DNA of 64,000 nt from Burkholderia sp. 8Y (GTDB lineage: Bacteria; Pseudomonadota; Gammaproteobacteria; Burkholderiales; Burkholderiaceae), in contig NZ_LR733520.1 of the NCBI RefSeq assembly GCF_902506145.1, positions 2,580-66,579 on the forward strand, in the 5' to 3' direction. The notes under the pieces are model-generated. The model saw nothing but the letters and a program-made list of their open reading frames with translations, was not told the origin of the DNA and made no database searches. A program made the translations under genes and the position numbers. Positions 1 through 64,000 of this stretch are shown here, piece by piece (position 1 is the stretch's first letter; each line of letters starts with the position of its first letter).

Positions 1-112
1 GTGGGGAGGGGGGTGGGGTTTAGGCTGGCGTTGGTCGGTCGTTGGGGCGCTCCCGCCAACCGCCCTGCATGGGGGCTGGAGTAGCCGCCCCACACCCCCC
101 GACATCGCTCGC

Positions 113-118
113 TATAAT
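113..118 (+). promoter_or_regulatory. candidate sigma-70 -10 box before the ferredoxin gene
   Basis: A perfect TATAAT lies 28 bases before the ferredoxin start codon, a reasonable distance for a short leader. No convincing -35 hexamer is visible 16-18 bases upstream, where the sequence is C-rich, so this is only a candidate. The rest of bases 1-146 shows no coding signal. Confidence 0.4.
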
Positions 119-146
119 CGATCGACACCCTCATCGCCGGACGCTC

Positions 147-476
147 ATGGACTCCTTCTACAAGTACCACGTGTTCTTTTGCCTCAATCAGCGCGAACCC
201 GACGCCGCGCGTCCGAGCTGCGCCAATTGCAACGCGCAAGCCATGCAGGAGCACGCGAAAAAGCGCGTGAAGAAGCTCGGTCTCGCGGGCGAAGGCAAAG
301 TGCGAATCAACAAGGCCGGCTGTCTGGACCGCTGCGAGCAAGGGCCGGTCGTCGTCGTGTATCCGGAAGGGACGTGGTACACGTATATCGATGAAACCGA
401 CATCGACGAAATCGTCGATTCGCATCTCGCGAACGGGAAAATCGTCGAGCGTCTTCTGATCGATCAACCCGTCTGA
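147..476 (+). CDS. thioredoxin-like [2Fe-2S] ferredoxin
   Basis: Protein of 109 residues of the thioredoxin-fold [2Fe-2S] ferredoxin family, a small soluble electron carrier. Four cysteines fit the family ligand pattern: Cys12 and Cys25 in the N-terminal half, then Cys59 and Cys63 in AGCLDRCEQGP. The C-terminal part (GTWYTYIDETDIDEIV) is typical of these proteins. ATG at 147 is chosen because the family starts just before the FFC motif; the open frame extends upstream to 42, but that stretch is low-complexity and unlike the family. The alpha/beta hydrolase gene follows 11 bases after the stop, so co-transcription is likely. The redox partner is unknown. Confidence 0.85.
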   Translation: MDSFYKYHVFFCLNQREPDAARPSCANCNAQAMQEHAKKRVKKLGLAGEGKVRINKAGCLDRCEQGPVVVVYPEGTWYTYIDETDIDEIVDSHLANGKIVERLLIDQPV

Positions 477-487
477 CGCTCGCCTCC

Positions 488-1114
488 ATGAACGCGCAAA
501 CAGAGAAATTTCTAATCGACGGCCCGGCGGGCAAGATCGAAGTCGCGCTCGATCGCACGGAGTCCGCGCCGCGCGGCATCGCGCTCGTCGCGCATCCGCA
601 TCCGCTCTTCGGCGGGACGATGGACAACAAAGTCGCTCAGACGCTCGCGCGCACCTTCGTGCAGCTCGGCTATACGACGTACCGCTCGAATTTTCGCGGT
701 GTCGGCGAGACCGAAGGCGAGCACGACAACGGCATCGGCGAGCGCGAGGACGTGCTCGCGGTCATCGAACACATGCGCGCGCAGCCCGGCCAGCGCGATG
801 TGCCGATCGTCCTCGCGGGCTTTTCGTTCGGCACCTTCGTGCTGTCGCATGTGGCGAAGCGCATGCAGGAAAGCGGGCAGCCGATCGAGCGCATGGTGTT
901 CGTCGGCACGGCGGCGAGCCGCTGGGAAGTCGCGCCCGTGCCCGAAAACACGCTCGTGATTCACGGCGAAGTCGACGACACCGTGCCCATCGCTTCCGTC
1001 TACGACTGGGCGCGGCCGCAGGAACTGCCGGTCGTCGTCATTCCCGGCGGCGAGCATTTCTTCCATCGCAAGCTGCATATTCTCAAGCGCGTGATCGTCG
1101 ACGCGTGGCGCTAG
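488..1114 (+). CDS. alpha/beta hydrolase
   Basis: A 208-residue cytoplasmic alpha/beta hydrolase. The nucleophile elbow is GFSFG, the N-terminal oxyanion region is HPHPLFGGTMDNKV, an acid residue is available in HGEVDDTVP, and the catalytic histidine is in GGEHFFH near the C-terminus. This set is typical of the small proteobacterial hydrolases described as dienelactone-hydrolase-like or KANL3/Tex30-like. There is no signal peptide. It probably shares a transcript with the ferredoxin gene just upstream. The fold and catalytic triad are well supported; the substrate cannot be told from sequence. Confidence 0.85.
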   Translation: MNAQTEKFLIDGPAGKIEVALDRTESAPRGIALVAHPHPLFGGTMDNKVAQTLARTFVQLGYTTYRSNFRGVGETEGEHDNGIGEREDVLAVIEHMRAQPGQRDVPIVLAGFSFGTFVLSHVAKRMQESGQPIERMVFVGTAASRWEVAPVPENTLVIHGEVDDTVPIASVYDWARPQELPVVVIPGGEHFFHRKLHILKRVIVDAWR

Positions 1115-1534
1115 GCTTTCGCCGCACCGCGAAGCACCGAGCGTCGCGATTCGACTTTTCGCTTAAGGCATCGCCTGAAAAAGCGCGAATCGGTGCTGAA
1201 TTCGCGCCGATTCGCGGCAATCGCGCGCTTGGCCGCGCGTATAATGGCGCAGAATTTTTTCGCCGCGACTTTCTGTCTTGACGCTGCGGCGAAAAGCCCG
1301 ACGCCAGAGCGCCGGCTCCGTGCCGGCCCACGCGACGTTCGAAAACAAACGTTTGAGAACCGATGGCGCGGCCGTCTGTCGAATGTGCGCTCCTTCGCCG
1401 CGGCACCCCGTGCCGGTTTCCGCCAGCAGGCGAAGAGCGCGACCGGCATGAACGGTCTGCCTGTTCAACCCGCGCTTCGCCGCCTTCGGATCATCCCGGG
1501 CGTAGCGCCGATGCTCTTTCTGCCGACCGATCCT
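1115..1534 (+). other. 420-bp intergenic stretch with a TATAAT box
   Basis: No gene is supported here. A perfect TATAAT lies at 1240-1245, preceded by only weak -35 candidates. It could start the dacC transcript, which would then have a leader of about 280 bases. The dacC frame stays open back to 1193, but its translation there is arginine-rich and does not look like a secreted PBP N-terminus. Confidence 0.4.
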
Positions 1535-2767
1535 ATGCGCTTTTTCCCTTCCGGCTTTTCTTTTTCGCCTCTCTCCGCTTCCGCTTCGAATTCCGTCGTT
1601 ACGCGCCGCGCCCTGAAGGCCGCGATCGTGCTGCCGTCCGTGCTCGCCGCCGCGAGCGCGTTCGCGCAAGTGCCGCCGCCCGCCGTGACGGCGCATTCGT
1701 GGGTGCTCGTCGATGCCACCAGCAATCAGGTGCTCGCATCCGGCAATCCGGACGAGCGCGTGGAACCCGCGTCGCTCACCAAGCTGATGACCGCGTACCT
1801 CGTCTTCGACGCCCTCAAGTCCAAGAAGATCAACATGGACCAGACGGTCATGCCGAGCGAGGCCGTGCGCCGCGTGAGGACGGACGAGTCGCGCATGTTC
1901 ATCGAAGCGGAGAAGCCGGTCACGGTGCACGATCTCGTCTACGGCATGATCGTGCAGTCGGGCAACGACGCGGCCATTGCGCTCGCGGAACTCGTCGGCG
2001 GCAGCGAGGCCAACTTCGTCAATCTGATGAACGGGGCCGCGCAGCGCATCGGCATGAAGCACACGCACTATGCCGACGTGAACGGCATGCCCGATCCGCA
2101 GCACTACACGACGGCGGGCGACCTCGCCGTGCTGTCGACGCGCCTGATCCGGGACTTCCCCGAGTACTACAGCATCTTCTCGGTGAAGGATTTCACGTAC
2201 AACAAGATCAAGCAGCCGAACCGCAACCGCCTGCTGTGGCTCGACCCGAGCGTCGACGGCCTCAAGACCGGCCACACGAAAGCGGCGGGCTACTGCCTGA
2301 TCGCGACGGCCAAGCGTTCGCTGCCGGGCATGCCGGACGCGAGCCGTCGTCTCGTCGCGGTCATGATGGGCGAGCCGAAGGAATCGGCGCGCGTGCAGGA
2401 CAGCCTCAAGATGCTGAACTACGGCTACACCGCGTATGACGCGCTGCGTCTCTTCAAGGCCAATCAGGTGATCGAATCGCCGCGCGTGTACAAGGGCGCG
2501 TCGGACAACGTGCAGGCGGGCGTCGAGACCGATCAGTACATCACCGTGCCGAAGGGCCTCGGCGACAAGGTCAAGCCGACCGTCACGCACAACGATCTGC
2601 TGATCGCGCCGATCAAGAAGGGCCAGCAGATCGGCACGGTCCGCATGATGGCGGACGGCAAGGACGTCGCGCAGTTCCCGCTCGTCGCGCTGCAGGACGT
2701 GCCGCAAGCCGGCCTCTTCGGCCGCCTGTGGGATTCCGCGCTGCTGATGTGGCAAAAGAAGAAGTAA
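1535..2767 (+). CDS. dacC: D-alanyl-D-alanine carboxypeptidase (PBP5/6 type)
   Basis: A 410-residue periplasmic peptidoglycan DD-carboxypeptidase that trims the terminal D-Ala from pentapeptide stems. The N-terminus (residues 1-45) is a signal peptide ending ASAFAQ. Active-site motifs are in order: Ser80-Lys83 in PASLTK, SGNDAA (SxN), and KTGHTKAAG (KTG). A PBP5 C-terminal beta domain follows, and the protein ends in an amphipathic anchor rich in Trp and Lys (LFGRLWDSALLMWQKKK). The start at ATG 1535 gives a plausible signal peptide; ATG 1511 and ATG 1448 are alternatives. A transaminase that could supply D-amino acids follows 32 bases downstream, a sensible partner for wall metabolism. DacC and DacA cannot be told apart here. 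Confidence 0.93.
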   Translation: MRFFPSGFSFSPLSASASNSVVTRRALKAAIVLPSVLAAASAFAQVPPPAVTAHSWVLVDATSNQVLASGNPDERVEPASLTKLMTAYLVFDALKSKKINMDQTVMPSEAVRRVRTDESRMFIEAEKPVTVHDLVYGMIVQSGNDAAIALAELVGGSEANFVNLMNGAAQRIGMKHTHYADVNGMPDPQHYTTAGDLAVLSTRLIRDFPEYYSIFSVKDFTYNKIKQPNRNRLLWLDPSVDGLKTGHTKAAGYCLIATAKRSLPGMPDASRRLVAVMMGEPKESARVQDSLKMLNYGYTAYDALRLFKANQVIESPRVYKGASDNVQAGVETDQYITVPKGLGDKVKPTVTHNDLLIAPIKKGQQIGTVRMMADGKDVAQFPLVALQDVPQAGLFGRLWDSALLMWQKKK

Positions 2768-2799
2768 TCGCGTCTTTCAGTTCCAACGGAGCGGTTTCC

Positions 2800-3717
2800 A
2801 TGACCCCGAGCCAAGCCGACGACTTCAATCCGACGGTCTATCTGAACGGCGAGTGGGGGCCGCTTTCCGAGGCGCGCGTCCCGGTGCTGGATCGCGGGTT
2901 CATCTTCGGCGACGGCGTGTATGAAGTCGTGCCGCTCTACGCACAAGGCGACGGCGCGCGCCTGCCGTTTCGCCTCGCGCAGCATCTCGCGCGGCTCAAT
3001 CGCAGTCTCGGCAAGATCCGCATCGAGAATCCGTTCGACGACGCGGGCTGGCGCGCGCTCATCGCCCGCGCGATCGACGCGAACGCCGGCCCGGGCGACG
3101 CGCTCGTCTACATTCAGGTGACGCGCGGTGTCGCGAAGAGACGCGGGCACGCGTTTCCGGCCGGCATCACGCCGACTGTTTTCGTCATGCTGAGCCCGCT
3201 TGTGTTGCCGAGCGCCGCGAGCCGCGCGCAAGGCGCGGTGGCCGTGACCGCCGAGGACCGGCGCTGGCTGCATTGCGACATCAAGGCAATATCGCTGCTC
3301 GGCAACGTGCTGATGGCGCAGCACGCGGCGGAAAACGACGCCCTCGAAACCATCCAGTTGCGCGACGGCTTGCTTACCGAAGGTTCGTCCTCAAATGTGT
3401 GGGTAGCGAAAGACGGCGCGCTGCTGGGCGTGCCGCGCGGCCCGCGCATTCTCGAAGGCATCCGTTACGGACTCGTCGAGGAGCTCGCGGCCGAGGCGGG
3501 GATTCCGTTCCAGGAACGCGATATCACCGAGGCCGAGCTGCGCGCCGCCGACGAAATCATGATTAGTTCGGCGACGAAAGAAGTCATGCCCATCACGACG
3601 CTCGACGGCCAGGCCGTCGGCAGGGGCCGTCCCGGCCCGGTCTATGCTGCGCTTTATGAAGCCTACCAGCGGGCTAAATCGCGCGAGTTCGCGCAATGGG
3701 CGAGCCGCGCCGGTTAA
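2800..3717 (+). CDS. D-amino acid aminotransferase (PLP fold type IV)
   Basis: A 305-residue fold-type IV transaminase. It contains the family N-terminal signature DRGFIFGDGVYEVVP, a probable PLP lysine in LHCDIKAISLLGN, and the cofactor loop EGSSSNVWVAKDG near residue 200. D-alanine/D-glutamate transamination is the usual activity of this type and fits the neighbouring DD-carboxypeptidase. Branched-chain or 4-amino-4-deoxychorismate activity is possible but less likely. ATG 2800 has a GGAG-type ribosome site about 8 bases upstream; the in-frame extension to 2728 overlaps dacC and is rejected. The DUF493 gene starts 11 bases after the stop, giving a likely dacC-dat-ybeD operon. Confidence 0.88.
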   Translation: MTPSQADDFNPTVYLNGEWGPLSEARVPVLDRGFIFGDGVYEVVPLYAQGDGARLPFRLAQHLARLNRSLGKIRIENPFDDAGWRALIARAIDANAGPGDALVYIQVTRGVAKRRGHAFPAGITPTVFVMLSPLVLPSAASRAQGAVAVTAEDRRWLHCDIKAISLLGNVLMAQHAAENDALETIQLRDGLLTEGSSSNVWVAKDGALLGVPRGPRILEGIRYGLVEELAAEAGIPFQERDITEAELRAADEIMISSATKEVMPITTLDGQAVGRGRPGPVYAALYEAYQRAKSREFAQWASRAG

Positions 3718-3727
3718 GGAGAAAGCC

Positions 3728-4042
3728 ATGTCCGATTCATTCGATTCCAAGCCGCAGTCGGCCGACCCGACGCAGGCGAGCAGCACCGACGCACTGTTCA
3801 ACTTCCCGTGCGATTTCCCGATCAAGGTGATGGGCAAGTCGCATCCGGAGTTTCAGGACACCATCGTCACCGTGATCCGCGAGTTCGACAACGAATTCGA
3901 CGTGACGCGCGTCGAAGCGCGGCCGTCGTCCGGCGGCAACTACACCGGCTTGACGTGCACGGTGCGCGCGCAGAACCGCGCGCATCTGGACGACATCTAT
4001 CGCGCGCTCACCGGACACCCGATGGTCAAGGTAGTGCTCTGA
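3728..4042 (+). CDS. DUF493 (YbeD) family protein
   Basis: A 104-residue protein of the YbeD/DUF493 family, a small ferredoxin-like alpha/beta fold. Characteristic segments are FNFPCDFPIKVMG, then NEFDVTRVEARPSSGGNYTGLTCTV split by short loops, then the C-terminal HPMVKVVL. The function of the family is not established; proteins of this type are usually encoded next to lipB. Here it lies upstream of the lipoate genes, separated by a LysR regulator and a small gene. ATG 3728 is preceded by AAGGAGA. Its 3' end overlaps the convergent LysR gene by 17 bases, so the two messages are complementary there. Confidence 0.9.
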   Translation: MSDSFDSKPQSADPTQASSTDALFNFPCDFPIKVMGKSHPEFQDTIVTVIREFDNEFDVTRVEARPSSGGNYTGLTCTVRAQNRAHLDDIYRALTGHPMVKVVL

Positions 4043-4985
4043 GATTGCCTGCGGCTGCGGGCGCATCGCACACGGCGGGCGTGCGCTCGTAGAGCAGCCT
4101 GAACTGCTCCGCTTCAGAGAAGATCCACTCCCGGAACGCCTGCACGCGCTTCGTCGCCAGCAACTCCGGCGGACACACGAAGAAATAGGTCCACGGACTC
4201 GGACCATCCACGTTGAAGAGCCTCACGAGCCGCCCGTCGATGATTTCCTGCATCGCGAGCGAGCGCCGCACGAGCGCGATCCCCTGGCCGTCCATGGCCG
4301 CCTGAAGCAGATTCGACGAATCCTCGTACAAGACACCGCGCTTGGGCTCCGGCAGGTCCGGCAGGCCCGCCGCGTCGAACCACGGGCGCCAGAGCTCGTC
4401 GCCCGAGCGCAGAAGCGGCATGTTCGCGAGATCGGCCGGCACGCGCGGCAGCGCGCCGCCATTGAAGCGCGGCGAGCACGCCGGAAAGAACACTTCGTCG
4501 AGCAACGGCTCCGCGTGCAGGCCGGCATACTTGCCGTAGCCGAAGCGGATGGCCACGTCCACGTCGTCGCGGCTGAAGTCGGTGAGGGCGTTCGTCGACA
4601 GCAATTCGAGATCGAATTCCGGATGCTTTTCGATGAAACCGCCCACGCGCGACGTGAGCCACCGCGCCGAAAACGACGACAGCATGGACACGACGAGCCG
4701 CCGGTCCCGGTCGCCCGAACGCATGCGCCGCGTCGATTCCGCGAGCGCGACGAGCGCCGCGCGCACGTCCGCCGCGTACTGGCGGCCGCGGTCCGTGAGA
4801 CGCACGCGCTTGCCGTCGCGGGCGAAAAGCGCCACGCCGAGTTCCGCCTCCAGCGCGCGTATCTGGTGGCTGACCGCGCCGTGCGTGACGAAAAGCTCGT
4901 CGGCGGCGCGCGAAAAGCTCTCGTGACGGGCGGCGGCTTCGAACGCTCGCAGCGCGTTCAGCGCGGGAAGCTGGCGGAGGTCCAT
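4026..4985 (-). CDS. gcvA: LysR-family regulator, GcvA-like
   Basis: A 319-residue LysR-type transcriptional regulator. The N-terminus is a winged HTH (NALRAFEAAARHESFSRAAD, then VTHGAVSHQIRALE), followed by a periplasmic-binding-like effector domain. The HTH wording and the C-terminal WTYFFVCP segment match the GcvA branch, which controls the glycine cleavage system in E. coli; the actual target here is unknown. ATG 4985 is chosen. A TTG nine codons upstream (5012) is in frame, and neither start has a strong ribosome site. It is transcribed divergently from the DUF2917 gene, so 4986-5108 probably holds both promoters. Family certain, gene name tentative. Confidence 0.85.
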   Translation of the reverse strand: MDLRQLPALNALRAFEAAARHESFSRAADELFVTHGAVSHQIRALEAELGVALFARDGKRVRLTDRGRQYAADVRAALVALAESTRRMRSGDRDRRLVVSMLSSFSARWLTSRVGGFIEKHPEFDLELLSTNALTDFSRDDVDVAIRFGYGKYAGLHAEPLLDEVFFPACSPRFNGGALPRVPADLANMPLLRSGDELWRPWFDAAGLPDLPEPKRGVLYEDSSNLLQAAMDGQGIALVRRSLAMQEIIDGRLVRLFNVDGPSPWTYFFVCPPELLATKRVQAFREWIFSEAEQFRLLYERTPAVCDAPAAAGNLRALP

Positions 4986-5108
4986 GTGGATGTTCGCGGA
5001 TGCGTTTGTCAATGCGGCTCACATAGCGGTGAAAATTGATCGTTTTGTCCAATGCCTTGCCACGCCTACGATTGTAGTCATCGAAACGGTCCGTTGGCGG
5101 AGTCGATC

Positions 5109-5435
5109 ATGCGAGAAATATCAACAAGCGTCACGTTCGAAATCAATCCGGGCGAAACGGTGCCGATGCGCATTGCGCGCGGCACGCGGCTCACCGTGCA
5201 CGGCTGCCCGGTCTGGGCGACGCGCAGCAATGACATCGAGGATTACTGGCTCGCGCCCGGCGACCGGCTCAACCTGCGCGAGCGTGAGCGGCTCTGGCTT
5301 TCGGCGGAAGGCGAGAAGCCCGCGTGCGTCGTGTTCACCATCGTGCCGCGCCGCGATGAACGCGCGATCCATTGGCTGTCCACGCGCATCGAGCGCCTCG
5401 CGCTGCGCTTTCGCGCCGGATGGCGCACCGTGTAG
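5109..5435 (+). CDS. DUF2917 domain-containing protein
   Basis: A 108-residue protein matching the small DUF2917 family common in Burkholderiaceae. The core is a beta-rich segment: FEINPGETVPMRIARG, then LTVHGCPVWATRSND, DYWLAPGD and ERERLWLSAEG. The C-terminal 35 residues are basic. There is no signal peptide. Divergent orientation to the adjacent LysR gene is the classic layout of a regulator and its target, so regulation by that LysR protein is a fair inference. ATG 5109 is preferred because the extension back to 5052 is unlike the family. Function unknown. Confidence 0.75.
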   Translation: MREISTSVTFEINPGETVPMRIARGTRLTVHGCPVWATRSNDIEDYWLAPGDRLNLRERERLWLSAEGEKPACVVFTIVPRRDERAIHWLSTRIERLALRFRAGWRTV

Positions 5436-5506
5436 GCGTGCGCGGCCACGTATCTTCGTCTTCACGGCCGGCGGGCATGGAGCGATTTCGGTAAACTACC
5501 GGGACC

Positions 5507-6310
5507 ATGTCCGCCACGCCGCTTGCCATTTCTCCTGAGTTGTCTTCCGAACTTGCCGTCGGCCTGCCTGGCGACGTCGTTCTGCGCTGGCGCGGCCTCG
5601 AGCTGTACGGCCAGAGTTTCGATGCGATGCGCGCATTCACCGACGCCCGCACGCCCGAGACGCCGGACGAAATCTGGCTCGTCGAGCATCCGCAGGTGTT
5701 CACGCTCGGTCTCGCCGGAGATCCCGCGCATTTGCTGCTCGCCGACAGCGGCATTCCGCTCATCAAGGTGGACCGCGGCGGGCAGATCACGTATCACGGG
5801 CCGGGGCAGATCGTCGCGTATCTGCTGATCGACTTGCGCCGCCGCAAGCTGATGGTGCGCGAACTGGTGCGGCGTATCGAAGAGGCCGTGATCGAAACGC
5901 TCGCCACGTATAATCTGGCGACCGACCGCAAGGCGGGCGCGCCGGGCATTTATGTCGCCGCGCCGTCGGCGCTTCAGGCGCAACGCGGCGCGGAGGTTCA
6001 TCTGCATGAACTGCATCGGGGCGCGAAGATCGCCGCGCTCGGGCTCAAGATCCGCAACGGCTGCAGCTATCACGGTGTCAGCCTGAACGTGAAGATGGAC
6101 CTTCGGCCGTTCCTCGCGATCAACCCGTGCGGCTACGCGGGACTCGAAACGGTCGACATGGCGACGCTCGGCGTCGTGGCCGGCTGGCGCGATGTCGCAC
6201 TCACGCTCGCCGAAAGACTGGCGCATCAGATAGACGGCACGCCGAGCGCCGCCGCTCAACCGCAAGACGGCACGAGCCGTCCCGCTGCATCTACCGGATC
6301 AACCGAATGA
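5507..6310 (+). CDS. lipB: octanoyl-[ACP]:protein N-octanoyltransferase LipB
   Basis: LipB moves the octanoyl group from acyl carrier protein to lipoyl domains, the first step of lipoate cofactor synthesis. The protein has 267 residues, slightly longer than E. coli LipB because of an extra C-terminal tail. Diagnostic motifs are [10 protein letters not shown], the [12 protein letters not shown] signature, the catalytic lysine in KIAALGLKI and the acyl-thioester cysteine in [12 protein letters not shown]. The stop overlaps the lipA start in an ATGA arrangement (6307-6310), so the two genes are translationally coupled. Confidence 0.97.
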
Positions 6311-7308
6311 CTGACGCAACCGCAAACCTGGCTGGCGATACCGCTCCCGCTTCCCCGTCGATGCCCGCGTACGACGCCACCGCGAAACAGAAGGCGCAGG
6401 CGAAGACATCGCGCATTCCGATCAAGGTCGTGCCGATCGAGAAGCTGAAAAAGCCGGAGTGGATTCGCGTGCGCACGGCGACCGGCAATTCGCGCTTCAA
6501 CGAGATTAAGCAGATCCTGCGCGAGCACAACCTGCACACTGTCTGCGAGGAAGCGAGCTGCCCGAATATTGGCGAGTGCTTCGGCAAGGGCACGGCCACG
6601 TTCATGATAATGGGCGACAAGTGCACGCGCCGCTGCCCGTTCTGCGATGTCGGCCACGGCCGTCCCGATCCGCTCGATCCCGAGGAGCCGCTGAATCTTG
6701 CGCGCACCATCGGCGCGCTGAAGCTCAAGTATGTGGTGATCACGAGCGTCGACCGCGACGATCTGCGCGACGGCGGCGCGGCGCATTTCGTGGAATGCAT
6801 CCGGCAGGTGCGCGAGCATTCGCCGGAAACGCGCATCGAAATTCTCACGCCGGACTTTCGCGGGCGTCTCGACCGCGCGATCAATATCCTGACCGCCGCG
6901 CCGCCCGACGTGATGAATCACAATCTCGAAACGGTGCCGCGTCTATACAAGGAAGCGCGTCCGGGCTCCGACTATCACCATTCGCTGAAGCTGCTGAAGG
7001 ACTTCAAGGCGCTGCATCCCGAAGTGGCGACCAAGTCGGGGCTCATGGTCGGCCTCGGCGAAACGGAAGAGGAAATTCTCCAGGTGATGCGCGACTTGCG
7101 CGCGCACGACGTTGACATGCTGACGATCGGCCAGTATTTGCAGCCGTCGGAACATCATCTGCCGGTGCGCGCGTACGTGCATCCGGATACGTTCAAGATG
7201 TACGAGGAAGAAGCGTACAAGATGGGCTTCACGCACGCGGCCGTCGGCGCGATGGTGCGTTCGAGCTATCACGCGGATGTGCAGGCGCATGGCGCGGGCG
7301 TGGTTTGA
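6307..7308 (+). CDS. lipA: lipoyl synthase (radical SAM)
   Basis: LipA inserts two sulfurs into the protein-bound octanoyl chain made by LipB. It has 333 residues. Both iron-sulfur cluster motifs are present: the auxiliary-cluster set [12 protein letters not shown] and the radical-SAM set CTRRCPFC. The C-terminal conserved RSSYHAD supplies the auxiliary-cluster serine. ATG 6307 overlaps the lipB stop by four bases. The roughly 45-residue N-terminal extension rich in Ala, Pro and Lys is common in betaproteobacterial LipA. A strong terminator follows 23 bases after the stop. Confidence 0.97.
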
Positions 7309-7331
7309 TCGCGTTTTCGCTCGCAGCAAAG

Positions 7332-7362
7332 AAAAAACCCACGGCGACGTGGGTTTTTTTTC
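7332..7362 (+). terminator. rho-independent terminator after lipA
   Basis: Stem AAACCCACG / CGTGGGTTT around a short GCGA loop, followed by a run of T. It ends the lipB-lipA message. The remaining bases to 7598 hold only short unconvincing frames. Confidence 0.9.
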
Positions 7363-7598
7363 GAGCGCGTGAATCGGCGAGGGAGGCGGGGAGGCGGCGC
7401 GGCACGCCGATTTCGGCCATTCAGCGGATCTAGTAGCCATGAGCGGCGCGTTTCGCTCGCTGATGAACGGACGCGTCGCAGAAGGCCGATGCGATTGGAT
7501 ACGTCGGCCAGTACGGAAGGTGGCGAGCCGTCTGATTGCCGCCATGACAATGATCTTCTAGCCGCCCGCCGAACCACGCCAGCGACACATCTCCCGCC

Positions 7599-8981
7599 TT
7601 AGCCGATCTTCGGATTCACGACCGACACCTTCGGGCCCTTGCTATCCCAGTCGCCGAGGTACCAGTTCTGCTTCCACACCGGATTGCTGCTGGTGATCGC
7701 GCCGGTCACGACGCGGCCATTCAGCTCCAGACCACCGACGCCGAACGGTCCAATCGCGCAGTTGTCGGTATGGTTCGAGATCTGGATGTCGACATTCTTC
7801 GCGACCGGTCCGGCGAAGGAGCCGAGGTAGACCTGAATGCCGGGGCCGGCGCAACCCTGAGTCGTCGGGTTGACGATCTTGATGGCCTGAAGCACGGCGG
7901 AGTTGTCGTCCGGCTCGATGTCGAGACCGCACGACGGCGCGGTGCCCGAAATGTTCTCCCACAGCGGGCTCGTGAACGTGATGCCGTTGCCCGAGGTGAT
8001 CGACACGCCCTGGCGGCGGCAGCCGTTGGCGTGGTGGCCGCTGACCGACACGTTGGAGCTGGTCTTGCCCGAGCCGCCCATGCTGTTGCCGATGTAGATG
8101 CCGTCGCCCCAGCAGTTGATCGTCGTCGGGTTCGTGATCGTGACGCCCGTTGCGCCCGCGATCGAGATGCCCATGCCGAATTCACCGTAGCCGACGGAGT
8201 TCAGTTCCTTGCTGCCGTCGAGGTACGGTGCTTCGATATTCACGTTGCTCACGTCCCACACGCGCATCATCTGATACGTGTCCGTCTTGTGCGGCAGCAT
8301 CTTGATCGAGGCGCCCTGCGCGAAGCGGATATGCGTGTTCGAGTGCAGCGTGAGACCGGTCGCGTCGATGCGGCTCTTGCCCGTGATGAGCAGAATCTGC
8401 CCGACGGAGCCGTCGATGGCGGCCTGAAGCGCCGCGCGGTCGTTGGTCGTGCCGTCGCCCTTCACGCCGAAGGACTTGTCTTGCAGCACGCCGCTCGTGC
8501 TGGTCGCGGTGCCTTGCGAGCCGGCGGTTGCCGCAGTGCGCGGGTCCGCGGTGCCCAGGTTCTGCCACGGCGTTGTGCCGCTCTTGTACCAGTTGCCCGC
8601 CGAGTTCTTGGCGTAAATCACGCCGTTGAAGTAGAGCATGGTGGTGTACGCGACGGGAGACCCGGTCGACACCGTCGAGCCGTTGCGCGTTGCGTGGCCG
8701 CTGACGAGCGTCCAGACGCCGCCGGAGCTATCGGTAATGGATGCCGCCGGCGGAATCACCGTGCCGCTCGACGACGCGGCTTTTGCCACGGCCGCCGCAT
8801 CGGCGACCGCGTCGGTACCTGCCACTTCGCTGCCGCCGCCACAAGCGGCCAAGGCGGCACTTCCCGCGCCCGCCATCAGGTAGGTCAGGAAATTTCTACG
8901 GGTGAGAGGCGCATTGATGTTGCTGGAGACGCTGAGCAGGGAATTATTGCCCCGCGTTTGGAGGAATCGGTTCGACGACAC
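7599..8981 (-). CDS. Tat-exported beta-helix lipoprotein (pectate-lyase-like fold)
   Basis: A 460-residue exported protein. The N-terminus carries a twin-arginine motif (TRRNFLTYL, residues 27-35) and a lipobox ending LAAC with the modified Cys47, so a Tat-exported lipoprotein is predicted. From about residue 165 a GVKGDGTTNDRAALQAAID segment marks the start of a right-handed parallel beta-helix of the pectate lyase/GH28 type, with many short repeated turns rich in Asn, Gly and Thr (SNTHIRFAQGA, GVTITNPTTINCWGDGI, NVSVSGHHANGC). Such proteins bind or cleave polysaccharide, but catalytic residues cannot be assigned. It stands alone, with no glycan operon beside it. Residues 48-160 are low-complexity and look like a linker plus carbohydrate-facing repeats. 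Confidence 0.8.
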   Translation of the reverse strand: MSSNRFLQTRGNNSLLSVSSNINAPLTRRNFLTYLMAGAGSAALAACGGGSEVAGTDAVADAAAVAKAASSSGTVIPPAASITDSSGGVWTLVSGHATRNGSTVSTGSPVAYTTMLYFNGVIYAKNSAGNWYKSGTTPWQNLGTADPRTAATAGSQGTATSTSGVLQDKSFGVKGDGTTNDRAALQAAIDGSVGQILLITGKSRIDATGLTLHSNTHIRFAQGASIKMLPHKTDTYQMMRVWDVSNVNIEAPYLDGSKELNSVGYGEFGMGISIAGATGVTITNPTTINCWGDGIYIGNSMGGSGKTSSNVSVSGHHANGCRRQGVSITSGNGITFTSPLWENISGTAPSCGLDIEPDDNSAVLQAIKIVNPTTQGCAGPGIQVYLGSFAGPVAKNVDIQISNHTDNCAIGPFGVGGLELNGRVVTGAITSSNPVWKQNWYLGDWDSKGPKVSVVNPKIG

Positions 8982-9363
8982 GGCAATTTTTTACGTTTGC
9001 TGAAGGAGCCCGAAGTATAGGGTCCGAAAACGACCGCAAACGTTTCTAAACGTAACAGTCCTAAGAAAGCAAGGCTAGCCGTTTAGTCATACCGTAAGCG
9101 GAAAAAATCTTCGCGCAATCGTTTGCTTTTTAGCATGAATCGACGCGTTTTCTCAGAGGAATAGCTTTCGATCGGTAATTTTCTTGCGTTGATGCGGAAT
9201 ATAAGTGCCATATGGAGTACATATTGCTCGAATAAATGCGAACGGTCGTGGCAATGCTTCGGAGTACACATTGGCCTTCAACACATCGAACTTCTTGGCG
9301 TGTCTGGATCGGCGCCTTCAGATGCGGACATCTTTGCCGCTGACAAACTTCGATTGAGCAATA

Positions 9364-9585
9364 TTTACGCTGGCTCCAGAAGCAGGCTCTATGGTCTCGC
9401 TTCACGGCGGTGCGCCAGTGAGTTCGTGCGACGAGCACGACCCGCTGACCATTCATGGCTAAGGTCTGGTTTTCTCGGAAGGGCTGATTGAAGACCGGCG
9501 CGGATCAGAACACGCTTTCAAAGCGAGCATCGGTTGGACGAACTACGTGACGCGCAACGACCCGATCAGCCGCGCGCCGCAGTGA
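9364..9585 (+). pseudogene. possible decayed 3' coding remnant with an internal stop
   Basis: One frame reads sensibly from after a TGA at 9355-9357 to a TGA at 9583-9585, but is broken by TAA at 9460-9462. Pieces such as SSCDEHDPLTIHG before the stop and GLVFSEGLIEDRRGSEHAF and KASIGWTNYVTRNDPIS after it have normal protein composition. I do not recognise the family, and there is no start codon with a ribosome site. It may be the tail of a lost gene; chance is the alternative. Confidence 0.25.
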
Positions 9586-9821
9586 CGGCGACGCCGCCGC
9601 GCGGTTCGTTCGCTGTGCCGAACGGCCGGAGTTGGCTGCCACAGCCTGTCGCCCGAGACTCCGCGAACGCGCTTCCCGAGCGCATGAATCAGCGGGCGAA
9701 AGCAGAAAAAGCGTCCGGATCATCAGACAGCGGCCTGCCGCTTTTCCGGAAACCCGGACCGCCGATATCGCGCGGCCCGCGCGACGCCTTGAATTTCAAT
9801 GACTTACGGGAGCCCGCACAC

Positions 9822-9836
9822 TGGCATCGCCCTTGC
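9822..9836 (+). promoter_or_regulatory. sigma-54 (-24/-12) promoter of dctA
   Basis: TGGCATCGCCCTTGC matches the RpoN consensus TGGCAC-N5-TTGC with a single mismatch and the required 12-base step from GG (9823) to GC (9835). Transcription should start near 9847, before the leader ORF and dctA. DctD, encoded downstream, is an RpoN-dependent activator, so promoter and activator support each other. Confidence 0.85.
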
Positions 9837-9890
9837 GATATAAGAGCCACGGCCCGCGAAGCCGCCCATAAAAGTCAAGGAGACACGCCA

Positions 9891-9920
9891 ATGACCTTTT
9901 TCGCACCCAACCGTCCCTGA
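9891..9920 (+). CDS. nine-residue leader peptide upstream of dctA
   Basis: A mini-ORF encoding MTFFAPNRP then TGA. It has a near-perfect ribosome site (AAGGAGA at 9877-9883, seven bases before the ATG), better than that of dctA itself, and lies about 44 bases after the predicted sigma-54 transcription start. The peptide ends Arg-Pro-stop, the same last two residues as the TnaC arrest peptide of E. coli. About 140 G+C-rich bases separate it from dctA. A role in ribosome-dependent attenuation is inference. The open frame upstream of it, back to 9534, is not considered coding. Confidence 0.45.
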
Positions 9921-10062
9921 ATCCGTCGACGTAGCGGCTCTCGCTTACGCGACGCGATCGGCTTGCGCGCGGCTTCTCGCCTCGCGTCGCCGTTTTGCCC
10001 GCACTTCGCGGCTCGCCGCTGGCGCTTTCGTTGCCAACCGCCTGATATTGCCTGGAACCATC

Positions 10063-11349
10063 GTGAAGAAACCTTTCCATAAAGTCCTGTACGTGCAGGT
10101 GCTCGTGGCCATTGCCATCGGTATTGCGCTCGGGCATTTCTATCCCTCGCTCGCCACCGACATGAAGCCGCTCGGCGACGGCTTCATCAAGCTCATCAAG
10201 ATGGTCATCGGGCCGATCATCTTCTGCACCGTCGTCACGGGCATCGCCGGCATGGAGGACATGAAGAAAGTCGGGCGCGTCGGCGGCAAGGCGCTGCTGT
10301 ACTTCGAAGTCGTATCGACGTTCGCGCTGATTCTCGGTCTCATCGCGACGCACGTGCTGAAGCCGGGCGTCGGATTCAACGTCGATCCCGCCACGCTCGA
10401 TCACAAGGCGATCGACGCCTTCGCCGCGAAAGCCGCGCACGGCCAGAGCGCGGTCGATTTCTTCCTGCACATCATTCCGGACACGCTCTCGTCCGCGTTC
10501 GCGCAAGGTGAAATCCTGCAGATCCTGCTGATCGCGCTGTTGTTCGGCGCGGTGCTCGCGCATATCGGCGAGCGCGGCAGGCCGGTGACGAGCTTCATCG
10601 AAAGCCTGTCGAGCATCCTCTTCGGCATGGTCGGCATCATCACGAAGCTCGCGCCGATCGGTGCGTTCGGCGCGATGGCGTTCACCATCGGCAAGTACGG
10701 CATCGGCTCGCTCGTGCCCATGCTGAAGCTGATCGGCACGTTCTATCTGACTTCCGTCGTGTTCGTCGTCGTCGTGCTCGGCATCATCGCGCGCCTGGTC
10801 GGCTTCTCCGTGCTGCGCTTCGTCGCGTACATCAAGGAAGAACTGCTGATCGTGCTCGGCACGAGTTCGTCCGAAGCCGCGCTGCCGCAACTGATGCTGA
10901 AGCTCGAAAAGCTCGGCTGCTCGCGCTCGGTCGTGGGTCTCGTCGTGCCGACCGGCTACTCGTTCAACCTCGACGGCACCAACATCTACATGACGATGGC
11001 CGTGCTGTTCATCGCGCAGGCGACCAACACCGACCTCACGTGGGGCCAGCAGTTGACGCTGCTCGCGGTGACGATGCTCACGTCGAAGGGCGCGAGCGGC
11101 GTGACCGGCGCGGGCTTCATCACGCTCGCCGCGACGCTCGCCGTGGTGCCGACCATTCCGCTCTCGGGCATGGTGCTGATTCTCGGCGTCGACCGCTTCA
11201 TGAGCGAATGCCGCGCGCTGACGAACATCGTCGGCAACGGCGTGGCGACGGTCGTCGTGTCGGCGTGGGAACGTGAGCTGGACCGCGCCAAGCTGCGGGC
11301 AGCCTTGCACCGGACCGTCGATGTGACCGAAGAAGCCGAAACGGTCTGA
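10063..11349 (+). CDS. dctA: C4-dicarboxylate:cation symporter DctA
   Basis: DctA imports succinate, fumarate and malate with protons or sodium across the inner membrane. It has 428 residues, the normal length for the family, with the expected multiple hydrophobic helices and re-entrant loops. Signature segments are [13 protein letters not shown] (serine-rich loop), [30 protein letters not shown] and [19 protein letters not shown] 10063 ([13 protein letters not shown]) is chosen because family members begin MKKPFYKVLYVQV; an in-frame TTG at 10048 is less likely. It is expressed from the sigma-54 promoter at 9822-9836 and followed by its sensor/activator pair dctB-dctD. Confidence 0.96.
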
Positions 11350-11453
11350 AGCCGGTCCATAAGAACACGATCATGCGAGCGGCGAAGCCTCCTTCAGCGG
11401 ACGCTTCGCCGCGGTCGTTTCGGAAGCCTTACCCCGAAGACGCCTATGCCACA

Positions 11454-13355
11454 ATGAGGGATTCTCAATCGCGGGAATCTGCTCACGTGACGCGCCGCAT
11501 CCTCGTGTTTCTTGCGCTCGCCGCGCTGCTCGCGGCGTCCTGCGCGCTCACGTGGCACGTCGAGCGGCAGCGCGGAATCGACGAATTGCGGCGCAACGCG
11601 GCGGCGCGCGTCGACCGCACGACGAACACGCTCAAAAGCACGCTCGACCGCTACGAATATCTGCCGTATCTGCTCTCGCGCCATCCGTTCGTGCAGGACG
11701 TGCTCGTCTCGCCCGATGCGCGCAATGTCGATCGCGCGAACCGCTATCTCGAAGACCTCAACCGCCGCGCGCATGCCACGGCGACCTACCTGATCCGCGC
11801 CGACGGCTACTGTGTCGCGGCGAGCAACTGGCGCGGGCCGGACAGCTTCATCGGCGTGGAATATCACTTCCGGCCGTATTTCGTCGATGCCGTGAAGGGC
11901 GGCGTCGGACGATTCTTCGGACTCGGCACCATTTCGCTGGAACCGGGCTATTACATCTCGCAGCCGGTGTATCAGGAAGGCGGGCGCGATCTGATCGGCG
12001 TGGCGGTCGTGAAGCTCAATCTCGAATGGCTGCAAGGCGCGGACGCCTCCGAGCCGCTGCTCGTCACCGACGATCACGGCGTGATCTTCCTGTCGTCGGT
12101 GCCGTCGTGGAAATATCACACGGTGCGGCCGCTGCCGCAGAGCGTGGAGGCGTCGGTGTATCAGACGCGTCAGTACGCGCAGCAGCCGATCACGCCGCTG
12201 CCTCTGTCTATCGTCGAAACGCTGGAAGGCGGCGCGCAGATCGTGCGCGTCGGCGGCGGACACAACGCGCCGAGCTTTCTCGCGACGCGCCGTTCCATCG
12301 GCGAGCCGGACTGGCAGCTCATCACGATGGCGCCGCTCGATCCGGTCGAAAGCGCGGCGCAGACGGCAGTCGTCGTCACGGCGCTCGTCTTCGTTTCGCT
12401 GTGTCTGCTCGCGTTCTATTGGCGCATGCGGCGCGCGCGCGTGCGCGAAATGATCCGCAGCCGCGAACTGTTGCAGGCGGCGTACGCGGAACTGAACCAG
12501 CGCGTCGCGGAGCGCACGGCGGATCTGTCTGAGGCGAACGCGCAGCTCATGAAGGAAGTCAACGAACGCACGCGTGCCGAGCAGGATTTGCGCGCCGCGC
12601 ATGACGAACTCATTCAGGCCAGCAAACTGGCCGCGCTCGGGCAGATGGCGGCGGGCATCACGCACGAACTGAATCAGCCGCTCGCGGCGCTGCGCAGTTT
12701 CTCGGACAACACGCGCGTGCTGATCCAGCGCGGCGATCAGACGGCGGCGCGCGAAAATCTCGAAGCCATTGCCGCGCTCACCGAACGCATGGGCAAGATC
12801 ACGAATCAGCTCAAGCTCTTTGTCGCGAAGGCTCGGCCGAAGAACGCGCGCACGGATGTGGCGCGCGCGCTGCGCAACGTGCTCGGCATGCTCGGACCGC
12901 GTCTGAAGACCGTCGTGCTCGACATCGCGCCGGAACTGGAAGGCGACGGTCCGCCGGTCATCGTGCGCTGCGAGGATCTGCGGCTGGAGCAGGTGTTCAT
13001 CAACCTGATCGGCAATGCGCTCGATGCCGTGGCGTCCTGCGATGCCCCGCGCATCGTGATCGAGCTGGATGTCCGCGCGGAGGCCGTCGAAATCGTGGTG
13101 CGCGACAACGGACCGGGCATTGCCGCCGACGCGCTGCCGCATCTCTTCGAGCCGTTCTTCACGACGAAGGAGACCGGTCACGGGCTGGGGCTCGGACTCG
13201 CGATTTCATCGGCGATTGCGCGGGACTACGGCGGCACGCTCGCCGCGCGCAACCGCGTGGCGCCCATCGTCGCCGACGGTCCGGAAGGCGGCACGCAAGC
13301 CGACGCCGATCACTCGCACGGCGCAGAATTCGTTTTGACACTGCGACGCGCGTAG
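11454..13355 (+). CDS. dctB: DctB C4-dicarboxylate sensor histidine kinase
   Basis: A 633-residue inner-membrane sensor kinase that reads external dicarboxylates and phosphorylates DctD. Layout: TM1 about residues 15-34 (VFLALAALLAASCALTW), a periplasmic tandem-PAS/Cache sensor domain, TM2 about 300-322 (VVVTALVFVSLCLLAFYW), a coiled coil (ELNQRVAERTADLSEANAQL), the H-box with His404 in AAGITHELNQPLAALRSF, then N box (NLIGNALDAV), G1 (VRDNGPGI), F box (LFEPFFTTK) and G2 (GHGLGLGLAIS). ATG 11454 is chosen; the upstream extension to 11373 is not family-like. The gene follows dctA by about 100 bases and precedes dctD by 22. Confidence 0.95.
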   Translation: MRDSQSRESAHVTRRILVFLALAALLAASCALTWHVERQRGIDELRRNAAARVDRTTNTLKSTLDRYEYLPYLLSRHPFVQDVLVSPDARNVDRANRYLEDLNRRAHATATYLIRADGYCVAASNWRGPDSFIGVEYHFRPYFVDAVKGGVGRFFGLGTISLEPGYYISQPVYQEGGRDLIGVAVVKLNLEWLQGADASEPLLVTDDHGVIFLSSVPSWKYHTVRPLPQSVEASVYQTRQYAQQPITPLPLSIVETLEGGAQIVRVGGGHNAPSFLATRRSIGEPDWQLITMAPLDPVESAAQTAVVVTALVFVSLCLLAFYWRMRRARVREMIRSRELLQAAYAELNQRVAERTADLSEANAQLMKEVNERTRAEQDLRAAHDELIQASKLAALGQMAAGITHELNQPLAALRSFSDNTRVLIQRGDQTAARENLEAIAALTERMGKITNQLKLFVAKARPKNARTDVARALRNVLGMLGPRLKTVVLDIAPELEGDGPPVIVRCEDLRLEQVFINLIGNALDAVASCDAPRIVIELDVRAEAVEIVVRDNGPGIAADALPHLFEPFFTTKETGHGLGLGLAISSAIARDYGGTLAARNRVAPIVADGPEGGTQADADHSHGAEFVLTLRRA

Positions 13356-13377
13356 CAACCTGAATCGAGGCAAGACC

Positions 13378-14718
13378 ATGACCACCGGTTTGCAGGTGAT
13401 CTTCATCGAAGACGACGAGCTCGTGCGCCGCGCGAGCGTGCAGAGCCTGCAACTCGCGGGCTTCGAGGTGGCGGGGCACGGCAGCGTCGAATCCGCCGCG
13501 CGTGCCATCGACGCGCATTTTCCCGGCGTGATCGTGAGCGATATCCGTCTGCCGGGCGCGAGCGGCCTCGATCTGCTGGCGCAATGCCGCGAGCGCGCGC
13601 CGGACGTGCCGGTCATCCTCGTCACCGGGCACGGCGATATTTCGATGGCCGTTCAAGCGATGCGCGACGGCGCGTACGACTTCATCGAGAAGCCGTTCGC
13701 GTCGGAGCGTCTCGTGGAAGCGGTGCGGCGCGCGCTGGAACGGCGCACGCTCGTGCTGGAGAATCAGGCGCTGCGGCGCGAACTCGCGGAGCAGAGCAGC
13801 GTCGCGCCGCGCATCATCGGGCGCAGTCCGGCCATCGAGCAGGTGCGCCGGTTGATCGCGAACGTCGCGCCGACGGACGCCTCCGTGCTCATCAACGGCG
13901 ATACGGGCGCGGGCAAGGAACTGATCGCTCGCAGTCTGCATGAGCTGTCGCCGCGCCGGGACAAGCCGTTCATCGCGGTGAACTGCGGCGCGCTGCCGGA
14001 GCCGATGTTCGAGTCGGAGATGTTCGGCTTCGAGGCCGGCGCGTTCACCGGCGCGCAGAAGCGGCGCATCGGCAAGCTGGAGCACGCATCGGGCGGCACG
14101 CTGTTTTTGGACGAGATCGAGAGCATGCCGCTCTCGCTGCAAGTGAAGTTGCTGCGCGTGTTGCAGGACGGCGTGCTGGAGCGGCTCGGGTCGAATCAGC
14201 CGGTGCGGGCCAACCTGCGGGTGGTCGCGGCGGCGAAGGGCGACATGAACGAGCACGTCGCGGACGGCACGTTCCGGCGCGACCTCTTGTACCGGCTGAA
14301 CGTCGTGACCATCACGCTGCCGCCGCTCAACGAGCGCCGCGAGGACATCGTGCCGCTCTTCGAGCATTTTCTGCTCGATGCCGCCGTGCGCTACGGCCGG
14401 CCCGCGCCGCTCATCACGGACAGGCAGCGCGCCGAACTGATGCAGCGCGACTGGCCCGGCAACGTGCGCGAACTGCGCAACGCGGCGGATCGCATGGTGC
14501 TGGGCGTGCTCGACGACGCGGGCGCGTCGCTCGATACGGCGACGCAATCGCTGAAAGAGCGCACCGAGCACTTCGAGCGCGCGGTTATCGGAGAGACGCT
14601 GGAGCAGTGCGGCGGCGCGGTCGCGGTGGCGGCGGACCGTTTGCAGGTCGGCAAGGCGACGCTGTACGAAAAGATCAAGCGTTACGGGCTCGCGGCGAAG
14701 GGCGATTCGGACCGCTAG
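13378..14718 (+). CDS. dctD: DctD sigma-54-dependent response regulator
   Basis: A 446-residue NtrC-type activator of dctA. The receiver domain (1-120) has the acidic pair E11-D12-D13, the phospho-accepting Asp55 (VIVSDIRLPG) and KPF. The AAA+ domain has Walker A GDTGAGKE, the sigma-54 contact loop GAFTGA, Walker B GGTLFLDEIES and the arginine region FRRDLLYRLNV. The C-terminal Fis-type HTH is AVAADRLQVGKATLYEKIKR. The conserved GAFTGA loop indicates a genuine RpoN partner, matching the -24/-12 promoter of dctA 3.5 kb upstream. A terminator follows immediately. Confidence 0.96.
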   Translation: MTTGLQVIFIEDDELVRRASVQSLQLAGFEVAGHGSVESAARAIDAHFPGVIVSDIRLPGASGLDLLAQCRERAPDVPVILVTGHGDISMAVQAMRDGAYDFIEKPFASERLVEAVRRALERRTLVLENQALRRELAEQSSVAPRIIGRSPAIEQVRRLIANVAPTDASVLINGDTGAGKELIARSLHELSPRRDKPFIAVNCGALPEPMFESEMFGFEAGAFTGAQKRRIGKLEHASGGTLFLDEIESMPLSLQVKLLRVLQDGVLERLGSNQPVRANLRVVAAAKGDMNEHVADGTFRRDLLYRLNVVTITLPPLNERREDIVPLFEHFLLDAAVRYGRPAPLITDRQRAELMQRDWPGNVRELRNAADRMVLGVLDDAGASLDTATQSLKERTEHFERAVIGETLEQCGGAVAVAADRLQVGKATLYEKIKRYGLAAKGDSDR

Positions 14719-14725
14719 AAGGGAA

Positions 14726-14757
14726 AACGCCCGCGAATGCGGGCGTTCTAGTCTTTT
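14726..14757. terminator. bidirectional terminator between dctD and the tlpA-like gene
   Basis: Stem AACGCCCGC / GCGGGCGTT (14727-14747) around GAAT. The flanking GGGAAAA on one side and CTAGTCTTTTTG on the other let it serve both convergent genes. Confidence 0.8.
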
Positions 14758-14776
14758 TGCGTGCGACGCGCCGGAT

Positions 14777-15313
14777 TCAGGCCGAGCCGAGCGCCTTGTC
14801 CAGCAGCGCATCCAGTTCCGCGAAAGTCGGCTCGCCGACATAGCGTTTGAGGATCTTGCCGTTCTTGTCGACGACAAAGGTGGTCGGCGTCAGTTGCACG
14901 TTGCCGAACTGCTTCGCGGCGGTGCCGTCGTCCATCGCGACCTTGAACGGCAGGTTGCGCGTCTGCGCGTAATTGCTGACGTACATGGGCGCGTCGTAGT
15001 TCATCGCGACCGCCACGAACTCCAGCCCGCGGCCTTTGTACTTGTTGTACGTGTTGATCATCTCGGGCATTTCCTTCATGCAGGTCTCGCAGCTCGTCGC
15101 CCAGAAATTGACGAGATAGACCTTGCCCTTCAGATCCGCCGATGTCGAGATCTTCTGTCCCGACAGCAGCGTGAACGTGGCGTCCGGCACGCGCTGCTGG
15201 CCGCCGAAAGCGAAGTAGCCGGTACAGGCGATCACGCCCGCGACGAGCGCCATCACGATATAGCGCAACGGGCTCTTGGCGCGAGCGGGGGTGTCTTGCG
15301 TGGTTTGGGACAT
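14777..15313 (-). CDS. TlpA-family periplasmic thioredoxin-like disulfide reductase
   Basis: A 178-residue membrane-anchored thioredoxin-fold protein. Residues 17-36 form one TM anchor (YIVMALVAGVIACTGYFAF), with the thioredoxin domain in the periplasm. The redox site is WATSCETCMKEMP (Cys-Glu-Thr-Cys) and the cis-proline loop is LTPTTFVVD. The family (TlpA/ResA/CcmG) keeps cytochrome c or CuA cysteines reduced. With a large cytochrome oxidase locus in the same window, a role in oxidase maturation is plausible but not shown. A GAGG ribosome site precedes the ATG. Confidence 0.88.
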   Translation of the reverse strand: MSQTTQDTPARAKSPLRYIVMALVAGVIACTGYFAFGGQQRVPDATFTLLSGQKISTSADLKGKVYLVNFWATSCETCMKEMPEMINTYNKYKGRGLEFVAVAMNYDAPMYVSNYAQTRNLPFKVAMDDGTAAKQFGNVQLTPTTFVVDKNGKILKRYVGEPTFAELDALLDKALGSA

Positions 15314-15476
15314 GGGAAACCTCGGATTGCAGAGCCGAGCGCCCGGGGAAGGAAGGGCGCAACCGCAATAGGAAAGTGCCGGTTATTTTAGCGCCAAACG
15401 CCCGGCGGCATCACGACGAAGCGGAAAGCCCGGGATCACGGCGCGATAATGACGCTTTCTCACGCAACGGATCGAC

Positions 15477-16061
15477 ATGAAGCACGTTTCTTCTCCCGTG
15501 GCGTCGGCGGTGCGCCATTTAGCCTCGCTGTTAGCGTGGCGCGCGGCGATCGCGGCCCTCGCCTGCGGCGCACTGCTGGCGTGCACGCCCGCCTACGATT
15601 GGCGCACCGTCATGAACAACGACGACGGTTACGAAGTGACGCTGCCCGCCAAGCCACGCGCCGATGAACGCAAGATCGAGATCGCCGGCCAGCCGATGAC
15701 CATGCGCATGCAGACCGCCGAGGCCAACGACGCTGTCTTCGCTGTCGGCACGGTCGTCCTGCCGAGCGCCGATCCAGCGCTGCAACGCGCGGCGCTCGAC
15801 TATCTGGAGCAGGGACTCGCGCGCAACGTGAACGCGCACCCGTCGGCGCGCGCGACGCAAGTCGAACTTGCAGCGGGCGGCCGCGTGCTTGGCAGCGAGA
15901 TGCAGGTGCAGGGCGCGAGCGGTGAAAAGCGCGAGTCGCGGACCATCCAGGCGCGTTTCGTCGCACGCGGGGCGCATGTTTATCAACTGGCGATCGTCTC
16001 CGACAAAGCCCCGCCCGCACAGGAGGCCGACCAGTTTTTCTCTTCCTTCAAGCTTTTTTAG
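15477..16061 (+). CDS. putative lipoprotein, function unknown
   Basis: A 194-residue protein with an N-terminal signal of the lipoprotein type: basic start, hydrophobic stretch, then lipobox LLAC near residue 36. The mature part is a single alpha/beta-looking domain (DDGYEVTLPAKPRADERKIE, then FVARGAHVYQLAIVSD and a terminal FFSSFKLF). This resembles uncharacterised Burkholderiaceae proteins whose C-terminal strand pattern is shared with PsbP/DUF1795-type domains, but I cannot assign a function. It stands alone between the divergent tlpA-like gene and the convergent comM remnant. Confidence 0.75.
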   Translation: MKHVSSPVASAVRHLASLLAWRAAIAALACGALLACTPAYDWRTVMNNDDGYEVTLPAKPRADERKIEIAGQPMTMRMQTAEANDAVFAVGTVVLPSADPALQRAALDYLEQGLARNVNAHPSARATQVELAAGGRVLGSEMQVQGASGEKRESRTIQARFVARGAHVYQLAIVSDKAPPAQEADQFFSSFKLF

Positions 16062-16425
16062 AGGAGATGCTCGAATCATGGAAGCACTGCCTTAAAAGCC
16101 GGTTTTGAGCGCGTTTTGGACTGCAAGTCGCTTCGCAGCATCCAGCGGTAATGCGCGGATTTGTCAGGACTTTTTTCCGCTATCCACAATCTCTGTGGAT
16201 AACTTTGTGGAAAAGAGTGTGCGGTAGGCATCAAATGCCGCAAACATGCGGCTCGCGTTAGTTTGCCTCCGATCACGGCAATTTAGTTAGTTCAATAAAA
16301 TCAATGAGCTGGCAAATGGCCTTGCCCGCACCGTCTGATCGGATGAAACACACGCGCGGATCGCGTCAGTGTGCATAAGTCAAGACTTGACAAGCAATTT
16401 TCCGTTTACGCAGTGAGCGCAAGCC
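16062..16425. other. A/T-richer intergenic region with paired DnaA-box-like sites
   Basis: No gene is visible. TGTGGATAA at 16194-16202 is the exact complement of the DnaA box TTATCCACA. CTATCCACA at 16180-16188 is a one-mismatch box in opposite orientation, giving an 8-bp inverted repeat (TATCCACA / TGTGGATA) with a five-base gap. GTCAAG-A-CTTGAC at 16379-16391 is a second perfect palindrome. Function unknown. Confidence 0.45.
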
Positions 16426-17730
16426 TCACGCGATAGCCAGCGCGCGCCGATATTGAATCGCTTCCGCAACGTGCGCGGCTTCCGGCGTGTCGACGCCCGC
16501 GAGATCCGCAATCGTCCGCACGACCTTCAGCACGCGGTAATACGCCCGCGCCGACCAGCCGAACCGCTCTCCCGCCGAGCGTAGCAGCGCCTCGCCGGCG
16601 GAATTGGGGCGGCAAACGTCGTCGGCTTCGCGGCCGTCCAGTTCGCGATTCGTCTTGCTCTGTCGGCGCAACTGCGCCTCCCGCGCGACGGCGACGCGCG
16701 CCGCCACCTGCGCGCTCGACTCGCCACGCTTCGCACTGCGCGCCGACAGTTCCGCGGGCGAGAGCGCCGGCAATTCGATCTGAATGTCGATGCGGTCGAC
16801 CAGTGGCCCCGACAGCTTGCGCAGATAGCGCGCCGCACTGTCCGGCGAGCATCGGCAACGGCCGGACGGATCGCCGCGCCATCCGCACGGGCACGGGTTC
16901 ATCGCGGCGATGAGCTGGCAGGCGGCGGGGAAGTCCGCCTGTTGCGCGGCGCGGGAAATGGTGATGCGGCCGGCTTCGAGCGGTTCGCGCAGCGTTTCCA
17001 GCACTTTGCGATCGAATTCGGGAAGCTCGTCGAGGAACAGCACGCCCAGATGCGCGAGCGTGATCTCGCCCGGTTGCGGCGGATTGCGCCCGCCGACGAG
17101 CGCCGCCGAACTCGACGAATGATGCGGCGCGCGAAACGGCCGCTGCCGCCACTGCGCCGGTTGAAAGCCGAGCGAGCTCGCCGAGAGGATGGCGGCGGAC
17201 GTGAGCGCCTCGTCGTCGGACATCGGCGGAAGAAGGCCGGGCAGACGCGCGGCGAGCATCGACTTGCCCGCGCCCGGCGGCCCGACCATCAGCAGATGAT
17301 GCCCGCCCGCCGCCGCCACTTCGAGCGCCCGTCGTGCGCCCGGATGACCGATGACGTCGGCGAGATCCGGCGATGGCGTGCAAGCCGCGTCGGAAAGCGT
17401 CGCGGCACGCGCGGGTCTCAGCCGCGCGTCGGGTACGCCGTTCAGGTGGGCGCAAAGCTCGGGCAGATCCGCCGCCCCGTACACCTCGATGCCCGGCACC
17501 AGCGCCGCTTCCGCCGCGCTCGCGAGCGGCACGTAGACCTCGGGCACGCGGGCGCTGGCGGCGTCGGCGGCTGAGTATTGGCGTGCCGCGCCGCAGACCA
17601 TCGCGAACGCGCCGCGCATCGGCCTGAGCGCGCCGGTCAGCGACAACTCTCCCGCGAATTCACGATCCGCAAGCGATTCCGCGGGAATCTGCCCGCTCGC
17701 GGCGAGAATGCCGAGCGCGATCGGCAGGTC
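16426..17730 (-). pseudogene. comM: comM, C-terminal part (interrupted)
   Basis: The last 434 codons of comM/yifB, a MoxR/Mg-chelatase-type AAA+ ATPase. In ComM it is the branch-migration helicase of natural transformation. The fragment begins in phase with DLPIALGILAASGQIP and contains Walker A GPPGAGKS, Walker B VLFLDELPEF, the zinc/CPCG segment (MNPCPCGW) and the C-terminal Mg-chelatase lid domain. The missing first 81 codons lie at 23310-23552 beyond the inserted element; 81 + 434 = 515 residues, normal for the family. Apart from the insertion no frameshift is seen. An internal ATG at 17646 could start a truncated product, which would still hold the ATPase core. Confidence 0.93.
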
Positions 17731-17800
17731 TGGTCTTTAGGGGTGTCGTTAACAGTTACCAAAAATCTTCTTGTTTAAAATCAAGATGTTGACGTTCCTA

Positions 17801-18202
17801 TCAGTTTTGAGGGCGGAGGTCCACAATATTGTCGCTACTCCGCTTGGCGCTTAATTCACGATTCGCGATGACGAGCATCTCATTCAGAGTGGCCAATTTC
17901 TGCAACCGTGCCTTCACCGCACCAAGTTCGGCGCGAAGCTCGGCGTTCTTTCGACGTTCTTCTGCTAGCTCGTTCCGTTTCGCATCGCGCTGTTGTCGGC
18001 TCGAAGCGCCTTGCTTGACGCGTATCTGCTCGGCGATAGACGGATAGTGGTTATGGATAAGCGCAGGCGTGACGCCGGCCTCACGAGCTACGGCCGAAAT
18101 GCTTAATTTGTCCGCATTGGTACGAGCACGGCCGCGCTCGATTCGATGGATTGCTAACTCGAGTTCTTTTTCACGCGTGGTTGCATGCTTACGGTCACCC
18201 AT
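17801..18202 (-). CDS. TnpC-like HTH/coiled-coil transposition accessory protein
   Basis: A 133-residue basic protein. The N-terminal half has a TetR-like helix-turn-helix (LSISAVAREAGVTPALIHNH). The C-terminal half is a predicted coiled coil rich in Glu, Lys, Arg and Leu (RQQRDAKRNELAEERRKN). This HTH-plus-coil layout and the position as last gene after the recombinases match TnpC of Tn554-type elements (125 residues), which influences orientation and efficiency of transposition. Its ATG overlaps the end of the upstream recombinase by eight bases, so coupled translation is likely. The role here is inferred from position and architecture. Confidence 0.7.
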   Translation of the reverse strand: MGDRKHATTREKELELAIHRIERGRARTNADKLSISAVAREAGVTPALIHNHYPSIAEQIRVKQGASSRQQRDAKRNELAEERRKNAELRAELGAVKARLQKLATLNEMLVIANRELSAKRSSDNIVDLRPQN

Positions 18203-20072
18203 TCTGTGAATCCTCGATAGGGCAGCCCAATTTGGCTAGCACATCGGCACACCGGGAAACGTCTTTTGCAACCCGCGCGCGTCCACTCGGACCGATATCC
18301 TCCGCAGATTCTAACTGTCGAAGTTGGTGGAACAGGCTGTGGTAGACATGCGTATGTGGCCGTCCGATAACGGCGCTATTGCACCCATCACCACAGCGCG
18401 TAGGTTCAAGGTCGTTGCCTGGGCACAAATTGTCGTCAGCGGTACACCAAGCGTGACCATTGCTCCGTATGGGCGTACTGCGTGCAATCGATGCGACCAT
18501 CGCAGCATGGTTCTTGAACAGGCCAATGTTTTCATCTCGCGAGCGCCAGTCGACAAGACGAGTCCCGTACCCGCCCGAGAGCGGCTCTGACGCGTCAAGC
18601 CAAGTCGAGACGACTGCTTCCTTCAGGTCATCAAGCTCGTCCTCGATTTCGAGATACAGCAGCATCTCTTGAGAGTCGTTAAGTGCATATCCCAACGTCA
18701 TCTCCATCGACCAATGCTTGAAATGAGCCTTCAAGTAACGAAGGTCACCAAACTGGCTGCGAGCGGCATAGTTCGCAAACTTACGCCGGAACTGGTGGGA
18801 GGCTAGGTTCCAGTCGACGCCGCACGCTTTCGCGAATTTCTTAAGGTCGGAGTTGAGCGCATTAAGCGAAAGCGTACGAACTCTGTTTCCTGTGGCCTTG
18901 TTCACGCCGACGAACAGGGCATCGAGGTGGTCTTGTGCTTCGGCGACGCGAATATCGTTAACGTCTGCGGATTGATAGGCGGCTATCTCTCCGCGCAACA
19001 TGTCTTGGTAAGGCGCAGCCCACCGCTCAAGCACGCGCAGCGCTGTGACGGCAGCATCGGGAATCATCCATTCGGTAGCTCCCTCGAATGTTTTTGTGGA
19101 TTCCGACCTCATCCACCAATATTCCAAGCTGTCGTCGTCGGTAGTGGAGTAGCAGCTGTTAGCACGAAGAAAGGCGAGTTCGTGATTGCGGCACCCGCTG
19201 AGACTGGCAATCACCACATAGCAGGCTGCGCGAATGTCGTGGACCTGTTCCACGAACTCTCCATAAGCTCCTTCAAAGCCTAGGTCGCGAAGAGCATCCG
19301 CATTACGCCGTTTATCCGGCTTTGCGCCGACCCTGCGTCGCATTTCGTCGCGTAGGTCCAGCAATGGCGGTGCCTCAACCACAGTTTTCCACGCCGATTG
19401 AAACAACGTCACAAAGATGTCGTCCGGAATCAGCGGAGTTTTGCGGTCTCGCTTGTCTCGTCCGCCTTTTTTGGAGCCAGAAAGGTGGTGAGAAGACGAG
19501 TCTGGCCACGGATGCTCGCGGATAGGGTCGCTTGTGTACTGGCTTAAGTAATGGAGGTCTGTAACGGCTTTGATGCGTTTGTAGAGTGCCGCCGGCGTTA
19601 GCGCTTTTCCGCCAGTTTCCTTGCGGGACCGCATTGCGTGAACATAGTTATTGCAAACGAGCGGTGAGATGTCACCAAGTCGAGTGATGCCTAGGTCTTG
19701 AATATGCCGGATGAAATAGGATATTTCACGAACGTTCCGATTGAGTGACGAAGCGGCGAGACGCCTGCGGTTGCTGCCTCCCTTTCGCATGTAGCGATAA
19801 ATCACCTGCTTCATCAGGTCTCGGTAGGACGGTGGAAACATAAAGAAGTCAATCTTCGTTTCAGATTGACGAGTGTTCGTCGTTGCTCCGGTAAGCCACC
19901 AAATTTCATCGCCGTATCTGCTTAACACACGCCATTTACCGTTCACCTTCCGAACCGATATGACTAGCTTGTCGCGTTCCAACCCTTTGGGCACGAGCCG
20001 AAGGTCGTCGGGTTGTGTTAGCAAGAACGCAGGCGAATCGATTTTCGAGTGGGGCAGTTGTTTGACATTCAC
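18195..20072 (-). CDS. tyrosine recombinase, TnpB-like (625 aa)
   Basis: The largest recombinase of the trio, close in length to TnpB of Tn554 (630). A SAM-like core-binding region (about 95-190) precedes the catalytic domain. Catalytic candidates are Arg in LSGCRNHELAFLR, the HxxR pair in ASHQFRRKFANYAAR, a His/Trp box in KAHFKHWSMEM and the nucleophile Tyr in MTLGYALND. After it comes a cysteine-rich tail with Cys residues in AWCTADDNLCPG and TRCGDGCNSAVIG, likely a small zinc-binding domain. It starts at GTG, overlapping the previous stop as GTGA (20069-20072). DNA strand exchange with the other two recombinases is inferred. Confidence 0.85.
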   Translation of the reverse strand: MNVKQLPHSKIDSPAFLLTQPDDLRLVPKGLERDKLVISVRKVNGKWRVLSRYGDEIWWLTGATTNTRQSETKIDFFMFPPSYRDLMKQVIYRYMRKGGSNRRRLAASSLNRNVREISYFIRHIQDLGITRLGDISPLVCNNYVHAMRSRKETGGKALTPAALYKRIKAVTDLHYLSQYTSDPIREHPWPDSSSHHLSGSKKGGRDKRDRKTPLIPDDIFVTLFQSAWKTVVEAPPLLDLRDEMRRRVGAKPDKRRNADALRDLGFEGAYGEFVEQVHDIRAACYVVIASLSGCRNHELAFLRANSCYSTTDDDSLEYWWMRSESTKTFEGATEWMIPDAAVTALRVLERWAAPYQDMLRGEIAAYQSADVNDIRVAEAQDHLDALFVGVNKATGNRVRTLSLNALNSDLKKFAKACGVDWNLASHQFRRKFANYAARSQFGDLRYLKAHFKHWSMEMTLGYALNDSQEMLLYLEIEDELDDLKEAVVSTWLDASEPLSGGYGTRLVDWRSRDENIGLFKNHAAMVASIARSTPIRSNGHAWCTADDNLCPGNDLEPTRCGDGCNSAVIGRPHTHVYHSLFHQLRQLESAEDIGPSGRARVAKDVSRCADVLAKLGCPIEDSQNG

Positions 20073-21763
20073 GCCGAAAGCTCCTCGACTTCACGAATGA
20101 TGGCTTCGCTGCGCCAGAAGGGATGCGGGTCCTGTCGTGCACGCTCGCGCTCTCGGTCCACATCGATTCGTTTAAAAACGCCTCTTTTCAGCCCCGCCTG
20201 TATAACGTCTCGGTCAATGAGTCGAACGATATGTGCGAACTGCTTTCGCCATCGCCGAGGGTCCATGCGTGCTCTCTCAGACAAAATGCGCCAATAAAAG
20301 CTGAATAAGCGATAGAGGTCGTCTCCCGTCACGACATAGTTGCGGCAGCGAAGGCAGTCGAGGAAGTTCGTGCAAATGACATTGTCTCTTTTCGGCGCAT
20401 ACTCGCCGTTGAAGACATCACTGCAGCGACCAACCGGCGTCCTTTCTGTTGCGCCCAAGGTGTTTGTGAGGAGCTCGTTGGTCAAAGCAAGTCCGAGGAA
20501 CTTCCAATTTTTCTGGGAGTCCTCGCCCGGGCGCAGGTAGCTAATGGCCGCGACCGGCACCGAGTTACCGGCGGCGGCGGCCGTCGAGGCTACATCACCC
20601 TCAAGCAGCTCGTACACGCGATTGACGAAGGTTTTTCGGAGTCGGCTTACAGTAATATTCAGAGGTTTCCCGTTTTCATCCTTCAGGTCGTAACGCCGAA
20701 CCAAGGTTTTAATCGCGAGGGCGAGCGTACCATCCGTCAGCGCCACAATCTCATTGGCTATGCGCTTCACCCGCCCGGTCGTTTTTGCCCGATAGAGCCA
20801 TACACGATTTTTCAAGTGCCTGGGCGCTTTTTTTCTGAGATTCTCCGACAAGGCGACAACGCGCCGAATTAACTGGGCGACGGTTGGTCGTAGAGTGGGC
20901 ATTGCTTCCGACTCTTTCGATTCAGCGTGCGTGTCACGAAGCGCCACTTTGCTTATCCTGCGACCGCGCCGCTTAAAGAGCACAAGAAATGTCCTGTCCA
21001 GCTTGGGATGGGGCCGTAGACAATCGGGCGGCATCTCAAGAAGAGGTGTAGTGTTCCTGCCGGTGTGGAGTGCAACCACGAGCAGCGCACATCCGACCAA
21101 ATATCCAGTGAGTTCCACGCCTTCGGAAAATAGCGGCGCCACAGCGTTTCGCACCGCGAGAGTGAACGCTTTTCGCTGAGCCCGCGAGAGAGGCTTTGCG
21201 CCCTTCGACTGACGCCAAACTCCAGGAAAGGGATTATCCGGAAACGTCGAATTGTCGCCATCGCGAACTTCTAGAACGAGCCCTCGTGAGCACAATGCTT
21301 TTAGAAGCGTTTTGGTGCAGCCGTACCGTGCTTTAGAGGTAACTAACGATGTGCCATCGCTCCTGAGAAAGGCGAGATACCCATCAATTATCTCGCGGTT
21401 GATGTCCGCCAGTGTGAGGTCACGACGAAGCGACGAACTTAAAAGAACCAAGTAGTCAAGGAAAAAAGCCGCTCCTAACTTACAGCAGGACACTACAGTG
21501 AGCGCAGCCAAATCACCGTCCTGCTTGGCGAAGAACCTCTCTATCTGACGCTGACAAGCATAGGTTATCGCGTCCAATCCGACGCCGTACCATTTCGAGA
21601 AGTCGAAAGTTCGCCAGCGTCCGACTTCCGGTGGGAAAGTGATAATGGTGTTTTGGGGAGGGAGAATATTGGGCGAAACAACAGGTTTCCCCTCGATGAT
21701 TTGATGTTCGATGGTCGGAATAGACAGGTCCGACTTCACGAAGACTTTTCGCTTGCTACTCAC
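20069..21763 (-). CDS. tyrosine recombinase-like protein (564 aa), middle gene of the trio
   Basis: A 564-residue member of the phage-integrase superfamily, more divergent than its neighbours. The Arg I region is ALHTGRNTTPLLEMP, the box II equivalent is TVSRLRKTFVNR (Ser in place of the usual His of HxxR), and a possible nucleophile Tyr is in VAAISYLRPGED. A cysteine-containing segment (ICTNFLDCLRCRNYV) near residue 480 may bind zinc. The start is GTG, overlapping the upstream stop as GTGA (21760-21763), and its own stop overlaps the next gene the same way. The altered box II suggests modified or structural function, but activity cannot be judged from sequence. Confidence 0.78.
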   Translation of the reverse strand: MSSKRKVFVKSDLSIPTIEHQIIEGKPVVSPNILPPQNTIITFPPEVGRWRTFDFSKWYGVGLDAITYACQRQIERFFAKQDGDLAALTVVSCCKLGAAFFLDYLVLLSSSLRRDLTLADINREIIDGYLAFLRSDGTSLVTSKARYGCTKTLLKALCSRGLVLEVRDGDNSTFPDNPFPGVWRQSKGAKPLSRAQRKAFTLAVRNAVAPLFSEGVELTGYLVGCALLVVALHTGRNTTPLLEMPPDCLRPHPKLDRTFLVLFKRRGRRISKVALRDTHAESKESEAMPTLRPTVAQLIRRVVALSENLRKKAPRHLKNRVWLYRAKTTGRVKRIANEIVALTDGTLALAIKTLVRRYDLKDENGKPLNITVSRLRKTFVNRVYELLEGDVASTAAAAGNSVPVAAISYLRPGEDSQKNWKFLGLALTNELLTNTLGATERTPVGRCSDVFNGEYAPKRDNVICTNFLDCLRCRNYVVTGDDLYRLFSFYWRILSERARMDPRRWRKQFAHIVRLIDRDVIQAGLKRGVFKRIDVDRERERARQDPHPFWRSEAIIREVEELSA

Positions 21764-22914
21764 GGTTTGACGTCTCCAATGTCGTTAATCTCGTCGTCAT
21801 AGGCAAGCACAGCTTCGTCAGCCATCTCGTTAATGATGTGAAGATAGACCATGGTGGAGCGCAGCGACGCGTGGCCCAACTGCTTCTGAAGGAAGACGAG
21901 TGGCTCAACCGTATTGCGCTTTCGGTTTCGAGATAAGACAGCCAGTGTGTGAGTCGCGTAGGTATGCCGGAGCATGTGAGGATGAGTCCTAAGGCCGATG
22001 CTTCGCCCCAATGCTCTGACCATCGCTTCGATTCCCTTCCCGTCCTGCGACCATGGCTCGCCATCCTGATTCAGGAACAGCTGGGTCGGTTCGATTGAAG
22101 CCAAGGATGCACGGGCACCACGATGCAGCACGACGTAGCGATGAAGATTCTTCATGAGCCTTCGGCTCATGTAGATGTCCCTGGGTCGTGACCCCTTCGT
22201 CTGCATGCCGCTGCCATCGGAAGGGTCAAGGCTGACGCGGACGTTTCTTGAATGAATTCCGACCTTGTCAGGGTCATAGACGTAAGAAACTGGGAAGGTG
22301 GCCAGCTCTTCACGTCGTAGACCTGTCCTCAATGCCATTCTGATAATGACATGATGGTGTTCGTTGACGGCCGCCGCCAGCAACCGGTCCGCCTCGTCCG
22401 AAGTGAGAAACTTCGGCAGATTGGGGTGCTTTCGGGGCATTACAGAGCGGACTTCCTGCCCCCTGCGGGTGTTGCTCACATGCGCGAAAAAGCCTGTGTC
22501 CGCAGGCGCATGACGCAGCTCATACGAATATGGAAGGATGGGCACCCATTCACGTCGAACTGCGAATTCGTAAAATTCGCAAATATAAACTAGCCGTTGC
22601 CGTACGGTATTGCGCGCTAGGTTTGCGACGTTGGTACAGTAATCACGGTAGCCAGCTACCAAGTTCTTGTCCTCGCCGCGCATCACGTCTCTCCAGTCGA
22701 GTTCGTGGGCTTCGAGAAAGCCGAAGTAATCGTACAAGGCTCGGCCAATCGCCTCCCACGACTTTGCTGAACCGATTTGACCTCTGAGGAGATAGAAGCG
22801 AAGGAACTCATTTGCTTCCACGCAGCTTTCCATGCTTTCCCAGAGAAGAATTGGGAACCCCGGACGCGGTAGCCCGCCAAGGATGTAGTCGCTCGTTGCG
22901 GGCACGAGAAACAC
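21760..22914 (-). CDS. site-specific tyrosine recombinase/integrase, TnpA-like (384 aa)
   Basis: The most canonical recombinase of the element. An N-terminal SAM-like domain (about 25-120) precedes a catalytic domain with all the classic residues: Arg in MALRTGLRREELATF, HxLRH in THPHMLRHTYATH, LGH in KQLGHASLRST and the nucleophile in TMVYLHIIN. Length is similar to TnpA of Tn554 (361). It starts at GTG 22914, directly abutting the TAA of the primase-like gene. It is the best candidate for the enzyme that cuts the comM target. Confidence 0.9.
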   Translation of the reverse strand: MFLVPATSDYILGGLPRPGFPILLWESMESCVEANEFLRFYLLRGQIGSAKSWEAIGRALYDYFGFLEAHELDWRDVMRGEDKNLVAGYRDYCTNVANLARNTVRQRLVYICEFYEFAVRREWVPILPYSYELRHAPADTGFFAHVSNTRRGQEVRSVMPRKHPNLPKFLTSDEADRLLAAAVNEHHHVIIRMALRTGLRREELATFPVSYVYDPDKVGIHSRNVRVSLDPSDGSGMQTKGSRPRDIYMSRRLMKNLHRYVVLHRGARASLASIEPTQLFLNQDGEPWSQDGKGIEAMVRALGRSIGLRTHPHMLRHTYATHTLAVLSRNRKRNTVEPLVFLQKQLGHASLRSTMVYLHIINEMADEAVLAYDDEINDIGDVKP

Positions 22915-23220
22915 TTAGATTCCTCGCTCTCGTAGCAAGCGTGCAGCTTGCAGAAAGGTCAATGCCCGGAGATGCATTGCCAGGTCGATGGCCCCGGCAC
23001 CTCCTGTTTCGTCGCGTGTATCAAAGAATCGGGAGTCGGTGCAAAGAAGCTCGAAGTGGCGCTCACCGACGATGAGATGCCATCGAGAAGACTTGGGGCT
23101 TTTCGTCGGAACAAAAGCGGAATCTTTTTTAACGTGGTCGGCAAGTAACGGAAGCAGCGCGCTGGCGTCAAGGTGGCGCCACCTAGCCAGTTCGGAGTTA
23201 TCCACAGCCCGTCTCGTCAT
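22915..23220 (-). CDS. small primase-like (CHC2/TraC-type N-terminal) protein
   Basis: A 101-residue protein, first gene of the element's operon. ATG 23220 has a GGGGAGGG ribosome site; the frame is open to 23301, but that extension is a hydrophobic translation of the element's end and is rejected. The body reads ALLPLLADHVKKDSAFVP, a HLIVGERHFELLC strand pair, FFDTRDETGGAGAIDLAMHL and a C-terminal AARLLRERG. The GGxGAIDL-x-MHL block recalls the zinc-finger/N-terminal part of TraC- and DUF3991-type primases, but zinc cysteines and a TOPRIM domain are missing. It may be a cut-down cargo gene or a DNA-binding accessory. Family assignment is tentative. Confidence 0.55.
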   Translation of the reverse strand: MTRRAVDNSELARWRHLDASALLPLLADHVKKDSAFVPTKSPKSSRWHLIVGERHFELLCTDSRFFDTRDETGGAGAIDLAMHLRALTFLQAARLLRERGI

Positions 23221-23309
23221 GTAAACCCTCCCCGGACCCCACCCGCTGCTCGTCTCTACGAGACTAATACAAAACAGAAAAACAAGTAACAGAAACCACA
23301 CCCCATAAC

Positions 23310-23552
23310 GAAGCGGCCCGACTCCTTCGGCAAGTCGGCGGGCGCGAGATTAACGGTAATGCGGCTGACGGGAAAGTCGAAGCCGCAGTTCTGCAACGCG
23401 GCGCGCACGCGCTCGCGGCTTTCGCGGACTTCGAGATCGGGCAGACCGACGATGGAGAACGACGGCAGCCCGTTGGCAAGATGCACTTCGACGACAACTT
23501 CCGGCGCGCGCCCAGGCGCGGGCGCGCGGCTGCGTACCACGGCAAGCGACAT
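23310..23552 (-). pseudogene. comM: comM, N-terminal part (interrupted)
   Basis: The first 81 codons of comM: start [11 protein letters not shown], then [31 protein letters not shown] and [12 protein letters not shown], the conserved N-terminal ComM/YifB domain. Translation would run 17 residues into the mobile element and stop near 23256. The remainder of the gene lies at 16426-17730. With both fragments otherwise intact, exact excision would restore the full reading frame. Confidence 0.93.
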
Positions 23553-23649
23553 GTTTTCACCTGAAACGGCGCGCGCCGGAAAACGGCTGCGCCGGCAATA
23601 AGACTAGGACTTCACGGCTCGCCGGCCGGGTACCAGAAGGAAAGCGCGC

Positions 23650-23910
23650 TCAGTCTTGCGCGGCGCCCGTGCTCGTGAGCCGCTGCTCCAGTTGCGCGAC
23701 ACGCTTTTCCAGTTCTTCAAGCCGCGCGCGCGTGCGTACCAGCACTTGCGTCTGGGTATCGAATTCTTCGCGCGTGACGAGATCGAGCTTCGAGAAGCCC
23801 TGAGAAAGCATCGCCTTCATGTTTCTTTCGACGTCCTTCGCGGGCGAGTTCTTGAAGAGTTCGCTCATCTTCTGCTGCAGGTCGTTGAAAACGTCGTTGG
23901 GCTGTTTCAT
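23650..23910 (-). CDS. ubiK: UbiK-like accessory factor (BMFP domain)
   Basis: An 86-residue protein of the BMFP/YqiC family. In gamma- and betaproteobacteria UbiK (YqiC) assists aerobic ubiquinone synthesis with UbiJ. It consists of an N-terminal amphipathic helix (DVFNDLQQKMSELFKNSP) and a C-terminal coiled coil (ARLEELEKRVAQLEQRL) that drives trimer formation. ATG 23910 is preceded by AAGGGAGA; the in-frame extension to 23970 is not needed. The place between comM and divergent glnK is the usual order in Burkholderiaceae. Confidence 0.85.
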   Translation of the reverse strand: MKQPNDVFNDLQQKMSELFKNSPAKDVERNMKAMLSQGFSKLDLVTREEFDTQTQVLVRTRARLEELEKRVAQLEQRLTSTGAAQD

Positions 23911-24648
<738 letters not shown>

Positions 24649-24678
24649 GAAAAATCGGCGATAAGAGGAACCAGCAGA

Positions 24679-26148
24679 ATGCGCAACTTTTTGATGTCAT
24701 TGATGGTGGCGGGCGCGCTGATCGGCGCGAATGTCGGCACCGCACTCGCAGAGGACGCGTCCGCACCGGCCGCCGCCTCGGCACCCGCGTCCGACGCCGC
24801 TTCGACGGCAAGCGCACCCGCCAGCGCGAACACGGCGATGGCGTCGTCGGCGCAAGCCGCCGCTGCGGCATCCGGCGCATCGGAGGCTGCGCCCGCCGCG
24901 CCGACCGAGCCGTTCTCCGTCGATTCGTCCAAGATCAGTTCCGGCGACACCGCGTGGATGCTGACGTCCACGGCGCTCGTCCTGTTCATGACGATTCCCG
25001 GCCTCGCGCTCTTCTACGCGGGCATGGTGCGCAAGAAGAACGTGCTCGCGACCGCCATGCAGAGCTTCGCGATCTGCTGTCTCGTGACGATCCTCTGGAC
25101 GGTGGTCGGCTACAGCATCTCGTTCACGCCGGGCGGGTCGTTCATCGGCGGCTTCTCGCGCGTGTTCCTGCACGGCATGGCCTACATCAAGGGCGACAAG
25201 GCGACGACGCTCACCGTCAGCCATCTCGCCTCGACCATTCCGGAGTCGGTCTACTTCGCGTTCCAGCTGACGTTCGCGATCATCACGCCGGCGCTCATCA
25301 CCGGCGCGTTCGCCGACCGCATGAAGTTCTCCGCGATGCTCGTCTTCATGGCGTTGTGGTCGCTAATCGTCTATTCGCCGATCGCGCACATGGTCTGGGA
25401 ACCGACCGGCTGGCTCGCGACGGCGGGCGTGCTCGATTTCGCGGGCGGGACGGTGGTGCACATCAACGCGGGTATCGCGGGTCTCATGTGCTGTCTCGTG
25501 CTCGGCAAGCGCGTCGGCTACGGCCGCGAAGTGATGGCACCGCACAATCTCGTGCTCTCGCTGATCGGCGCGTCGATGCTGTGGGTCGGCTGGTTCGGTT
25601 TCAACGCGGGCTCGGCGGTCGCGGCTGACGGCCGTGCGGGCTTCGCGATGCTCACGACGCAGATCGCCACGGCATTCGCCGCTTTCGGCTGGATGTTCGC
25701 GGAATGGATCACGAAGGGCAAGCCGTCGGTGCTCGGCATCATTTCGGGCGCGGTGGCGGGGCTCGTCGCGGTGACGCCGGCTTCGGGCTTCGTCGGCGTG
25801 ACGGGCGCCATCGTGATCGGCATCGTCGCGGGCGTGGTCTGCTTCTGGTCGGCGACGTGGCTCAAGCACAAGTTCAACTACGACGACTCGCTCGACGCGT
25901 TCGGCGTTCACGGCGTGGGCGGGATCATCGGCGCGTTGCTGACGGGCGTGTTCGCGGTGAAGGACATCGGCGGCTTCGACGGCAGCGTGCTCGTTCAGGC
26001 GAAGGGCGTGCTCGTCACGCTGGTCTACTCGGGCGTCGTGAGCTTTGTCCTGCTGAAGATCATCGACATGACCATGGGCTTGCGCGTCACCGAAGAACAG
26101 GAACGCGAAGGTCTGGATGTGACGCTGCACGGCGAACACGTCGAATGA
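24679..26148 (+). CDS. amtB: ammonium transporter AmtB
   Basis: A 489-residue ammonium channel of the inner membrane. A signal peptide (to about residue 25, ...GTALAEDAS) and an Ala/Ser-rich spacer of some 50 residues precede the 11-helix Amt core, which begins near SSGDTAWMLTSTALVLFM. Family motifs include PGLALFYAGMVRKKN, the pore histidine in DFAGGTVVHINAGIAGL, WFGFNAGSA and the second histidine in DSLDAFGVHGVGGIIGA. The long low-complexity N-terminal spacer is common in Burkholderia AmtB. It is co-transcribed with glnK, and a strong terminator follows. Confidence 0.96.
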   Translation: MRNFLMSLMVAGALIGANVGTALAEDASAPAAASAPASDAASTASAPASANTAMASSAQAAAAASGASEAAPAAPTEPFSVDSSKISSGDTAWMLTSTALVLFMTIPGLALFYAGMVRKKNVLATAMQSFAICCLVTILWTVVGYSISFTPGGSFIGGFSRVFLHGMAYIKGDKATTLTVSHLASTIPESVYFAFQLTFAIITPALITGAFADRMKFSAMLVFMALWSLIVYSPIAHMVWEPTGWLATAGVLDFAGGTVVHINAGIAGLMCCLVLGKRVGYGREVMAPHNLVLSLIGASMLWVGWFGFNAGSAVAADGRAGFAMLTTQIATAFAAFGWMFAEWITKGKPSVLGIISGAVAGLVAVTPASGFVGVTGAIVIGIVAGVVCFWSATWLKHKFNYDDSLDAFGVHGVGGIIGALLTGVFAVKDIGGFDGSVLVQAKGVLVTLVYSGVVSFVLLKIIDMTMGLRVTEEQEREGLDVTLHGEHVE

Positions 26149-26220
26149 CACATTTGCCGCAGCCTGCGCGTTTTCAATTACGCGCGCGCTGTGGCAACCA
26201 GAACGAGCGCAGCGACTTGG

Positions 26221-26245
26221 CCCGCCTTCATGGCGGGTTTTTTTT
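26221..26245 (+). terminator. rho-independent terminator after amtB
   Basis: Stem CCCGCC / GGCGGG with loop TTCAT and eight T residues. It ends the glnK-amtB message. The following 200 bases to gshA show only a possible TACAAT -10 at 26374-26379. Confidence 0.92.
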
Positions 26246-26444
26246 GCCTGAATGAGCAATTAAAAACCGCGCGTCCGGGTTTCGTCCATTGGAACTCGCG
26301 GCGCGTTGCCTGACCTGGCGCAGGAGACCTTGGTAATTGGCGGCCCATCCCCAATTAGGCAAAACAATTGCTCTACAATCTTTCGTCTCCTATCGGCCGG
26401 GAAGTATCGCTCCGGTCCCGTGCAAAGCTGTCCGCGAGAAATCA

Positions 26445-27734
26445 ATGGTTCCGCACTTAGTTACGGCGTTGAGTGGCCCTCTGCTCGATCTCGAACGGAA
26501 AATCCTCGAGGCCACGCCAGCCATCGAGCGGTGGTTCCGTCTCGAGTGGCAGGAGCACACGCCGCCGTTTTACTGTTCCGTCGATCTGCGTAACGCGGGG
26601 TTCAAGCTCGCGCCCGTCGACACCAATCTGTTTCCCGGCGGCTTCAATAATCTGCCGCAGGAAGTGCTGCCGCTCGCCGTGCAGGCGGCGATGGCGTCCA
26701 TCGAGAAAATCTGTCCCGATGCGAAGAATCTGCTCGTGATTCCCGAGCGCCATACGCGCAACGCGTTCTATCTGGAAAACGTCGCGCGGCTCGCCGCCAT
26801 CATGCGGCAGGCGGGGCTGAACGTGCGCTTCGGCACGCTCGATGAAAACATCCACGGCCCGGTGACGATTCCGCTCGCCGATGGCCAGAAGATCGTGCTC
26901 GAGCCGCTTGAACGCACGCCGCGCAGGCTGGGGCTGAAGAACTTCGATCCTTGCTCGATTCTGCTCAACAACGACCTGTCGGCGGGCATTCCGCCGGTCC
27001 TCGAAAATCTGCACGAGCAGTATTTGCTGCCGCCGCTGCACGCGGGCTGGGCCGTGCGCCGCAAATCGACGCACTTCGCCTGCTATGACGACGTGGCGAA
27101 GAAGTTCGCCAAGATGGTCGAGATCGATCCGTGGATGGTGAACCCGTACTTCGCGCACGTGGAAGGCGTGGACTACGAGGCGCGCACGGGCGAAGAGGCG
27201 CTCGCGGACGCCATCGACGGCGTCATCAAGAAGATCGCGAAGAAGTATCGCGAATACGGCATCAGCGAGAAGCCGTATGTGGTCATCAAGGCGGATGCCG
27301 GCACCTACGGCAAGGGCGTGATGACCGTGCACGACGCGAGCGAAGTCGCGGCGCTCACGAAGCGCGAGCGGGCGAAGATGAACGACGCGAAGGACGGCCT
27401 GCAAGTCCACGACGTGATCGTGCAGGAAGGCGTGCATACCTTCGAACGCGTGGAGAACGCGGTGGCGGAGCCGGTCGTGTACATGATCGACCGGTATGTG
27501 GTCGGCGGTTTTTATCGCGTGCACGATTCCCGGGAGCGCGACCAGAACCTGAACGCGCCGGGCATGCACTTCGTGCCGCTCGGCTTCGAGCACACGGCGC
27601 TGCCGGACGCGCACGCGAAGCCGGGCGCCGCGCCGCCGAACCGCTTCTACATGTACGGCGTGGTCGCGCGGCTGGGGCTGCTCGCGGCGTCGGTGGAACT
27701 CGAAAAGACCGATCCCGAAGCCATTCAGGTGTAA
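26445..27734 (+). CDS. gshA: glutamate-cysteine ligase (betaproteobacterial GshA type)
   Basis: Catalyses ATP-dependent joining of glutamate and cysteine, the first step of glutathione synthesis. It has 429 residues and belongs to the distinct glutamate-cysteine ligase type found in beta- and some alphaproteobacteria rather than the E. coli type. Recognisable segments are [29 protein letters not shown], the ATP-grasp-like [17 protein letters not shown] and [18 protein letters not shown] 26445 gives the family-length product; the frame is open 36 codons upstream without family similarity. gshB follows 50 bases later. Confidence 0.93.
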
Positions 27735-27784
27735 GTGCGCGGCTTGCGGTAAGCTCGCAGGCCGCGAGAACCCAAGCGAAGACC

Positions 27785-28741
27785 ATGGACATTCTTTTTA
27801 TCGCCGACCCGCTCGATCACTTCAAGATCTACAAGGACACGACCTACGCGATGATGGCCGAAGCCGCGCGCCGCGGTCACGCGCTATACGCGTGCGAGCC
27901 GCAGCATCTCGCGTGGACGGGCAACGCGGTCGAGGCGAACGTGCGCCGCATCGAGATTATCGGCGACGAAGCGGACAGCGACCGCTCGCCGTGGTTTTCG
28001 GCGGCGGAGCCTGAGAATCTGCCGCTCGCGAAGTTCGGCGCGGTGCTGATGCGCAAGGATCCGCCGTTCGATCTCGAATACGTGAACGCGACCTGGCTGC
28101 TGGAAATGGCCGAGCGCGCGGGCGCACGCGTGTTCAACAAGCCGCAGGCAATTCGCGATCATTCGGAGAAGCTCGCCATCGCGGAATGGCCGCAATTCGT
28201 CGCGCCGACGCTCGTCACCCGCGACCCGGCGCGCCTGCGTGCATTCCACGCCGAGCACGGCGATGCCATTCTGAAGCCGCTGGACGGCATGGGCGGCATG
28301 GGCGTGTTCCGCGTGAAGGCGGACGGCATGAATCTCGGTTCGATCATCGAGATGCTGAGCGAGAACGGCGCGCGCATGGTGATGGCGCAGAAGTTCATCC
28401 CGGAGATTTCCGACGGCGACAAGCGCATTCTGGTGATCGGCGGTGAGCCCGTCCCGTATTCGCTCGCGCGCATTCCTCAAGGCAGCGAAGTGCGCGGCAA
28501 TCTGGCGGCGGGTGGGCTCGGCCGCGCGCAGCCGCTGACGGCGCGCGACCGCGAGATCGCCGAGACGCTCGGGCCTGTGCTGAAGGCGCGCGGACTGTTG
28601 CTCGCGGGCCTCGACGCGATCGGCGACTACCTCACCGAAGTCAACGTGACGAGCCCGACGTGCTTTCGCGAAATCATGGATCAGACCGGCTTCGATGTGG
28701 CGGGCATGTTCATCGACGCGCTGGAGCGGGCAGTCGGCTGA
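27785..28741 (+). CDS. gshB: glutathione synthetase
   Basis: Adds glycine to gamma-glutamylcysteine using ATP. It has 318 residues, an ATP-grasp enzyme of the bacterial GshB type. Seen motifs: start [29 protein letters not shown], the glycine-rich ATP loop [36 protein letters not shown], and the C-terminal [16 protein letters not shown] that binds metal and the nucleotide phosphates. It lies directly after gshA, so both steps of glutathione synthesis are likely on one transcript. Confidence 0.96.
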
Positions 28742-28770
28742 CGGTCGCGTTGCGCGTTGTGTCGAACATA

Positions 28771-28793
28771 GCGTTTTGCGCACTGCAAAACGC
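28771..28793. repeat. perfect 9-bp inverted repeat between gshB and the PTS genes
   Basis: GCGTTTTGC and GCAAAACGC separated by GCACT, capable of a stable hairpin. No T-run follows in either direction, so it may be a weak terminator of gshB or an operator for the PTS genes. TACAAT at 28810-28815 is a possible -10. Confidence 0.4.
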
Positions 28794-29003
28794 GCGTTGC
28801 CAGCACTGTTACAATTGACTTCCCGACGGCTTGCGAACCAAGGCTGGATCAGATTCAGCAAGCCGGCAGTACGGGAAGCGCCGTCAGCGTCACCGGTTGA
28901 TTTCCCGGCCGGACGGACGCATATACGGCGCGTAACACGCGGCGCTCGCGCGTTTTCGAGCGATCTCTGACGTATTCGTCGCTACAGAGGCAGCAATCCC
29001 GAC

Positions 29004-29492
29004 ATGGCTGGCATTCTGATCATCGCGCACGCACCGTTCGCCACCGCGCTTCGTGAGTGCGTCGCTCATATTTACGGCGGCTTGCCCGCGCGTATCGGCG
29101 TCATCGACGTGACCGCCGACTGCGATCCGGTCGAAGTTCGCGCGTTCGCCCGCTCGGAAATCGACCGCCTGAAAGAAGGCAACGGCGCCATCGTGCTCAC
29201 CGACGTGTTCGGCGCGACGCCCGCGAACATCGCGGCGAGCCTCGCCGAACCGGACGTGCGCGTTCTCGCGGGCGTCAACTTACCGATGCTGGTGCGCGCC
29301 GTCTGCTATCGCGCGACGCCGCTCGACACGCTCACCGAAAAGATTCTGCAAGGCGGCTCGAAAGGCATACAGGAACTGGATGCGTCGACGCCGCTCAATC
29401 CCTGCGCGCTCGCAACCAAAGCGGCCGGCTCGCCCGATCCGGCGTGTTCCGCGAGCGCCGATCTCGCCGCCGCGAAGGCCGCCAGCCACTGA
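29004..29492 (+). CDS. PTS EIIA component, mannose-family type
   Basis: A 162-residue cytoplasmic EIIA of the mannose/sorbose family. The phospho-accepting histidine is His9 in ILIIAHAPFATAL. Other family features are GAIVLTDVFGATPANIAA and the VNLPMLVRAVCY segment. After about residue 130 there is an extra 30-residue Ala/Ser-rich tail. No IIB, IIC or IID permease gene is nearby. In proteobacteria with this EIIA-HPr-EI set the proteins usually act in regulation, not sugar import, and that is inferred here. It is followed by HPr 36 bases later. Confidence 0.9.
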   Translation: MAGILIIAHAPFATALRECVAHIYGGLPARIGVIDVTADCDPVEVRAFARSEIDRLKEGNGAIVLTDVFGATPANIAASLAEPDVRVLAGVNLPMLVRAVCYRATPLDTLTEKILQGGSKGIQELDASTPLNPCALATKAAGSPDPACSASADLAAAKAASH

Positions 29493-29528
29493 CGCCGCTT
29501 CCCTCATCCACTCGCGTTTCGGAGCATC

Positions 29529-29798
29529 ATGCAGCAACAGGAAACAACCATCGTGAACAAGCTCGGGCTGCACGCGCGGGCGTCCGCCAAGCTGACGCAA
29601 CTCGCCGGCAATTATCAGTCCGAGATCTGGATGAGCCGTAACGGCCGCCGCATCAACGCGAAAAGCATCATGGGCGTGATGATGCTGGCAGCCGGAATCG
29701 GCAGCACGGTGACGATCGAAACCGAAGGCCCGGATGAAGCCGAAGCCATGCAGGCGATTCTCGGCTTGATCGCCGACAAGTTTGGGGAAGGGCAATAA
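29529..29798 (+). CDS. ptsH: phosphocarrier protein HPr
   Basis: An 89-residue HPr. The EI-phosphorylated histidine is His15 in NKLGLHARASAKLT, and the regulatory serine is Ser46 in NAKSIMGVMMLAA, a site used by HPr kinase where that enzyme exists. It passes phosphate from EI to EIIA proteins. It sits between the EIIA gene and a terminator; EI follows about 230 bases further, possibly from its own promoter. Confidence 0.95.
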   Translation: MQQQETTIVNKLGLHARASAKLTQLAGNYQSEIWMSRNGRRINAKSIMGVMMLAAGIGSTVTIETEGPDEAEAMQAILGLIADKFGEGQ

Positions 29799-29828
29799 CG
29801 CATCACCGAAAGCTGTACGCAAACAACG

Positions 29829-29857
29829 AAAAGCCGCGCATCGACGCGGCTTTTTTG
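29829..29857 (+). terminator. rho-independent terminator between ptsH and ptsI
   Basis: Stem AAGCCGCG / CGCGGCTT with a CATCGA loop followed by TTTTTT. It suggests that ptsI is at least partly expressed from its own promoter. Confidence 0.85.
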
Positions 29858-29948
29858 TGCCTGCTTCGTCCGGTCACGCGGTAACGCGGGGAAATCGGCT
29901 TGTTCCTGCCGCGACAGGCCGTGCAGGGACTTTCGATAGGTTCGAACT

Positions 29949-29954
29949 TATAAT
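29949..29954 (+). promoter_or_regulatory. candidate -10 box of ptsI
   Basis: A perfect TATAAT 70 bases before the ptsI start and after the ptsH terminator. No good -35 hexamer at the proper distance, so moderate support only. Confidence 0.4.
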
Positions 29955-30024
29955 TGCCTGTGCGGCCAAGCGCCCGCTGCGGGTCTGAGAGACCGCGGTT
30001 ACATCACAACTAGAGGAGGTGCGC

Positions 30025-31785
30025 GTGTCTTTCACGCTGCATGGAATTCCCGTATCACGAGGCATCGCTATCGGGCGAGCGTATCTCATTGCGCCGGCCG
30101 CGCTCGACGTCGCCCATTATCTGATCGAGCCGGATCAGATCGACGCGGAAATCGCGCGCTTCGTGGCGGCGCAAGCTGCCGTGGCCGCCGAACTCGCGGC
30201 GTTGCGTGAAGACCTCGCCGCCGACGCGCCCACCGAAATGGGCGCGTTCATCGACGTCCATACGATGATCCTGAACGACGCCATGCTCGTGCAGGAAACC
30301 ATCGACCTGATTCGCACGCGCCGCTACAACGTCGAATGGGCGCTCGCCGAACAACTCGAGATTCTCGGCAGCTACTTCGACGACATCGAAGACGAATACC
30401 TGCGCGAGCGCAAGGCGGATATCCAGCAAGTCGTCGAGCGCCTGCTGAAGGCGCTGGCGGGCGCGCCGACGGCGGCGTCGCTCGTCGTCCACACGGCCGC
30501 CAGCAACGGACACAACGAGATGATCGTCGTCGCGCACGATATCGCGCCCGCCGACATGCTCCAGTTCAAGACGCAGGCGTTCAAAGGCTTCGTGACCGAT
30601 CTCGGCGGGCGCACGTCGCATACGGCGATCGTCGCGCGCAGCCTGGGCATTCCGGCGTCGGTCGGCGTGCAGCAGGCGAGCGCGCTGATCCGGCAGAACG
30701 ATCTCATCATCGTGGACGGCGATCATGGCATCGTGATCGTCGATCCGGCGCCTATCGTTCTCGAAGAATATTCGTATCGTCAAAGCGAAAAGCTGCTGGA
30801 GCAGCGCAAGCTCCAGCGCCTCAAGTTCTCGCCGACGCAAACGCTCTGCGGCACCAAGATCGAGCTGTGCGCGAACATCGAATTGCCGGACGATGCGCAA
30901 GTCGCGGTGGAAGCCGGCGCGATGGGCGTCGGCCTCTTTCGCACCGAATTCCTGTTCATGAATCACAAGGATCGGCTGCCGGAGGAGGAGGAGCAGTTCG
31001 AGGCGTACAAGCGCGCGATCGAGTTGATGAACGGCAAGCCGGTGACGATCCGCACCATCGACGTGGGCGCGGACAAGCCGCTCGATTCGATGACCGGCGG
31101 CGACGGCTACGAAACCGCGCCGAACCCGGCGCTCGGCCTGCGCGCGATTCGCTGGAGCCTGTCCGAGCCGCAGATGTTCGTGACGCAACTGCGCGCCATT
31201 CTTCGCGCATCGGCGTTCGGCCCGACCAAGATTCTTATTCCGATGCTGGCGCACGCGCAGGAGATCGACCAGACGCTCGACCTGATCCGCGAAGCGAAGC
31301 GCCAGCTCGACGACGCGGGCATCGCGTACGACCGCAAGGTGCAGGTCGGCGCGATGATCGAGATTCCGGCGGCGGCCATCGCGGTGCAGTTGTTCCTGAG
31401 CCGGCTCGATTTCCTGTCGATCGGCACCAACGATCTGATTCAGTACACGCTCGCCATCGACCGCGCGGACAATTCGGTCGCGCATCTGTACGATCCGCTG
31501 CATCCGGCGGTGCTGTATCTGATCGCGCTGACCTTGCGCGAGGCGAAGCGCGCGGGCGTGCCGGTTTCGGTGTGCGGCGAGATGGCGGGCGACCCGACGA
31601 TCACGCGCCTGCTGCTCGGACTCGGACTGACCGAGTTTTCGATGCATCCGAGCCAGTTGCTCGTCGTGAAGCAGGAGATTCTGCGCTCGAATCTGAAGGC
31701 GCTGGAGAAGCCGGTTGCGGACGTGCTCGCGGCTTACGAGCCGGCCGAGCTTCAGGCCGCGCTGGCGCGTTTGCAGAAAGCCTGA
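30025..31785 (+). CDS. ptsI: PTS enzyme I (phosphoenolpyruvate-protein phosphotransferase)
   Basis: A 586-residue enzyme I that takes phosphate from PEP and gives it to HPr. The N-terminal HPr-binding/phosphohistidine domain has the active histidine about residue 199 in GGRTSHTAIVARS. The C-terminal PEP-binding barrel shows GVGLFRTEFLFM, TIRTIDVGADKP, FLSIGTNDLIQYTLA and PVSVCGEMAGDP. GTG 30025 is chosen since GAGGAGG ends five bases before it; the GTG at 30019 overlaps that ribosome site. A second, fused enzyme I is encoded at 56.9 kb. Confidence 0.96.
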   Translation: MSFTLHGIPVSRGIAIGRAYLIAPAALDVAHYLIEPDQIDAEIARFVAAQAAVAAELAALREDLAADAPTEMGAFIDVHTMILNDAMLVQETIDLIRTRRYNVEWALAEQLEILGSYFDDIEDEYLRERKADIQQVVERLLKALAGAPTAASLVVHTAASNGHNEMIVVAHDIAPADMLQFKTQAFKGFVTDLGGRTSHTAIVARSLGIPASVGVQQASALIRQNDLIIVDGDHGIVIVDPAPIVLEEYSYRQSEKLLEQRKLQRLKFSPTQTLCGTKIELCANIELPDDAQVAVEAGAMGVGLFRTEFLFMNHKDRLPEEEEQFEAYKRAIELMNGKPVTIRTIDVGADKPLDSMTGGDGYETAPNPALGLRAIRWSLSEPQMFVTQLRAILRASAFGPTKILIPMLAHAQEIDQTLDLIREAKRQLDDAGIAYDRKVQVGAMIEIPAAAIAVQLFLSRLDFLSIGTNDLIQYTLAIDRADNSVAHLYDPLHPAVLYLIALTLREAKRAGVPVSVCGEMAGDPTITRLLLGLGLTEFSMHPSQLLVVKQEILRSNLKALEKPVADVLAAYEPAELQAALARLQKA

Positions 31786-31788
31786 TCC

Positions 31789-32544
31789 TTAGATGTGACG
31801 CGCGCCGCAGACCGGGCAATCCGGCTGCCGCGCGATCTTCATCGTGTTCCATTCCATGCGCAGCGAGTCGAGCATCATCAGCCGGCCAGCGAGCGTTTCG
31901 CCGAATCCACCGATCACGCGCAGAGCTTCGGCGGCCTGCATGGCGCCGATGATGCCGACCGTCGGCGAGAACACGCCCATCGTCGAGCACGCCACTTCCT
32001 CGAACCCCTGATCCGGCAGAAACACGCACGCATAGCAGGGCGACGCGGGCGAGCGAAAGTCGAACGTGCTGATTTGTCCATCGAAGCGCAAGGCCGCGCC
32101 GGACACGAGCGGCACGCCATGCGCGACGCACGCGGCGTTGATTGCGTGGCGCGTCGCGAAGTTGTCGCTGCAATCGAGCACGACGGCGGCGCGCGGCACG
32201 TTCGCGTCGAGCCAGGCGGCGTCGGCGCGTGCGTTGATCGCTTCGATTTCGACGTCCGGATTCAGCGCGTTCAGCGTCTGTCGCGCGGACTCGACCTTCG
32301 GCTGACCGACGGAACGCGTCGCATGCACGATCTGTCGCTGGAGATTCGTGAGATCGACGGTATCGGCATCGACGAGCGTGATCGTGCCGACGCCCGCTGC
32401 GGCGAGATACATCGCCGCTGGCGCGCCGAGTCCGCCCGCGCCGACGATGACCGCGCGGGCATCGAGAAAACGCTGCTGCGCTTCGATGCCGATTTCATCG
32501 ACGAGAATATGGCGGGAATAGCGAAGGAGTTGGTCGTCGTTCAT
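31789..32544 (-). CDS. ThiF/MoeB/HesA-family adenylyltransferase
   Basis: A 251-residue E1-like enzyme that adenylates the C-terminus of a ubiquitin-like sulfur carrier (MoaD or ThiS type). Nucleotide-binding loop GAGGLGAPAAMYLAAAGVG, the conserved DLTNLQRQI, DCSDNFATRHAIN, and two zinc cysteine pairs (PCYAC and CPVCGA) are present. There is no C-terminal rhodanese domain. MoeB versus ThiF cannot be decided without partner genes, which are absent here. It lies 100 bases downstream of ctpA on the same strand. Its stop codon nearly meets that of convergent ptsI. Confidence 0.9.
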   Translation of the reverse strand: MNDDQLLRYSRHILVDEIGIEAQQRFLDARAVIVGAGGLGAPAAMYLAAAGVGTITLVDADTVDLTNLQRQIVHATRSVGQPKVESARQTLNALNPDVEIEAINARADAAWLDANVPRAAVVLDCSDNFATRHAINAACVAHGVPLVSGAALRFDGQISTFDFRSPASPCYACVFLPDQGFEEVACSTMGVFSPTVGIIGAMQAAEALRVIGGFGETLAGRLMMLDSLRMEWNTMKIARQPDCPVCGARHI

Positions 32545-32608
32545 CGAGCGGGGAGCGCGGAGGGCTCAGGTGGCTTTCGGCGCTGCGACGGGGCACCGGA
32601 CAAACACG

Positions 32609-32633
32609 CTTCGCGGCGCGATGCCGCGAAGCC
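32609..32633. repeat. perfect 10-bp hairpin between ctpA and the thiF-like gene
   Basis: GCTTCGCGGC and GCCGCGAAGC around GCGAT. No T-run follows, so it is an intercistronic hairpin or a weak terminator of ctpA. Confidence 0.5.
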
Positions 32634-32643
32634 CCACATCAAC

Positions 32644-34227
32644 TCACTTCGACTGCTGAGCCGTCGGCGACGAAGCCGGCACTGTGCCCGACGCCGGCGA
32701 CGAGCCCGGCGTGGCCGGCAACGCCGGTTGCGCGACCACCGGCGCCGATGCCGAACGCGCCGGCTTGTTCTGCGCGAGCTTGCGTTCGCTGAACGACTTC
32801 GATTCGACGACAGTCTTGCCTTCCAGCTTGTTCAGCGCCTGCTGAAGCATGAAGTCGTCGTTGCTGCCGAACTCCACCGGCTTGCGGTCGCGGTCCTTGC
32901 GGCGCTGCTCGGGCGTCTTTTTGTCGTTCTGCTCTTCCAGCAAACGCAGTTGCTCCAGACGATCCTGCTCGCGCTGGTCCTGTTCCTTCTTCTCGTTCGG
33001 GTCCTGCGTGTTCGCGAGGTGATTCGAATAGTCCACTTCGCGGGTCACGAGCGCGTCGTCCGGGTCGCCGTCCGCGTATTGATCGACCGGCACGTCGGGG
33101 CGCACGCCCTGATTCTGGATCGACTTGCCGCTCGGCGTGTAGTAGTACGCCGTCGTCAGGCGCAGCGCGGTGTCCGCGGTCATCGGACGAACCGTCTGCA
33201 CCGAGCCCTTGCCGAACGTCGTCTTGCCGACGATCAGCGCGCGATGATGATCCTGCAGCGCGCCCGCGACGATCTCCGAGGCGGAAGCCGAATACGCGTT
33301 GGTCAGCACGACCATCGGCACCTTCTTGAAGATGTCCGGCACGCTCTTCAGCGGGTCGGAATCGAAGGACGGCAGGCGGTAGTTGTCGTAGGTGTCGCGG
33401 AACGTCTGCTTGGCGTCCGCGATTTGTCCATTCGTCGAGACGACGACTGCGTTGTCCGGCAGGAACGCGCCCGCGACGCCGACGGCGCTTTGCAGCAGAC
33501 CGCCGCCGTTATTGCGCAGGTCGAGCACGAGGCCCTTCAAGTTCGGCTGCCGGCGCGCGAGGTCTTGCAGCTTCGACGCGAGATCCGGCACCGTGCGCTC
33601 CTGGAAGCTCGTGATGCGGATATAGCCGTACCCCGGCTCCGGCACCTTCATCTTGACCGACTGCACGCGGATCAGCGCACGCGTGACGGTGAGCGGGAAG
33701 GTGCGGTCGTCGCTCTTGCGGAAGATGGTCAGCGTGACCTTCGTGCCCGGTTCGCCGCGCATCTGCTTGACGGCCTTGTCGAGCGTCATGCCGCGCACCG
33801 GCTTGTCGTTGATGCGCGTGATGAGGTCGCCCGGACGAATGCCGGCGCGGAACGCGGGCGTGTCCTCGATCGGCGAGATCACCTTGATGAGCCCGTCTTC
33901 CGACGAAATTTCGATGCCGAGGCCCGCGAAGCGGCCCTTCGTCTGTTCCTGAAGCTCTTCGTAGTCCGTCTTGTCGAGATACGACGAGTGCGGATCGAGG
34001 CTCGACACCATGCCCTTGATCGCGGCGGTGAGGAGCTTCTTGTCGTCGACGGGTTCGACGTATTCGTGCTTGATCTGCCCGAACACTTCGGCGAAGAGCC
34101 GGAGTTGATCGAGCGGAAGCGGTGACGATGCGGCTTGCTGCGCGGACGCGGAAATCTGCAAGGTTGCGAGAGCGCCGGCAGCAACGCCTGCGGCGATCAG
34201 GCCGAAGTTTTTCAGGTTCTTTCGCAT
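32644..34227 (-). CDS. ctpA: carboxy-terminal processing protease CtpA (S41 family)
   Basis: A 527-residue periplasmic serine protease that trims protein C-termini. An N-terminal signal (FGLIAAGVAAGALATLQISA) is followed by a helical region, a PDZ domain (FAGLGIEISSEDGLIKV, AFRAGIRPGDLITRIND) and the S41 catalytic domain. The catalytic dyad is Ser in TNAYSASASEIVAGAL and Lys in GKTTFGKGSVQT. The last 150 residues are a charged Gln/Glu/Arg segment and a Pro/Ala/Ser-rich tail. ATG 34227 gives the standard signal peptide; the in-frame extension to 34296 is rejected. In other bacteria CtpA proteases regulate peptidoglycan hydrolases. Confidence 0.93.
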   Translation of the reverse strand: MRKNLKNFGLIAAGVAAGALATLQISASAQQAASSPLPLDQLRLFAEVFGQIKHEYVEPVDDKKLLTAAIKGMVSSLDPHSSYLDKTDYEELQEQTKGRFAGLGIEISSEDGLIKVISPIEDTPAFRAGIRPGDLITRINDKPVRGMTLDKAVKQMRGEPGTKVTLTIFRKSDDRTFPLTVTRALIRVQSVKMKVPEPGYGYIRITSFQERTVPDLASKLQDLARRQPNLKGLVLDLRNNGGGLLQSAVGVAGAFLPDNAVVVSTNGQIADAKQTFRDTYDNYRLPSFDSDPLKSVPDIFKKVPMVVLTNAYSASASEIVAGALQDHHRALIVGKTTFGKGSVQTVRPMTADTALRLTTAYYYTPSGKSIQNQGVRPDVPVDQYADGDPDDALVTREVDYSNHLANTQDPNEKKEQDQREQDRLEQLRLLEEQNDKKTPEQRRKDRDRKPVEFGSNDDFMLQQALNKLEGKTVVESKSFSERKLAQNKPARSASAPVVAQPALPATPGSSPASGTVPASSPTAQQSK

Positions 34228-34483
34228 AGAAGAGTGCGTGCGGAATCGAATGGGCTGCATCGTGGGTGACGGGCCAGTATACCCGCTCGCTTTCAAAGGC
34301 GACTTAAACGCAACTTAAATGCCCGGCGCCTTGGCCGACGACAGCCTTCGCTCGCCGATGCACGCAGCGGCGCCTGTCGGCGGCGACGGCCCGACGTCAG
34401 CCACGCGCCATGCGGGCCTTCGAATGCGCGACGGGCGCCGCCAAGCGACGCCCGTCCAGGCAAAAAACGGCTCGATACGCGCC

Positions 34484-35230
34484 TTAGCCCGCCTTGCCCT
34501 GCTTCGCGACCGCGGCCTGGGCGGCGGCGATCGCGTCCGGATCGCCGAGGTAGTAGTGCTTGATCGGCTTTAGGTTTTCGTCGAGTTCATAGACGAGCGG
34601 CACGCCGTTCGGAATGTTGAGCCCGACGATGTCCGCGTCGGAAATGTCGTCCAGATACTTCACGAGCGCGCGCATGGAGTTGCCGTGAGCGGCGATCACC
34701 ACCTTCTTGCCCGCCTTGATGGCCGGCGCGATCGACTCGTTCCACACCGGCAGCACGCGCGCGACGGTGTCTTTCAGGCACTCGGTCAGCGGCAGTTGCT
34801 CGCGCGGAACCTTGGCGTAGCGCGGATCGTTGAAGGACGCGCGTTCGTCGCTCGGGTCCAGCGCGGGCGGCGGCGTGTCGTAGCTGCGGCGCCAGATGAG
34901 AACCTGTTCGTCGCCGTACTTCTTGGCGGTCTCCGCCTTGTTGAGACCGGCGAGCGCGCCATAGTGGCGCTCGTTCAGACGCCACGAATGGACGACCGGG
35001 AGATACATCAGGTCCATCTCGTCCTGAACGTGCCACAGCGTGCGAATGGCGCGCTTGAGCACCGACGTGTACGCGATGTCGAACGTGTAGCCGGCCTCGC
35101 GCAGCAGCACGCCCGCCTGGCGCGCCTCGCGGTTGCCCTGTTCGGTGAGGTCCACGTCGACCCAGCCGGTAAACCGGTTTTCCTTGTTCCACGTCGATTC
35201 GCCGTGGCGGATGAGCACTAGCTTGTACAT
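34484..35230 (-). CDS. gpmA: 2,3-bisphosphoglycerate-dependent phosphoglycerate mutase
   Basis: Glycolytic enzyme that interconverts 3- and 2-phosphoglycerate. It has 248 residues. The phosphohistidine motif is [18 protein letters not shown], the second histidine is in [14 protein letters not shown], and [15 protein letters not shown] binds substrate. It is divergent from the rhodanese gene, and gpmA upstream of rhodanese-grxC-secB is a familiar betaproteobacterial order. Confidence 0.97.
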
Positions 35231-35349
35231 GTTTGATAGGTCGGTCAGTTGAAAAATCGGGTGCCCGATCGCACTCCGTCATCCTGCCCTCACGCGTGGA
35301 GTGCCGCCATCGGCCGGATGGCCAGGGCCATCGCGGGAAAGGGTTATTT

Positions 35350-35355
35350 TATAAT
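35350..35355 (+). promoter_or_regulatory. candidate -10 box of the rhodanese-grxC-secB genes
   Basis: TATAAT 60 bases before the rhodanese start in the divergent region. No clear -35 partner is visible. Confidence 0.35.
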
Positions 35356-35414
35356 GCGCGGATTGCCCTCATTTTCCTTTCTTCCTTCTCTACTATCTTT
35401 CGGCGGCCCTAGAC

Positions 35415-35840
35415 GTGAAGTTCTTCACCGATTACTCGAATATTGCACTCATCGTCATTGCGCTCGTCTCGGGCGCGCTGCTGCTCTGGCCAACCATCAC
35501 CCGACGCGGGCGCGGCGGCGTTTCCGCGGCGGAAGCCACCACGCTCATCAACCGGCGCAACGCCGTCGTCGTGGATCTGCGGCCCGCTGCCGAGTTCGCG
35601 AAGGGGCATCTGCCGTCGGCGCGCAACGTCGAGGCGGCGGAGCTCCAAGCAAAAATCGGCCAGATCGCGAAGAATAAGAGCAATCCGGTCGTGCTCGTCT
35701 GTCAGACCGGCCAACAGTCGCAGCGTGCGAGCCGCGCGGTGTCTGAAGCCGGCTACGCTGAGGTCCACGTCTTGCAAGGCGGGGTTGATGCCTGGCAGAA
35801 GGCAGGAATGCCGGTCGTGAAACAAGGAGCCGTCAAGTGA
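35415..35840 (+). CDS. membrane-anchored rhodanese-like protein
   Basis: A 141-residue protein with one N-terminal TM helix (IALIVIALVSGALLLWP) and a single rhodanese domain from about residue 40 to the end. The active-site loop is LVCQTGQQSQRASRA, with the catalytic cysteine in VCQTG. Such YibN-type proteins occur beside grxC and secB in many proteobacteria. Sulfur transfer is the family activity, but the substrate is unknown. The stop overlaps the grxC start by four bases (35837-35840), so the pair is coupled. Confidence 0.9.
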   Translation: MKFFTDYSNIALIVIALVSGALLLWPTITRRGRGGVSAAEATTLINRRNAVVVDLRPAAEFAKGHLPSARNVEAAELQAKIGQIAKNKSNPVVLVCQTGQQSQRASRAVSEAGYAEVHVLQGGVDAWQKAGMPVVKQGAVK

Positions 35841-36097
35841 AAAAAGTCGTCATGTACAGCACCCAAGTGTGCCCGTATTGCCAGATGGCCGAACGTCTTT
35901 TAAAGTCCCGCGGGGTCGAAATTATCGAGAAGGTGCTGATCGACCGCGAACCGGGCCGCCGCGAAGAAATGATGTCGCGCACCGGGCGCCGCACCGTGCC
36001 GCAGGTTTATATCGGCGACACGCACGTCGGCGGCTACGACGATCTTTCGGCGCTCGACCGCAAGGGTGGTCTCGTGCCGCTGCTCGAGTCGGCCTGA
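35837..36097 (+). CDS. grxC: glutaredoxin 3
   Basis: An 86-residue dithiol glutaredoxin that reduces disulfides with glutathione. Active site CPYC in STQVCPYCQMAERLL; GSH-binding residues in RTVPQVYIGDTHVGGYDDL. It is translationally coupled to the rhodanese gene upstream and followed by secB. Glutathione itself is made by gshA and gshB about 8 kb away. Confidence 0.96.
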   Translation: MKKVVMYSTQVCPYCQMAERLLKSRGVEIIEKVLIDREPGRREEMMSRTGRRTVPQVYIGDTHVGGYDDLSALDRKGGLVPLLESA

Positions 36098-36154
36098 CAT
36101 CACCACACACTGCCCGGCCACGCGCCGGGCAACCGAATCACCTAGGAAATTACT

Positions 36155-36625
36155 ATGTCCGACGAGAACAACCAGCCGTTTTTCAACATCCAGCGCATTT
36201 ACCTGAAGGATATGTCGCTCGAGCAGCCGAACTCGCCCGCCATCTTCCTCGAACAGGAAATGCCGTCGGTTGAGGTCGAAGTCGACGTGAAGGCCGACCG
36301 TCTCGCGGAAAGCGTGTTCGAAGTGCTGGTGACGGGCACGGTCACGGCGAAGGTCGCGGACAAGGTCGCGTTCCTGATCGAGGCGAAGCAGGCCGGCATT
36401 TTCGACATTCGCAATATTCCGGGCGAGCAGATCGACCCGCTCGTCGGCATTGCATGCCCGACCATTCTGTTCCCGTATCTGCGCTCGAACATCGCGGACG
36501 CCATCACGCGCGCCGGCTTCCCGCCGATCCACCTGGCGGAAATCAACTTCCAGGCGCTGTACGAACAGCGCATCGCCCAGCTCGCGAGCGCCCAGGAAGG
36601 CGCGGCGAACGGCGCGACGCACTGA
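36155..36625 (+). CDS. secB: protein-export chaperone SecB
   Basis: A 156-residue cytosolic chaperone that keeps preproteins unfolded and hands them to SecA. Typical segments are [49 protein letters not shown] and [19 protein letters not shown]. It follows grxC and precedes gpsA, the standard order in proteobacteria. Confidence 0.97.
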
Positions 36626-36664
36626 GCGTCACGCCGCACTGACTCTGCCGAACCGGAGCCGAGC

Positions 36665-37663
36665 ATGAAAGTAGCCGTCCTCGGCGCCGGCGCGTGGGGC
36701 ACCGCACTAGCGGGCCACCTCGCGACGCGGCACGACACGATGCTCTGGGCGCGCGACGCCGCGCTCATCGAATCCCTTTCCCACTCGCACGAAAACGCGC
36801 GCTACCTGGCGGGCGTCGCCTTGCCGCGCGCGCTCGCATTCGAAGCCGACTTCGATGTCGCGCTCGCGCATGGCGCCGCGCCCGACGCGCTGTGCGTCGT
36901 CGCCACGCCCGTCGCGGGCTTGCGCTCGCTCTGTCGCGCGATGCGGCAGGCGGGCGTGGTTCCCGCGCATATCGTCTGGTTGTGCAAAGGTTTCGAGGCG
37001 GACACGCAATGTCTGCCGAACGAGGTCGTCGCGGCGGAACTGCCCGCGCACAGCAGCAACGGCACGCTGTCGGGGCCGAGCTTCGCGCGGGAAGTCGGGC
37101 GCGGCCTGCCGGTCGCGCTCACCGTGGCGAGCGCATCCGCGCAACTTTGCGCGCAGACGGTCGCCGCGTTCCATCACGGCGCCATGCGAATCTATACGGG
37201 CGACGACGTGATCGGCGTCGAAGTGGGCGGCGCGGTGAAGAACGTGCTCGCCATTGCCACCGGCATCTCCGATGGCCTTGGCCTCGGCCTGAACGCGCGC
37301 GCGGCGCTCATCACGCGGGGGCTCGCGGAGATGTCGCGGCTCGGCGTCGCCTTGGGCGGTCGCGCGGAGACGTTCACGGGCTTGACGGGTCTGGGCGACC
37401 TGATCCTGACCGCCACCGGCGACCTGTCGCGCAACCGCACGGTCGGCGTGCAACTGGCGTCCGGCCGCACGCTCGACGAGATTCTTGCCGCGCTCGGCCA
37501 TGTGGCCGAAGGCGTGCGCTGCGCGCGCGCGGTGCTGTCGCTCGCGCAGTCGCGTGGGATCGACATGCCGATCACACACGCGGTATGCCGCGTGCTCTTC
37601 GAAAACGTCGCGCCGCGCGACGCGGTGCATGCGCTGCTCAGCCGGGACTCGAAGGCGGAATAG
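36665..37663 (+). CDS. gpsA: NAD(P)-dependent glycerol-3-phosphate dehydrogenase
   Basis: Makes sn-glycerol-3-phosphate from dihydroxyacetone phosphate for phospholipid synthesis. It has 332 residues, with the N-terminal nucleotide-binding motif [29 protein letters not shown], the catalytic lysine region [16 protein letters not shown] and the [18 protein letters not shown] signature. It lies 39 bases after secB, probably in the same operon, and is followed by a macrodomain gene. Confidence 0.97.
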
Positions 37664-37689
37664 CGCGACGTTTCTTTTGGAGACGCGCC

Positions 37690-38220
37690 TTGGCAAAGCT
37701 CGAAGCTGTCCTCGTCGACATCACGACGCTTCACGTCGATGCCATCGTCAACGCGGCGAACAAGTCGCTGCTGGGCGGCGGCGGCGTCGATGGCGCGATT
37801 CATCGCAAGGCGGGCAAGGGCCTGTTGCGGGAATGCGAGACGCTCGGCGGCTGCGAAACCGGCGACGCCAAAATCACCAGCGGTTACGAGCTTCCCGCGA
37901 AGCATGTGATTCACGCGGTCGGGCCGCGATGGAGCGGCGGCAAGCGCAACGAAGCGCAACTGCTCGCGAACTGCTACCGGCGTTCGCTGGAACTTGCCGC
38001 CGAGGCACGTTGCGCGTCCATTGCGTTTCCGGCGATCAGTTGCGGCATTTATCGGTTTCCCGTCGAGGATGCGGTGAGGATTGCGGTGTCGACGGTCATC
38101 GACACGTTGCCGCTTGCGCCTTCAATCCAGCAGGTCGTCTTCGCGTGCTTCAGCGACGACATGCTCGCACTCTATCTCGCCGAACTCGACGTTCACGCGC
38201 CGCCGTCGAAACCGGATTGA
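37690..38220 (+). CDS. macro domain protein (probable O-acetyl-ADP-ribose deacetylase)
   Basis: A 176-residue single macrodomain, YmdB-like. Motifs: [22 protein letters not shown] (read across a short loop), [22 protein letters not shown], and the second loop [12 protein letters not shown]. These form the ADP-ribose pocket; family members hydrolyse O-acetyl-ADP-ribose or remove ADP-ribose from proteins. The start is a TTG ([18 protein letters not shown]) with GGAG seven bases upstream; no ATG lies at the right place. It follows gpsA by 26 bases. Its last 28 bases overlap the convergent trmL gene. Confidence 0.88.
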
Positions 38221-38663
38221 CGCCACGCTTCGAACGTCACGATCGCCACCGTATTCGACAGATTCAGGCTGCGATTGCCAGGACGCATCGGCAGCCGCAC
38301 GCGCTGTTCTGTCGGAAAGCGTTCCAGCAATTCCGCCGCCAGACCGCGCGTCTCTGCGCCGAACACGAACCAGTCGCCGGGCTTGAAAGCATGATCGAAG
38401 AACGGCGTCGAGCCGCGCGTCGTAAAGGCGAACATGCGCGTCGCGTCGGGCGATTCCTTGGCTAAGAACGCGTCCCAGTTCGCGTGGACGCTCATTTCGG
38501 CGTACTCGTGATAGTCGAGGCCGGCGCGCCGCATCTTCGCGTCATCGAGGGGAAAGCCTAGCGGCTCGATCAAATGCAGCCGCGCGCCCGTGTTCGCGCA
38601 CAGGCGGATGACGTTGCCGGTGTTCGGCGGGATTTCAGGTTCGACCAATACGACGTTGAACAT
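38193..38663 (-). CDS. trmL: tRNA (cytidine(34)-2'-O)-methyltransferase
   Basis: A 156-residue SPOUT-class methyltransferase that modifies the wobble base of leucine tRNAs. Motifs: [18 protein letters not shown] at the N-terminus, [13 protein letters not shown], and the SAM-binding knot [19 protein letters not shown]. Length is that of the minimal TrmL/YibK. It is convergent with the macrodomain gene with a 28-base overlap, and is in line with comF upstream on the minus strand. Confidence 0.94.
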
Positions 38664-38690
38664 GGATTGCAGTGCTTGTGGCTGACGAAG

Positions 38691-39464
38691 TTAGTCTTTC
38701 GGGGTGCGCAGCGCGACGAAGTTCGTCACGCGCCGCGCGCCCGCGAGCTTGAGCGTGCGGGCGAGGGCATCGAGCGTCGCGCCGGATGTCATCACGTCGT
38801 CCACGACGCCGATGTGTTTGCCGCGCACGTCGCGCTCAACGACGAACGCCGACGCGACGTTGCGCCTGCGGGTATCGGCATCCAGCCGAGACTGCTGCGC
38901 GGTATGAACGGTCCGCACGACGAGCGCCGGATCAGCCGGTACGCCAAGGCGCCGCGCGAGCGGACGCGCAATCGCCCACGCCTGGTTGTAGCCGCGCTCG
39001 ACGAGCCGCTTGCGCGACAGCGGGACCGGCACGATCACATCGGGCGTCGGGAGCGTGCTGTCTTCGAAAAGCGTGTGCAGATGGCGCGCGAACTCCGCGC
39101 CCGCAGCAAGACGCGCGCGAAACTTCAACTCGACCGCCAGTGTATCGAGCGGCGCGCGATAGTCGGCGATGGCGAGCGTGTCGTTGAACGCGGGCGGATT
39201 CTCAAGGCACGCGGCGCAATGCACGCGCGTGTCTTCGCGGTCGCGCCGCAGCGTGGACGGCGCGAGCGGCATCGCGCAGGTCGCGCATCGGAAACGCGGC
39301 TCGTTCCAGTATTGTTCGTCGCAGCCGGCGCATAGCAATTGCTGCGACACATTGCCGCATAACGCGCACAGGTTAGGCAGCGCGAGTTCAAACGCGCGCT
39401 TCGCCACGGCTGCAAAGCCTGAGGCGCGCGCCGTGGATGGCAGCAACTCGCGAAGGACGTTCAT
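38691..39464 (-). CDS. comF: ComF family phosphoribosyltransferase-like protein
   Basis: A 257-residue ComF/GntX-type protein. The N-terminal part has several zinc cysteine pairs (CALCG, CAGC, CATC, CAAC). The C-terminal phosphoribosyltransferase-like domain has the PRPP loop HIGVVDDVMTSGATLDAL. In naturally competent bacteria ComF is needed for DNA uptake or processing, although many non-competent species have it too. Here it is intact, whereas comM is interrupted. ATG 39464 is preferred over the extension to 39539. Confidence 0.9.
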   Translation of the reverse strand: MNVLRELLPSTARASGFAAVAKRAFELALPNLCALCGNVSQQLLCAGCDEQYWNEPRFRCATCAMPLAPSTLRRDREDTRVHCAACLENPPAFNDTLAIADYRAPLDTLAVELKFRARLAAGAEFARHLHTLFEDSTLPTPDVIVPVPLSRKRLVERGYNQAWAIARPLARRLGVPADPALVVRTVHTAQQSRLDADTRRRNVASAFVVERDVRGKHIGVVDDVMTSGATLDALARTLKLAGARRVTNFVALRTPKD

Positions 39465-39580
39465 GGCTAAAAGCGGTGAGGCAGGCTCGGTTGGGCTGAC
39501 GCCGAGGCACGCGCAACGGATGCGCCGGGCCCATTTCAAGACGACCGAGTATACTTCGCACTCTTCGCGAACAGATCGTC

Positions 39581-40561
39581 ATGTCCCCAACGTCTTCCAG
39601 AACTGGCCGACCGGCCTATGATCCGCGCCGTTTGCGCGAGATCTTCGACCGTCGCGCCGCCGCTTTCGACGACGTCGCGTTCCTGCCGCGCGAGATCGCG
39701 GATCGCATGCGCGAGCGTCTCGATTACATCAAGGTCGCGCCGGCGCGCGTGCTCGATGCGGCCTGCGGCGCGGGCGCGGACCTGCCGCGCTTGCGGGAGC
39801 GGTTTCCGGAGGCGTCGGTGCTCGGCGTCGATATCTCCGCCGCGATGCTCGCGCGGGCGCACACGGCCGACGCCGCGGAAGCGGAAAGCGGCGCGGGCTG
39901 GCGGCGCTTCTTGCCGACGACGCTCGCGAAGGCGTTCGGCGCACGCGGCCCGCAACTCGCGCAGGCCGACTTCTCGGCGTTGCCGTTCGCATCGGCCGCG
40001 TTCGACATGCTGTGGTCGAATCTCGCGCTGCACTGGCACTCGCGCCCTGACCTCGTGTTTCCGGAATGGCAGCGCGTGCTCAAGGTGAACGGCTTGCTCA
40101 TGTTCAGCACCTTCGGCCCCGACACGCTTCGTGAACTCGCGGCGGCGTATCGCGAAGCCGAACGCACGCTCGACCTGCCGCCGATGCCGCACACCATCGA
40201 TTTCGTCGATATGCACGATCTCGGCGATATGCTCGTCGAGAGCGGTTTCGAGATTCCGGTGATGGATCAGGAAGTGCTGACGATCACCTATCGTTCTCCC
40301 GAATCGCTGCTCGCGGATGTCGCGCGCTGGGGCGCGTATCCGTTCGAACGGGAAGCCGCGAGCGGCCGCGCGGACGCGCAAGCCTTGCGCGGCGCGGTGC
40401 ACCGGGCGCTCGACGCCTTGCGCCGCGACGACGGCACGATCCCGCTCACGTTCGAAGTGATCTATGGTCACGCGTGGAAAGCGGTGCCGCGAACGACGGC
40501 GGAAGGGCATGGAGTCGTTCGGCTGGAAGACATCGGACGCGGGCCGAAACCGCACCGCTGA
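39581..40561 (+). CDS. SAM-dependent methyltransferase, BioC-like
   Basis: A 326-residue class I methyltransferase. Motif I is RVLDAACGAGADLPRL, followed by VLGVDISAAMLARA, FDMLWSNLALHWHSRPD (motif IV) and LMFSTFGPDTLREL. The N-terminal segment (RRLREIFDRRAAAFDDVAFL) and the LALHW signature resemble BioC (malonyl-ACP methyltransferase) and the NDUFAF5/COQ5-like group. No biotin genes are adjacent, so BioC is a possibility only. It is divergent from comF; TATACT at 39550-39555 is a possible -10. Confidence 0.83.
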   Translation: MSPTSSRTGRPAYDPRRLREIFDRRAAAFDDVAFLPREIADRMRERLDYIKVAPARVLDAACGAGADLPRLRERFPEASVLGVDISAAMLARAHTADAAEAESGAGWRRFLPTTLAKAFGARGPQLAQADFSALPFASAAFDMLWSNLALHWHSRPDLVFPEWQRVLKVNGLLMFSTFGPDTLRELAAAYREAERTLDLPPMPHTIDFVDMHDLGDMLVESGFEIPVMDQEVLTITYRSPESLLADVARWGAYPFEREAASGRADAQALRGAVHRALDALRRDDGTIPLTFEVIYGHAWKAVPRTTAEGHGVVRLEDIGRGPKPHR

Positions 40562-40713
40562 GGCGTGACAGAGAAGTTTGAGGGGCGGTTCGGTCGAGCG
40601 GTAAAGAGGGTGCGTGTTATGTCATAGATTTGCACCCGACGGACACGCGAAAAGGTGCGTCAATTCCGCGCAGAAGCTTGTGCCATCTGGCTTTGCGACG
40701 TATAGACCCTTGC

Positions 40714-40742
40714 TTGTGGATGCTACCCAACCCGCCTATAAT
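40714..40742 (+). promoter_or_regulatory. sigma-70 promoter before the DUF2244-cox block
   Basis: TTGTGG (40714-40719), a 17-base spacer and TATAAT (40737-40742). This is a good match for the housekeeping consensus. It lies about 90 bases before the DUF2244 gene and may drive the cytochrome oxidase genes. Confidence 0.7.
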
Positions 40743-40830
40743 GCGTCAGTTTGTCGCCCGAACTGACACAAATTTGGGCGAAATCCGAGCAAAAGTATGT
40801 GATTGCGTGTGCGGACGGATGGAGGCAGCG

Positions 40831-41307
40831 ATGCAGGTCAGCCAGACGCTGACGGAGTCGGAGCCGGTCATCAAGGACTGGCTGATGAAACGCAACTGCT
40901 CGGTGTCGCCGCGTCAGTTCGTGGGCTTCTATGCGTCGCTGGCGCTCTTTTCGCTGGCAGTCGCAACGCCGCTTTTCCTGAATGGCGCCTGGCTGGTGCT
41001 GCCGTTCACCGGAGTCGAGTTGACAGTCGTGACCGTCGCGTTCCTGATTCATGCGCGACACGCCGTCGATTACGAACGAATCCGGCTGTTTCAGAACCGG
41101 TTGTTGATCGAACAGATGAACGCCGAAGAATTGACGCGGTTCGAGTTCAATCCGCGCTGGGTGCGGGTCGAAACGGGCGCGACGCCGAGGGAGCCGCTCA
41201 CGATCGTATCGCGCGGCCAGTCGGTGAAAGTCGGACAACACCTTGCACAGCATCGTCGCAAACAATTTGCTGCCGAACTGCAGGCGTCACTGAGACGCCT
41301 GGCTTGA
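40831..41307 (+). CDS. DUF2244 domain-containing membrane protein
   Basis: A 158-residue protein with two TM helices (FYASLALFSLAVATPLFLN and LPFTGVELTVVTVAFLIHA) and a cytoplasmic C-terminal domain (FEFNPRWVRVETGATPREP and QSVKVGQHLAQHRRKQF). DUF2244 proteins are commonly encoded next to cytochrome c oxidase genes in proteobacteria, and no function is established. ATG 40831 has GGAGG six bases upstream; open frame further upstream overlaps the promoter. It is the first gene of the oxidase block, 75 bases before coxB. Confidence 0.85.
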   Translation: MQVSQTLTESEPVIKDWLMKRNCSVSPRQFVGFYASLALFSLAVATPLFLNGAWLVLPFTGVELTVVTVAFLIHARHAVDYERIRLFQNRLLIEQMNAEELTRFEFNPRWVRVETGATPREPLTIVSRGQSVKVGQHLAQHRRKQFAAELQASLRRLA

Positions 41308-41382
41308 GGAGGAACTGGGCGTGGCAGGCGCGATGCGCAACGGGGGTCGAGGGTTTGAATGGAAATTTTGGGTAAGGATGCT

Positions 41383-42987
41383 ATGAAAACAATCAAGCGA
41401 GCCCTCTCGGGCGTGCTGGCGGCGGGCGCACTGCTCAACGCCGGCGTAGCCCTGGCGGTCAACGACAGTCCTGGCGGTCCCGCTGTGAATGAGATCAATT
41501 TCCAGCAGCCAGTGACGAAGATCGCCGAGGAGCTCTACGGCGTCCATATCTTCATGCTCATCATCTGCACCGTCATTTTCCTTGGCGTGTTCGGGGTGAT
41601 GTTCTATTCGATGGTCAAGCATCGCAAGTCCAAGGGTTTCAAGCCTGCGCACTTCCATGAAAGCACCACGGTCGAGATCATCTGGACCATCGTGCCGTTC
41701 ATCATCGTCATTCTGATGGCGCTGCCGGCCACCAAGGCCGTCGTCGCGATGAAGGACACCACCAACGCCGATCTGACCGTCAAGGTCACGGGCTACCAGT
41801 GGAAGTGGGGCTACGACTACGTGAAGGGCCCGGGCGAAGGCATCAGCTTCCTCTCGACGCTGTCCACGCCGCGCAGCCAGGTCAACGGCCAGACGCCGAT
41901 TTCGGATACGTATCTGCAGGAAGTCGATAACCCGCTCGTCGTGCCGGTCGACAAGAAGATCCGCATCATCACCACCGCGAACGACGTGGTTCACTCGTGG
42001 TACGTGCCGGCGTTCGGCGTGAAGCAGGACGCGATTCCCGGCTTCGTGCGCGACACGTGGTTCAAGGCGGAGAAGGTCGGGACGTATCGCGGCTTCTGCA
42101 CGGAACTGTGCGGCAAGGAGCACGCGTACATGCCGGTCGTCGTGGAAGTGCTGTCCACCGACGACTACACGAAGTGGGTCGACGCCCAGAAGAAGAAAAT
42201 GGCTTCTTCCGCCGACGATCCCAACAAGACCTACACGATGGACGAGCTGAAGACGCGCGGCGCGCAGATCTACGCGTCGAACTGCGCGGTCTGCCACCAG
42301 CCGACCGGCAAGGGCGCGGGCCAGTTCCCGGCGCTCGACGGCAGCAAGGTGGCGAACGGTCCGATCGCCGGTCACGTGAACATCGTGCTGCACGGCAAGG
42401 GCGCCATGCCGCCGTGGCAGACGACGCTCAACGACGTGGAAATCGCATCGGTCATCACGTACGAGCGCAACACGTGGGGCAACCACACCGGCGACATCCT
42501 GCAGCCGAAGCAGGTCACGGACGCGCGCAACGGCAAGATGCCCGAAGGCGGCGATCACACGGCGGCGGCGGGCGGCGAAGCGGCGAGCGGCGCGGCGGCA
42601 TCGGGCGCGGCCGATGCCAGCGCGCCGGCTGCGGCGTCCGGCGAACAGACGGCGCAGGCATCGCAGGCGGGCGCGCTCCCGGCCAGCATCTACTTCGAGA
42701 CGGGCAAGAGCGATCTGCCCGCCGACGCAAACAACGCAGTGCAGGCCGCCGCCGCTTACGTGAAGGCGCATCCGGACGCGAAGATCGCGCTTTCCGGCTT
42801 CACGGACGCAACCGGCGGCGCCGACCTCAACGCGGATCTCGCCCGGAAGCGCGCACAAGCCGTTCGCGACGCGCTGAAGGCGGCAGGTGTCTCGGAAGAA
42901 CGTATCGTGTTGAAGAAGCCCGAGTCGGTCACGGGCGGCACGGATGCGAAGGAAGCACGCCGCGTCGAAATCAGTCCGGCTGCTTGA
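41383..42987 (+). CDS. coxB: cytochrome c oxidase subunit II fused to cytochrome c and OmpA-like domains
   Basis: A 534-residue subunit II. Layout: signal peptide (to about 25, ending ALA), two TM helices (about 50-75 and 95-120), the periplasmic CuA domain (His in DVVHSWYVPAFG; GFCTELCGKEHAYMP with Cys-x3-Cys, His and Met), a cytochrome c domain with heme motif CAVCH at 301-305 and a Met in GKGAMPPWQ. An Ala/Ser/Gly-rich linker (about 390-430) leads to a C-terminal OmpA/MotB-like domain (434-534; ASIYFETGKSDLPADANN, LSGFTDATGGADLNADLA, RIVLKKPESVTGG). The OmpA domain would contact peptidoglycan. ATG 41383 has AAGGA upstream; ATG 41359 is an alternative. Confidence 0.95.
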   Translation: MKTIKRALSGVLAAGALLNAGVALAVNDSPGGPAVNEINFQQPVTKIAEELYGVHIFMLIICTVIFLGVFGVMFYSMVKHRKSKGFKPAHFHESTTVEIIWTIVPFIIVILMALPATKAVVAMKDTTNADLTVKVTGYQWKWGYDYVKGPGEGISFLSTLSTPRSQVNGQTPISDTYLQEVDNPLVVPVDKKIRIITTANDVVHSWYVPAFGVKQDAIPGFVRDTWFKAEKVGTYRGFCTELCGKEHAYMPVVVEVLSTDDYTKWVDAQKKKMASSADDPNKTYTMDELKTRGAQIYASNCAVCHQPTGKGAGQFPALDGSKVANGPIAGHVNIVLHGKGAMPPWQTTLNDVEIASVITYERNTWGNHTGDILQPKQVTDARNGKMPEGGDHTAAAGGEAASGAAASGAADASAPAAASGEQTAQASQAGALPASIYFETGKSDLPADANNAVQAAAAYVKAHPDAKIALSGFTDATGGADLNADLARKRAQAVRDALKAAGVSEERIVLKKPESVTGGTDAKEARRVEISPAA

Positions 42988-43082
42988 CATGTCGCGCGTG
43001 CGCTTCTCCTTCGCTCAAGGCAACGGAGAAGCACGCGGGCAACGCCAAGTGCCTCGAGTATTCGCTTTAGGAGATGATTGTC

Positions 43083-44696
43083 ATGTCTAGCATCGGACAC
43101 GATGTAGTCGCGGGTCACGACCACGCGCACGACGACCATGCGCATGGAACACCGCATGGTTGGCGCCGGTGGCTTTTCGCCACCAACCACAAGGACATCG
43201 GTACCTTGTATCTGCTGTTCTCGTTCATCATGTTCCTCTCCGGAGGCGTGATGGCGCTCGGCATTCGCGCCGAGCTGTTCGAACCGGGCCTGCAGATCAT
43301 GCGCCCCGAGTTCTTCAACCAGCTGACCACCATGCACGGCCTCATCATGGTGTTCGGCGCGATCATGCCGGCGTTCGTCGGCTTCGCGAACTGGATGGTG
43401 CCGCTGCAGATCGGCGCATCGGACATGGCGTTCGCGCGCATGAACAACTTCAGCTTCTGGCTGCTGCCGGTCGCGGCCGTGCTGCTCGTCGGCTCGTTCT
43501 TCGTGCCGGGCGGCGCGACCGCCGCGGGCTGGACGCTGTACGCACCGCTTTCGACGCAGATGGGCCCCGGCATGGACTTCGCGATTTTCGCGGTCCACAT
43601 CATGGGCGCGTCGTCGATCATGGGCGGCATCAACATCGTCGTGACGATTCTGAACATGCGCGCGCCGGGCATGACGCTCATGAAGATGCCGATGTTTGCG
43701 TGGACGTGGCTCATCACCGCGTACCTGCTGATCGCCGTGATGCCGGTTCTGGCTGGCGCGATCACGATGGTGCTGTTCGACCGTCACTTCGGCACGTCGT
43801 TCTTCAACGCGGCGGGCGGCGGCGATCCGGTCATGTACCAGCACATCTTCTGGTTCTTCGGCCACCCCGAGGTGTACATCATGATCTTGCCGGCGTTCGG
43901 GATCGTGTCGCAGGTGATCCCGGCGTTCTCGCGCAAGCCGCTCTTCGGCTATAGCTCGATGGTGTACGCCACCGCTTCGATCGCGATTCTCTCGTTCATG
44001 GTCTGGGCGCACCACATGTTCGCTACCGGCATGCCGGTGACGGGCCAGCTCTTCTTCATGTACGCGACGATGCTGATCGCGGTGCCGACGGGCGTGAAGG
44101 TGTTCAACTGGGTCGCGACGATGTGGCGCGGCGCGCTGACCTTCGAAACGCCGATGCTCTTCGCGATCGGCTTCCTGTTCGTGTTCACGATGGGCGGCTT
44201 CACGGGCCTGATCCTTTCGATGGCGCCGCTCGACATCCAGATGCACGGCACGTATTACGTGGTGGCGCACTTCCACTACGTGCTGGTGGCCGGTTCGCTT
44301 TTCGCGCTGTTCGCGGGCTGGTACTACTGGTCGCCGAAGTGGACGGGCTGGATGTACAACGAAACACGCGGGAAGATTCACTTCTGGGCGTCGATGATTT
44401 TCTTCAACGTCACGTTCTTCCCGATGCACTTCCTGGGTCTCGCGGGCATGCCGCGCCGCTATGCGGACTACCCGGCGCAGTTCACGGACTTCAACCAGAT
44501 CGCGACCATCGGCGCATTCGGTTTCGGTCTCGCGCAGGTGTACTTCCTGTTCGCGGTCGCGCTGCCGACGTATCGCGGCGGCGGCGAGCACGAGAAGGCC
44601 AGCGACAAGCCGTGGGATGGCGCGGAAGGGCTCGAATGGACCGTGCCGAGCCCGGCGCCGTTCCATACGTTCGAGAACCCGCCGACCGTCGAGTAA
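43083..44696 (+). CDS. ctaD: cytochrome c oxidase subunit I
   Basis: The catalytic subunit with heme a and the heme a3-CuB centre. It has 537 residues and 12 predicted TM helices. Seen: WLFATNHKDIGTLYL at the start, the heme a histidine in TMHGLIMVFGAIMP, the CuB/cross-linked Tyr segment FWFFGHPEVYIMILP, the histidine pair in VWAHHMFATGMP, and the heme histidines in VVAHFHYVLVAG. The GHPEVY tyrosine and K-channel marks place it in the A-type aa3 family. ATG 43083 is used because AGGAG ends nine bases before it; the ATG at 43074 touches that site. Confidence 0.97.
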   Translation: MSSIGHDVVAGHDHAHDDHAHGTPHGWRRWLFATNHKDIGTLYLLFSFIMFLSGGVMALGIRAELFEPGLQIMRPEFFNQLTTMHGLIMVFGAIMPAFVGFANWMVPLQIGASDMAFARMNNFSFWLLPVAAVLLVGSFFVPGGATAAGWTLYAPLSTQMGPGMDFAIFAVHIMGASSIMGGINIVVTILNMRAPGMTLMKMPMFAWTWLITAYLLIAVMPVLAGAITMVLFDRHFGTSFFNAAGGGDPVMYQHIFWFFGHPEVYIMILPAFGIVSQVIPAFSRKPLFGYSSMVYATASIAILSFMVWAHHMFATGMPVTGQLFFMYATMLIAVPTGVKVFNWVATMWRGALTFETPMLFAIGFLFVFTMGGFTGLILSMAPLDIQMHGTYYVVAHFHYVLVAGSLFALFAGWYYWSPKWTGWMYNETRGKIHFWASMIFFNVTFFPMHFLGLAGMPRRYADYPAQFTDFNQIATIGAFGFGLAQVYFLFAVALPTYRGGGEHEKASDKPWDGAEGLEWTVPSPAPFHTFENPPTVE

Positions 44697-44710
44697 GTCG
44701 TCTCCCTGTT

Positions 44711-44739
44711 CTGTGAGGCTTCCACGCGAAGCCTCACAG
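44711..44739 (+). terminator. strong hairpin after ctaD (attenuator-like)
   Basis: Perfect 11-bp stem CTGTGAGGCTT / AAGCCTCACAG with loop CCACGCG, followed only by ATTTCCC. It may cause partial termination or protect the upstream message, reducing expression of the assembly genes relative to ctaD. Confidence 0.55.
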
Positions 44740-44758
44740 ATTTCCCGAGCAAGAACGC

Positions 44759-44899
44759 ATGGCCCCGAATCCACAAAAAAGACGCTCCCGCGAGGAAATC
44801 CGAGCGGGCAACAAGCGGCTCGGTCTCATCATGATGCTGATCGCCGCCGTCTTTTTTCTGGGTATCGTCGTCAGGCAATACCTGTTGTCGCGAGGCTAA
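44759..44899 (+). CDS. cytochrome oxidase small assembly protein (46 aa)
   Basis: A very short gene between ctaD and ctaG encoding 46 residues: a basic N-terminus (MAPNPQKRRSREEIRAGN) and one TM helix (LGLIMMLIAAVFFLGIVV), ending QYLLSRG. Burkholderiales usually have such a small membrane protein here, listed as a cytochrome oxidase small assembly protein. Its mechanism is not known. The stop is one base from the GTG of ctaG, so coupled translation is likely. Confidence 0.75.
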   Translation: MAPNPQKRRSREEIRAGNKRLGLIMMLIAAVFFLGIVVRQYLLSRG

Positions 44900-44900
44900 T

Positions 44901-45473
44901 GTGTCCACTCAGCAGGAAGATTCGCATATCGACCGCTCGTTCAACCGGTCGATGCTGCTCAAGCTGTTCGTCGTCGCGGCGATGATGTTCGGCTTCGGCT
45001 TCGCGCTGGTGCCGATGTACCGCGCGATCTGCCAGATCACGGGCATCAACAATCTCGTGCAGCGCGATGTCGGCGCGCGCGAGGCAAAGAACACGCAGGT
45101 CGATGCGAGCCGCACCGTTTCCGTCGAATTCGATGCCAACGCGCGCGGGCCGCTGCGGTTCAAGCCGGAGCAGTCGAATCTCGACATTCACCCCGGCGAA
45201 GTGATGACGGTGATGTATCAGGTGACGAACGAGCAGGGGCGCACGGTGAAGGCGCAAGCCATTCCGAGCTATGCGCCGAAGCAGGCCACCGAGTTTTTCA
45301 AGAAGATCGAATGCTTCTGTTTCACCCAGCAGACGCTCGCGCCGAACGAGACGAAGCGCATGCCGGTGGTGTTCGTCGTCGATCCGAAGCTGCCGAAGGA
45401 CGTCAGGACGATCACGCTGTCGTACACGTTTTTCGAACTCGACGCGCCAAAACTGGCGGCCAAGGGAACATGA
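44901..45473 (+). CDS. ctaG: cytochrome c oxidase assembly protein CtaG/Cox11
   Basis: A 190-residue copper chaperone that delivers copper to CuB of subunit I. A single TM helix (LFVVAAMMFGFGFALVPM) leads to a periplasmic immunoglobulin-like domain with the copper-binding KIECFCFTQQTL (CxC) and conserved PVVFVVDPKLPKDVRTITLS plus SYTFFE. The start is GTG 44901 with GAGG five bases upstream. The stop overlaps the next gene start as ATGA (45470-45473). Confidence 0.95.
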   Translation: MSTQQEDSHIDRSFNRSMLLKLFVVAAMMFGFGFALVPMYRAICQITGINNLVQRDVGAREAKNTQVDASRTVSVEFDANARGPLRFKPEQSNLDIHPGEVMTVMYQVTNEQGRTVKAQAIPSYAPKQATEFFKKIECFCFTQQTLAPNETKRMPVVFVVDPKLPKDVRTITLSYTFFELDAPKLAAKGT

Positions 45474-45682
45474 ACATCATGAATGGACAGACGCAGAAGA
45501 GCGGCGGCTTCCTCAAGCTCGTGAAGGCGGTGTTCTGGTCGTTCTTCGGCGTGCGGCGGCGGGCGGACCTGGAAAACGACGCCGCGCAGTTGAACCCGCT
45601 GCATCTGATCGCGGCTGGCGTGATCGGTGCTGCGCTTTTCATCGTCGTGCTGCTGGTGATCGTGCGCGCGGTGGTTCGGTAG
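45470..45682 (+). CDS. DUF2970 family small membrane protein
   Basis: A 70-residue protein with an amphipathic N-terminal half (GFLKLVKAVFWSFFGVRRR) and one C-terminal TM helix (LIAAGVIGAALFIVVLLVIV). DUF2970 members occur between ctaG and subunit III in betaproteobacteria; no function is known. ATG 45470 overlaps the ctaG stop; ATG 45479 is an alternative. Confidence 0.85.
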   Translation: MNIMNGQTQKSGGFLKLVKAVFWSFFGVRRRADLENDAAQLNPLHLIAAGVIGAALFIVVLLVIVRAVVR

Positions 45683-45762
45683 GCCCAACACGAAACGCGC
45701 TCGCGCCGGACGGCGCTGCGGCAAAATAATTCAAGCAACTGGATCGAAGTGGAGAATCAACG

Positions 45763-46620
45763 ATGAGCGGTCAAAACGAGAGCCCGTACTATTTCGTGCC
45801 GCATCCGTCACGGCATCCGATCATGGCTGCGTGCGGCTTGCTGGTAATGCTGTCGTCGCTGGCGGCGTGGGTCAACGGGCAGTCGTTTGCGCCGTTCACC
45901 ACGTTCCTCGGCCTGCTGTTCCTGCTGTTCGTGCTGTGGCACTGGTTCGGCGACGCGATCTCCGAATCGGAAGGCGGCATGTACGGCAAGCGCGTGGATG
46001 TGTCGTACCGCTGGAGCATGAGCTGGTTCATCTTCTCCGAAGTCATGTTTTTCGGCGCGTTCTTCGGTGCGCTCTTCTATGCGCGCGCCATCGCGCTGCA
46101 CGAACTCGGCAGTCTCGATTACAAGCTGATCTGGCCGGACTTCTCCGCCGTCTGGCCGAACAACGGTCCCGCCGCGCTCGTCCCGCATTTCCGCGCGATG
46201 GTGCCGTGGCCCCTGCCGACCATCAACACGGCGCTGCTGCTTTCGTCGGGCGCGACGCTGACGGTGGCGCACCATGCGCTGCGCGAAGATCATCGCAAGA
46301 AGGCGATCGGCTGGCTCGCGGCGACCGTGCTGCTCGGCATGATCTTCCTGTTCTGCCAGGGCTACGAGTACTTCCACGCGTACAACGAACTGAACCTGAC
46401 GCTCTCATCCGGCGTGTACGGCTCGACGTTCTTCCTGCTGACGGGCTTCCACGGCTTCCACGTGTTCCTGGGCGGCACCATGCTCGCCGTGGTGATGGTC
46501 CGGCTGATTCGCGGACACTTCACGCCTGAGCATCACTTCGCTTTCGAAGGCGCCGCGTGGTACTGGCACTTCGTGGACGTCGTGTGGCTCGGGCTTTACG
46601 TCGTCGTCTATTGGCTGTAA
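45763..46620 (+). CDS. ctaE: cytochrome c oxidase subunit III
   Basis: A 285-residue subunit with seven predicted TM helices. Family segments: YYFVPHPSRHPIMAACGL, RWSMSWFIFSEVMFFGAFFG, a GYEYFHAYNELNLTLSSGVY region, FFLLTGFHGFHVFLGG and the terminal YWHFVDVVWLGLYVVVYWL. It stabilises subunit I and proton uptake. A GGAGA site precedes ATG 45763. A terminator follows, so this is probably the end of the structural-subunit transcript. Confidence 0.96.
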   Translation: MSGQNESPYYFVPHPSRHPIMAACGLLVMLSSLAAWVNGQSFAPFTTFLGLLFLLFVLWHWFGDAISESEGGMYGKRVDVSYRWSMSWFIFSEVMFFGAFFGALFYARAIALHELGSLDYKLIWPDFSAVWPNNGPAALVPHFRAMVPWPLPTINTALLLSSGATLTVAHHALREDHRKKAIGWLAATVLLGMIFLFCQGYEYFHAYNELNLTLSSGVYGSTFFLLTGFHGFHVFLGGTMLAVVMVRLIRGHFTPEHHFAFEGAAWYWHFVDVVWLGLYVVVYWL

Positions 46621-46657
46621 CTGCGCTTCTCCGCGGGCTCAGGCTCGCAGTGCAAGC

Positions 46658-46694
46658 ACGCCGCCCCGACGTTCGAGGGCGGCGTTTTGTTTTG
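46658..46694 (+). terminator. rho-independent terminator after ctaE
   Basis: Stem ACGCCGCCC / GGGCGGCGT followed by TTTGTTTTG. It separates the oxidase structural genes from the assembly genes downstream. Confidence 0.85.
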
Positions 46695-46748
46695 TTCCGT
46701 GGCGATGCCGCGACAATACGCCTCGTTCTTGCGAACCTTCGCGGCGGG

Positions 46749-46958
46749 TTATCGTCCGAGAGGAATGCCCGTCGACTGAATCCAGCCCATCCAGTGCGCG
46801 AACAGGATGAACAGGAAGAGCGAAATGGACAGCCCGACGCGCATGGCGAGCGACCACACCATCCGCTTGGTCTTGCCGCGGTCGGTCATCATGAAGTACA
46901 GCGCCGAGCCGAGGCTGCCGAGAATGAGGATGAAAGCGATGGCGACGATAATGTGCAT
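46749..46958 (-). CDS. twin-transmembrane protein (DUF2909-like)
   Basis: A 69-residue protein of two TM helices (MHIIVAIAFILILGSLGSAL and LAMRVGLSISLFLFILFAHW) joined by a basic loop (TDRGKTKRMVW), a hairpin in the inner membrane. Small twin-TM proteins of this kind lie opposite surf1 in Burkholderiales oxidase loci. A role in oxidase assembly is guessed from position only. ATG 46958 is chosen over TTG 46973. It is transcribed divergently from surf1. Confidence 0.75.
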   Translation of the reverse strand: MHIIVAIAFILILGSLGSALYFMMTDRGKTKRMVWSLAMRVGLSISLFLFILFAHWMGWIQSTGIPLGR

Positions 46959-47089
46959 GAAACCAGCCGGCAAAGTTGCTCAACTTGCCCGGATAACGCA
47001 TTGAGCAGTATGGAAACGAGTCATCTCATTATCTCACTCGAAGCATTCCGCCGTGCGGCGGCGCACAGCTTCGCGCGGCGGCCGCGGTC

Positions 47090-47839
47090 ATGAAAATTCG
47101 CTTCTGGCCCACGCTTCTCATTCTGATCGTCGTTGCCGTGACCGTGCGGCTCGGCTTCTGGCAGCGCGACCGCGCGCATCAGAAAGAGGCGCTCAACGCG
47201 CGCATCACGGCGTTCGAAAATGCGCCGGCGCAGCGCGTGGGCGTCGCTCCGATACCGCTGAAATCCGTGGAGTTCCATCGCGTGAAGGCGCGCGGCGAGT
47301 TCATGCCGGAGCGCGTCGTTTATCTCGATAATCGTCCGTATAACGACCAGCCGGGCTTTTACGTCGTGATGCCGCTTAAACTCGAAGGCGGCGGCTACGT
47401 GCTCGTCAATCGGGGATGGTTGCCGCGCAACCTGGCTGACCGCACGGGCATCGAGCCGTACGAGACGCCGACGAGCGTCGTCGAGGTCGAAGGCATCGCG
47501 CGCGCCAATCCGTCGCAGGCGTTCGAGCTGGGCGCGGGCGGATCGGCGACGCATCAGCAGATTCGCCAGAACCTCAGCATTCCGGCCTTTGCCGCTGAAA
47601 CCGGGCTCACGTTTCAGCCGTTCGTGATCCAGCAGACGAACGACACGCACGACCGGCTCGTGCGCGACTGGCCCGCGCCGACGCAGGGCGTCGAGCGCAA
47701 CTACGGCTACATGCTCCAGTGGTGGGGCATGGCCGCCGCCGCCGTGGGCTTCGGCCTGTACGCCGCGCGCCGCGCCGCGAAGAAAGGCGGCACGCGTCTG
47801 GTGGACGACCCCGACGACGAAGCCGTGGACCACGCGTGA
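47090..47839 (+). CDS. SURF1 family cytochrome oxidase assembly protein
   Basis: A 249-residue inner-membrane protein that helps insert heme a into subunit I. It has an N-terminal TM helix (TLLILIVVAVTVRLGFWQRDR), the family motif FWQRDRAHQKE, periplasmic segments VYLDNRPYNDQPGFYVVMP and VLVNRGWLPR, and a C-terminal TM helix (YMLQWWGMAAAAVGFGLYAA). This two-TM layout and the GWLPR/NYGYMLQWW motifs are typical of Surf1. It is the first gene of the assembly cluster surf1-ctaA-ctaB-sco. Confidence 0.93.
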   Translation: MKIRFWPTLLILIVVAVTVRLGFWQRDRAHQKEALNARITAFENAPAQRVGVAPIPLKSVEFHRVKARGEFMPERVVYLDNRPYNDQPGFYVVMPLKLEGGGYVLVNRGWLPRNLADRTGIEPYETPTSVVEVEGIARANPSQAFELGAGGSATHQQIRQNLSIPAFAAETGLTFQPFVIQQTNDTHDRLVRDWPAPTQGVERNYGYMLQWWGMAAAAVGFGLYAARRAAKKGGTRLVDDPDDEAVDHA

Positions 47840-47861
47840 CTCAACTCTCACTGAATTCTTG

Positions 47862-48500
47862 ATGCCATCTCAACGTCCCACGACTGCCGACAGACCCCGC
47901 ACGCCCCCAAGAGGATCATGGATCAGCGGCCGCTGGATGCTCGTGCTGCTCGCGCTCGTCTGCGCGGCGCCGGTCATCGCTTCGTATCTGATGTACTACG
48001 TGTTCAAGCCGGCGGGCGGCACGTCGAGCTATGGCGCGCTGATCGAACCGCAGCGGCCGATTCCGGCGCAACTCGTTGTCACGGACGAAAAAGGGCAGGC
48101 CATGCCGCTCAAGTCGCTCGAAGGCAAATGGCTGATGATCACCGTCAACGGCAGCAATTGCGACGAGCAATGCGTGACGCGCCTCTACTTCATGCGGCAG
48201 GTGCGGGTGCTGCAATCGGCGGAGCGCGAGCGTGTGGTCAACGTCTGGCTGCGCACGGATGACAATCCCGTCGCGGATGTCATCAAGACGGCGTATCCGC
48301 AGCCGGACACGCGCATGCTGATCGCGAATCCGCGCGCCATCGCCGACTGGCTGCCCGCTGCGGACGGCACGAAAATCACGGACCACATCTATCTGGTGGA
48401 CCCGAACGGCAATCTGATGATGCGCTTCCCGAAGAATCCCGATCCCAAGAAGATCAACGCGGATCTGGCGAAGCTCCTGAAGTGGTCGCGGATCGGATAA
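47862..48500 (+). CDS. membrane-anchored Sco/thioredoxin-like protein of the oxidase cluster
   Basis: A 212-residue protein with one TM helix (WMLVLLALVCAAPVIASYLM) and a periplasmic domain of thioredoxin-like pattern: EGKWLMITVNGSNCDEQCVT carries a Cys-x3-Cys in the position of the Sco copper site, and DHIYLVDPNGNLMMRFP resembles the C-terminal strand. A Sco-type His is present in TDHIYLV. It lies between surf1 and ctaA, where Burkholderiales have a conserved uncharacterised assembly protein. Copper binding or thiol reduction is plausible. ATG 47862 follows a TTG at 47859. Confidence 0.75.
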   Translation: MPSQRPTTADRPRTPPRGSWISGRWMLVLLALVCAAPVIASYLMYYVFKPAGGTSSYGALIEPQRPIPAQLVVTDEKGQAMPLKSLEGKWLMITVNGSNCDEQCVTRLYFMRQVRVLQSAERERVVNVWLRTDDNPVADVIKTAYPQPDTRMLIANPRAIADWLPAADGTKITDHIYLVDPNGNLMMRFPKNPDPKKINADLAKLLKWSRIG

Positions 48501-48521
48501 AACGCGGGTTGAAGGTGAAAC

Positions 48522-49634
48522 ATGAGTTATGTATTGCAATTGGGGCTGATCGGCTTGTGCATCGCGCTTTTGCCGCTGTCCTTCGTCTGGGTGAAAGCCG
48601 ATGACAACAAGTTCCGCAAGCTCGTCTGGCTGACCACGTTTCTGACGCTCGATCTCATCATGTTCGGCGGCTTCACGCGCCTGACCGATTCCGGCCTCGG
48701 GTGTCCCGACTGGCCCGGCTGCTACGGCACGTCGTCGCCGTTCATCGCGCACGCGCAAATTGCCGCCGCGTATCAGGCGATGCCCACCGGCCCCGTCAGC
48801 ATGGTCAAGGCGTGGATCGAGATGCTGCACCGCTACTTCGCGATGGCGATCGGCGTGCTGATCATCGCGCAGGTGGTCATCGCGTGGACGGCGCGCATCA
48901 AGCGTCGTCCGCTGCACGTGTCGCCGTGGTGGCCGACCGGCATCCTGCTGCTGATCTGCCTGCAAGGCGCGTTCGGCGCGTGGACCGTCACGTTGAAGCT
49001 GCAGCCGGTCATCGTCACGACGCATCTGTTGCTCGGACTCGCGCTGCTCGGCGCGCTCGGCTGGCTCGCGGCGCGGCAGACGCCGATTCCGTCGCTCGAT
49101 TCTGCCGCCGCGCGCTGGATGCCCGCCGCGCTCTTCGGGCTTGCGCTGCTGGTGGTGCAAATCGCGCTCGGCGGCTGGGTGAGCACGAACTATGCTGTAC
49201 TGGCCTGCACCGACTTTCCGCTCTGCAACGGCCAATGGATTCCGCCGATGAACTTCGAACACGGCTTTCACCTGTGGCGCGCGCTCGGCATGACCGGCGA
49301 CGGCGACGTGATCTCGCAGGACGCGCTGGTTGCGATTCACTGGACGCACCGCACATTCGCGGTCGTCGTCGTGCTGTATTTGCTGTGGCTGGCCGCGAAA
49401 CTGCGCCGCTTCGAATCGCTACGCACGCCGGCGAACGGCGTGCTGGCGGTCATCGTCATTCAATTCCTGACCGGTATGTCGAACATCGTGCTGCAATGGC
49501 CGCTGCCGATTGCCGTCGCCCATAACGGCGGGGCCGCGATCCTGCTGCTTCTGCTCGTCATGCTAAACTTTCGAATCTCTTCCAGCCGTCCCGGCCGCGC
49601 CGCGCTTCCCGCACGCGACGTCGTTTCAGCGTGA
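48522..49634 (+). CDS. ctaA: heme A synthase CtaA/COX15
   Basis: Oxidises the C8 methyl of heme O to make heme A. It has 370 residues, with eight predicted TM helices in two repeats. Heme-ligating histidines appear in MLHRYFAMAIG, VTTHLLLGLALLG and IHWTHRTFAVVVV. The GGFTRLTDSGLGCPDWPGCYG and CTDFPLCNGQW loops hold the conserved cysteines. It lies six bases before ctaB, so the two heme-modifying enzymes are coupled. Confidence 0.95.
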   Translation: MSYVLQLGLIGLCIALLPLSFVWVKADDNKFRKLVWLTTFLTLDLIMFGGFTRLTDSGLGCPDWPGCYGTSSPFIAHAQIAAAYQAMPTGPVSMVKAWIEMLHRYFAMAIGVLIIAQVVIAWTARIKRRPLHVSPWWPTGILLLICLQGAFGAWTVTLKLQPVIVTTHLLLGLALLGALGWLAARQTPIPSLDSAAARWMPAALFGLALLVVQIALGGWVSTNYAVLACTDFPLCNGQWIPPMNFEHGFHLWRALGMTGDGDVISQDALVAIHWTHRTFAVVVVLYLLWLAAKLRRFESLRTPANGVLAVIVIQFLTGMSNIVLQWPLPIAVAHNGGAAILLLLLVMLNFRISSSRPGRAALPARDVVSA

Positions 49635-49640
49635 TGGCTC

Positions 49641-50552
49641 ATGCCCATGGATAGCACGACACTCAATTCCCCCCTCGGCAGCCGCGTCTCGCAATACATT
49701 GCGCTGACCAAGCCGCGCGTCACCCAGCTCGCCGTGTTTTGCGCCGTCATCGGCATGTTTCTGTCGACGCCCGGCATGGTTCCCTGGACCAAGCTGCTCG
49801 GCGGCGCGGTCGGCATCTGGCTGCTGGCGGGCGCGGCGTTCGCCATCAATTGCCTCGTCGAACAGAAAGTCGATGCAAAGATGCGCCGCACCGCGTGGCG
49901 TCCTTCGGCGCGCGGACAGATCACGAGCGCGCAGATTCTGATGTTCTCGGCGGTGCTGGGCGGCATCGGCATGTGGACGCTGTACCGCTTCACCAATCCG
50001 CTGACGATGTGGCTCACGCTCGCCACCTTCGTCGGATACGCGGTCATTTACACGCTGTTGCTGAAGCCCTATACGCCGCAGAACATCGTGATCGGCGGCG
50101 CGTCGGGCGCCATGCCGCCCGCGCTCGGCTGGGCAGCGGTCACGGGCGCGGTCCCGGGCGACGCGTGGATTCTCGTGCTCATCATCTTCGTCTGGACGCC
50201 GCCGCATTTCTGGGCGCTCGCGCTGTATCGCCGCAAGGACTACGAGAACGCCGGCCTGCCCATGCTGCCCGTCACGCATGGCGAAAAGTACACGCTGCTG
50301 AATATTTTTCTCTACACCATCGTGCTGTTCGCCGTCACGCTGATGCCGTTTATCTCCGGCATGAGCGGCGTCGTGTATCTGGCGAGCGCAGTGGCGCTGG
50401 GCGGCGTCTTTCTGGGCTATACGTGGAAGCTGTATCGCGAATACTCGGACGCGCTCGCGCGCAAGACCTTCCGCTACTCCATCGTGTATCTGTCGCTGCT
50501 CTTCGGGGCGCTGCTCGTCGATCACTACGTGCGCACGGTGATCGGCGCATGA
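49641..50552 (+). CDS. ctaB: protoheme IX farnesyltransferase CtaB/CyoE
   Basis: Adds the hydroxyethylfarnesyl tail to heme b, making heme O, the substrate of CtaA. It has 303 residues, about nine TM helices, and the UbiA-family aspartate-rich loops: [19 protein letters not shown] and [19 protein letters not shown]. The latter with [13 protein letters not shown] is the CyoE signature. The start is 49641 (MPMDSTTL); ATG 49647 also possible. The stop overlaps the sco start as ATGA (50549-50552). Confidence 0.96.
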
Positions 50553-51139
50553 GGCATATCGTTCTTCGGTTGCTCGCGCTGTTCGCCTGCGCGGTCGCGC
50601 TGTGCGCGTGTGAGAAAGCGCCGGATTTCAAGAATCTGGACATCACCGGCAACAAGCAGTTCGGCAGCGATTTTGCCTTGCCGGATACGGCCGGCAAAAC
50701 GCGCACGCTCGCGGATTTCAAAGGCAAGGCAGTGGTGCTGTTCTTCGGCTACACGCATTGCCCGGACGTTTGCCCGACGACGCTCGCCGAACTATCGCAA
50801 GCCATGCAGCAGCTCGGCGACAAGGCGAAAGACGTGCAAGTGCTGATGGTCACCGTCGATCCCGCACGCGATACCTCCGCACTGCTCGGCCAGTACGTGA
50901 CGGCGTTCAATCCGACGTACATCGGCTTGCGTCCGGCCAATGACGCCGAGCTTCAGAAAGTCGCGAAGGACTTTCGCGTCTACTACGCGAAGGCGGCGGG
51001 CAAGACGCCCGGCGACTACACGATGGATCACACCGCCGCAAGCTACGTCTTCGACAAGGACGGCAAGCTGCGGCTTTTCGCGCGCGATGGACAAGGCGTC
51101 GAGCCGTGGGTGCACGATCTGAAGCTGCTGATCGACTGA
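50549..51139 (+). CDS. SCO1/SenC family copper chaperone, lipoprotein
   Basis: A 196-residue copper metallochaperone for the CuA site of subunit II. The N-terminus is a lipoprotein signal ([15 protein letters not shown], lipobox before Cys). Copper-binding site: [16 protein letters not shown] (Cys-x3-Cys) plus a distant His in [13 protein letters not shown]. The thioredoxin fold is clear in [12 protein letters not shown]. It is translationally coupled to ctaB and followed by a terminator, closing the assembly operon. Confidence 0.95.
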
Positions 51140-51154
51140 GCAACGGATCATTCG

Positions 51155-51176
51155 AAGCGGCCTGCGGGCCGCTTTT
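51155..51176 (+). terminator. terminator after sco
   Basis: Stem AAGCGGCC / GGCCGCTT around TGCG, followed by TTGCTT. The T-run is short, so efficiency is uncertain. Confidence 0.65.
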
Positions 51177-51216
51177 GCTTCATGGCTTCATGGCTTCATC
51201 GCTTCATGGCTTCGAT
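51177..51216. repeat. octamer tandem repeat GCTTCATG
   Basis: Five adjacent copies of an eight-base unit, with the third reading GCTTCATC and the fifth GCTTCGAT. It spans the stop codon of the minus-strand YciI gene, whose TGA is within the fourth copy, so copy number changes could alter its C-terminus. Confidence 0.8.
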
Positions 51217-51500
51217 GGTTGCGGCACATTCCACCTCGGCGCGAGGCGCGCCGCGTTGAACTCGGTGATCTCGTAATGCGCTAGTTGCTGCCGCGCGAAC
51301 GGGTCTTCCGCGATGATTTCGTCGAGCCACGCGCGATCGACACCTGACGCGATGATCACGCCGCCGTCGTGCGGCACCTTTGGCCCTGCCATCACGAAAA
51401 CGCCCGCCGCGAAATACCGTTCGAGGAAGCGGCGATGTTCTTCCAGTGCATCGTCGATTTCGGCAAGCGCGCCGGTGTAACGCAGGTTGATCACGTACAT
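51204..51500 (-). CDS. YciI family protein
   Basis: A 98-residue protein of the YciI/YCII-related dimeric ferredoxin-like family. Features: N-terminal MYVINLRYTGALAEIDDALE, the histidine in LEEHRRFLERYFAAG, FVMAGPKVPHDGGVIIASG and the PFARQQLAHYEITEF block. Some relatives act in chloroaromatic degradation, most are uncharacterised. It is convergent with sco; its 3' end is formed by an octamer repeat. Confidence 0.88.
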   Translation of the reverse strand: MYVINLRYTGALAEIDDALEEHRRFLERYFAAGVFVMAGPKVPHDGGVIIASGVDRAWLDEIIAEDPFARQQLAHYEITEFNAARLAPRWNVPQPSKP

Positions 51501-51700
51501 GTAAGCCGCCGTCGGGAAGTGAGTCGCAACTCCGATTCTAAGCGGACCCTGAGCCGACCGCGCGCCGGATATTCACATGAGGAATCTGTATTTCCGCCCG
51601 CGCCGCGCCTGTGCGAGCATGCGCCGCTCCGGCCGGATTGCTCGCGCCGGAGCCCGTATCACGTTATCCCGCAGTCATTTGCATTCGAAACAGGAAGACC

Positions 51701-52513
51701 ATGCAGCGCAGAAATATGCTTAAAGCCCTGGCGGCCGTCGTGGCGTCGGCCGCGTTCGTCACGAGTTTCTCGGCACACGCCGACGACAAGGTCATCAAGG
51801 TCGGCACGATCAGCGGGCCCGACGCCCAGATCTGGCAAGTCGTGCAGAAGGTCGCCAAGCGCGAGGGGCTCAGCGTGAAGGTGATCGAGTTCAACGACTA
51901 CGTGCAGCCGAACGCCGCGCTCGACGCCGGCGATCTCGACGCCAACAGTTTTCAGCATCAGCCGTATCTGGACAGCCAGGTCAAACAGCGCGGCTACAAG
52001 ATCGTGAGCGCGGGCCTGACCTACATTTCGCCGCTCGGCGTGTACTCGAAGAAGTTGCAGTCGCTGAAGGACCTGCCGCAAGGTGCGAAGGTCGCGGTGC
52101 CGAACGATCCGTCGAACGAGAATCGCGCGCTCTTGCTGCTGCAGTCGCAAGGCGTCATCAAGCTGAAGGCGGGCGCGGGCGCTAACGGCAATAACGCGAC
52201 TGCGCTCGACGTCGCCGAAAACCCGAAGAAGATCAAACTGGTGGAACTCGACGCGGCGCAGTTGCCGCGCACGCTCGCGGATGTCGACGCCGCCGCGATC
52301 AACACGAACTTCGCGCTCGCCGCAGGTCTGCAGCCGACGAAAGATGCGATCGCGCTCGAAGACGTGCATAGCCCGTACGCGAATCTCATCGCCGTGCGCG
52401 CGAAGGACAAGGATCAGCCGTGGGTGAAGAAGCTGGTCGCAGCCTACCAGTCGGACGATGTGCGCCAGTTCATGAAGAGCGAATTCAAGGGCTCGGTCGT
52501 GCCTTCGTTCTAA
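51701..52513 (+). CDS. MetQ/NlpA family substrate-binding protein
   Basis: A 270-residue periplasmic binding protein of the D-methionine uptake family. A signal peptide (to about residue 26, ...FSAHADD) is cut by signal peptidase I; there is no lipobox. Mature motifs: KVGTISGPDAQIW, VKVIEFNDYVQPNAAL, DANSFQHQPYLD and VAVPNDPSNENRALLLLQ, all typical of MetQ. The ATPase and permease genes (metN, metI) are not adjacent, so it is an orphan binding protein. The ligand is methionine or a related amino acid by family. ATG 51701 is preceded by AGGAAG. A terminator follows. Confidence 0.9.
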   Translation: MQRRNMLKALAAVVASAAFVTSFSAHADDKVIKVGTISGPDAQIWQVVQKVAKREGLSVKVIEFNDYVQPNAALDAGDLDANSFQHQPYLDSQVKQRGYKIVSAGLTYISPLGVYSKKLQSLKDLPQGAKVAVPNDPSNENRALLLLQSQGVIKLKAGAGANGNNATALDVAENPKKIKLVELDAAQLPRTLADVDAAAINTNFALAAGLQPTKDAIALEDVHSPYANLIAVRAKDKDQPWVKKLVAAYQSDDVRQFMKSEFKGSVVPSF

Positions 52514-52533
52514 GCGGCGGCACCCTGCGGTCG

Positions 52534-52566
52534 AAAACGGCGTCCCCCCCGGACGCCGTTTTTTTT
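52534..52566. terminator. strong terminator between metQ-like and MarR-GNAT genes
   Basis: Perfect 10-bp stem AACGGCGTCC / GGACGCCGTT around five C residues, with a run of T downstream and A upstream. Positioned to end both convergent genes. Confidence 0.92.
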
Positions 52567-52572
52567 GCGCGC

Positions 52573-53499
52573 TCAGTCGGCGTAGATGCGGCGCAACTCG
52601 CGCTCCCAGACGAGGGTGGCGTCGTCGCCCTGTTGCGCCTTGAAGCCGGTCCGCATGAAAAGCCCGCACAGATCTTCACGCGCCTCATCGAGCCGGCACA
52701 CGACGCTGGCGTAGCCCGCGCCCTGTGCGAAGTTCGTGCACGCGGCGACGAGTTGCTCGCCGAGACCGCGGCGGCGCGCGCCCGGCTCCACGAATAACAA
52801 CTCGATGCACGCCTGACCCTCGGAGGCGGCGGTGAGGAGCGCCGCGCCGACGCGCGCGTCGCCTTCCTGTTCCGCGACCCAGCACGCGATGCGCGGCGTG
52901 TCCCTTTGCATCGCGCCGAGAAAGCGCGACACGACCCTGGCGGCGTGCGCTTCGTAGGCGAGACTGGCGCGGTCGGGCACGTCGAGGTGGGCGTGGCGTT
53001 CGATCATCCAGCCGAAATCGCCGCAGCGAGGGCTGCGCAGGCGCGTCGCGACATGGTGCGACGACGGCGTCAGAAGCCGCTCGATGTCGGCCATCGCGAG
53101 CGACAAATGCTCGATCTCACCCGGCCCCAGCGAATTCAGCAGCGACGCGGTTTCCGCGGAGACGTGCAAATCCAGTTCATCGACCTTGGCTTTGGCCTCG
53201 GGCGTCATGGTCAGGATATGCGCGCGCCCGTCGGATTCGTTCTTGCGCCGCACGACCAGACCGAGCTTCTGGAAATTGGTGATGAGCCGGCTGAGATATC
53301 CGGTGTCCAGCCCAAGGTTGCGCGACAGGTCCGCGGCGGTGTGCGCGCGTTCGTGCGCGAGTTCATGAAGAATGCGCACCTCCGTCAAGGAGAAATGGCT
53401 CTTGTGGAGGCGCTCGTGAAAAGCGCCCGCATGGCGCGCGTAAAACCGGTTGAAGCGTCGCACGGCCTCGACAGCCCGACTCGGATCAAAACATCCCAT
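52573..53499 (-). CDS. MarR-type regulator fused to a GNAT acetyltransferase
   Basis: A 308-residue two-domain protein. Residues 1-145 are a MarR winged HTH (SHFSLTEVRILHELAHERA, LSRNLGLDTGYLSRLITNF, wing KNESDGRAHILTMT). Residues 155-305 are a GNAT N-acetyltransferase, with the acetyl-CoA loop VEPGARRRGLGEQLVAACTN and LFMRTGFKAQQGDD. Such bifunctional HTH/GNAT proteins are a known subfamily; their targets are mostly unknown. It stands alone, and 53500-53771 upstream is A/T-rich and should contain its promoter. Substrate not predictable. Confidence 0.88.
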   Translation of the reverse strand: MGCFDPSRAVEAVRRFNRFYARHAGAFHERLHKSHFSLTEVRILHELAHERAHTAADLSRNLGLDTGYLSRLITNFQKLGLVVRRKNESDGRAHILTMTPEAKAKVDELDLHVSAETASLLNSLGPGEIEHLSLAMADIERLLTPSSHHVATRLRSPRCGDFGWMIERHAHLDVPDRASLAYEAHAARVVSRFLGAMQRDTPRIACWVAEQEGDARVGAALLTAASEGQACIELLFVEPGARRRGLGEQLVAACTNFAQGAGYASVVCRLDEAREDLCGLFMRTGFKAQQGDDATLVWERELRRIYAD

Positions 53500-53831
53500 T
53501 GTGGCTTTGCTCTCTCAAAAATATATGGTTCTTTTGAATTAGTTGCGATTCCGAACTAATGGCGCATTGTGCCAAAGAAAGCACGATCGTGCGAATACGA
53601 AAATGCCCGAATTTTCACGGACTTGCGGCAACGGCTATGGATTGGTTCCATTCCGTCCGCTATGCGGGTAAGTCCCGATGGCGTCAAAGCTGCGAAACTA
53701 CCATTCAAACGAGTTGTAACTTATTGATTAAAAGCAAGATTTGTCGTCCGTCCAAAGCCGTTAGGCTCGCGTTGACTGGTATTATGTTGGTTATATAATG
53801 GGCTCCAGTCAGGGCGTCGTGAGGTCTTTTC
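53500..53831. other. A/T-rich divergent region before the nag operon
   Basis: Visibly lower G+C than the flanks. A frame at 53559-53798 is open for 79 codons but has no ribosome site and no family look, so it is not called. The region contains the nag promoter at 53772-53799 and presumably the promoter of the MarR-GNAT gene. Confidence 0.5.
53772..53799 (+). promoter_or_regulatory. sigma-70 promoter with operator-like repeats, nag operon
   Basis: TTGACT (53772-53777), a 16-base spacer and TATAAT (53794-53799). Two direct half-sites, TGGTATTA (53777-53784) and TGGTTATA (53788-53795), lie 11 bases apart inside it. Repeats placed between -35 and -10 suit repression by a GntR-type protein such as the one encoded next. 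Confidence 0.75.
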
Positions 53832-54572
53832 TTGAGACAAAATTGGAAAGATCTCACGCCGCACAGTGACAGCGACACGCCGCTCTATCTCCAACTGGCC
53901 GCGCGTCTTGCATCAGCCATTCACGCGGGCGCGTGCTCGGCCGGCGAGGCGCTCCCCTTCGGAGCGCACGTTGTCCGAGGGCGTCGGTGTGTCGCGTGTC
54001 GCGTGTCACGGCGCGCAAGGCCATCGCGTTGCTCGTCGAGCAGGGACTCATCAGGCGGGTGCGCGGAGCGGGCAGTTTCATCACGCCGCGTGGCAGATCC
54101 GTTGTCGAGACTGACCGGCTTCACGCGAAAGATGGAACAACGCGGCTTCTCGCCCGATTCTGTTTGGCTCGGCCGCGGACTGCGAATCGCCAGTCGCGAA
54201 GAAACCGTGCGTCTCGGGTTGTCGCCCGGCGCGGCGGTGGCGAGTCTCAGGCGATTGCGGCGGGCGGACGGCATCGTGATGGCGGTCGAGCAATCCACGC
54301 TGCCGGCCTGGCTCGTGCCGGAGCCGCTTCTGATCGGCGCGTCGTTGTGCCGGTATCTGGAGGAGCGCGGGCAGGCGGTCGTGCGCGCATTGCAGCACTT
54401 TCGCGCGGTGAACGCAGGCGCGGACATCGCGCGGCTGATGGGCGTGGCGCCGGGAGCCGCGTTGCTCGTGATCACGCGTATCGGCTATGCGGCGAATCAG
54501 CGCGCGATCGAATTGATGGATACGTATTGCCGCGACGACTACTACGACTTCGTCGCGGAGCTGCATCGATGA
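53832..54572 (+). pseudogene. GntR/HutC-family nag regulator with scrambled DNA-binding domain
   Basis: The frame from 53832 is open for 246 codons. It starts as a normal GntR protein (TPLYLQLAARLASAIHAG) and ends as an intact UTRA effector domain (from about residue 87, VADPLSRLTGFTRKMEQRG). The middle, residues 43-86, reads as arginine-rich nonsense. The expected winged-HTH sequence is present in the other two forward frames: SERTLSEGVGVSRV, then TARKAIALLVEQGLIRRVRG. Changes visible are an extra C in CCCC at 53954-53957, a seven-base tandem duplication GCGTGTC (53994-54007) and a third shift near 54084-54094; together they restore the frame. Start TTG or an alternative is uncertain. DNA binding is probably lost unless the indels are sequencing errors. 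Confidence 0.75.
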
Positions 54573-54755
54573 GCGCCGGCGCAGCACGGCCGGCATCGTC
54601 AGGCATCGAAAGAAGAGAGCAATAAAGAGAACGAGAGGACCAAAAGAAGCCGTTCGCCGGCCGCGCACCGAACCATCCGCGCGGACCAGCGTGCTCGCAG
54701 CACGGCGCGGACCGCACCTGAACCTCATGACGCATTGCGCACTCCAGAGAACTTC

Positions 54756-55862
54756 ATGCTGAAAGGAAACATACTGACGAACGACGGCTGGATTCACGGC
54801 ACCGTGCGTTTCGAGAACGGCCGCGTGACGGCGCTCGAAGGTCACATAGCCGATCCGTCGTCGAATGACGCGCCCTATATCCTGCCGGGCTTCATCGATC
54901 TGCACGTGCACGGCGGCGGCGGCCGCGACATCATGGAAGGCGGCGACGCGGCCGATACCGTCGCGCGCCAGCACGCGCAGCACGGCACGACCAGCCTTCT
55001 CGCCACCACGATGACCGCGCCGCGCGACGAACTCATGCAGGTCGTCGCCGGTCTCGGCGAACAGGCGAAGCGCCGCGCCGCGAGCGGGGCGCGCGTGCTC
55101 GGCGTGCATCTCGAAGGCCCGTACATCAATCCGGGCAAGCTCGGCGCGCAGCCGGACGCAGCCGCCGTCGCCGTGCGCGACGAAGTGCTGAAGTATCTGG
55201 AGCTCGCGCCGATCCGTGTCGTGACGATCGCGCCGGAGATTTCGGGCCATCTCGACATCATCTCGGAAATGGCGGCGCGCGGCGTGCGCGTGCAGCTCGG
55301 CCATTCGCTCGGCACGTACGACGACGCCGTCAACGCGCTCAAGCACGGTGCGCGCGGCTTCACACATCTCTTCAACGCGATGTCGCCGCTGCATCATCGC
55401 GATCCCGGCATGGTCGGCGCGGCGCTCGCGCATGCGGAGTACGCCGAACTGATTCCCGACCTGCTGCACGTTCACCCCGGCGCCATTCGCGCCGCCATGC
55501 GCGCCATTCCGCGTCTCTATGTCGTGACCGACAGCACCTCGGCAGCGGGCATGCCCGACGGCGAATATCGCCTCGGCAGCCAGCACGTCACCAAGTGCAT
55601 GGGCGGCGTGCGTCTCGCGGACGGCACGCTCGCAGGCAGCACGCTGACCATGGATCAGGCGCTGCGCAATCTCGTCTCGCTGGGCATTCCGCTCGCGGAC
55701 GTTTCGAATCGCTTGTCGCGCTATCCCGCCGACTATCTCGGGCTCGAAGACCGCGGCCGCATCGCGCGCGGAGCGTGGGCCGACATGGTCGTGCTCGACC
55801 GGGATTTCGCGCTGACCGCCACTTATGTCGAAGGAGAATCGATTGTCGAATATGCTCACTGA
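54756..55862 (+). CDS. nagA: N-acetylglucosamine-6-phosphate deacetylase
   Basis: Removes the acetyl group from GlcNAc-6-phosphate, the product of the PTS permease encoded downstream. It has 368 residues, an amidohydrolase barrel. Metal ligands and active-site motifs: LPGFIDLHVHGGGGRDIMEG, VLGVHLEGPYINPGKLGAQ, VQLGHSLGTYDDA, the THLFNAMSPLHHRDPG block, and the catalytic Asp in LYVVTDSTSAAGMPDG. ATG 54756 is used. Its last 20-38 bases overlap the start of the next gene. Confidence 0.95.
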   Translation: MLKGNILTNDGWIHGTVRFENGRVTALEGHIADPSSNDAPYILPGFIDLHVHGGGGRDIMEGGDAADTVARQHAQHGTTSLLATTMTAPRDELMQVVAGLGEQAKRRAASGARVLGVHLEGPYINPGKLGAQPDAAAVAVRDEVLKYLELAPIRVVTIAPEISGHLDIISEMAARGVRVQLGHSLGTYDDAVNALKHGARGFTHLFNAMSPLHHRDPGMVGAALAHAEYAELIPDLLHVHPGAIRAAMRAIPRLYVVTDSTSAAGMPDGEYRLGSQHVTKCMGGVRLADGTLAGSTLTMDQALRNLVSLGIPLADVSNRLSRYPADYLGLEDRGRIARGAWADMVVLDRDFALTATYVEGESIVEYAH

Positions 55863-56859
55863 GGCGCTGGAGTCCGCGGACGTCGTCGCGGCCCAACTCG
55901 CCGACACCTCGCGCATCGAGGCGCTCGCCGTGAAGCTCGCGGAGCAGCCGCGTCATGTCGCGTTGACCGTCGCTCGCGGCAGTTCGGACCACGCCGCGAG
56001 TTACTTCGCCAGCCTGACGATGAGCCGCATCGGCGTGCCCGTCGCGTCGCTGCCCATGTCGGTCGCCACGTTGCAGCAAGCGCCGCTGCGCGTGTCCGGC
56101 CAACTCGCCGTCGCGTTCTCGCAGTCGGGCAAGAGCCCGGACCTCGTCGGCACCATGCAGGCGCTGCGCGAAGCCGGCGCGTTCACCGTCGCGGCGGTCA
56201 ACGTCGCGGGCTCGCCGCTGGAAACCGCCTGCGAATACTATTTGCCGCTGCTCGCCGGACCGGAGCTTTCCGTGGCCGCCACGAAGAGCTATATCGCGAT
56301 GCTGTCGCTGTCGGCCATCGTGATCGCGCACGTTCAGCGCGACCCCGAACTGCTGAACGCGCTGAAGACGCTGCCGGACGCGCTGCGCGCGGCGGGCAAG
56401 CTCGACTGGACGCGCGCCGTCGACGAACTGAAGGGCATCGACCGCATGATCGTCGTCGGGCGCGGGCTCGGGCTCGCCATCGCGCAGGAAGCGGCGCTCA
56501 AGCTGAAGGAAACGTCGGGCATTCAGGCCGAAGCGTTCTCGAGCGCGGAAGTGCGTCACGGCCCGATGGAAATCATCGACCGCGACTATCCGCTGCTCGT
56601 CTTCGCGCCGCGCGGGCCGGAGCAGGCGGGTCTCGTCCAGTTGGCTTCGGACATGCGCGCGCGCGGCGCACGCGTGCTGCTCGCAGCACCTGACGACGTG
56701 CCGGGCGCCGAGTTGCCGCTCATCGCCACCGATCACCCGGCGCTCGATCCGATCGCCGCGATCCTTTCGTTCTACGTGATGGCCGCGGGTCTCGCCGCCG
56801 CGCGCGGGCGCAACCCCGACGCGCCGCGCCACCTGAACAAGGTCACCGAAACCCATTGA
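55843..56859 (+). CDS. SIS-domain glucosamine-6-phosphate deaminase (NagB-II type)
   Basis: A double-SIS sugar isomerase of about 338 residues, related to the isomerase half of GlmS and to AgaS. Sugar-phosphate loops: VARGSSDHAASYFASL and FSQSGKSPDLVGTMQALR in SIS 1, VGRGLGLAIAQEAALKLKE and SAEVRHGPMEIID in SIS 2. In nag operons lacking a classic NagB, this protein deaminates GlcN6P to fructose-6-phosphate. TTG 55843 lies six bases after AAGGAG and is the favoured start; ATG 55825 and ATG 55852 are alternatives. It overlaps nagA, so the two steps are translationally linked. Confidence 0.87.
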   Translation: MSNMLTEALESADVVAAQLADTSRIEALAVKLAEQPRHVALTVARGSSDHAASYFASLTMSRIGVPVASLPMSVATLQQAPLRVSGQLAVAFSQSGKSPDLVGTMQALREAGAFTVAAVNVAGSPLETACEYYLPLLAGPELSVAATKSYIAMLSLSAIVIAHVQRDPELLNALKTLPDALRAAGKLDWTRAVDELKGIDRMIVVGRGLGLAIAQEAALKLKETSGIQAEAFSSAEVRHGPMEIIDRDYPLLVFAPRGPEQAGLVQLASDMRARGARVLLAAPDDVPGAELPLIATDHPALDPIAAILSFYVMAAGLAAARGRNPDAPRHLNKVTETH

Positions 56860-56895
56860 GTGAGACAGACAATGCGCCGTGCCGAGGAGTCCGTG

Positions 56896-59460
56896 TTGAA
56901 CCATTCCACCGATAACGCGAGCGATATCGTTCTGCTCGCTCCGTTTACCGGCCCCGTCGTGCCGCTCGCCGACGTGCCCGACCCCGTGTTCGCCGAGGGG
57001 ATGTTCGGTGACGGCATCGGCATCGATCCGCTCGATAACGTGCTTCTGTCCCCGTGCGACGGCACGGTCACGCATCTCGCGCGCACGCATCACGCGGTCA
57101 CGCTGCGCACCGCGCAGGGCGCGGAGATTCTCGTGCATATCGGCATCGACACGGTCGAGCTGGGCGGCGAGGGCTTCGCGCCGATGGTCGAGCAGGGCGC
57201 GACCGTGCGCGCGGGCCAGCCGCTGATCGAATTCAACGCGGACTTCGTCGCGCAGCACGCGCCGAGTCTCGTTTCCGTGATCGCGGTCGCGAACGGCGAC
57301 GCGTTCGAAGTCGCCGACCGCGCGGGCCGTGGCGTGCTGAAGGCGGGCGCGCGCATGCTGGTGCTGCGCGCGAAAGACGGCGCGGCGGCGCACGTGGCGC
57401 GCTCGTCGTCGAACGTGATGACCGAAGCGCGGCGCACCGTCACGCTGGCGCACGCAGGCGGCTTGCACGCGCGGCCGGCGGCGCGGGCGCGCGAGGCGGC
57501 GCGCGGCCTCGACGCCAAGGTCGAAGTGCGCTTCGAAGGCCGCAAGGCGCCGGTCGAAAGCGTGGTCGGCCTGCTCGGGCTGGGCGCGGGCGAGGGCGCG
57601 ACCATCGAACTGGTCGGCATGGGCGCACAGGCGCAGGAAGCGGTCGATGCCGTCGCCGCCGAACTGCTGCGCGCGGCGCAAGGCGAAGTGGAAGAAACGC
57701 CGGCGCGCGAAAAATCGCCCGCGCCGGTCGTGGCAGCCCGTGCGTCCGCCGGTCCGTTGCCGCCGAACACGCTCGCGGGCGTGTGCGCGGCGCCGGGCAT
57801 CGCGGTCGGCAAGCTCGTGCGCTGGGACGATCAGGAAATCGTGCCGCCGGAGCAGGCGAGCGGTCCGTCGGCGGCGGAGAGCCGCGCGCTGGACAAAGCC
57901 ATCGCGCAAGTCGACACCGAACTCGAAGTCACCGTCCGCACCGCATCGCAGCGCGGCGCGGTCGGCGAAGCGGGCATCTTCGCGGTGCATCGCGTGCTGC
58001 TTGAAGACCCGACGCTCGTCGATGCGGCCCGCGATCTCATCAGCCTCGGCAAGAGCGCGGGCTTCGCGTGGCGCGAGGCGATCCGCGCGCAGATCGCGCT
58101 GCTCAACAACGTGAATGACGCGCTACTCGCGGAACGCGCGGCCGACCTGCGCGACATCGAAAAGCGCGTGCTTCGCGCGCTCGGGCTCACGAACACGGCG
58201 GCGCGCGCGCTGCCGGATGAAGCGGTGCTCGCGGCCATCGAATTCACGCCGTCCGATCTGGCGTCGATCGACCGCACGCGCGTCACCGCGCTCGTGATGT
58301 CGCGCGGCGGCGCGACCTCGCACGCGGCGATCATCGCGCGGCAGATGGGCATTCCGGCGCTCGTCGCAATCGGCGATGCGCTGCACGCGGTTCCCGAAGA
58401 CGCGCAGGTGGTCGTCGACGCGTCGGCGGGCCGCGTCGAATATGCGCCGAGCGCGCTGGATGTCGAGCGTGCGCGTCACGAGCGCGAGCGTCTCGCGGGC
58501 GTGCGCGAGGCGAACCGCAAGATGTCGCAGGAAGCGGCATCGACGCGCGACGGCCGGCACGTCGAGATCGCAGCGAACATCGCCACGCTCGACGACGCGA
58601 AAGCGGCTGTCGAAAACGGCGCGGACGCCGTGGGCCTCTTACGCACCGAATTGCTGTTCATCCATCGCCAGGCTGCGCCGACGGTCGCGGAGCACGCGTC
58701 GAGCTATCAGGAAATCGTCGAGGCGCTGGCCGGACGCAGCGCGATCATCCGCACGCTGGATGTCGGCGCGGACAAGGAAGTGGACTATCTGACGCTGCCG
58801 CCCGAAGAAAACCCGGCGCTGGGCCTGCGCGGCATCCGCCTCGCGCAAGTACGCCCCGATCTGCTCGACGACCAGCTGCGCGGTCTGCTCGCCGTCAAGC
58901 CGGCGGGCGCCGTCCGCATTCTCCTGCCAATGGTGACGGACGCCGGCGAACTGCAACGCCTGCGCGCGCGCATCGACGAACTGGCGCGCGAAGCCGGACG
59001 CACCGATCCGGTGGAAGTGGGCGTGATGATCGAGGTGCCGTCGGCGGCGATGCTGGCCGACCAGCTCGCGAAGTACGCGGATTTCTTCTCGATCGGCACG
59101 AACGATCTGACGCAATACACGCTTGCAATGGACCGCTGCCAGCCCGATCTCGCCGCGCAATCCGACGGCTTGCATCCGGCCGTGCTGCGGCTCATCAAGA
59201 TGACGGTGCAAGGCGCCGAAAAGCACGGCAAATGGGTCGGCGTCTGCGGCGCGCTCGGCGGCGATCCGCTCGCGGTGCCGCTGCTCGTCGGCCTCGGCGT
59301 GACGGAGCTGTCGGTGGATCCGTCCTCCGTGCCCGGCATCAAGGCGCGTGTGCGCAATCTCGATTACCACCTTTGCCGTCAGCGCGCGGAAGACGTGCTC
59401 GCGCTTGAATCGGCGCAGGCAGTGAGAGCGGCCAGCCGCGAAATCTGGCCGCAGGACTAG
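56896..59460 (+). CDS. PTS multi-phosphoryl transfer protein EIIA(Glc)-HPr-EI
   Basis: A fused phosphorelay of about 854 residues. EIIA of the glucose family is first (LLAPFTGPVVPLADVPDP; active His in ILVHIGIDTVEL), then HPr (His in HAGGLHARPAARARE), then enzyme I (His in GGATSHAAIIARQMG; PEP barrel with GLLRTELLFIH, IIRTLDVGADKEVDY and FFSIGTNDLTQYTLAMDR). It thus carries phosphate all the way from PEP to the NagE-type IIB domain next door without the separate HPr/EI at 29-32 kb. GAGGAG at 56884-56889 favours TTG 56896 (or GTG 56893); ATG 56872 is an alternative. Confidence 0.93.
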   Translation: MNHSTDNASDIVLLAPFTGPVVPLADVPDPVFAEGMFGDGIGIDPLDNVLLSPCDGTVTHLARTHHAVTLRTAQGAEILVHIGIDTVELGGEGFAPMVEQGATVRAGQPLIEFNADFVAQHAPSLVSVIAVANGDAFEVADRAGRGVLKAGARMLVLRAKDGAAAHVARSSSNVMTEARRTVTLAHAGGLHARPAARAREAARGLDAKVEVRFEGRKAPVESVVGLLGLGAGEGATIELVGMGAQAQEAVDAVAAELLRAAQGEVEETPAREKSPAPVVAARASAGPLPPNTLAGVCAAPGIAVGKLVRWDDQEIVPPEQASGPSAAESRALDKAIAQVDTELEVTVRTASQRGAVGEAGIFAVHRVLLEDPTLVDAARDLISLGKSAGFAWREAIRAQIALLNNVNDALLAERAADLRDIEKRVLRALGLTNTAARALPDEAVLAAIEFTPSDLASIDRTRVTALVMSRGGATSHAAIIARQMGIPALVAIGDALHAVPEDAQVVVDASAGRVEYAPSALDVERARHERERLAGVREANRKMSQEAASTRDGRHVEIAANIATLDDAKAAVENGADAVGLLRTELLFIHRQAAPTVAEHASSYQEIVEALAGRSAIIRTLDVGADKEVDYLTLPPEENPALGLRGIRLAQVRPDLLDDQLRGLLAVKPAGAVRILLPMVTDAGELQRLRARIDELAREAGRTDPVEVGVMIEVPSAAMLADQLAKYADFFSIGTNDLTQYTLAMDRCQPDLAAQSDGLHPAVLRLIKMTVQGAEKHGKWVGVCGALGGDPLAVPLLVGLGVTELSVDPSSVPGIKARVRNLDYHLCRQRAEDVLALESAQAVRAASREIWPQD

Positions 59461-59532
59461 ACGCTTCACGCTTCATTTCTGGCAACAACCCGAGCAGCAA
59501 CGACAAGACCTATATTTTTTGGAGAACCCCCG

Positions 59533-61314
<1,782 letters not shown>

Positions 61315-61345
61315 TGCGCGTGATGAGTTAAGCGGTTGTTCATGG

Positions 61346-61375
61346 AAACGGCGCCTTCGGGCGCCGTTTTTATTT
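61346..61375 (+). terminator. rho-independent terminator of the nag operon
   Basis: Stem AAACGGCGC / GCGCCGTTT around CTTCGG, followed by TTATTT. Confidence 0.9.
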
Positions 61376-61394
61376 CCGGCGCGCGTGCTCAGGC

Positions 61395-61430
61395 AAACAA
61401 AAACCCCGCTGTCTTTCGACAACGGGGTTC
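61395..61430 (-). terminator. rho-independent terminator of rpoH
   Basis: Read on the minus strand: AACCCCG and CGGGGTT arms flanking a GTCGAAAGAC inner hairpin, followed by TTTTTGTTTG. Confidence 0.88.
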
Positions 61431-61460
61431 GAACACACTGGCGACCGTTTCGCCGCGGCG

Positions 61461-62402
61461 TTACGCGTAATCGTGCAGCGCGGTACGCATCTTCTTCATC
61501 GCGCTCGCCTCGATCTGGCGAATGCGCTCCGCCGACACGCCGAACTCGTCGGCCAGTTCGTGCAGCGTCTTGCCGCCCGATCCGTCGTCCTGCACGTCAA
61601 GCCAGCGCGCCTTGATAATGCGGCGGCTGCGTTCGTCGAGCGATTCCAGTGCCGTCGAAAGGCCGTCGCTTTGCAGCTTGTCGAACTGGCGCGAGGCGAT
61701 CACGTTCGTCGGCTCGTTATGCGAGTCCGCCAGATAGGCGATCGGTGCGAACGCTTCCTCGCCGTCTTCCACCTGGCCTTCCAGCGCGATGTCGCCGCCC
61801 GACAGCCGCGTTTCCATCTCCGCGACTTCCTCGCGCTTCACATTCAGTTCGCTCGCCAAGCCCTCGATCTCGTCCGGCGTGAACGCCGCGTGACCGGTCT
61901 TGTGACTGCGCAGGTTGAAGAACAGTTTGCGCTGCGCCTTGGTCGTCGCGACCTTCACCATGCGCCAGTTGCGCAGGATGTACTCGTGAATCTCGGCCTT
62001 GATCCAGTGCATGGCGTACGACACGAGGCGCACGTTTTGCTCAGGGTCGAACCGCTTCACGGCCTTCATCAGACCGATATTGCCTTCCTGGATCAGGTCC
62101 GCATGCGGCAGGCCGTAGCCCAGATAGTTGCGGGCGATGGACACGACGAGACGCAGGTGCGACAGAACGAGCTGCCGCGCCGCGTTCAGGTTGCCGTGCT
62201 CGCGAAATTCGGTGGCGTACTGACGTTCCTCCGCCGGCGAAAGCATCGGAATACGGTTCACTGCTTGTATGTAGGAATCGATGTTGCCGATCTGGCCGGT
62301 CAGCATCGACGACTGTGCGTACGTCAGCGCGCCTGCCGAAGATGCCTTGGCAGGTGCCGAGCCTACAACATTCGGAAGGGTCATCGCATTGGTCACGCTC
62401 AT
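61461..62402 (-). CDS. rpoH: RNA polymerase sigma factor RpoH (sigma-32)
   Basis: Heat-shock sigma factor of 313 residues. Region 2 carries SHLRLVVSIARNYLGYGLPH, ADLIQEGNIGLMKAVKRFDP and LVSYAMHWIKAEIHEYILRN; the RpoH box is KAQRKLFFNLRSH; region 4 ends in LHELADEFGVSAERIRQIEA. The 45-residue N-terminal extension is typical of betaproteobacterial RpoH. ATG 62402 follows AAGGAG by about five bases; the in-frame extension to 62456 would run close to the operator. A CIRCE element lies 59 bases upstream of the start, so HrcA repression is likely in addition to any translational control. Confidence 0.96.
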   Translation of the reverse strand: MSVTNAMTLPNVVGSAPAKASSAGALTYAQSSMLTGQIGNIDSYIQAVNRIPMLSPAEERQYATEFREHGNLNAARQLVLSHLRLVVSIARNYLGYGLPHADLIQEGNIGLMKAVKRFDPEQNVRLVSYAMHWIKAEIHEYILRNWRMVKVATTKAQRKLFFNLRSHKTGHAAFTPDEIEGLASELNVKREEVAEMETRLSGGDIALEGQVEDGEEAFAPIAYLADSHNEPTNVIASRQFDKLQSDGLSTALESLDERSRRIIKARWLDVQDDGSGGKTLHELADEFGVSAERIRQIEASAMKKMRTALHDYA

Positions 62403-62460
62403 AAGCTCCTTGTCAACAAACGCCTGCGGCCGCAAGGGCGGCGGCAGGCCAGTCACGATA

Positions 62461-62487
62461 TTAGCACTCCGTTCATCTGAGTGCTAA
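62461..62487 (-). promoter_or_regulatory. CIRCE operator (HrcA site) upstream of rpoH
   Basis: TTAGCACTC, nine bases, GAGTGCTAA: an exact match to the CIRCE inverted repeat bound by HrcA. It lies between rpoH and the divergent PagL-like gene, 59-85 bases before the rpoH start codon. The remaining gap (62488-62747) is A/T-rich and shows no gene. Confidence 0.95.
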
Positions 62488-62747
62488 GTGTTAGAGGGGA
62501 ACGACGTGTGAGAGTTCCCACATAACTATCGATTTTGTGGGTCTGATAGGCGGCAAGACCTGAAGAACAAGCCGAAATTACCGGAGAAACGCGTTTGATC
62601 GAATGAATTACCGAAATCACAGGGGAAAGCAACGGATTATTCAATCAAACGGACGAGAAACGCTGGATTGTGCAAATATATGTCAGCGGAAATACAATGC
62701 GCCGACAACCGCTCGGCGGGACAACCACACCCTCATATGAGGCGCTC

Positions 62748-63314
62748 ATGCAGAAAAACCAAGCTCTTTGGCGCAGTTTTTTGTCTCACGGCGCCATCGC
62801 TCTTTCGCTCGGTCTTGTTTCGGCGGTGGCGCATGCCGACCGTTTCGGTCTTCAGATAGCAGGCGGGGTCGCGAATCACGACTTCAAGAAAGCGGATCTC
62901 GGCGTGGTTTGGGATCCCGATCTGACATGGTGGGAAATCGGCGGCTTTCACTTCACGCTGCTCGGCGAAGGACACGTCGCCTACTGGCATACCAAGGAAA
63001 GCAACGCGGTAAATCCGAACATCTGGGAATTCGGCGTGACACCAGTGCTGCGTTTCGTGAAAAGCTCAGGCTATATTCGGCCGTTCTTCGAGGCGGGCGT
63101 CGGCGTGCGGCTGCTGTCGCACACGCGCATCACGGAAAACTTCACGGTGTCCACTGCGTTCCAGTTCGCCGATATGGTCGGCGTGGGTGCGATCTTCGGC
63201 GAGAAGCAGAACTACCAGGCCGGTTTTCGCTTCCAGCATCTTTCGAACGCGAGTATCAAAGAGCCGAATCCTGGTATAAATTTCAGCCAGCTATATCTGC
63301 AATACAACTTCTGA
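62748..63314 (+). CDS. lipid A 3-O-deacylase, PagL-like
   Basis: A 188-residue outer-membrane beta-barrel. A signal peptide (LWRSFLSHGAIALSLGL, ending AHAD near residue 32) precedes alternating barrel strands (RFGLQIAGGVANHDF, FTLLGEGHVAYWHT, RPFFEAGVGVRLLSHT) and a C-terminal aromatic strand ending YLQYNF. The PagL active-site block FRFQHLSNASIKEPNPG holds the catalytic His and Ser. PagL removes the 3-linked acyl chain of lipid A and lowers endotoxicity. ATG 62748 begins a normal signal peptide. Confidence 0.88.
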   Translation: MQKNQALWRSFLSHGAIALSLGLVSAVAHADRFGLQIAGGVANHDFKKADLGVVWDPDLTWWEIGGFHFTLLGEGHVAYWHTKESNAVNPNIWEFGVTPVLRFVKSSGYIRPFFEAGVGVRLLSHTRITENFTVSTAFQFADMVGVGAIFGEKQNYQAGFRFQHLSNASIKEPNPGINFSQLYLQYNF

Positions 63315-63359
63315 CGGGGCCCCGGCGCATCGGTTCCCCGACACAAGGGGGACCGACAG

Positions 63360-63743
63360 ATGCCGGCAAGAACCTTTGAGGCCATCCGCGGCCTAGAGCG
63401 CGACCGTTTCCGGGCGATGGTCGAGAGCGACGGTGCCGCGCTCGAGGCGCTGCTGGCCGAGAACGTCAGCTACGTCCACACCAACGGCAAGCGCGAGACG
63501 AAGCGTCAGTTCATCGACGCGATCACCGCCGGGCGCCGCCGCTATCGCCAGATCGAGATCCAGACGCAAGACGTGGTGTCCGCCGGCCCCGAGACCTGTC
63601 TCGTGTCGGGGCGCGCGCTGGTCGAGATGGAATCGAAGAACGGCGCGCTGCTCTTTCCCATTGCCTACACGGCGATTCACGTGCAGACCGGCGGCCAGTG
63701 GCAACTGCTCGCGCTTCAGGCGACGCGCGTGGCGCTGGAATAG
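63360..63743 (+). CDS. NTF2-like (DUF4440/SnoaL-type) protein
   Basis: A 127-residue protein with the nuclear-transport-factor-2-like cone fold. Signature segments: an initial helix (GLERDRFRAMVESDGAALEAL), LLAENVSYVHTNGKRETKRQF with the typical Tyr-Val-His strand, and a C-terminal strand pair (FPIAYTAIHVQTGGQWQLLA). Such domains bind small molecules or act as isomerase/hydrolase scaffolds. Substrate unknown. It follows the PagL-like gene by 45 bases. Confidence 0.83.
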   Translation: MPARTFEAIRGLERDRFRAMVESDGAALEALLAENVSYVHTNGKRETKRQFIDAITAGRRRYRQIEIQTQDVVSAGPETCLVSGRALVEMESKNGALLFPIAYTAIHVQTGGQWQLLALQATRVALE

Positions 63744-63761
63744 CGCGCCGCCGCCGCATCG

Positions 63762-64000
63762 TCAGGCTTCGACCGCCTCGTCCTCTTGAATCTTCCGCGC
63801 GATTCCCTTTGAGCGATTCACCGCGCTCACGACTGCATCGACGACCGCGAGCGCTGGGTTCGCATGCACCGCGACGCCGAAGCGCATCGGTTCGTCGGCG
63901 ACGCGGCAGCCCACGAAGACCACGGTCTCGCCGTTCGCCGTCACCGTCGATTCGAACCAGTTCGCGCTCGCGCCGACGTCCAGGCTCGATGCGACCGACT
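63762..64000 (-). CDS. C-terminal end of a probable 2-isopropylmalate synthase-like protein (partial)
   Basis: A minus-strand frame open to the window edge, giving the last 78 residues of a gene whose start lies outside. The visible part, ANWFESTVTANGETVVFVGC then MRFGVAVHANPALAVVDAVV and SAVNRS, has the strand-strand-helix pattern of the LeuA allosteric/dimer domain, where FGVGVx...ASxxAVxSAVNR is common. The assignment is by pattern only. Convergent with the NTF2-like gene, 18 bases apart. Confidence 0.45.
   Translation of the reverse strand, partial: SVASSLDVGASANWFESTVTANGETVVFVGCRVADEPMRFGVAVHANPALAVVDAVVSAVNRSKGIARKIQEDEAVEA

Follow-up and report, generated by a model that had tools for sequence, protein, structure and literature searches.

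What has split comM in Burkholderia sp. 8Y, how did it arrive there, and can it leave again? The product of this gene is the transformation helicase, which has a role in the uptake of foreign DNA. We analysed the locus in the window, that is, the whole 64-kb stretch of DNA under study, which comes from a genome of 6.28 Mb that is 99.99% complete. We conclude with good confidence that the insert is a small, cargo-free element of the SE family, probably a recent arrival in comM, and we place it there because of its profile matches, gene order and ends. SEs, the strand-biased circularizing integrative elements, are a recently described transposition class, thought to copy out one strand, and the accessible portion of the survey that treats them reports only Gammaproteobacteria (PMC10214605).

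As the initial annotation had proposed, comM is divided into two open pieces, whose 81 and 434 codons add up to the 515 codons that ComM has in a genome of the same genus, and the size it gave the insert, 5.6 kb, agrees with the 5573 bp delimited by the terminal repeats (Table 1). The insert is also A/T-richer than its surroundings, at 54% GC compared with 63% for the 64-kb window. The split had been placed between two codons; this is one valid reading, and a second, one base away, is equivalent because both 6-bp spacers end in G (the G at 23309 is one extra base common to the comM N-terminal fragment and the left spacer). A second intact comM, which would make the disruption irrelevant, was looked for in the same genome with the ChlI model and a ComM query, and none was found. 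The ChlI model gave four matches, namely, the two comM pieces, a third above the cut-off (36.7 bits, within a frame of 811 aa), and a fourth that fell short of it, and the full-length ComM query gave two matches at an E value of ≤1e-12, one of them among the matches listed. As far as these searches show, comM appears to be single-copy in the window genome. Reading across the site in two of the closest relatives showed it uninterrupted in both. Within the genus, 45 of 58 genomes contain the joined comM site, sought as a degenerate pattern with zero mismatches; the 13 genomes without a match are the window genome and 12 others.

Table 1. Features of the interrupted comM locus, in window positions; HH values compare the 15-operon profiles with the SE operon of pAQU1
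Feature	Position	Strand	Description
comM C-terminal fragment	16426..17730	-	434 codons + stop; starts DLPIAL; open
Right 6-bp spacer	17730..17735	-	GACCAG; unlike comM at 4/6 bases
Element	17736..23308		5573 bp; limits set by terminal repeats
Terminal repeat C'	17736..17754	-	Reverse complement TTTAGGGGTGTCGTTAACA; scored against C
Srap-like small protein	17801..18202	-	133 aa; TetR_N-like N-terminus; PF00440 E 5e-5, just under gathering score; HH 87.0%
IntB-like large tyrosine recombinase	18195..20072	-	625 aa; PF00589 E 4e-5, under gathering score; HH 98.3%
Tfp-like degenerate tyrosine recombinase	20069..21763	-	564 aa; no Pfam match; HH 97.3%
IntA-like tyrosine recombinase	21760..22914	-	384 aa; PF00589 E 2.9e-18; HH 97.9%
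O1	22915..23220	-	101-aa conserved accessory protein; start picked by conservation; longer GTG frame reaches 23301
Hairpin	23245..23264	-	GTCTC-GTA-GAGAC then GAGCAGC; 31 nt 5' of O1
Terminal repeat C	23290..23308	-	TTATGGGGTGTGGTTTCTG; intA-side end; found by eye, scored afterwards
Left 6-bp spacer	23309..23314	-	GCTTCG; same as uninterrupted comM of several relatives
comM N-terminal fragment	23310..23552	-	81 codons (...SGRF); checked against the intact ComM of relatives

Along the comM strand, the sequence at the left junction is GGGCC-GCTTCG-TTATGGGGTGTGGTT and that at the right junction is CCCCTAAA-GACCAG-ACCTGCC. The uninterrupted site in several relatives is GGCC-GCTTCG-A(T/C)CTGCC, with other relatives varying inside it. 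When C and C' are aligned, which fixes the spacer register, comM identity on the left side stops where C begins, and on the right side exactly 6 bp separate C' from the resumption of comM. The 6 bp of attB adjoin C, and a foreign 6 bp, which has the first and last G in common with the GCTTCG of comM, adjoins C'. The accessible portions of the SE reports give the rule that the 6 bp of the target lie next to C and the 6 bp of the donor site next to C' (PMC10214605, PMC9345347, PMC5991714). GACCAG is a candidate footprint of the donor site; if the SE spacer rule holds, it records the previous site, other than this one. The repeats are imperfect terminal inverted repeats within the published 13 to 19 bp. 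They are identical at 12 of their first 15 bp, a score reached by 3 of 200,000 pairs drawn at random inside the element, for a repeat that was spotted by eye and a 15-bp length that was picked afterwards; over 19 bp, 12 are identical, equalled by 0.06% of random pairs. The pair is not among the best 25 of 66 inverted-repeat pairs, and an inverted-repeat scan of the flanks found no convincing inverted repeats in four relatives.

The element contains five genes, all open, which encode O1 (ORF1) and the IntA-like (ORF2), Tfp-like (ORF3), IntB-like (ORF4) and Srap-like (ORF5) proteins; the core genes are ordered intA-tfp-intB-srap. Three recombinases had been counted initially. Three recombinase-type proteins are indeed encoded, but the Tfp-like one is without both catalytic His residues, and the genes for O1 and the Srap-like protein have to be added. 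R236, R376 and Y409 are retained in the Tfp-like protein, with S373 and N400 in place of the two His residues; in the 15-sequence alignment, His occurs at the S373 position in 0 and at the N400 position in 6, and the first Arg is missing in 7. The Tfp of SEs is described as lacking the catalytic residues, which the window protein matches at the two His positions but not at R236, R376 and Y409. IntA and IntB both have the catalytic R-H-R-Y (read by eye from the sequence for IntA), and R295, H426, R429, H453 and Y462 of IntB are invariant across 15 homologues. No Rfam match was found in 17600 to 23600 at an E value of ≤1, nor any promoter-like site in a sigma-70 scan of 23150 to 23600. The latter segment contains one terminator-like site (shuffle mean, 1.1).

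Profiles were built from 15 operons, comprising that of the window and 14 homologous loci, of which 13 are on plasmids and one is on a Pseudomonas aegrilactucae contig (one relative was given by the scan of genome contigs). A single operon on pAQU1, which we take to be the published SE-Pda04Ya311, served as the reference SE. Compared with it position by position, the four profiles gave the HH values of Table 1 and hmmsearch scores of 54 (IntA), 39 (Tfp), 68 (IntB) and 34 (Srap) bits. The relationship is very distant: at an E value cut-off of 0.01, tblastn of the window proteins against this SE detected only IntB (25% over 267 aa), the other three being under detection. The SE reading is slightly weakened because the window Tfp keeps three catalytic residues and because one dN/dS value, given below, is raised. 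The host genus is listed under Betaproteobacteria and lies outside the published SE host range, Gammaproteobacteria, which is a range and not a mechanistic criterion.

An SE-type mechanism is likely for the window element. IntA and IntB would act on the two end repeats, recombining C with C' across the 6-bp spacer, with the degenerate Tfp and Srap helping, and a circle would be copied out from one strand. The circle would take along the 6 bp adjoining C at the donor site, and on integration the carried 6 bp would come to lie at the right junction, adjoining C', and those of the target would remain next to C. Activity of the element and its strand bias are predicted from this likeness, and O1 and the hairpin may assist or regulate movement. 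For SEs, the accessible portions of the reports describe circularization of one strand and either no empty site or low-level empty-site joints (PMC10214605, PMC9345347, PMC5991714). Since empty sites are reported to be almost lacking for SEs, the precise excision from comM envisaged at first is doubtful as an easy event. An SE derivative without present mobility, whose insertion was one-way and is fixed in the lineage, is another reading. In its favour, the accessible portions of the reports describe empty sites as absent or nearly so and circles as scarce, at about 0.001 per chromosome (PMC9345347, PMC5991714), and the window genome has a single Tfp match. Against it, all five element genes have open frames, each end can still be recognised, and the two comM pieces are also open and show no clear decay; we regard an immobile relic as somewhat unlikely.

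The comM pieces bear on age. For the C-terminal piece, dN/dS values compared with three relatives are 0.069, 0.081 and 0.145, and intact comM pairs among those relatives give 0.063 to 0.103. The N-terminal piece has zero amino acid changes relative to two relatives and a dN of 0.011 relative to the third. The pieces show no clear decay, with one raised C-piece value (0.145), and a recent insertion is the simplest interpretation. The window genome encodes ComEC- and DprA-type domains. In Acinetobacter baumannii, comM is inactivated and transformation reduced when an AbaR island inserts, according to the accessible text of the report (PMC7508600); by analogy, loss of ComM function and of transformation is predicted for the window host. 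That the present element differs in type from the AbaR islands, as first suggested, is borne out by its machinery and gene set.

It is improbable that the insert is instead a ginABCD island, or GInt, at a site new for these elements, with three integrases, a helix-loop-helix protein and conventional cut-and-paste excision. The number of genes is equal and their sizes are similar, and GInts are reported from Betaproteobacteria in the accessible part of the survey (PMC10214605). The reference GInt was an element at the 3' end of E. coli ssb, taken as such from its place and four-gene layout. Homologues of GinA, GinB, GinC and GinD in order were not recovered: GinA alone was matched, by IntA (HH, 88.8%; hmmsearch with the IntA profile, 22 bits), and the other values were 39.8% for Tfp-GinC and ≤14% elsewhere. 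ORF3, ORF4 and ORF5 reach ≤39.8% with GinA to GinD, compared with 87 to 98% with the Tfp, IntB and Srap of the SE. The degenerate recombinase is second here, whereas in the accessible description GinC, the third, is the one without the first Arg (PMC5385486). None of the best 20 of at least 60 direct-repeat families joins the two junctions.

The distribution of the element was examined in Burkholderiaceae. A Tfp homologue is present in 27 of 398 genomes of the family (Tfp profile; E value, ≤1e-30). Regions were retrieved for 19 of these 27 (L070 to L088), and tblastn with the window proteins found all four core genes in 18 of the 19. Tfp is in two pieces in L080, and Srap is missing in L076, where the region runs off the contig. 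The accessible portion of the SE survey gives no Tfp or Srap homologue in Alpha- or Betaproteobacteria (PMC10214605); either that search missed the present clade or the element falls outside what its authors would name an SE. Literature searches, judged by titles and abstract starts, found no such element for SE terms with Burkholderiaceae and no SE in comM among the matches listed for comM.

Homologues of O1 were found by tblastn in 14 of the 19 retrieved regions, in 13 of them directly 5' of intA, and in 0 of 11 gammaproteobacterial loci, where a diverged O1 could escape tblastn. A profile detected O1 in 39 of the 398 family genomes (E value, ≤1e-6). At the thresholds applied, the window O1 was unmatched in Pfam, NCBIfam, PHROGs, PADLOC and PDB sequences. 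When 13 members of the O1 family were compared with Pfam at E values up to 1, the window O1 again had none, and the other members had chance-level matches only (E value, 0.054 or worse). A suggested resemblance to a zinc-less DnaG-type CHC2 domain was without support in Pfam and PDB-sequence profile searches.

A hairpin stem of 4 to 7 pairs stands directly before GAG[TC]AGC at 22 of 30 returned O1 loci and is absent at 8, counts that overstate independent events since near-copies (L123 to L125) are included. The hairpin-GAG[TC]AGC sits 28 to 98 nt 5' of the O1 match. All 22 hairpins, 13 of them distinct, have perfect stems and 3-nt loops, with at least 5 pairs in 21. Counted from the base, pair 5 occurs in four types, pair 4 is invariant, and pairs 1, 2 and 3 each show changes on both sides in only one or two hairpins. 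The hairpin of L120 has a perfect 6-bp stem and a 3-nt loop (under the looser rule, a 7-nt loop and one G-U pair). Elsewhere in 49 sequences, a perfect 5-bp stem with a 3-nt loop accompanies 1 of 275 other GAG[TC]AGC sites; the looser rule (loop of 3 to 7 nt, G-U allowed) finds a stem at 55 of 327 GAG[TC]AGC sites, the O1 sites among them. In L017 and L088, GAG[TC]AGC lies 5' of intA without O1. The gene 3' of O1 at the 30 loci encodes SE IntA at 22, GmtY at 4 and a weak GinA match at 1, with nothing assigned at 3. The hairpin is present at two of the four O1-GmtY loci (L130 and L136), and a further gamma-mobile-trio (GMT) operon, in L032, has both O1 and the hairpin. No description of the O1 gene and hairpin for SE-type elements was found in the literature searched. 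Tentatively, O1 and the hairpin-GAGTAGC might form an undescribed exchangeable module of Burkholderiaceae multi-recombinase elements, serving several families (SE, GMT and perhaps GInt) at the left end. O1 might either bind the hairpin in a single-stranded or copied-out intermediate, helping second-strand synthesis to start, or bind the hairpin in mRNA, tuning the operon; in the same proposal, comM would be a general landing pad, and arrival there would also cut competition from incoming DNA.

The 515-aa ComM query has matches in 325 of the 398 family genomes. From the matches listed, 15 genomes were chosen, which is no census, and comM is in separated pieces in 11 of them, besides the window genome. 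The breaks lie near codon 36 (G327), codon 65 (G142, G289, G365 and G151), codon 315 (G005, G002, G030 and G025), codon 352 (G144) and codon 364 (G034), and at codon 81/82 in the window genome; the pieces of G289, G365, G151, G030 and G025 are on separate contigs and hence give no insert size. Cases set aside as not split show overlapping adjacent pieces (G080), a complete copy plus a fragment (G033), one match (G031) or weak short matches (G008). In G144, an island of about 43 kb has a distant SE (hmmsearch: IntA, 378; Tfp, 352; IntB, 508; Srap, 92 bits) adjoining the comM C-terminal piece, in the orientation opposite to that of the window element. Its ends, read by hand as attL GGCAAT-CAGCTG-TTCTGA and attR TTCAGAA-CAAGTG-GAAGCTGGC, fit a similar 6-bp layout on the condition of one synonymous base difference from the congeneric genome in which the site was read. 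In G034, an IntA-?-IntB-Srap set (HH, 96.4, 94.5 and 94.5%, with no match for the middle protein) adjoins the comM N-terminal piece. The codon-65 inserts of G142 and G151 have another set with tyrosine recombinases, one of them IntB-like (97.8%), the codon-315 inserts encode an IntA-like protein (97.6%), and a serine recombinase lies near the break in G327. The codon-315 site is the Walker B segment known from Tsy and Tn6022, as given in the accessible text (PMC10293859). Across these genomes, comM has been hit repeatedly, in both orientations and at several positions along the gene. A Tsy-type transposon (YRec, HTH and TnsF, the last with a zinc-finger N-terminus), a tyrosine-recombinase element specific for comM, which is its target in the accessible text (PMC10293859), is a very improbable identity for the window insert. 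The insert lies at codon 81/82, away from the Walker B segment (codons 315 to 317, split in four other genomes), and has a different gene set, which includes a Srap-like protein and a third protein of recombinase fold, a distinction made by description.

What appears to be new here is an SE-type element in a group with none in the published survey, in comM, with O1 and a hairpin; the SE kind itself is already described. Such a minimal SE, free of cargo and present in a soil member of the Burkholderiaceae, would provide a compact system for mechanism tests and widen the range of SEs. Repeated insertion into comM makes testable the idea that mobile elements profit from disabling the host's transformation helicase, and the O1-hairpin module is a concrete lead toward an accessory factor.

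Several known systems resemble the element in part. Tn554 has a 6-bp footprint, and its TnpC is described as the Srap/GinD counterpart in the accessible part of the survey (PMC10214605), but it is reported in Staphylococcus and Enterococcus and is ruled out by the Tfp homologue, since tnpA, tnpB and tnpC include no counterpart of this third recombinase-fold protein. RIT elements, whose three 315- to 410-aa recombinases all have the catalytic tyrosine and which have 34-bp repeats (PMC10214605, accessible part), do not fit and were set apart by description. Some GMT operons have the O1 gene and the same hairpin upstream, but the proteins of the reference operon gmtY-integrase-gmtX (named from the record annotation) were not matched (HH, ≤23.2%), the NCBIfam GMT families gave no match to the window proteins at an E value of 0.01, and none of the matches listed in a literature search on GMT treats GMT itself. 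Tsy and Tn6022/AbaR share the interruption of comM and differ in machinery and in using the Walker B region as their site, according to the accessible text (PMC10293859). GInt shares three recombinases plus a small protein, site specificity, a circular form and the resemblance of IntA to GinA; it differs in the place of the degenerate recombinase, in the families of the other three proteins and in a cargo of at least 2.5 kb. Compared with SE-6945, SE-6283 (Tn6283) and the pAQU1 SE, the window element has a Burkholderiaceae rather than a gammaproteobacterial host, is shorter than the minimum of 6,353 bp in the accessible part of the survey (PMC10214605), has the additional O1 gene and hairpin 5' of intA, and has comM as its target. 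With all three it shares the intA-tfp-intB-srap order with a degenerate second recombinase, a Srap with a TetR-like N-terminus, imperfect terminal repeats with 6-bp spacers of which the right one is non-native, and the lack of conjugation genes.

Interruptions of comM, with codons numbered as in the 515-codon ComM, were found in several other Burkholderiaceae genomes, two with a set of genes resembling the strand-biased circularizing integrative element (SE; core order intA-tfp-intB-srap). In genome G144 (L083, L095, and L097), comM is interrupted by an island of ~43 kb, in which a distant SE adjoins the C-terminal comM piece in the orientation opposite to that of the window element, with a similar 6-bp spacer layout. 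In G034 (L107 and L089), taken as Caballeronia sp. SBC1, comM is broken near codon 364, and the N-terminal piece adjoins a very divergent SE-like set, the middle protein of which matched nothing tested.

Codon 65 is the break point in four genomes, G142, G365, G151, and G289 (L108 to L115), and genes adjoining the break were assigned in the first three. In G142 and G151, the break adjoins a four-gene set (about 649, 763, 212, and 415 to 463 amino acids [aa]) that includes divergent tyrosine recombinases; one gene of this set is present at the G365 split. The N-terminal piece in G327, broken at codon ~36, adjoins a large serine recombinase gene.

Coordinates of features at comM breaks and upstream of or at O1 genes
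Feature	Location	Coordinates	Size
Hairpin and GAG[TC]AGC motif	Window	23245-23264	
O1 gene with hairpin, directly upstream of gmtY	L032	294-593	
Large serine recombinase	L117 (G327)	10816-12417	533 aa

Outside comM, plasmids of Citrobacter and Pseudomonas (L023 and L025) bear SE-like operons next to genes annotated as umuC, another DNA-repair gene; by annotation, the L023 operon lies between umuD and a 1,185-bp umuC. The left flank is similar among the SE-like operons of three Burkholderiaceae loci (L014, L015, and L080), which suggests a common target gene.

O1, the conserved accessory gene preceding intA, has an upstream hairpin followed by GAG[TC]AGC in 22 of 30 loci (L118 to L147), and the stem sequence differs between loci. 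The same arrangement precedes O1 in both SE and gamma-mobile-trio (GMT; gmtY-integrase-gmtX) operons. Given the position of O1 and its hairpin in L032, a single plasmid bears O1 at operons of both kinds, GMT and SE-like.
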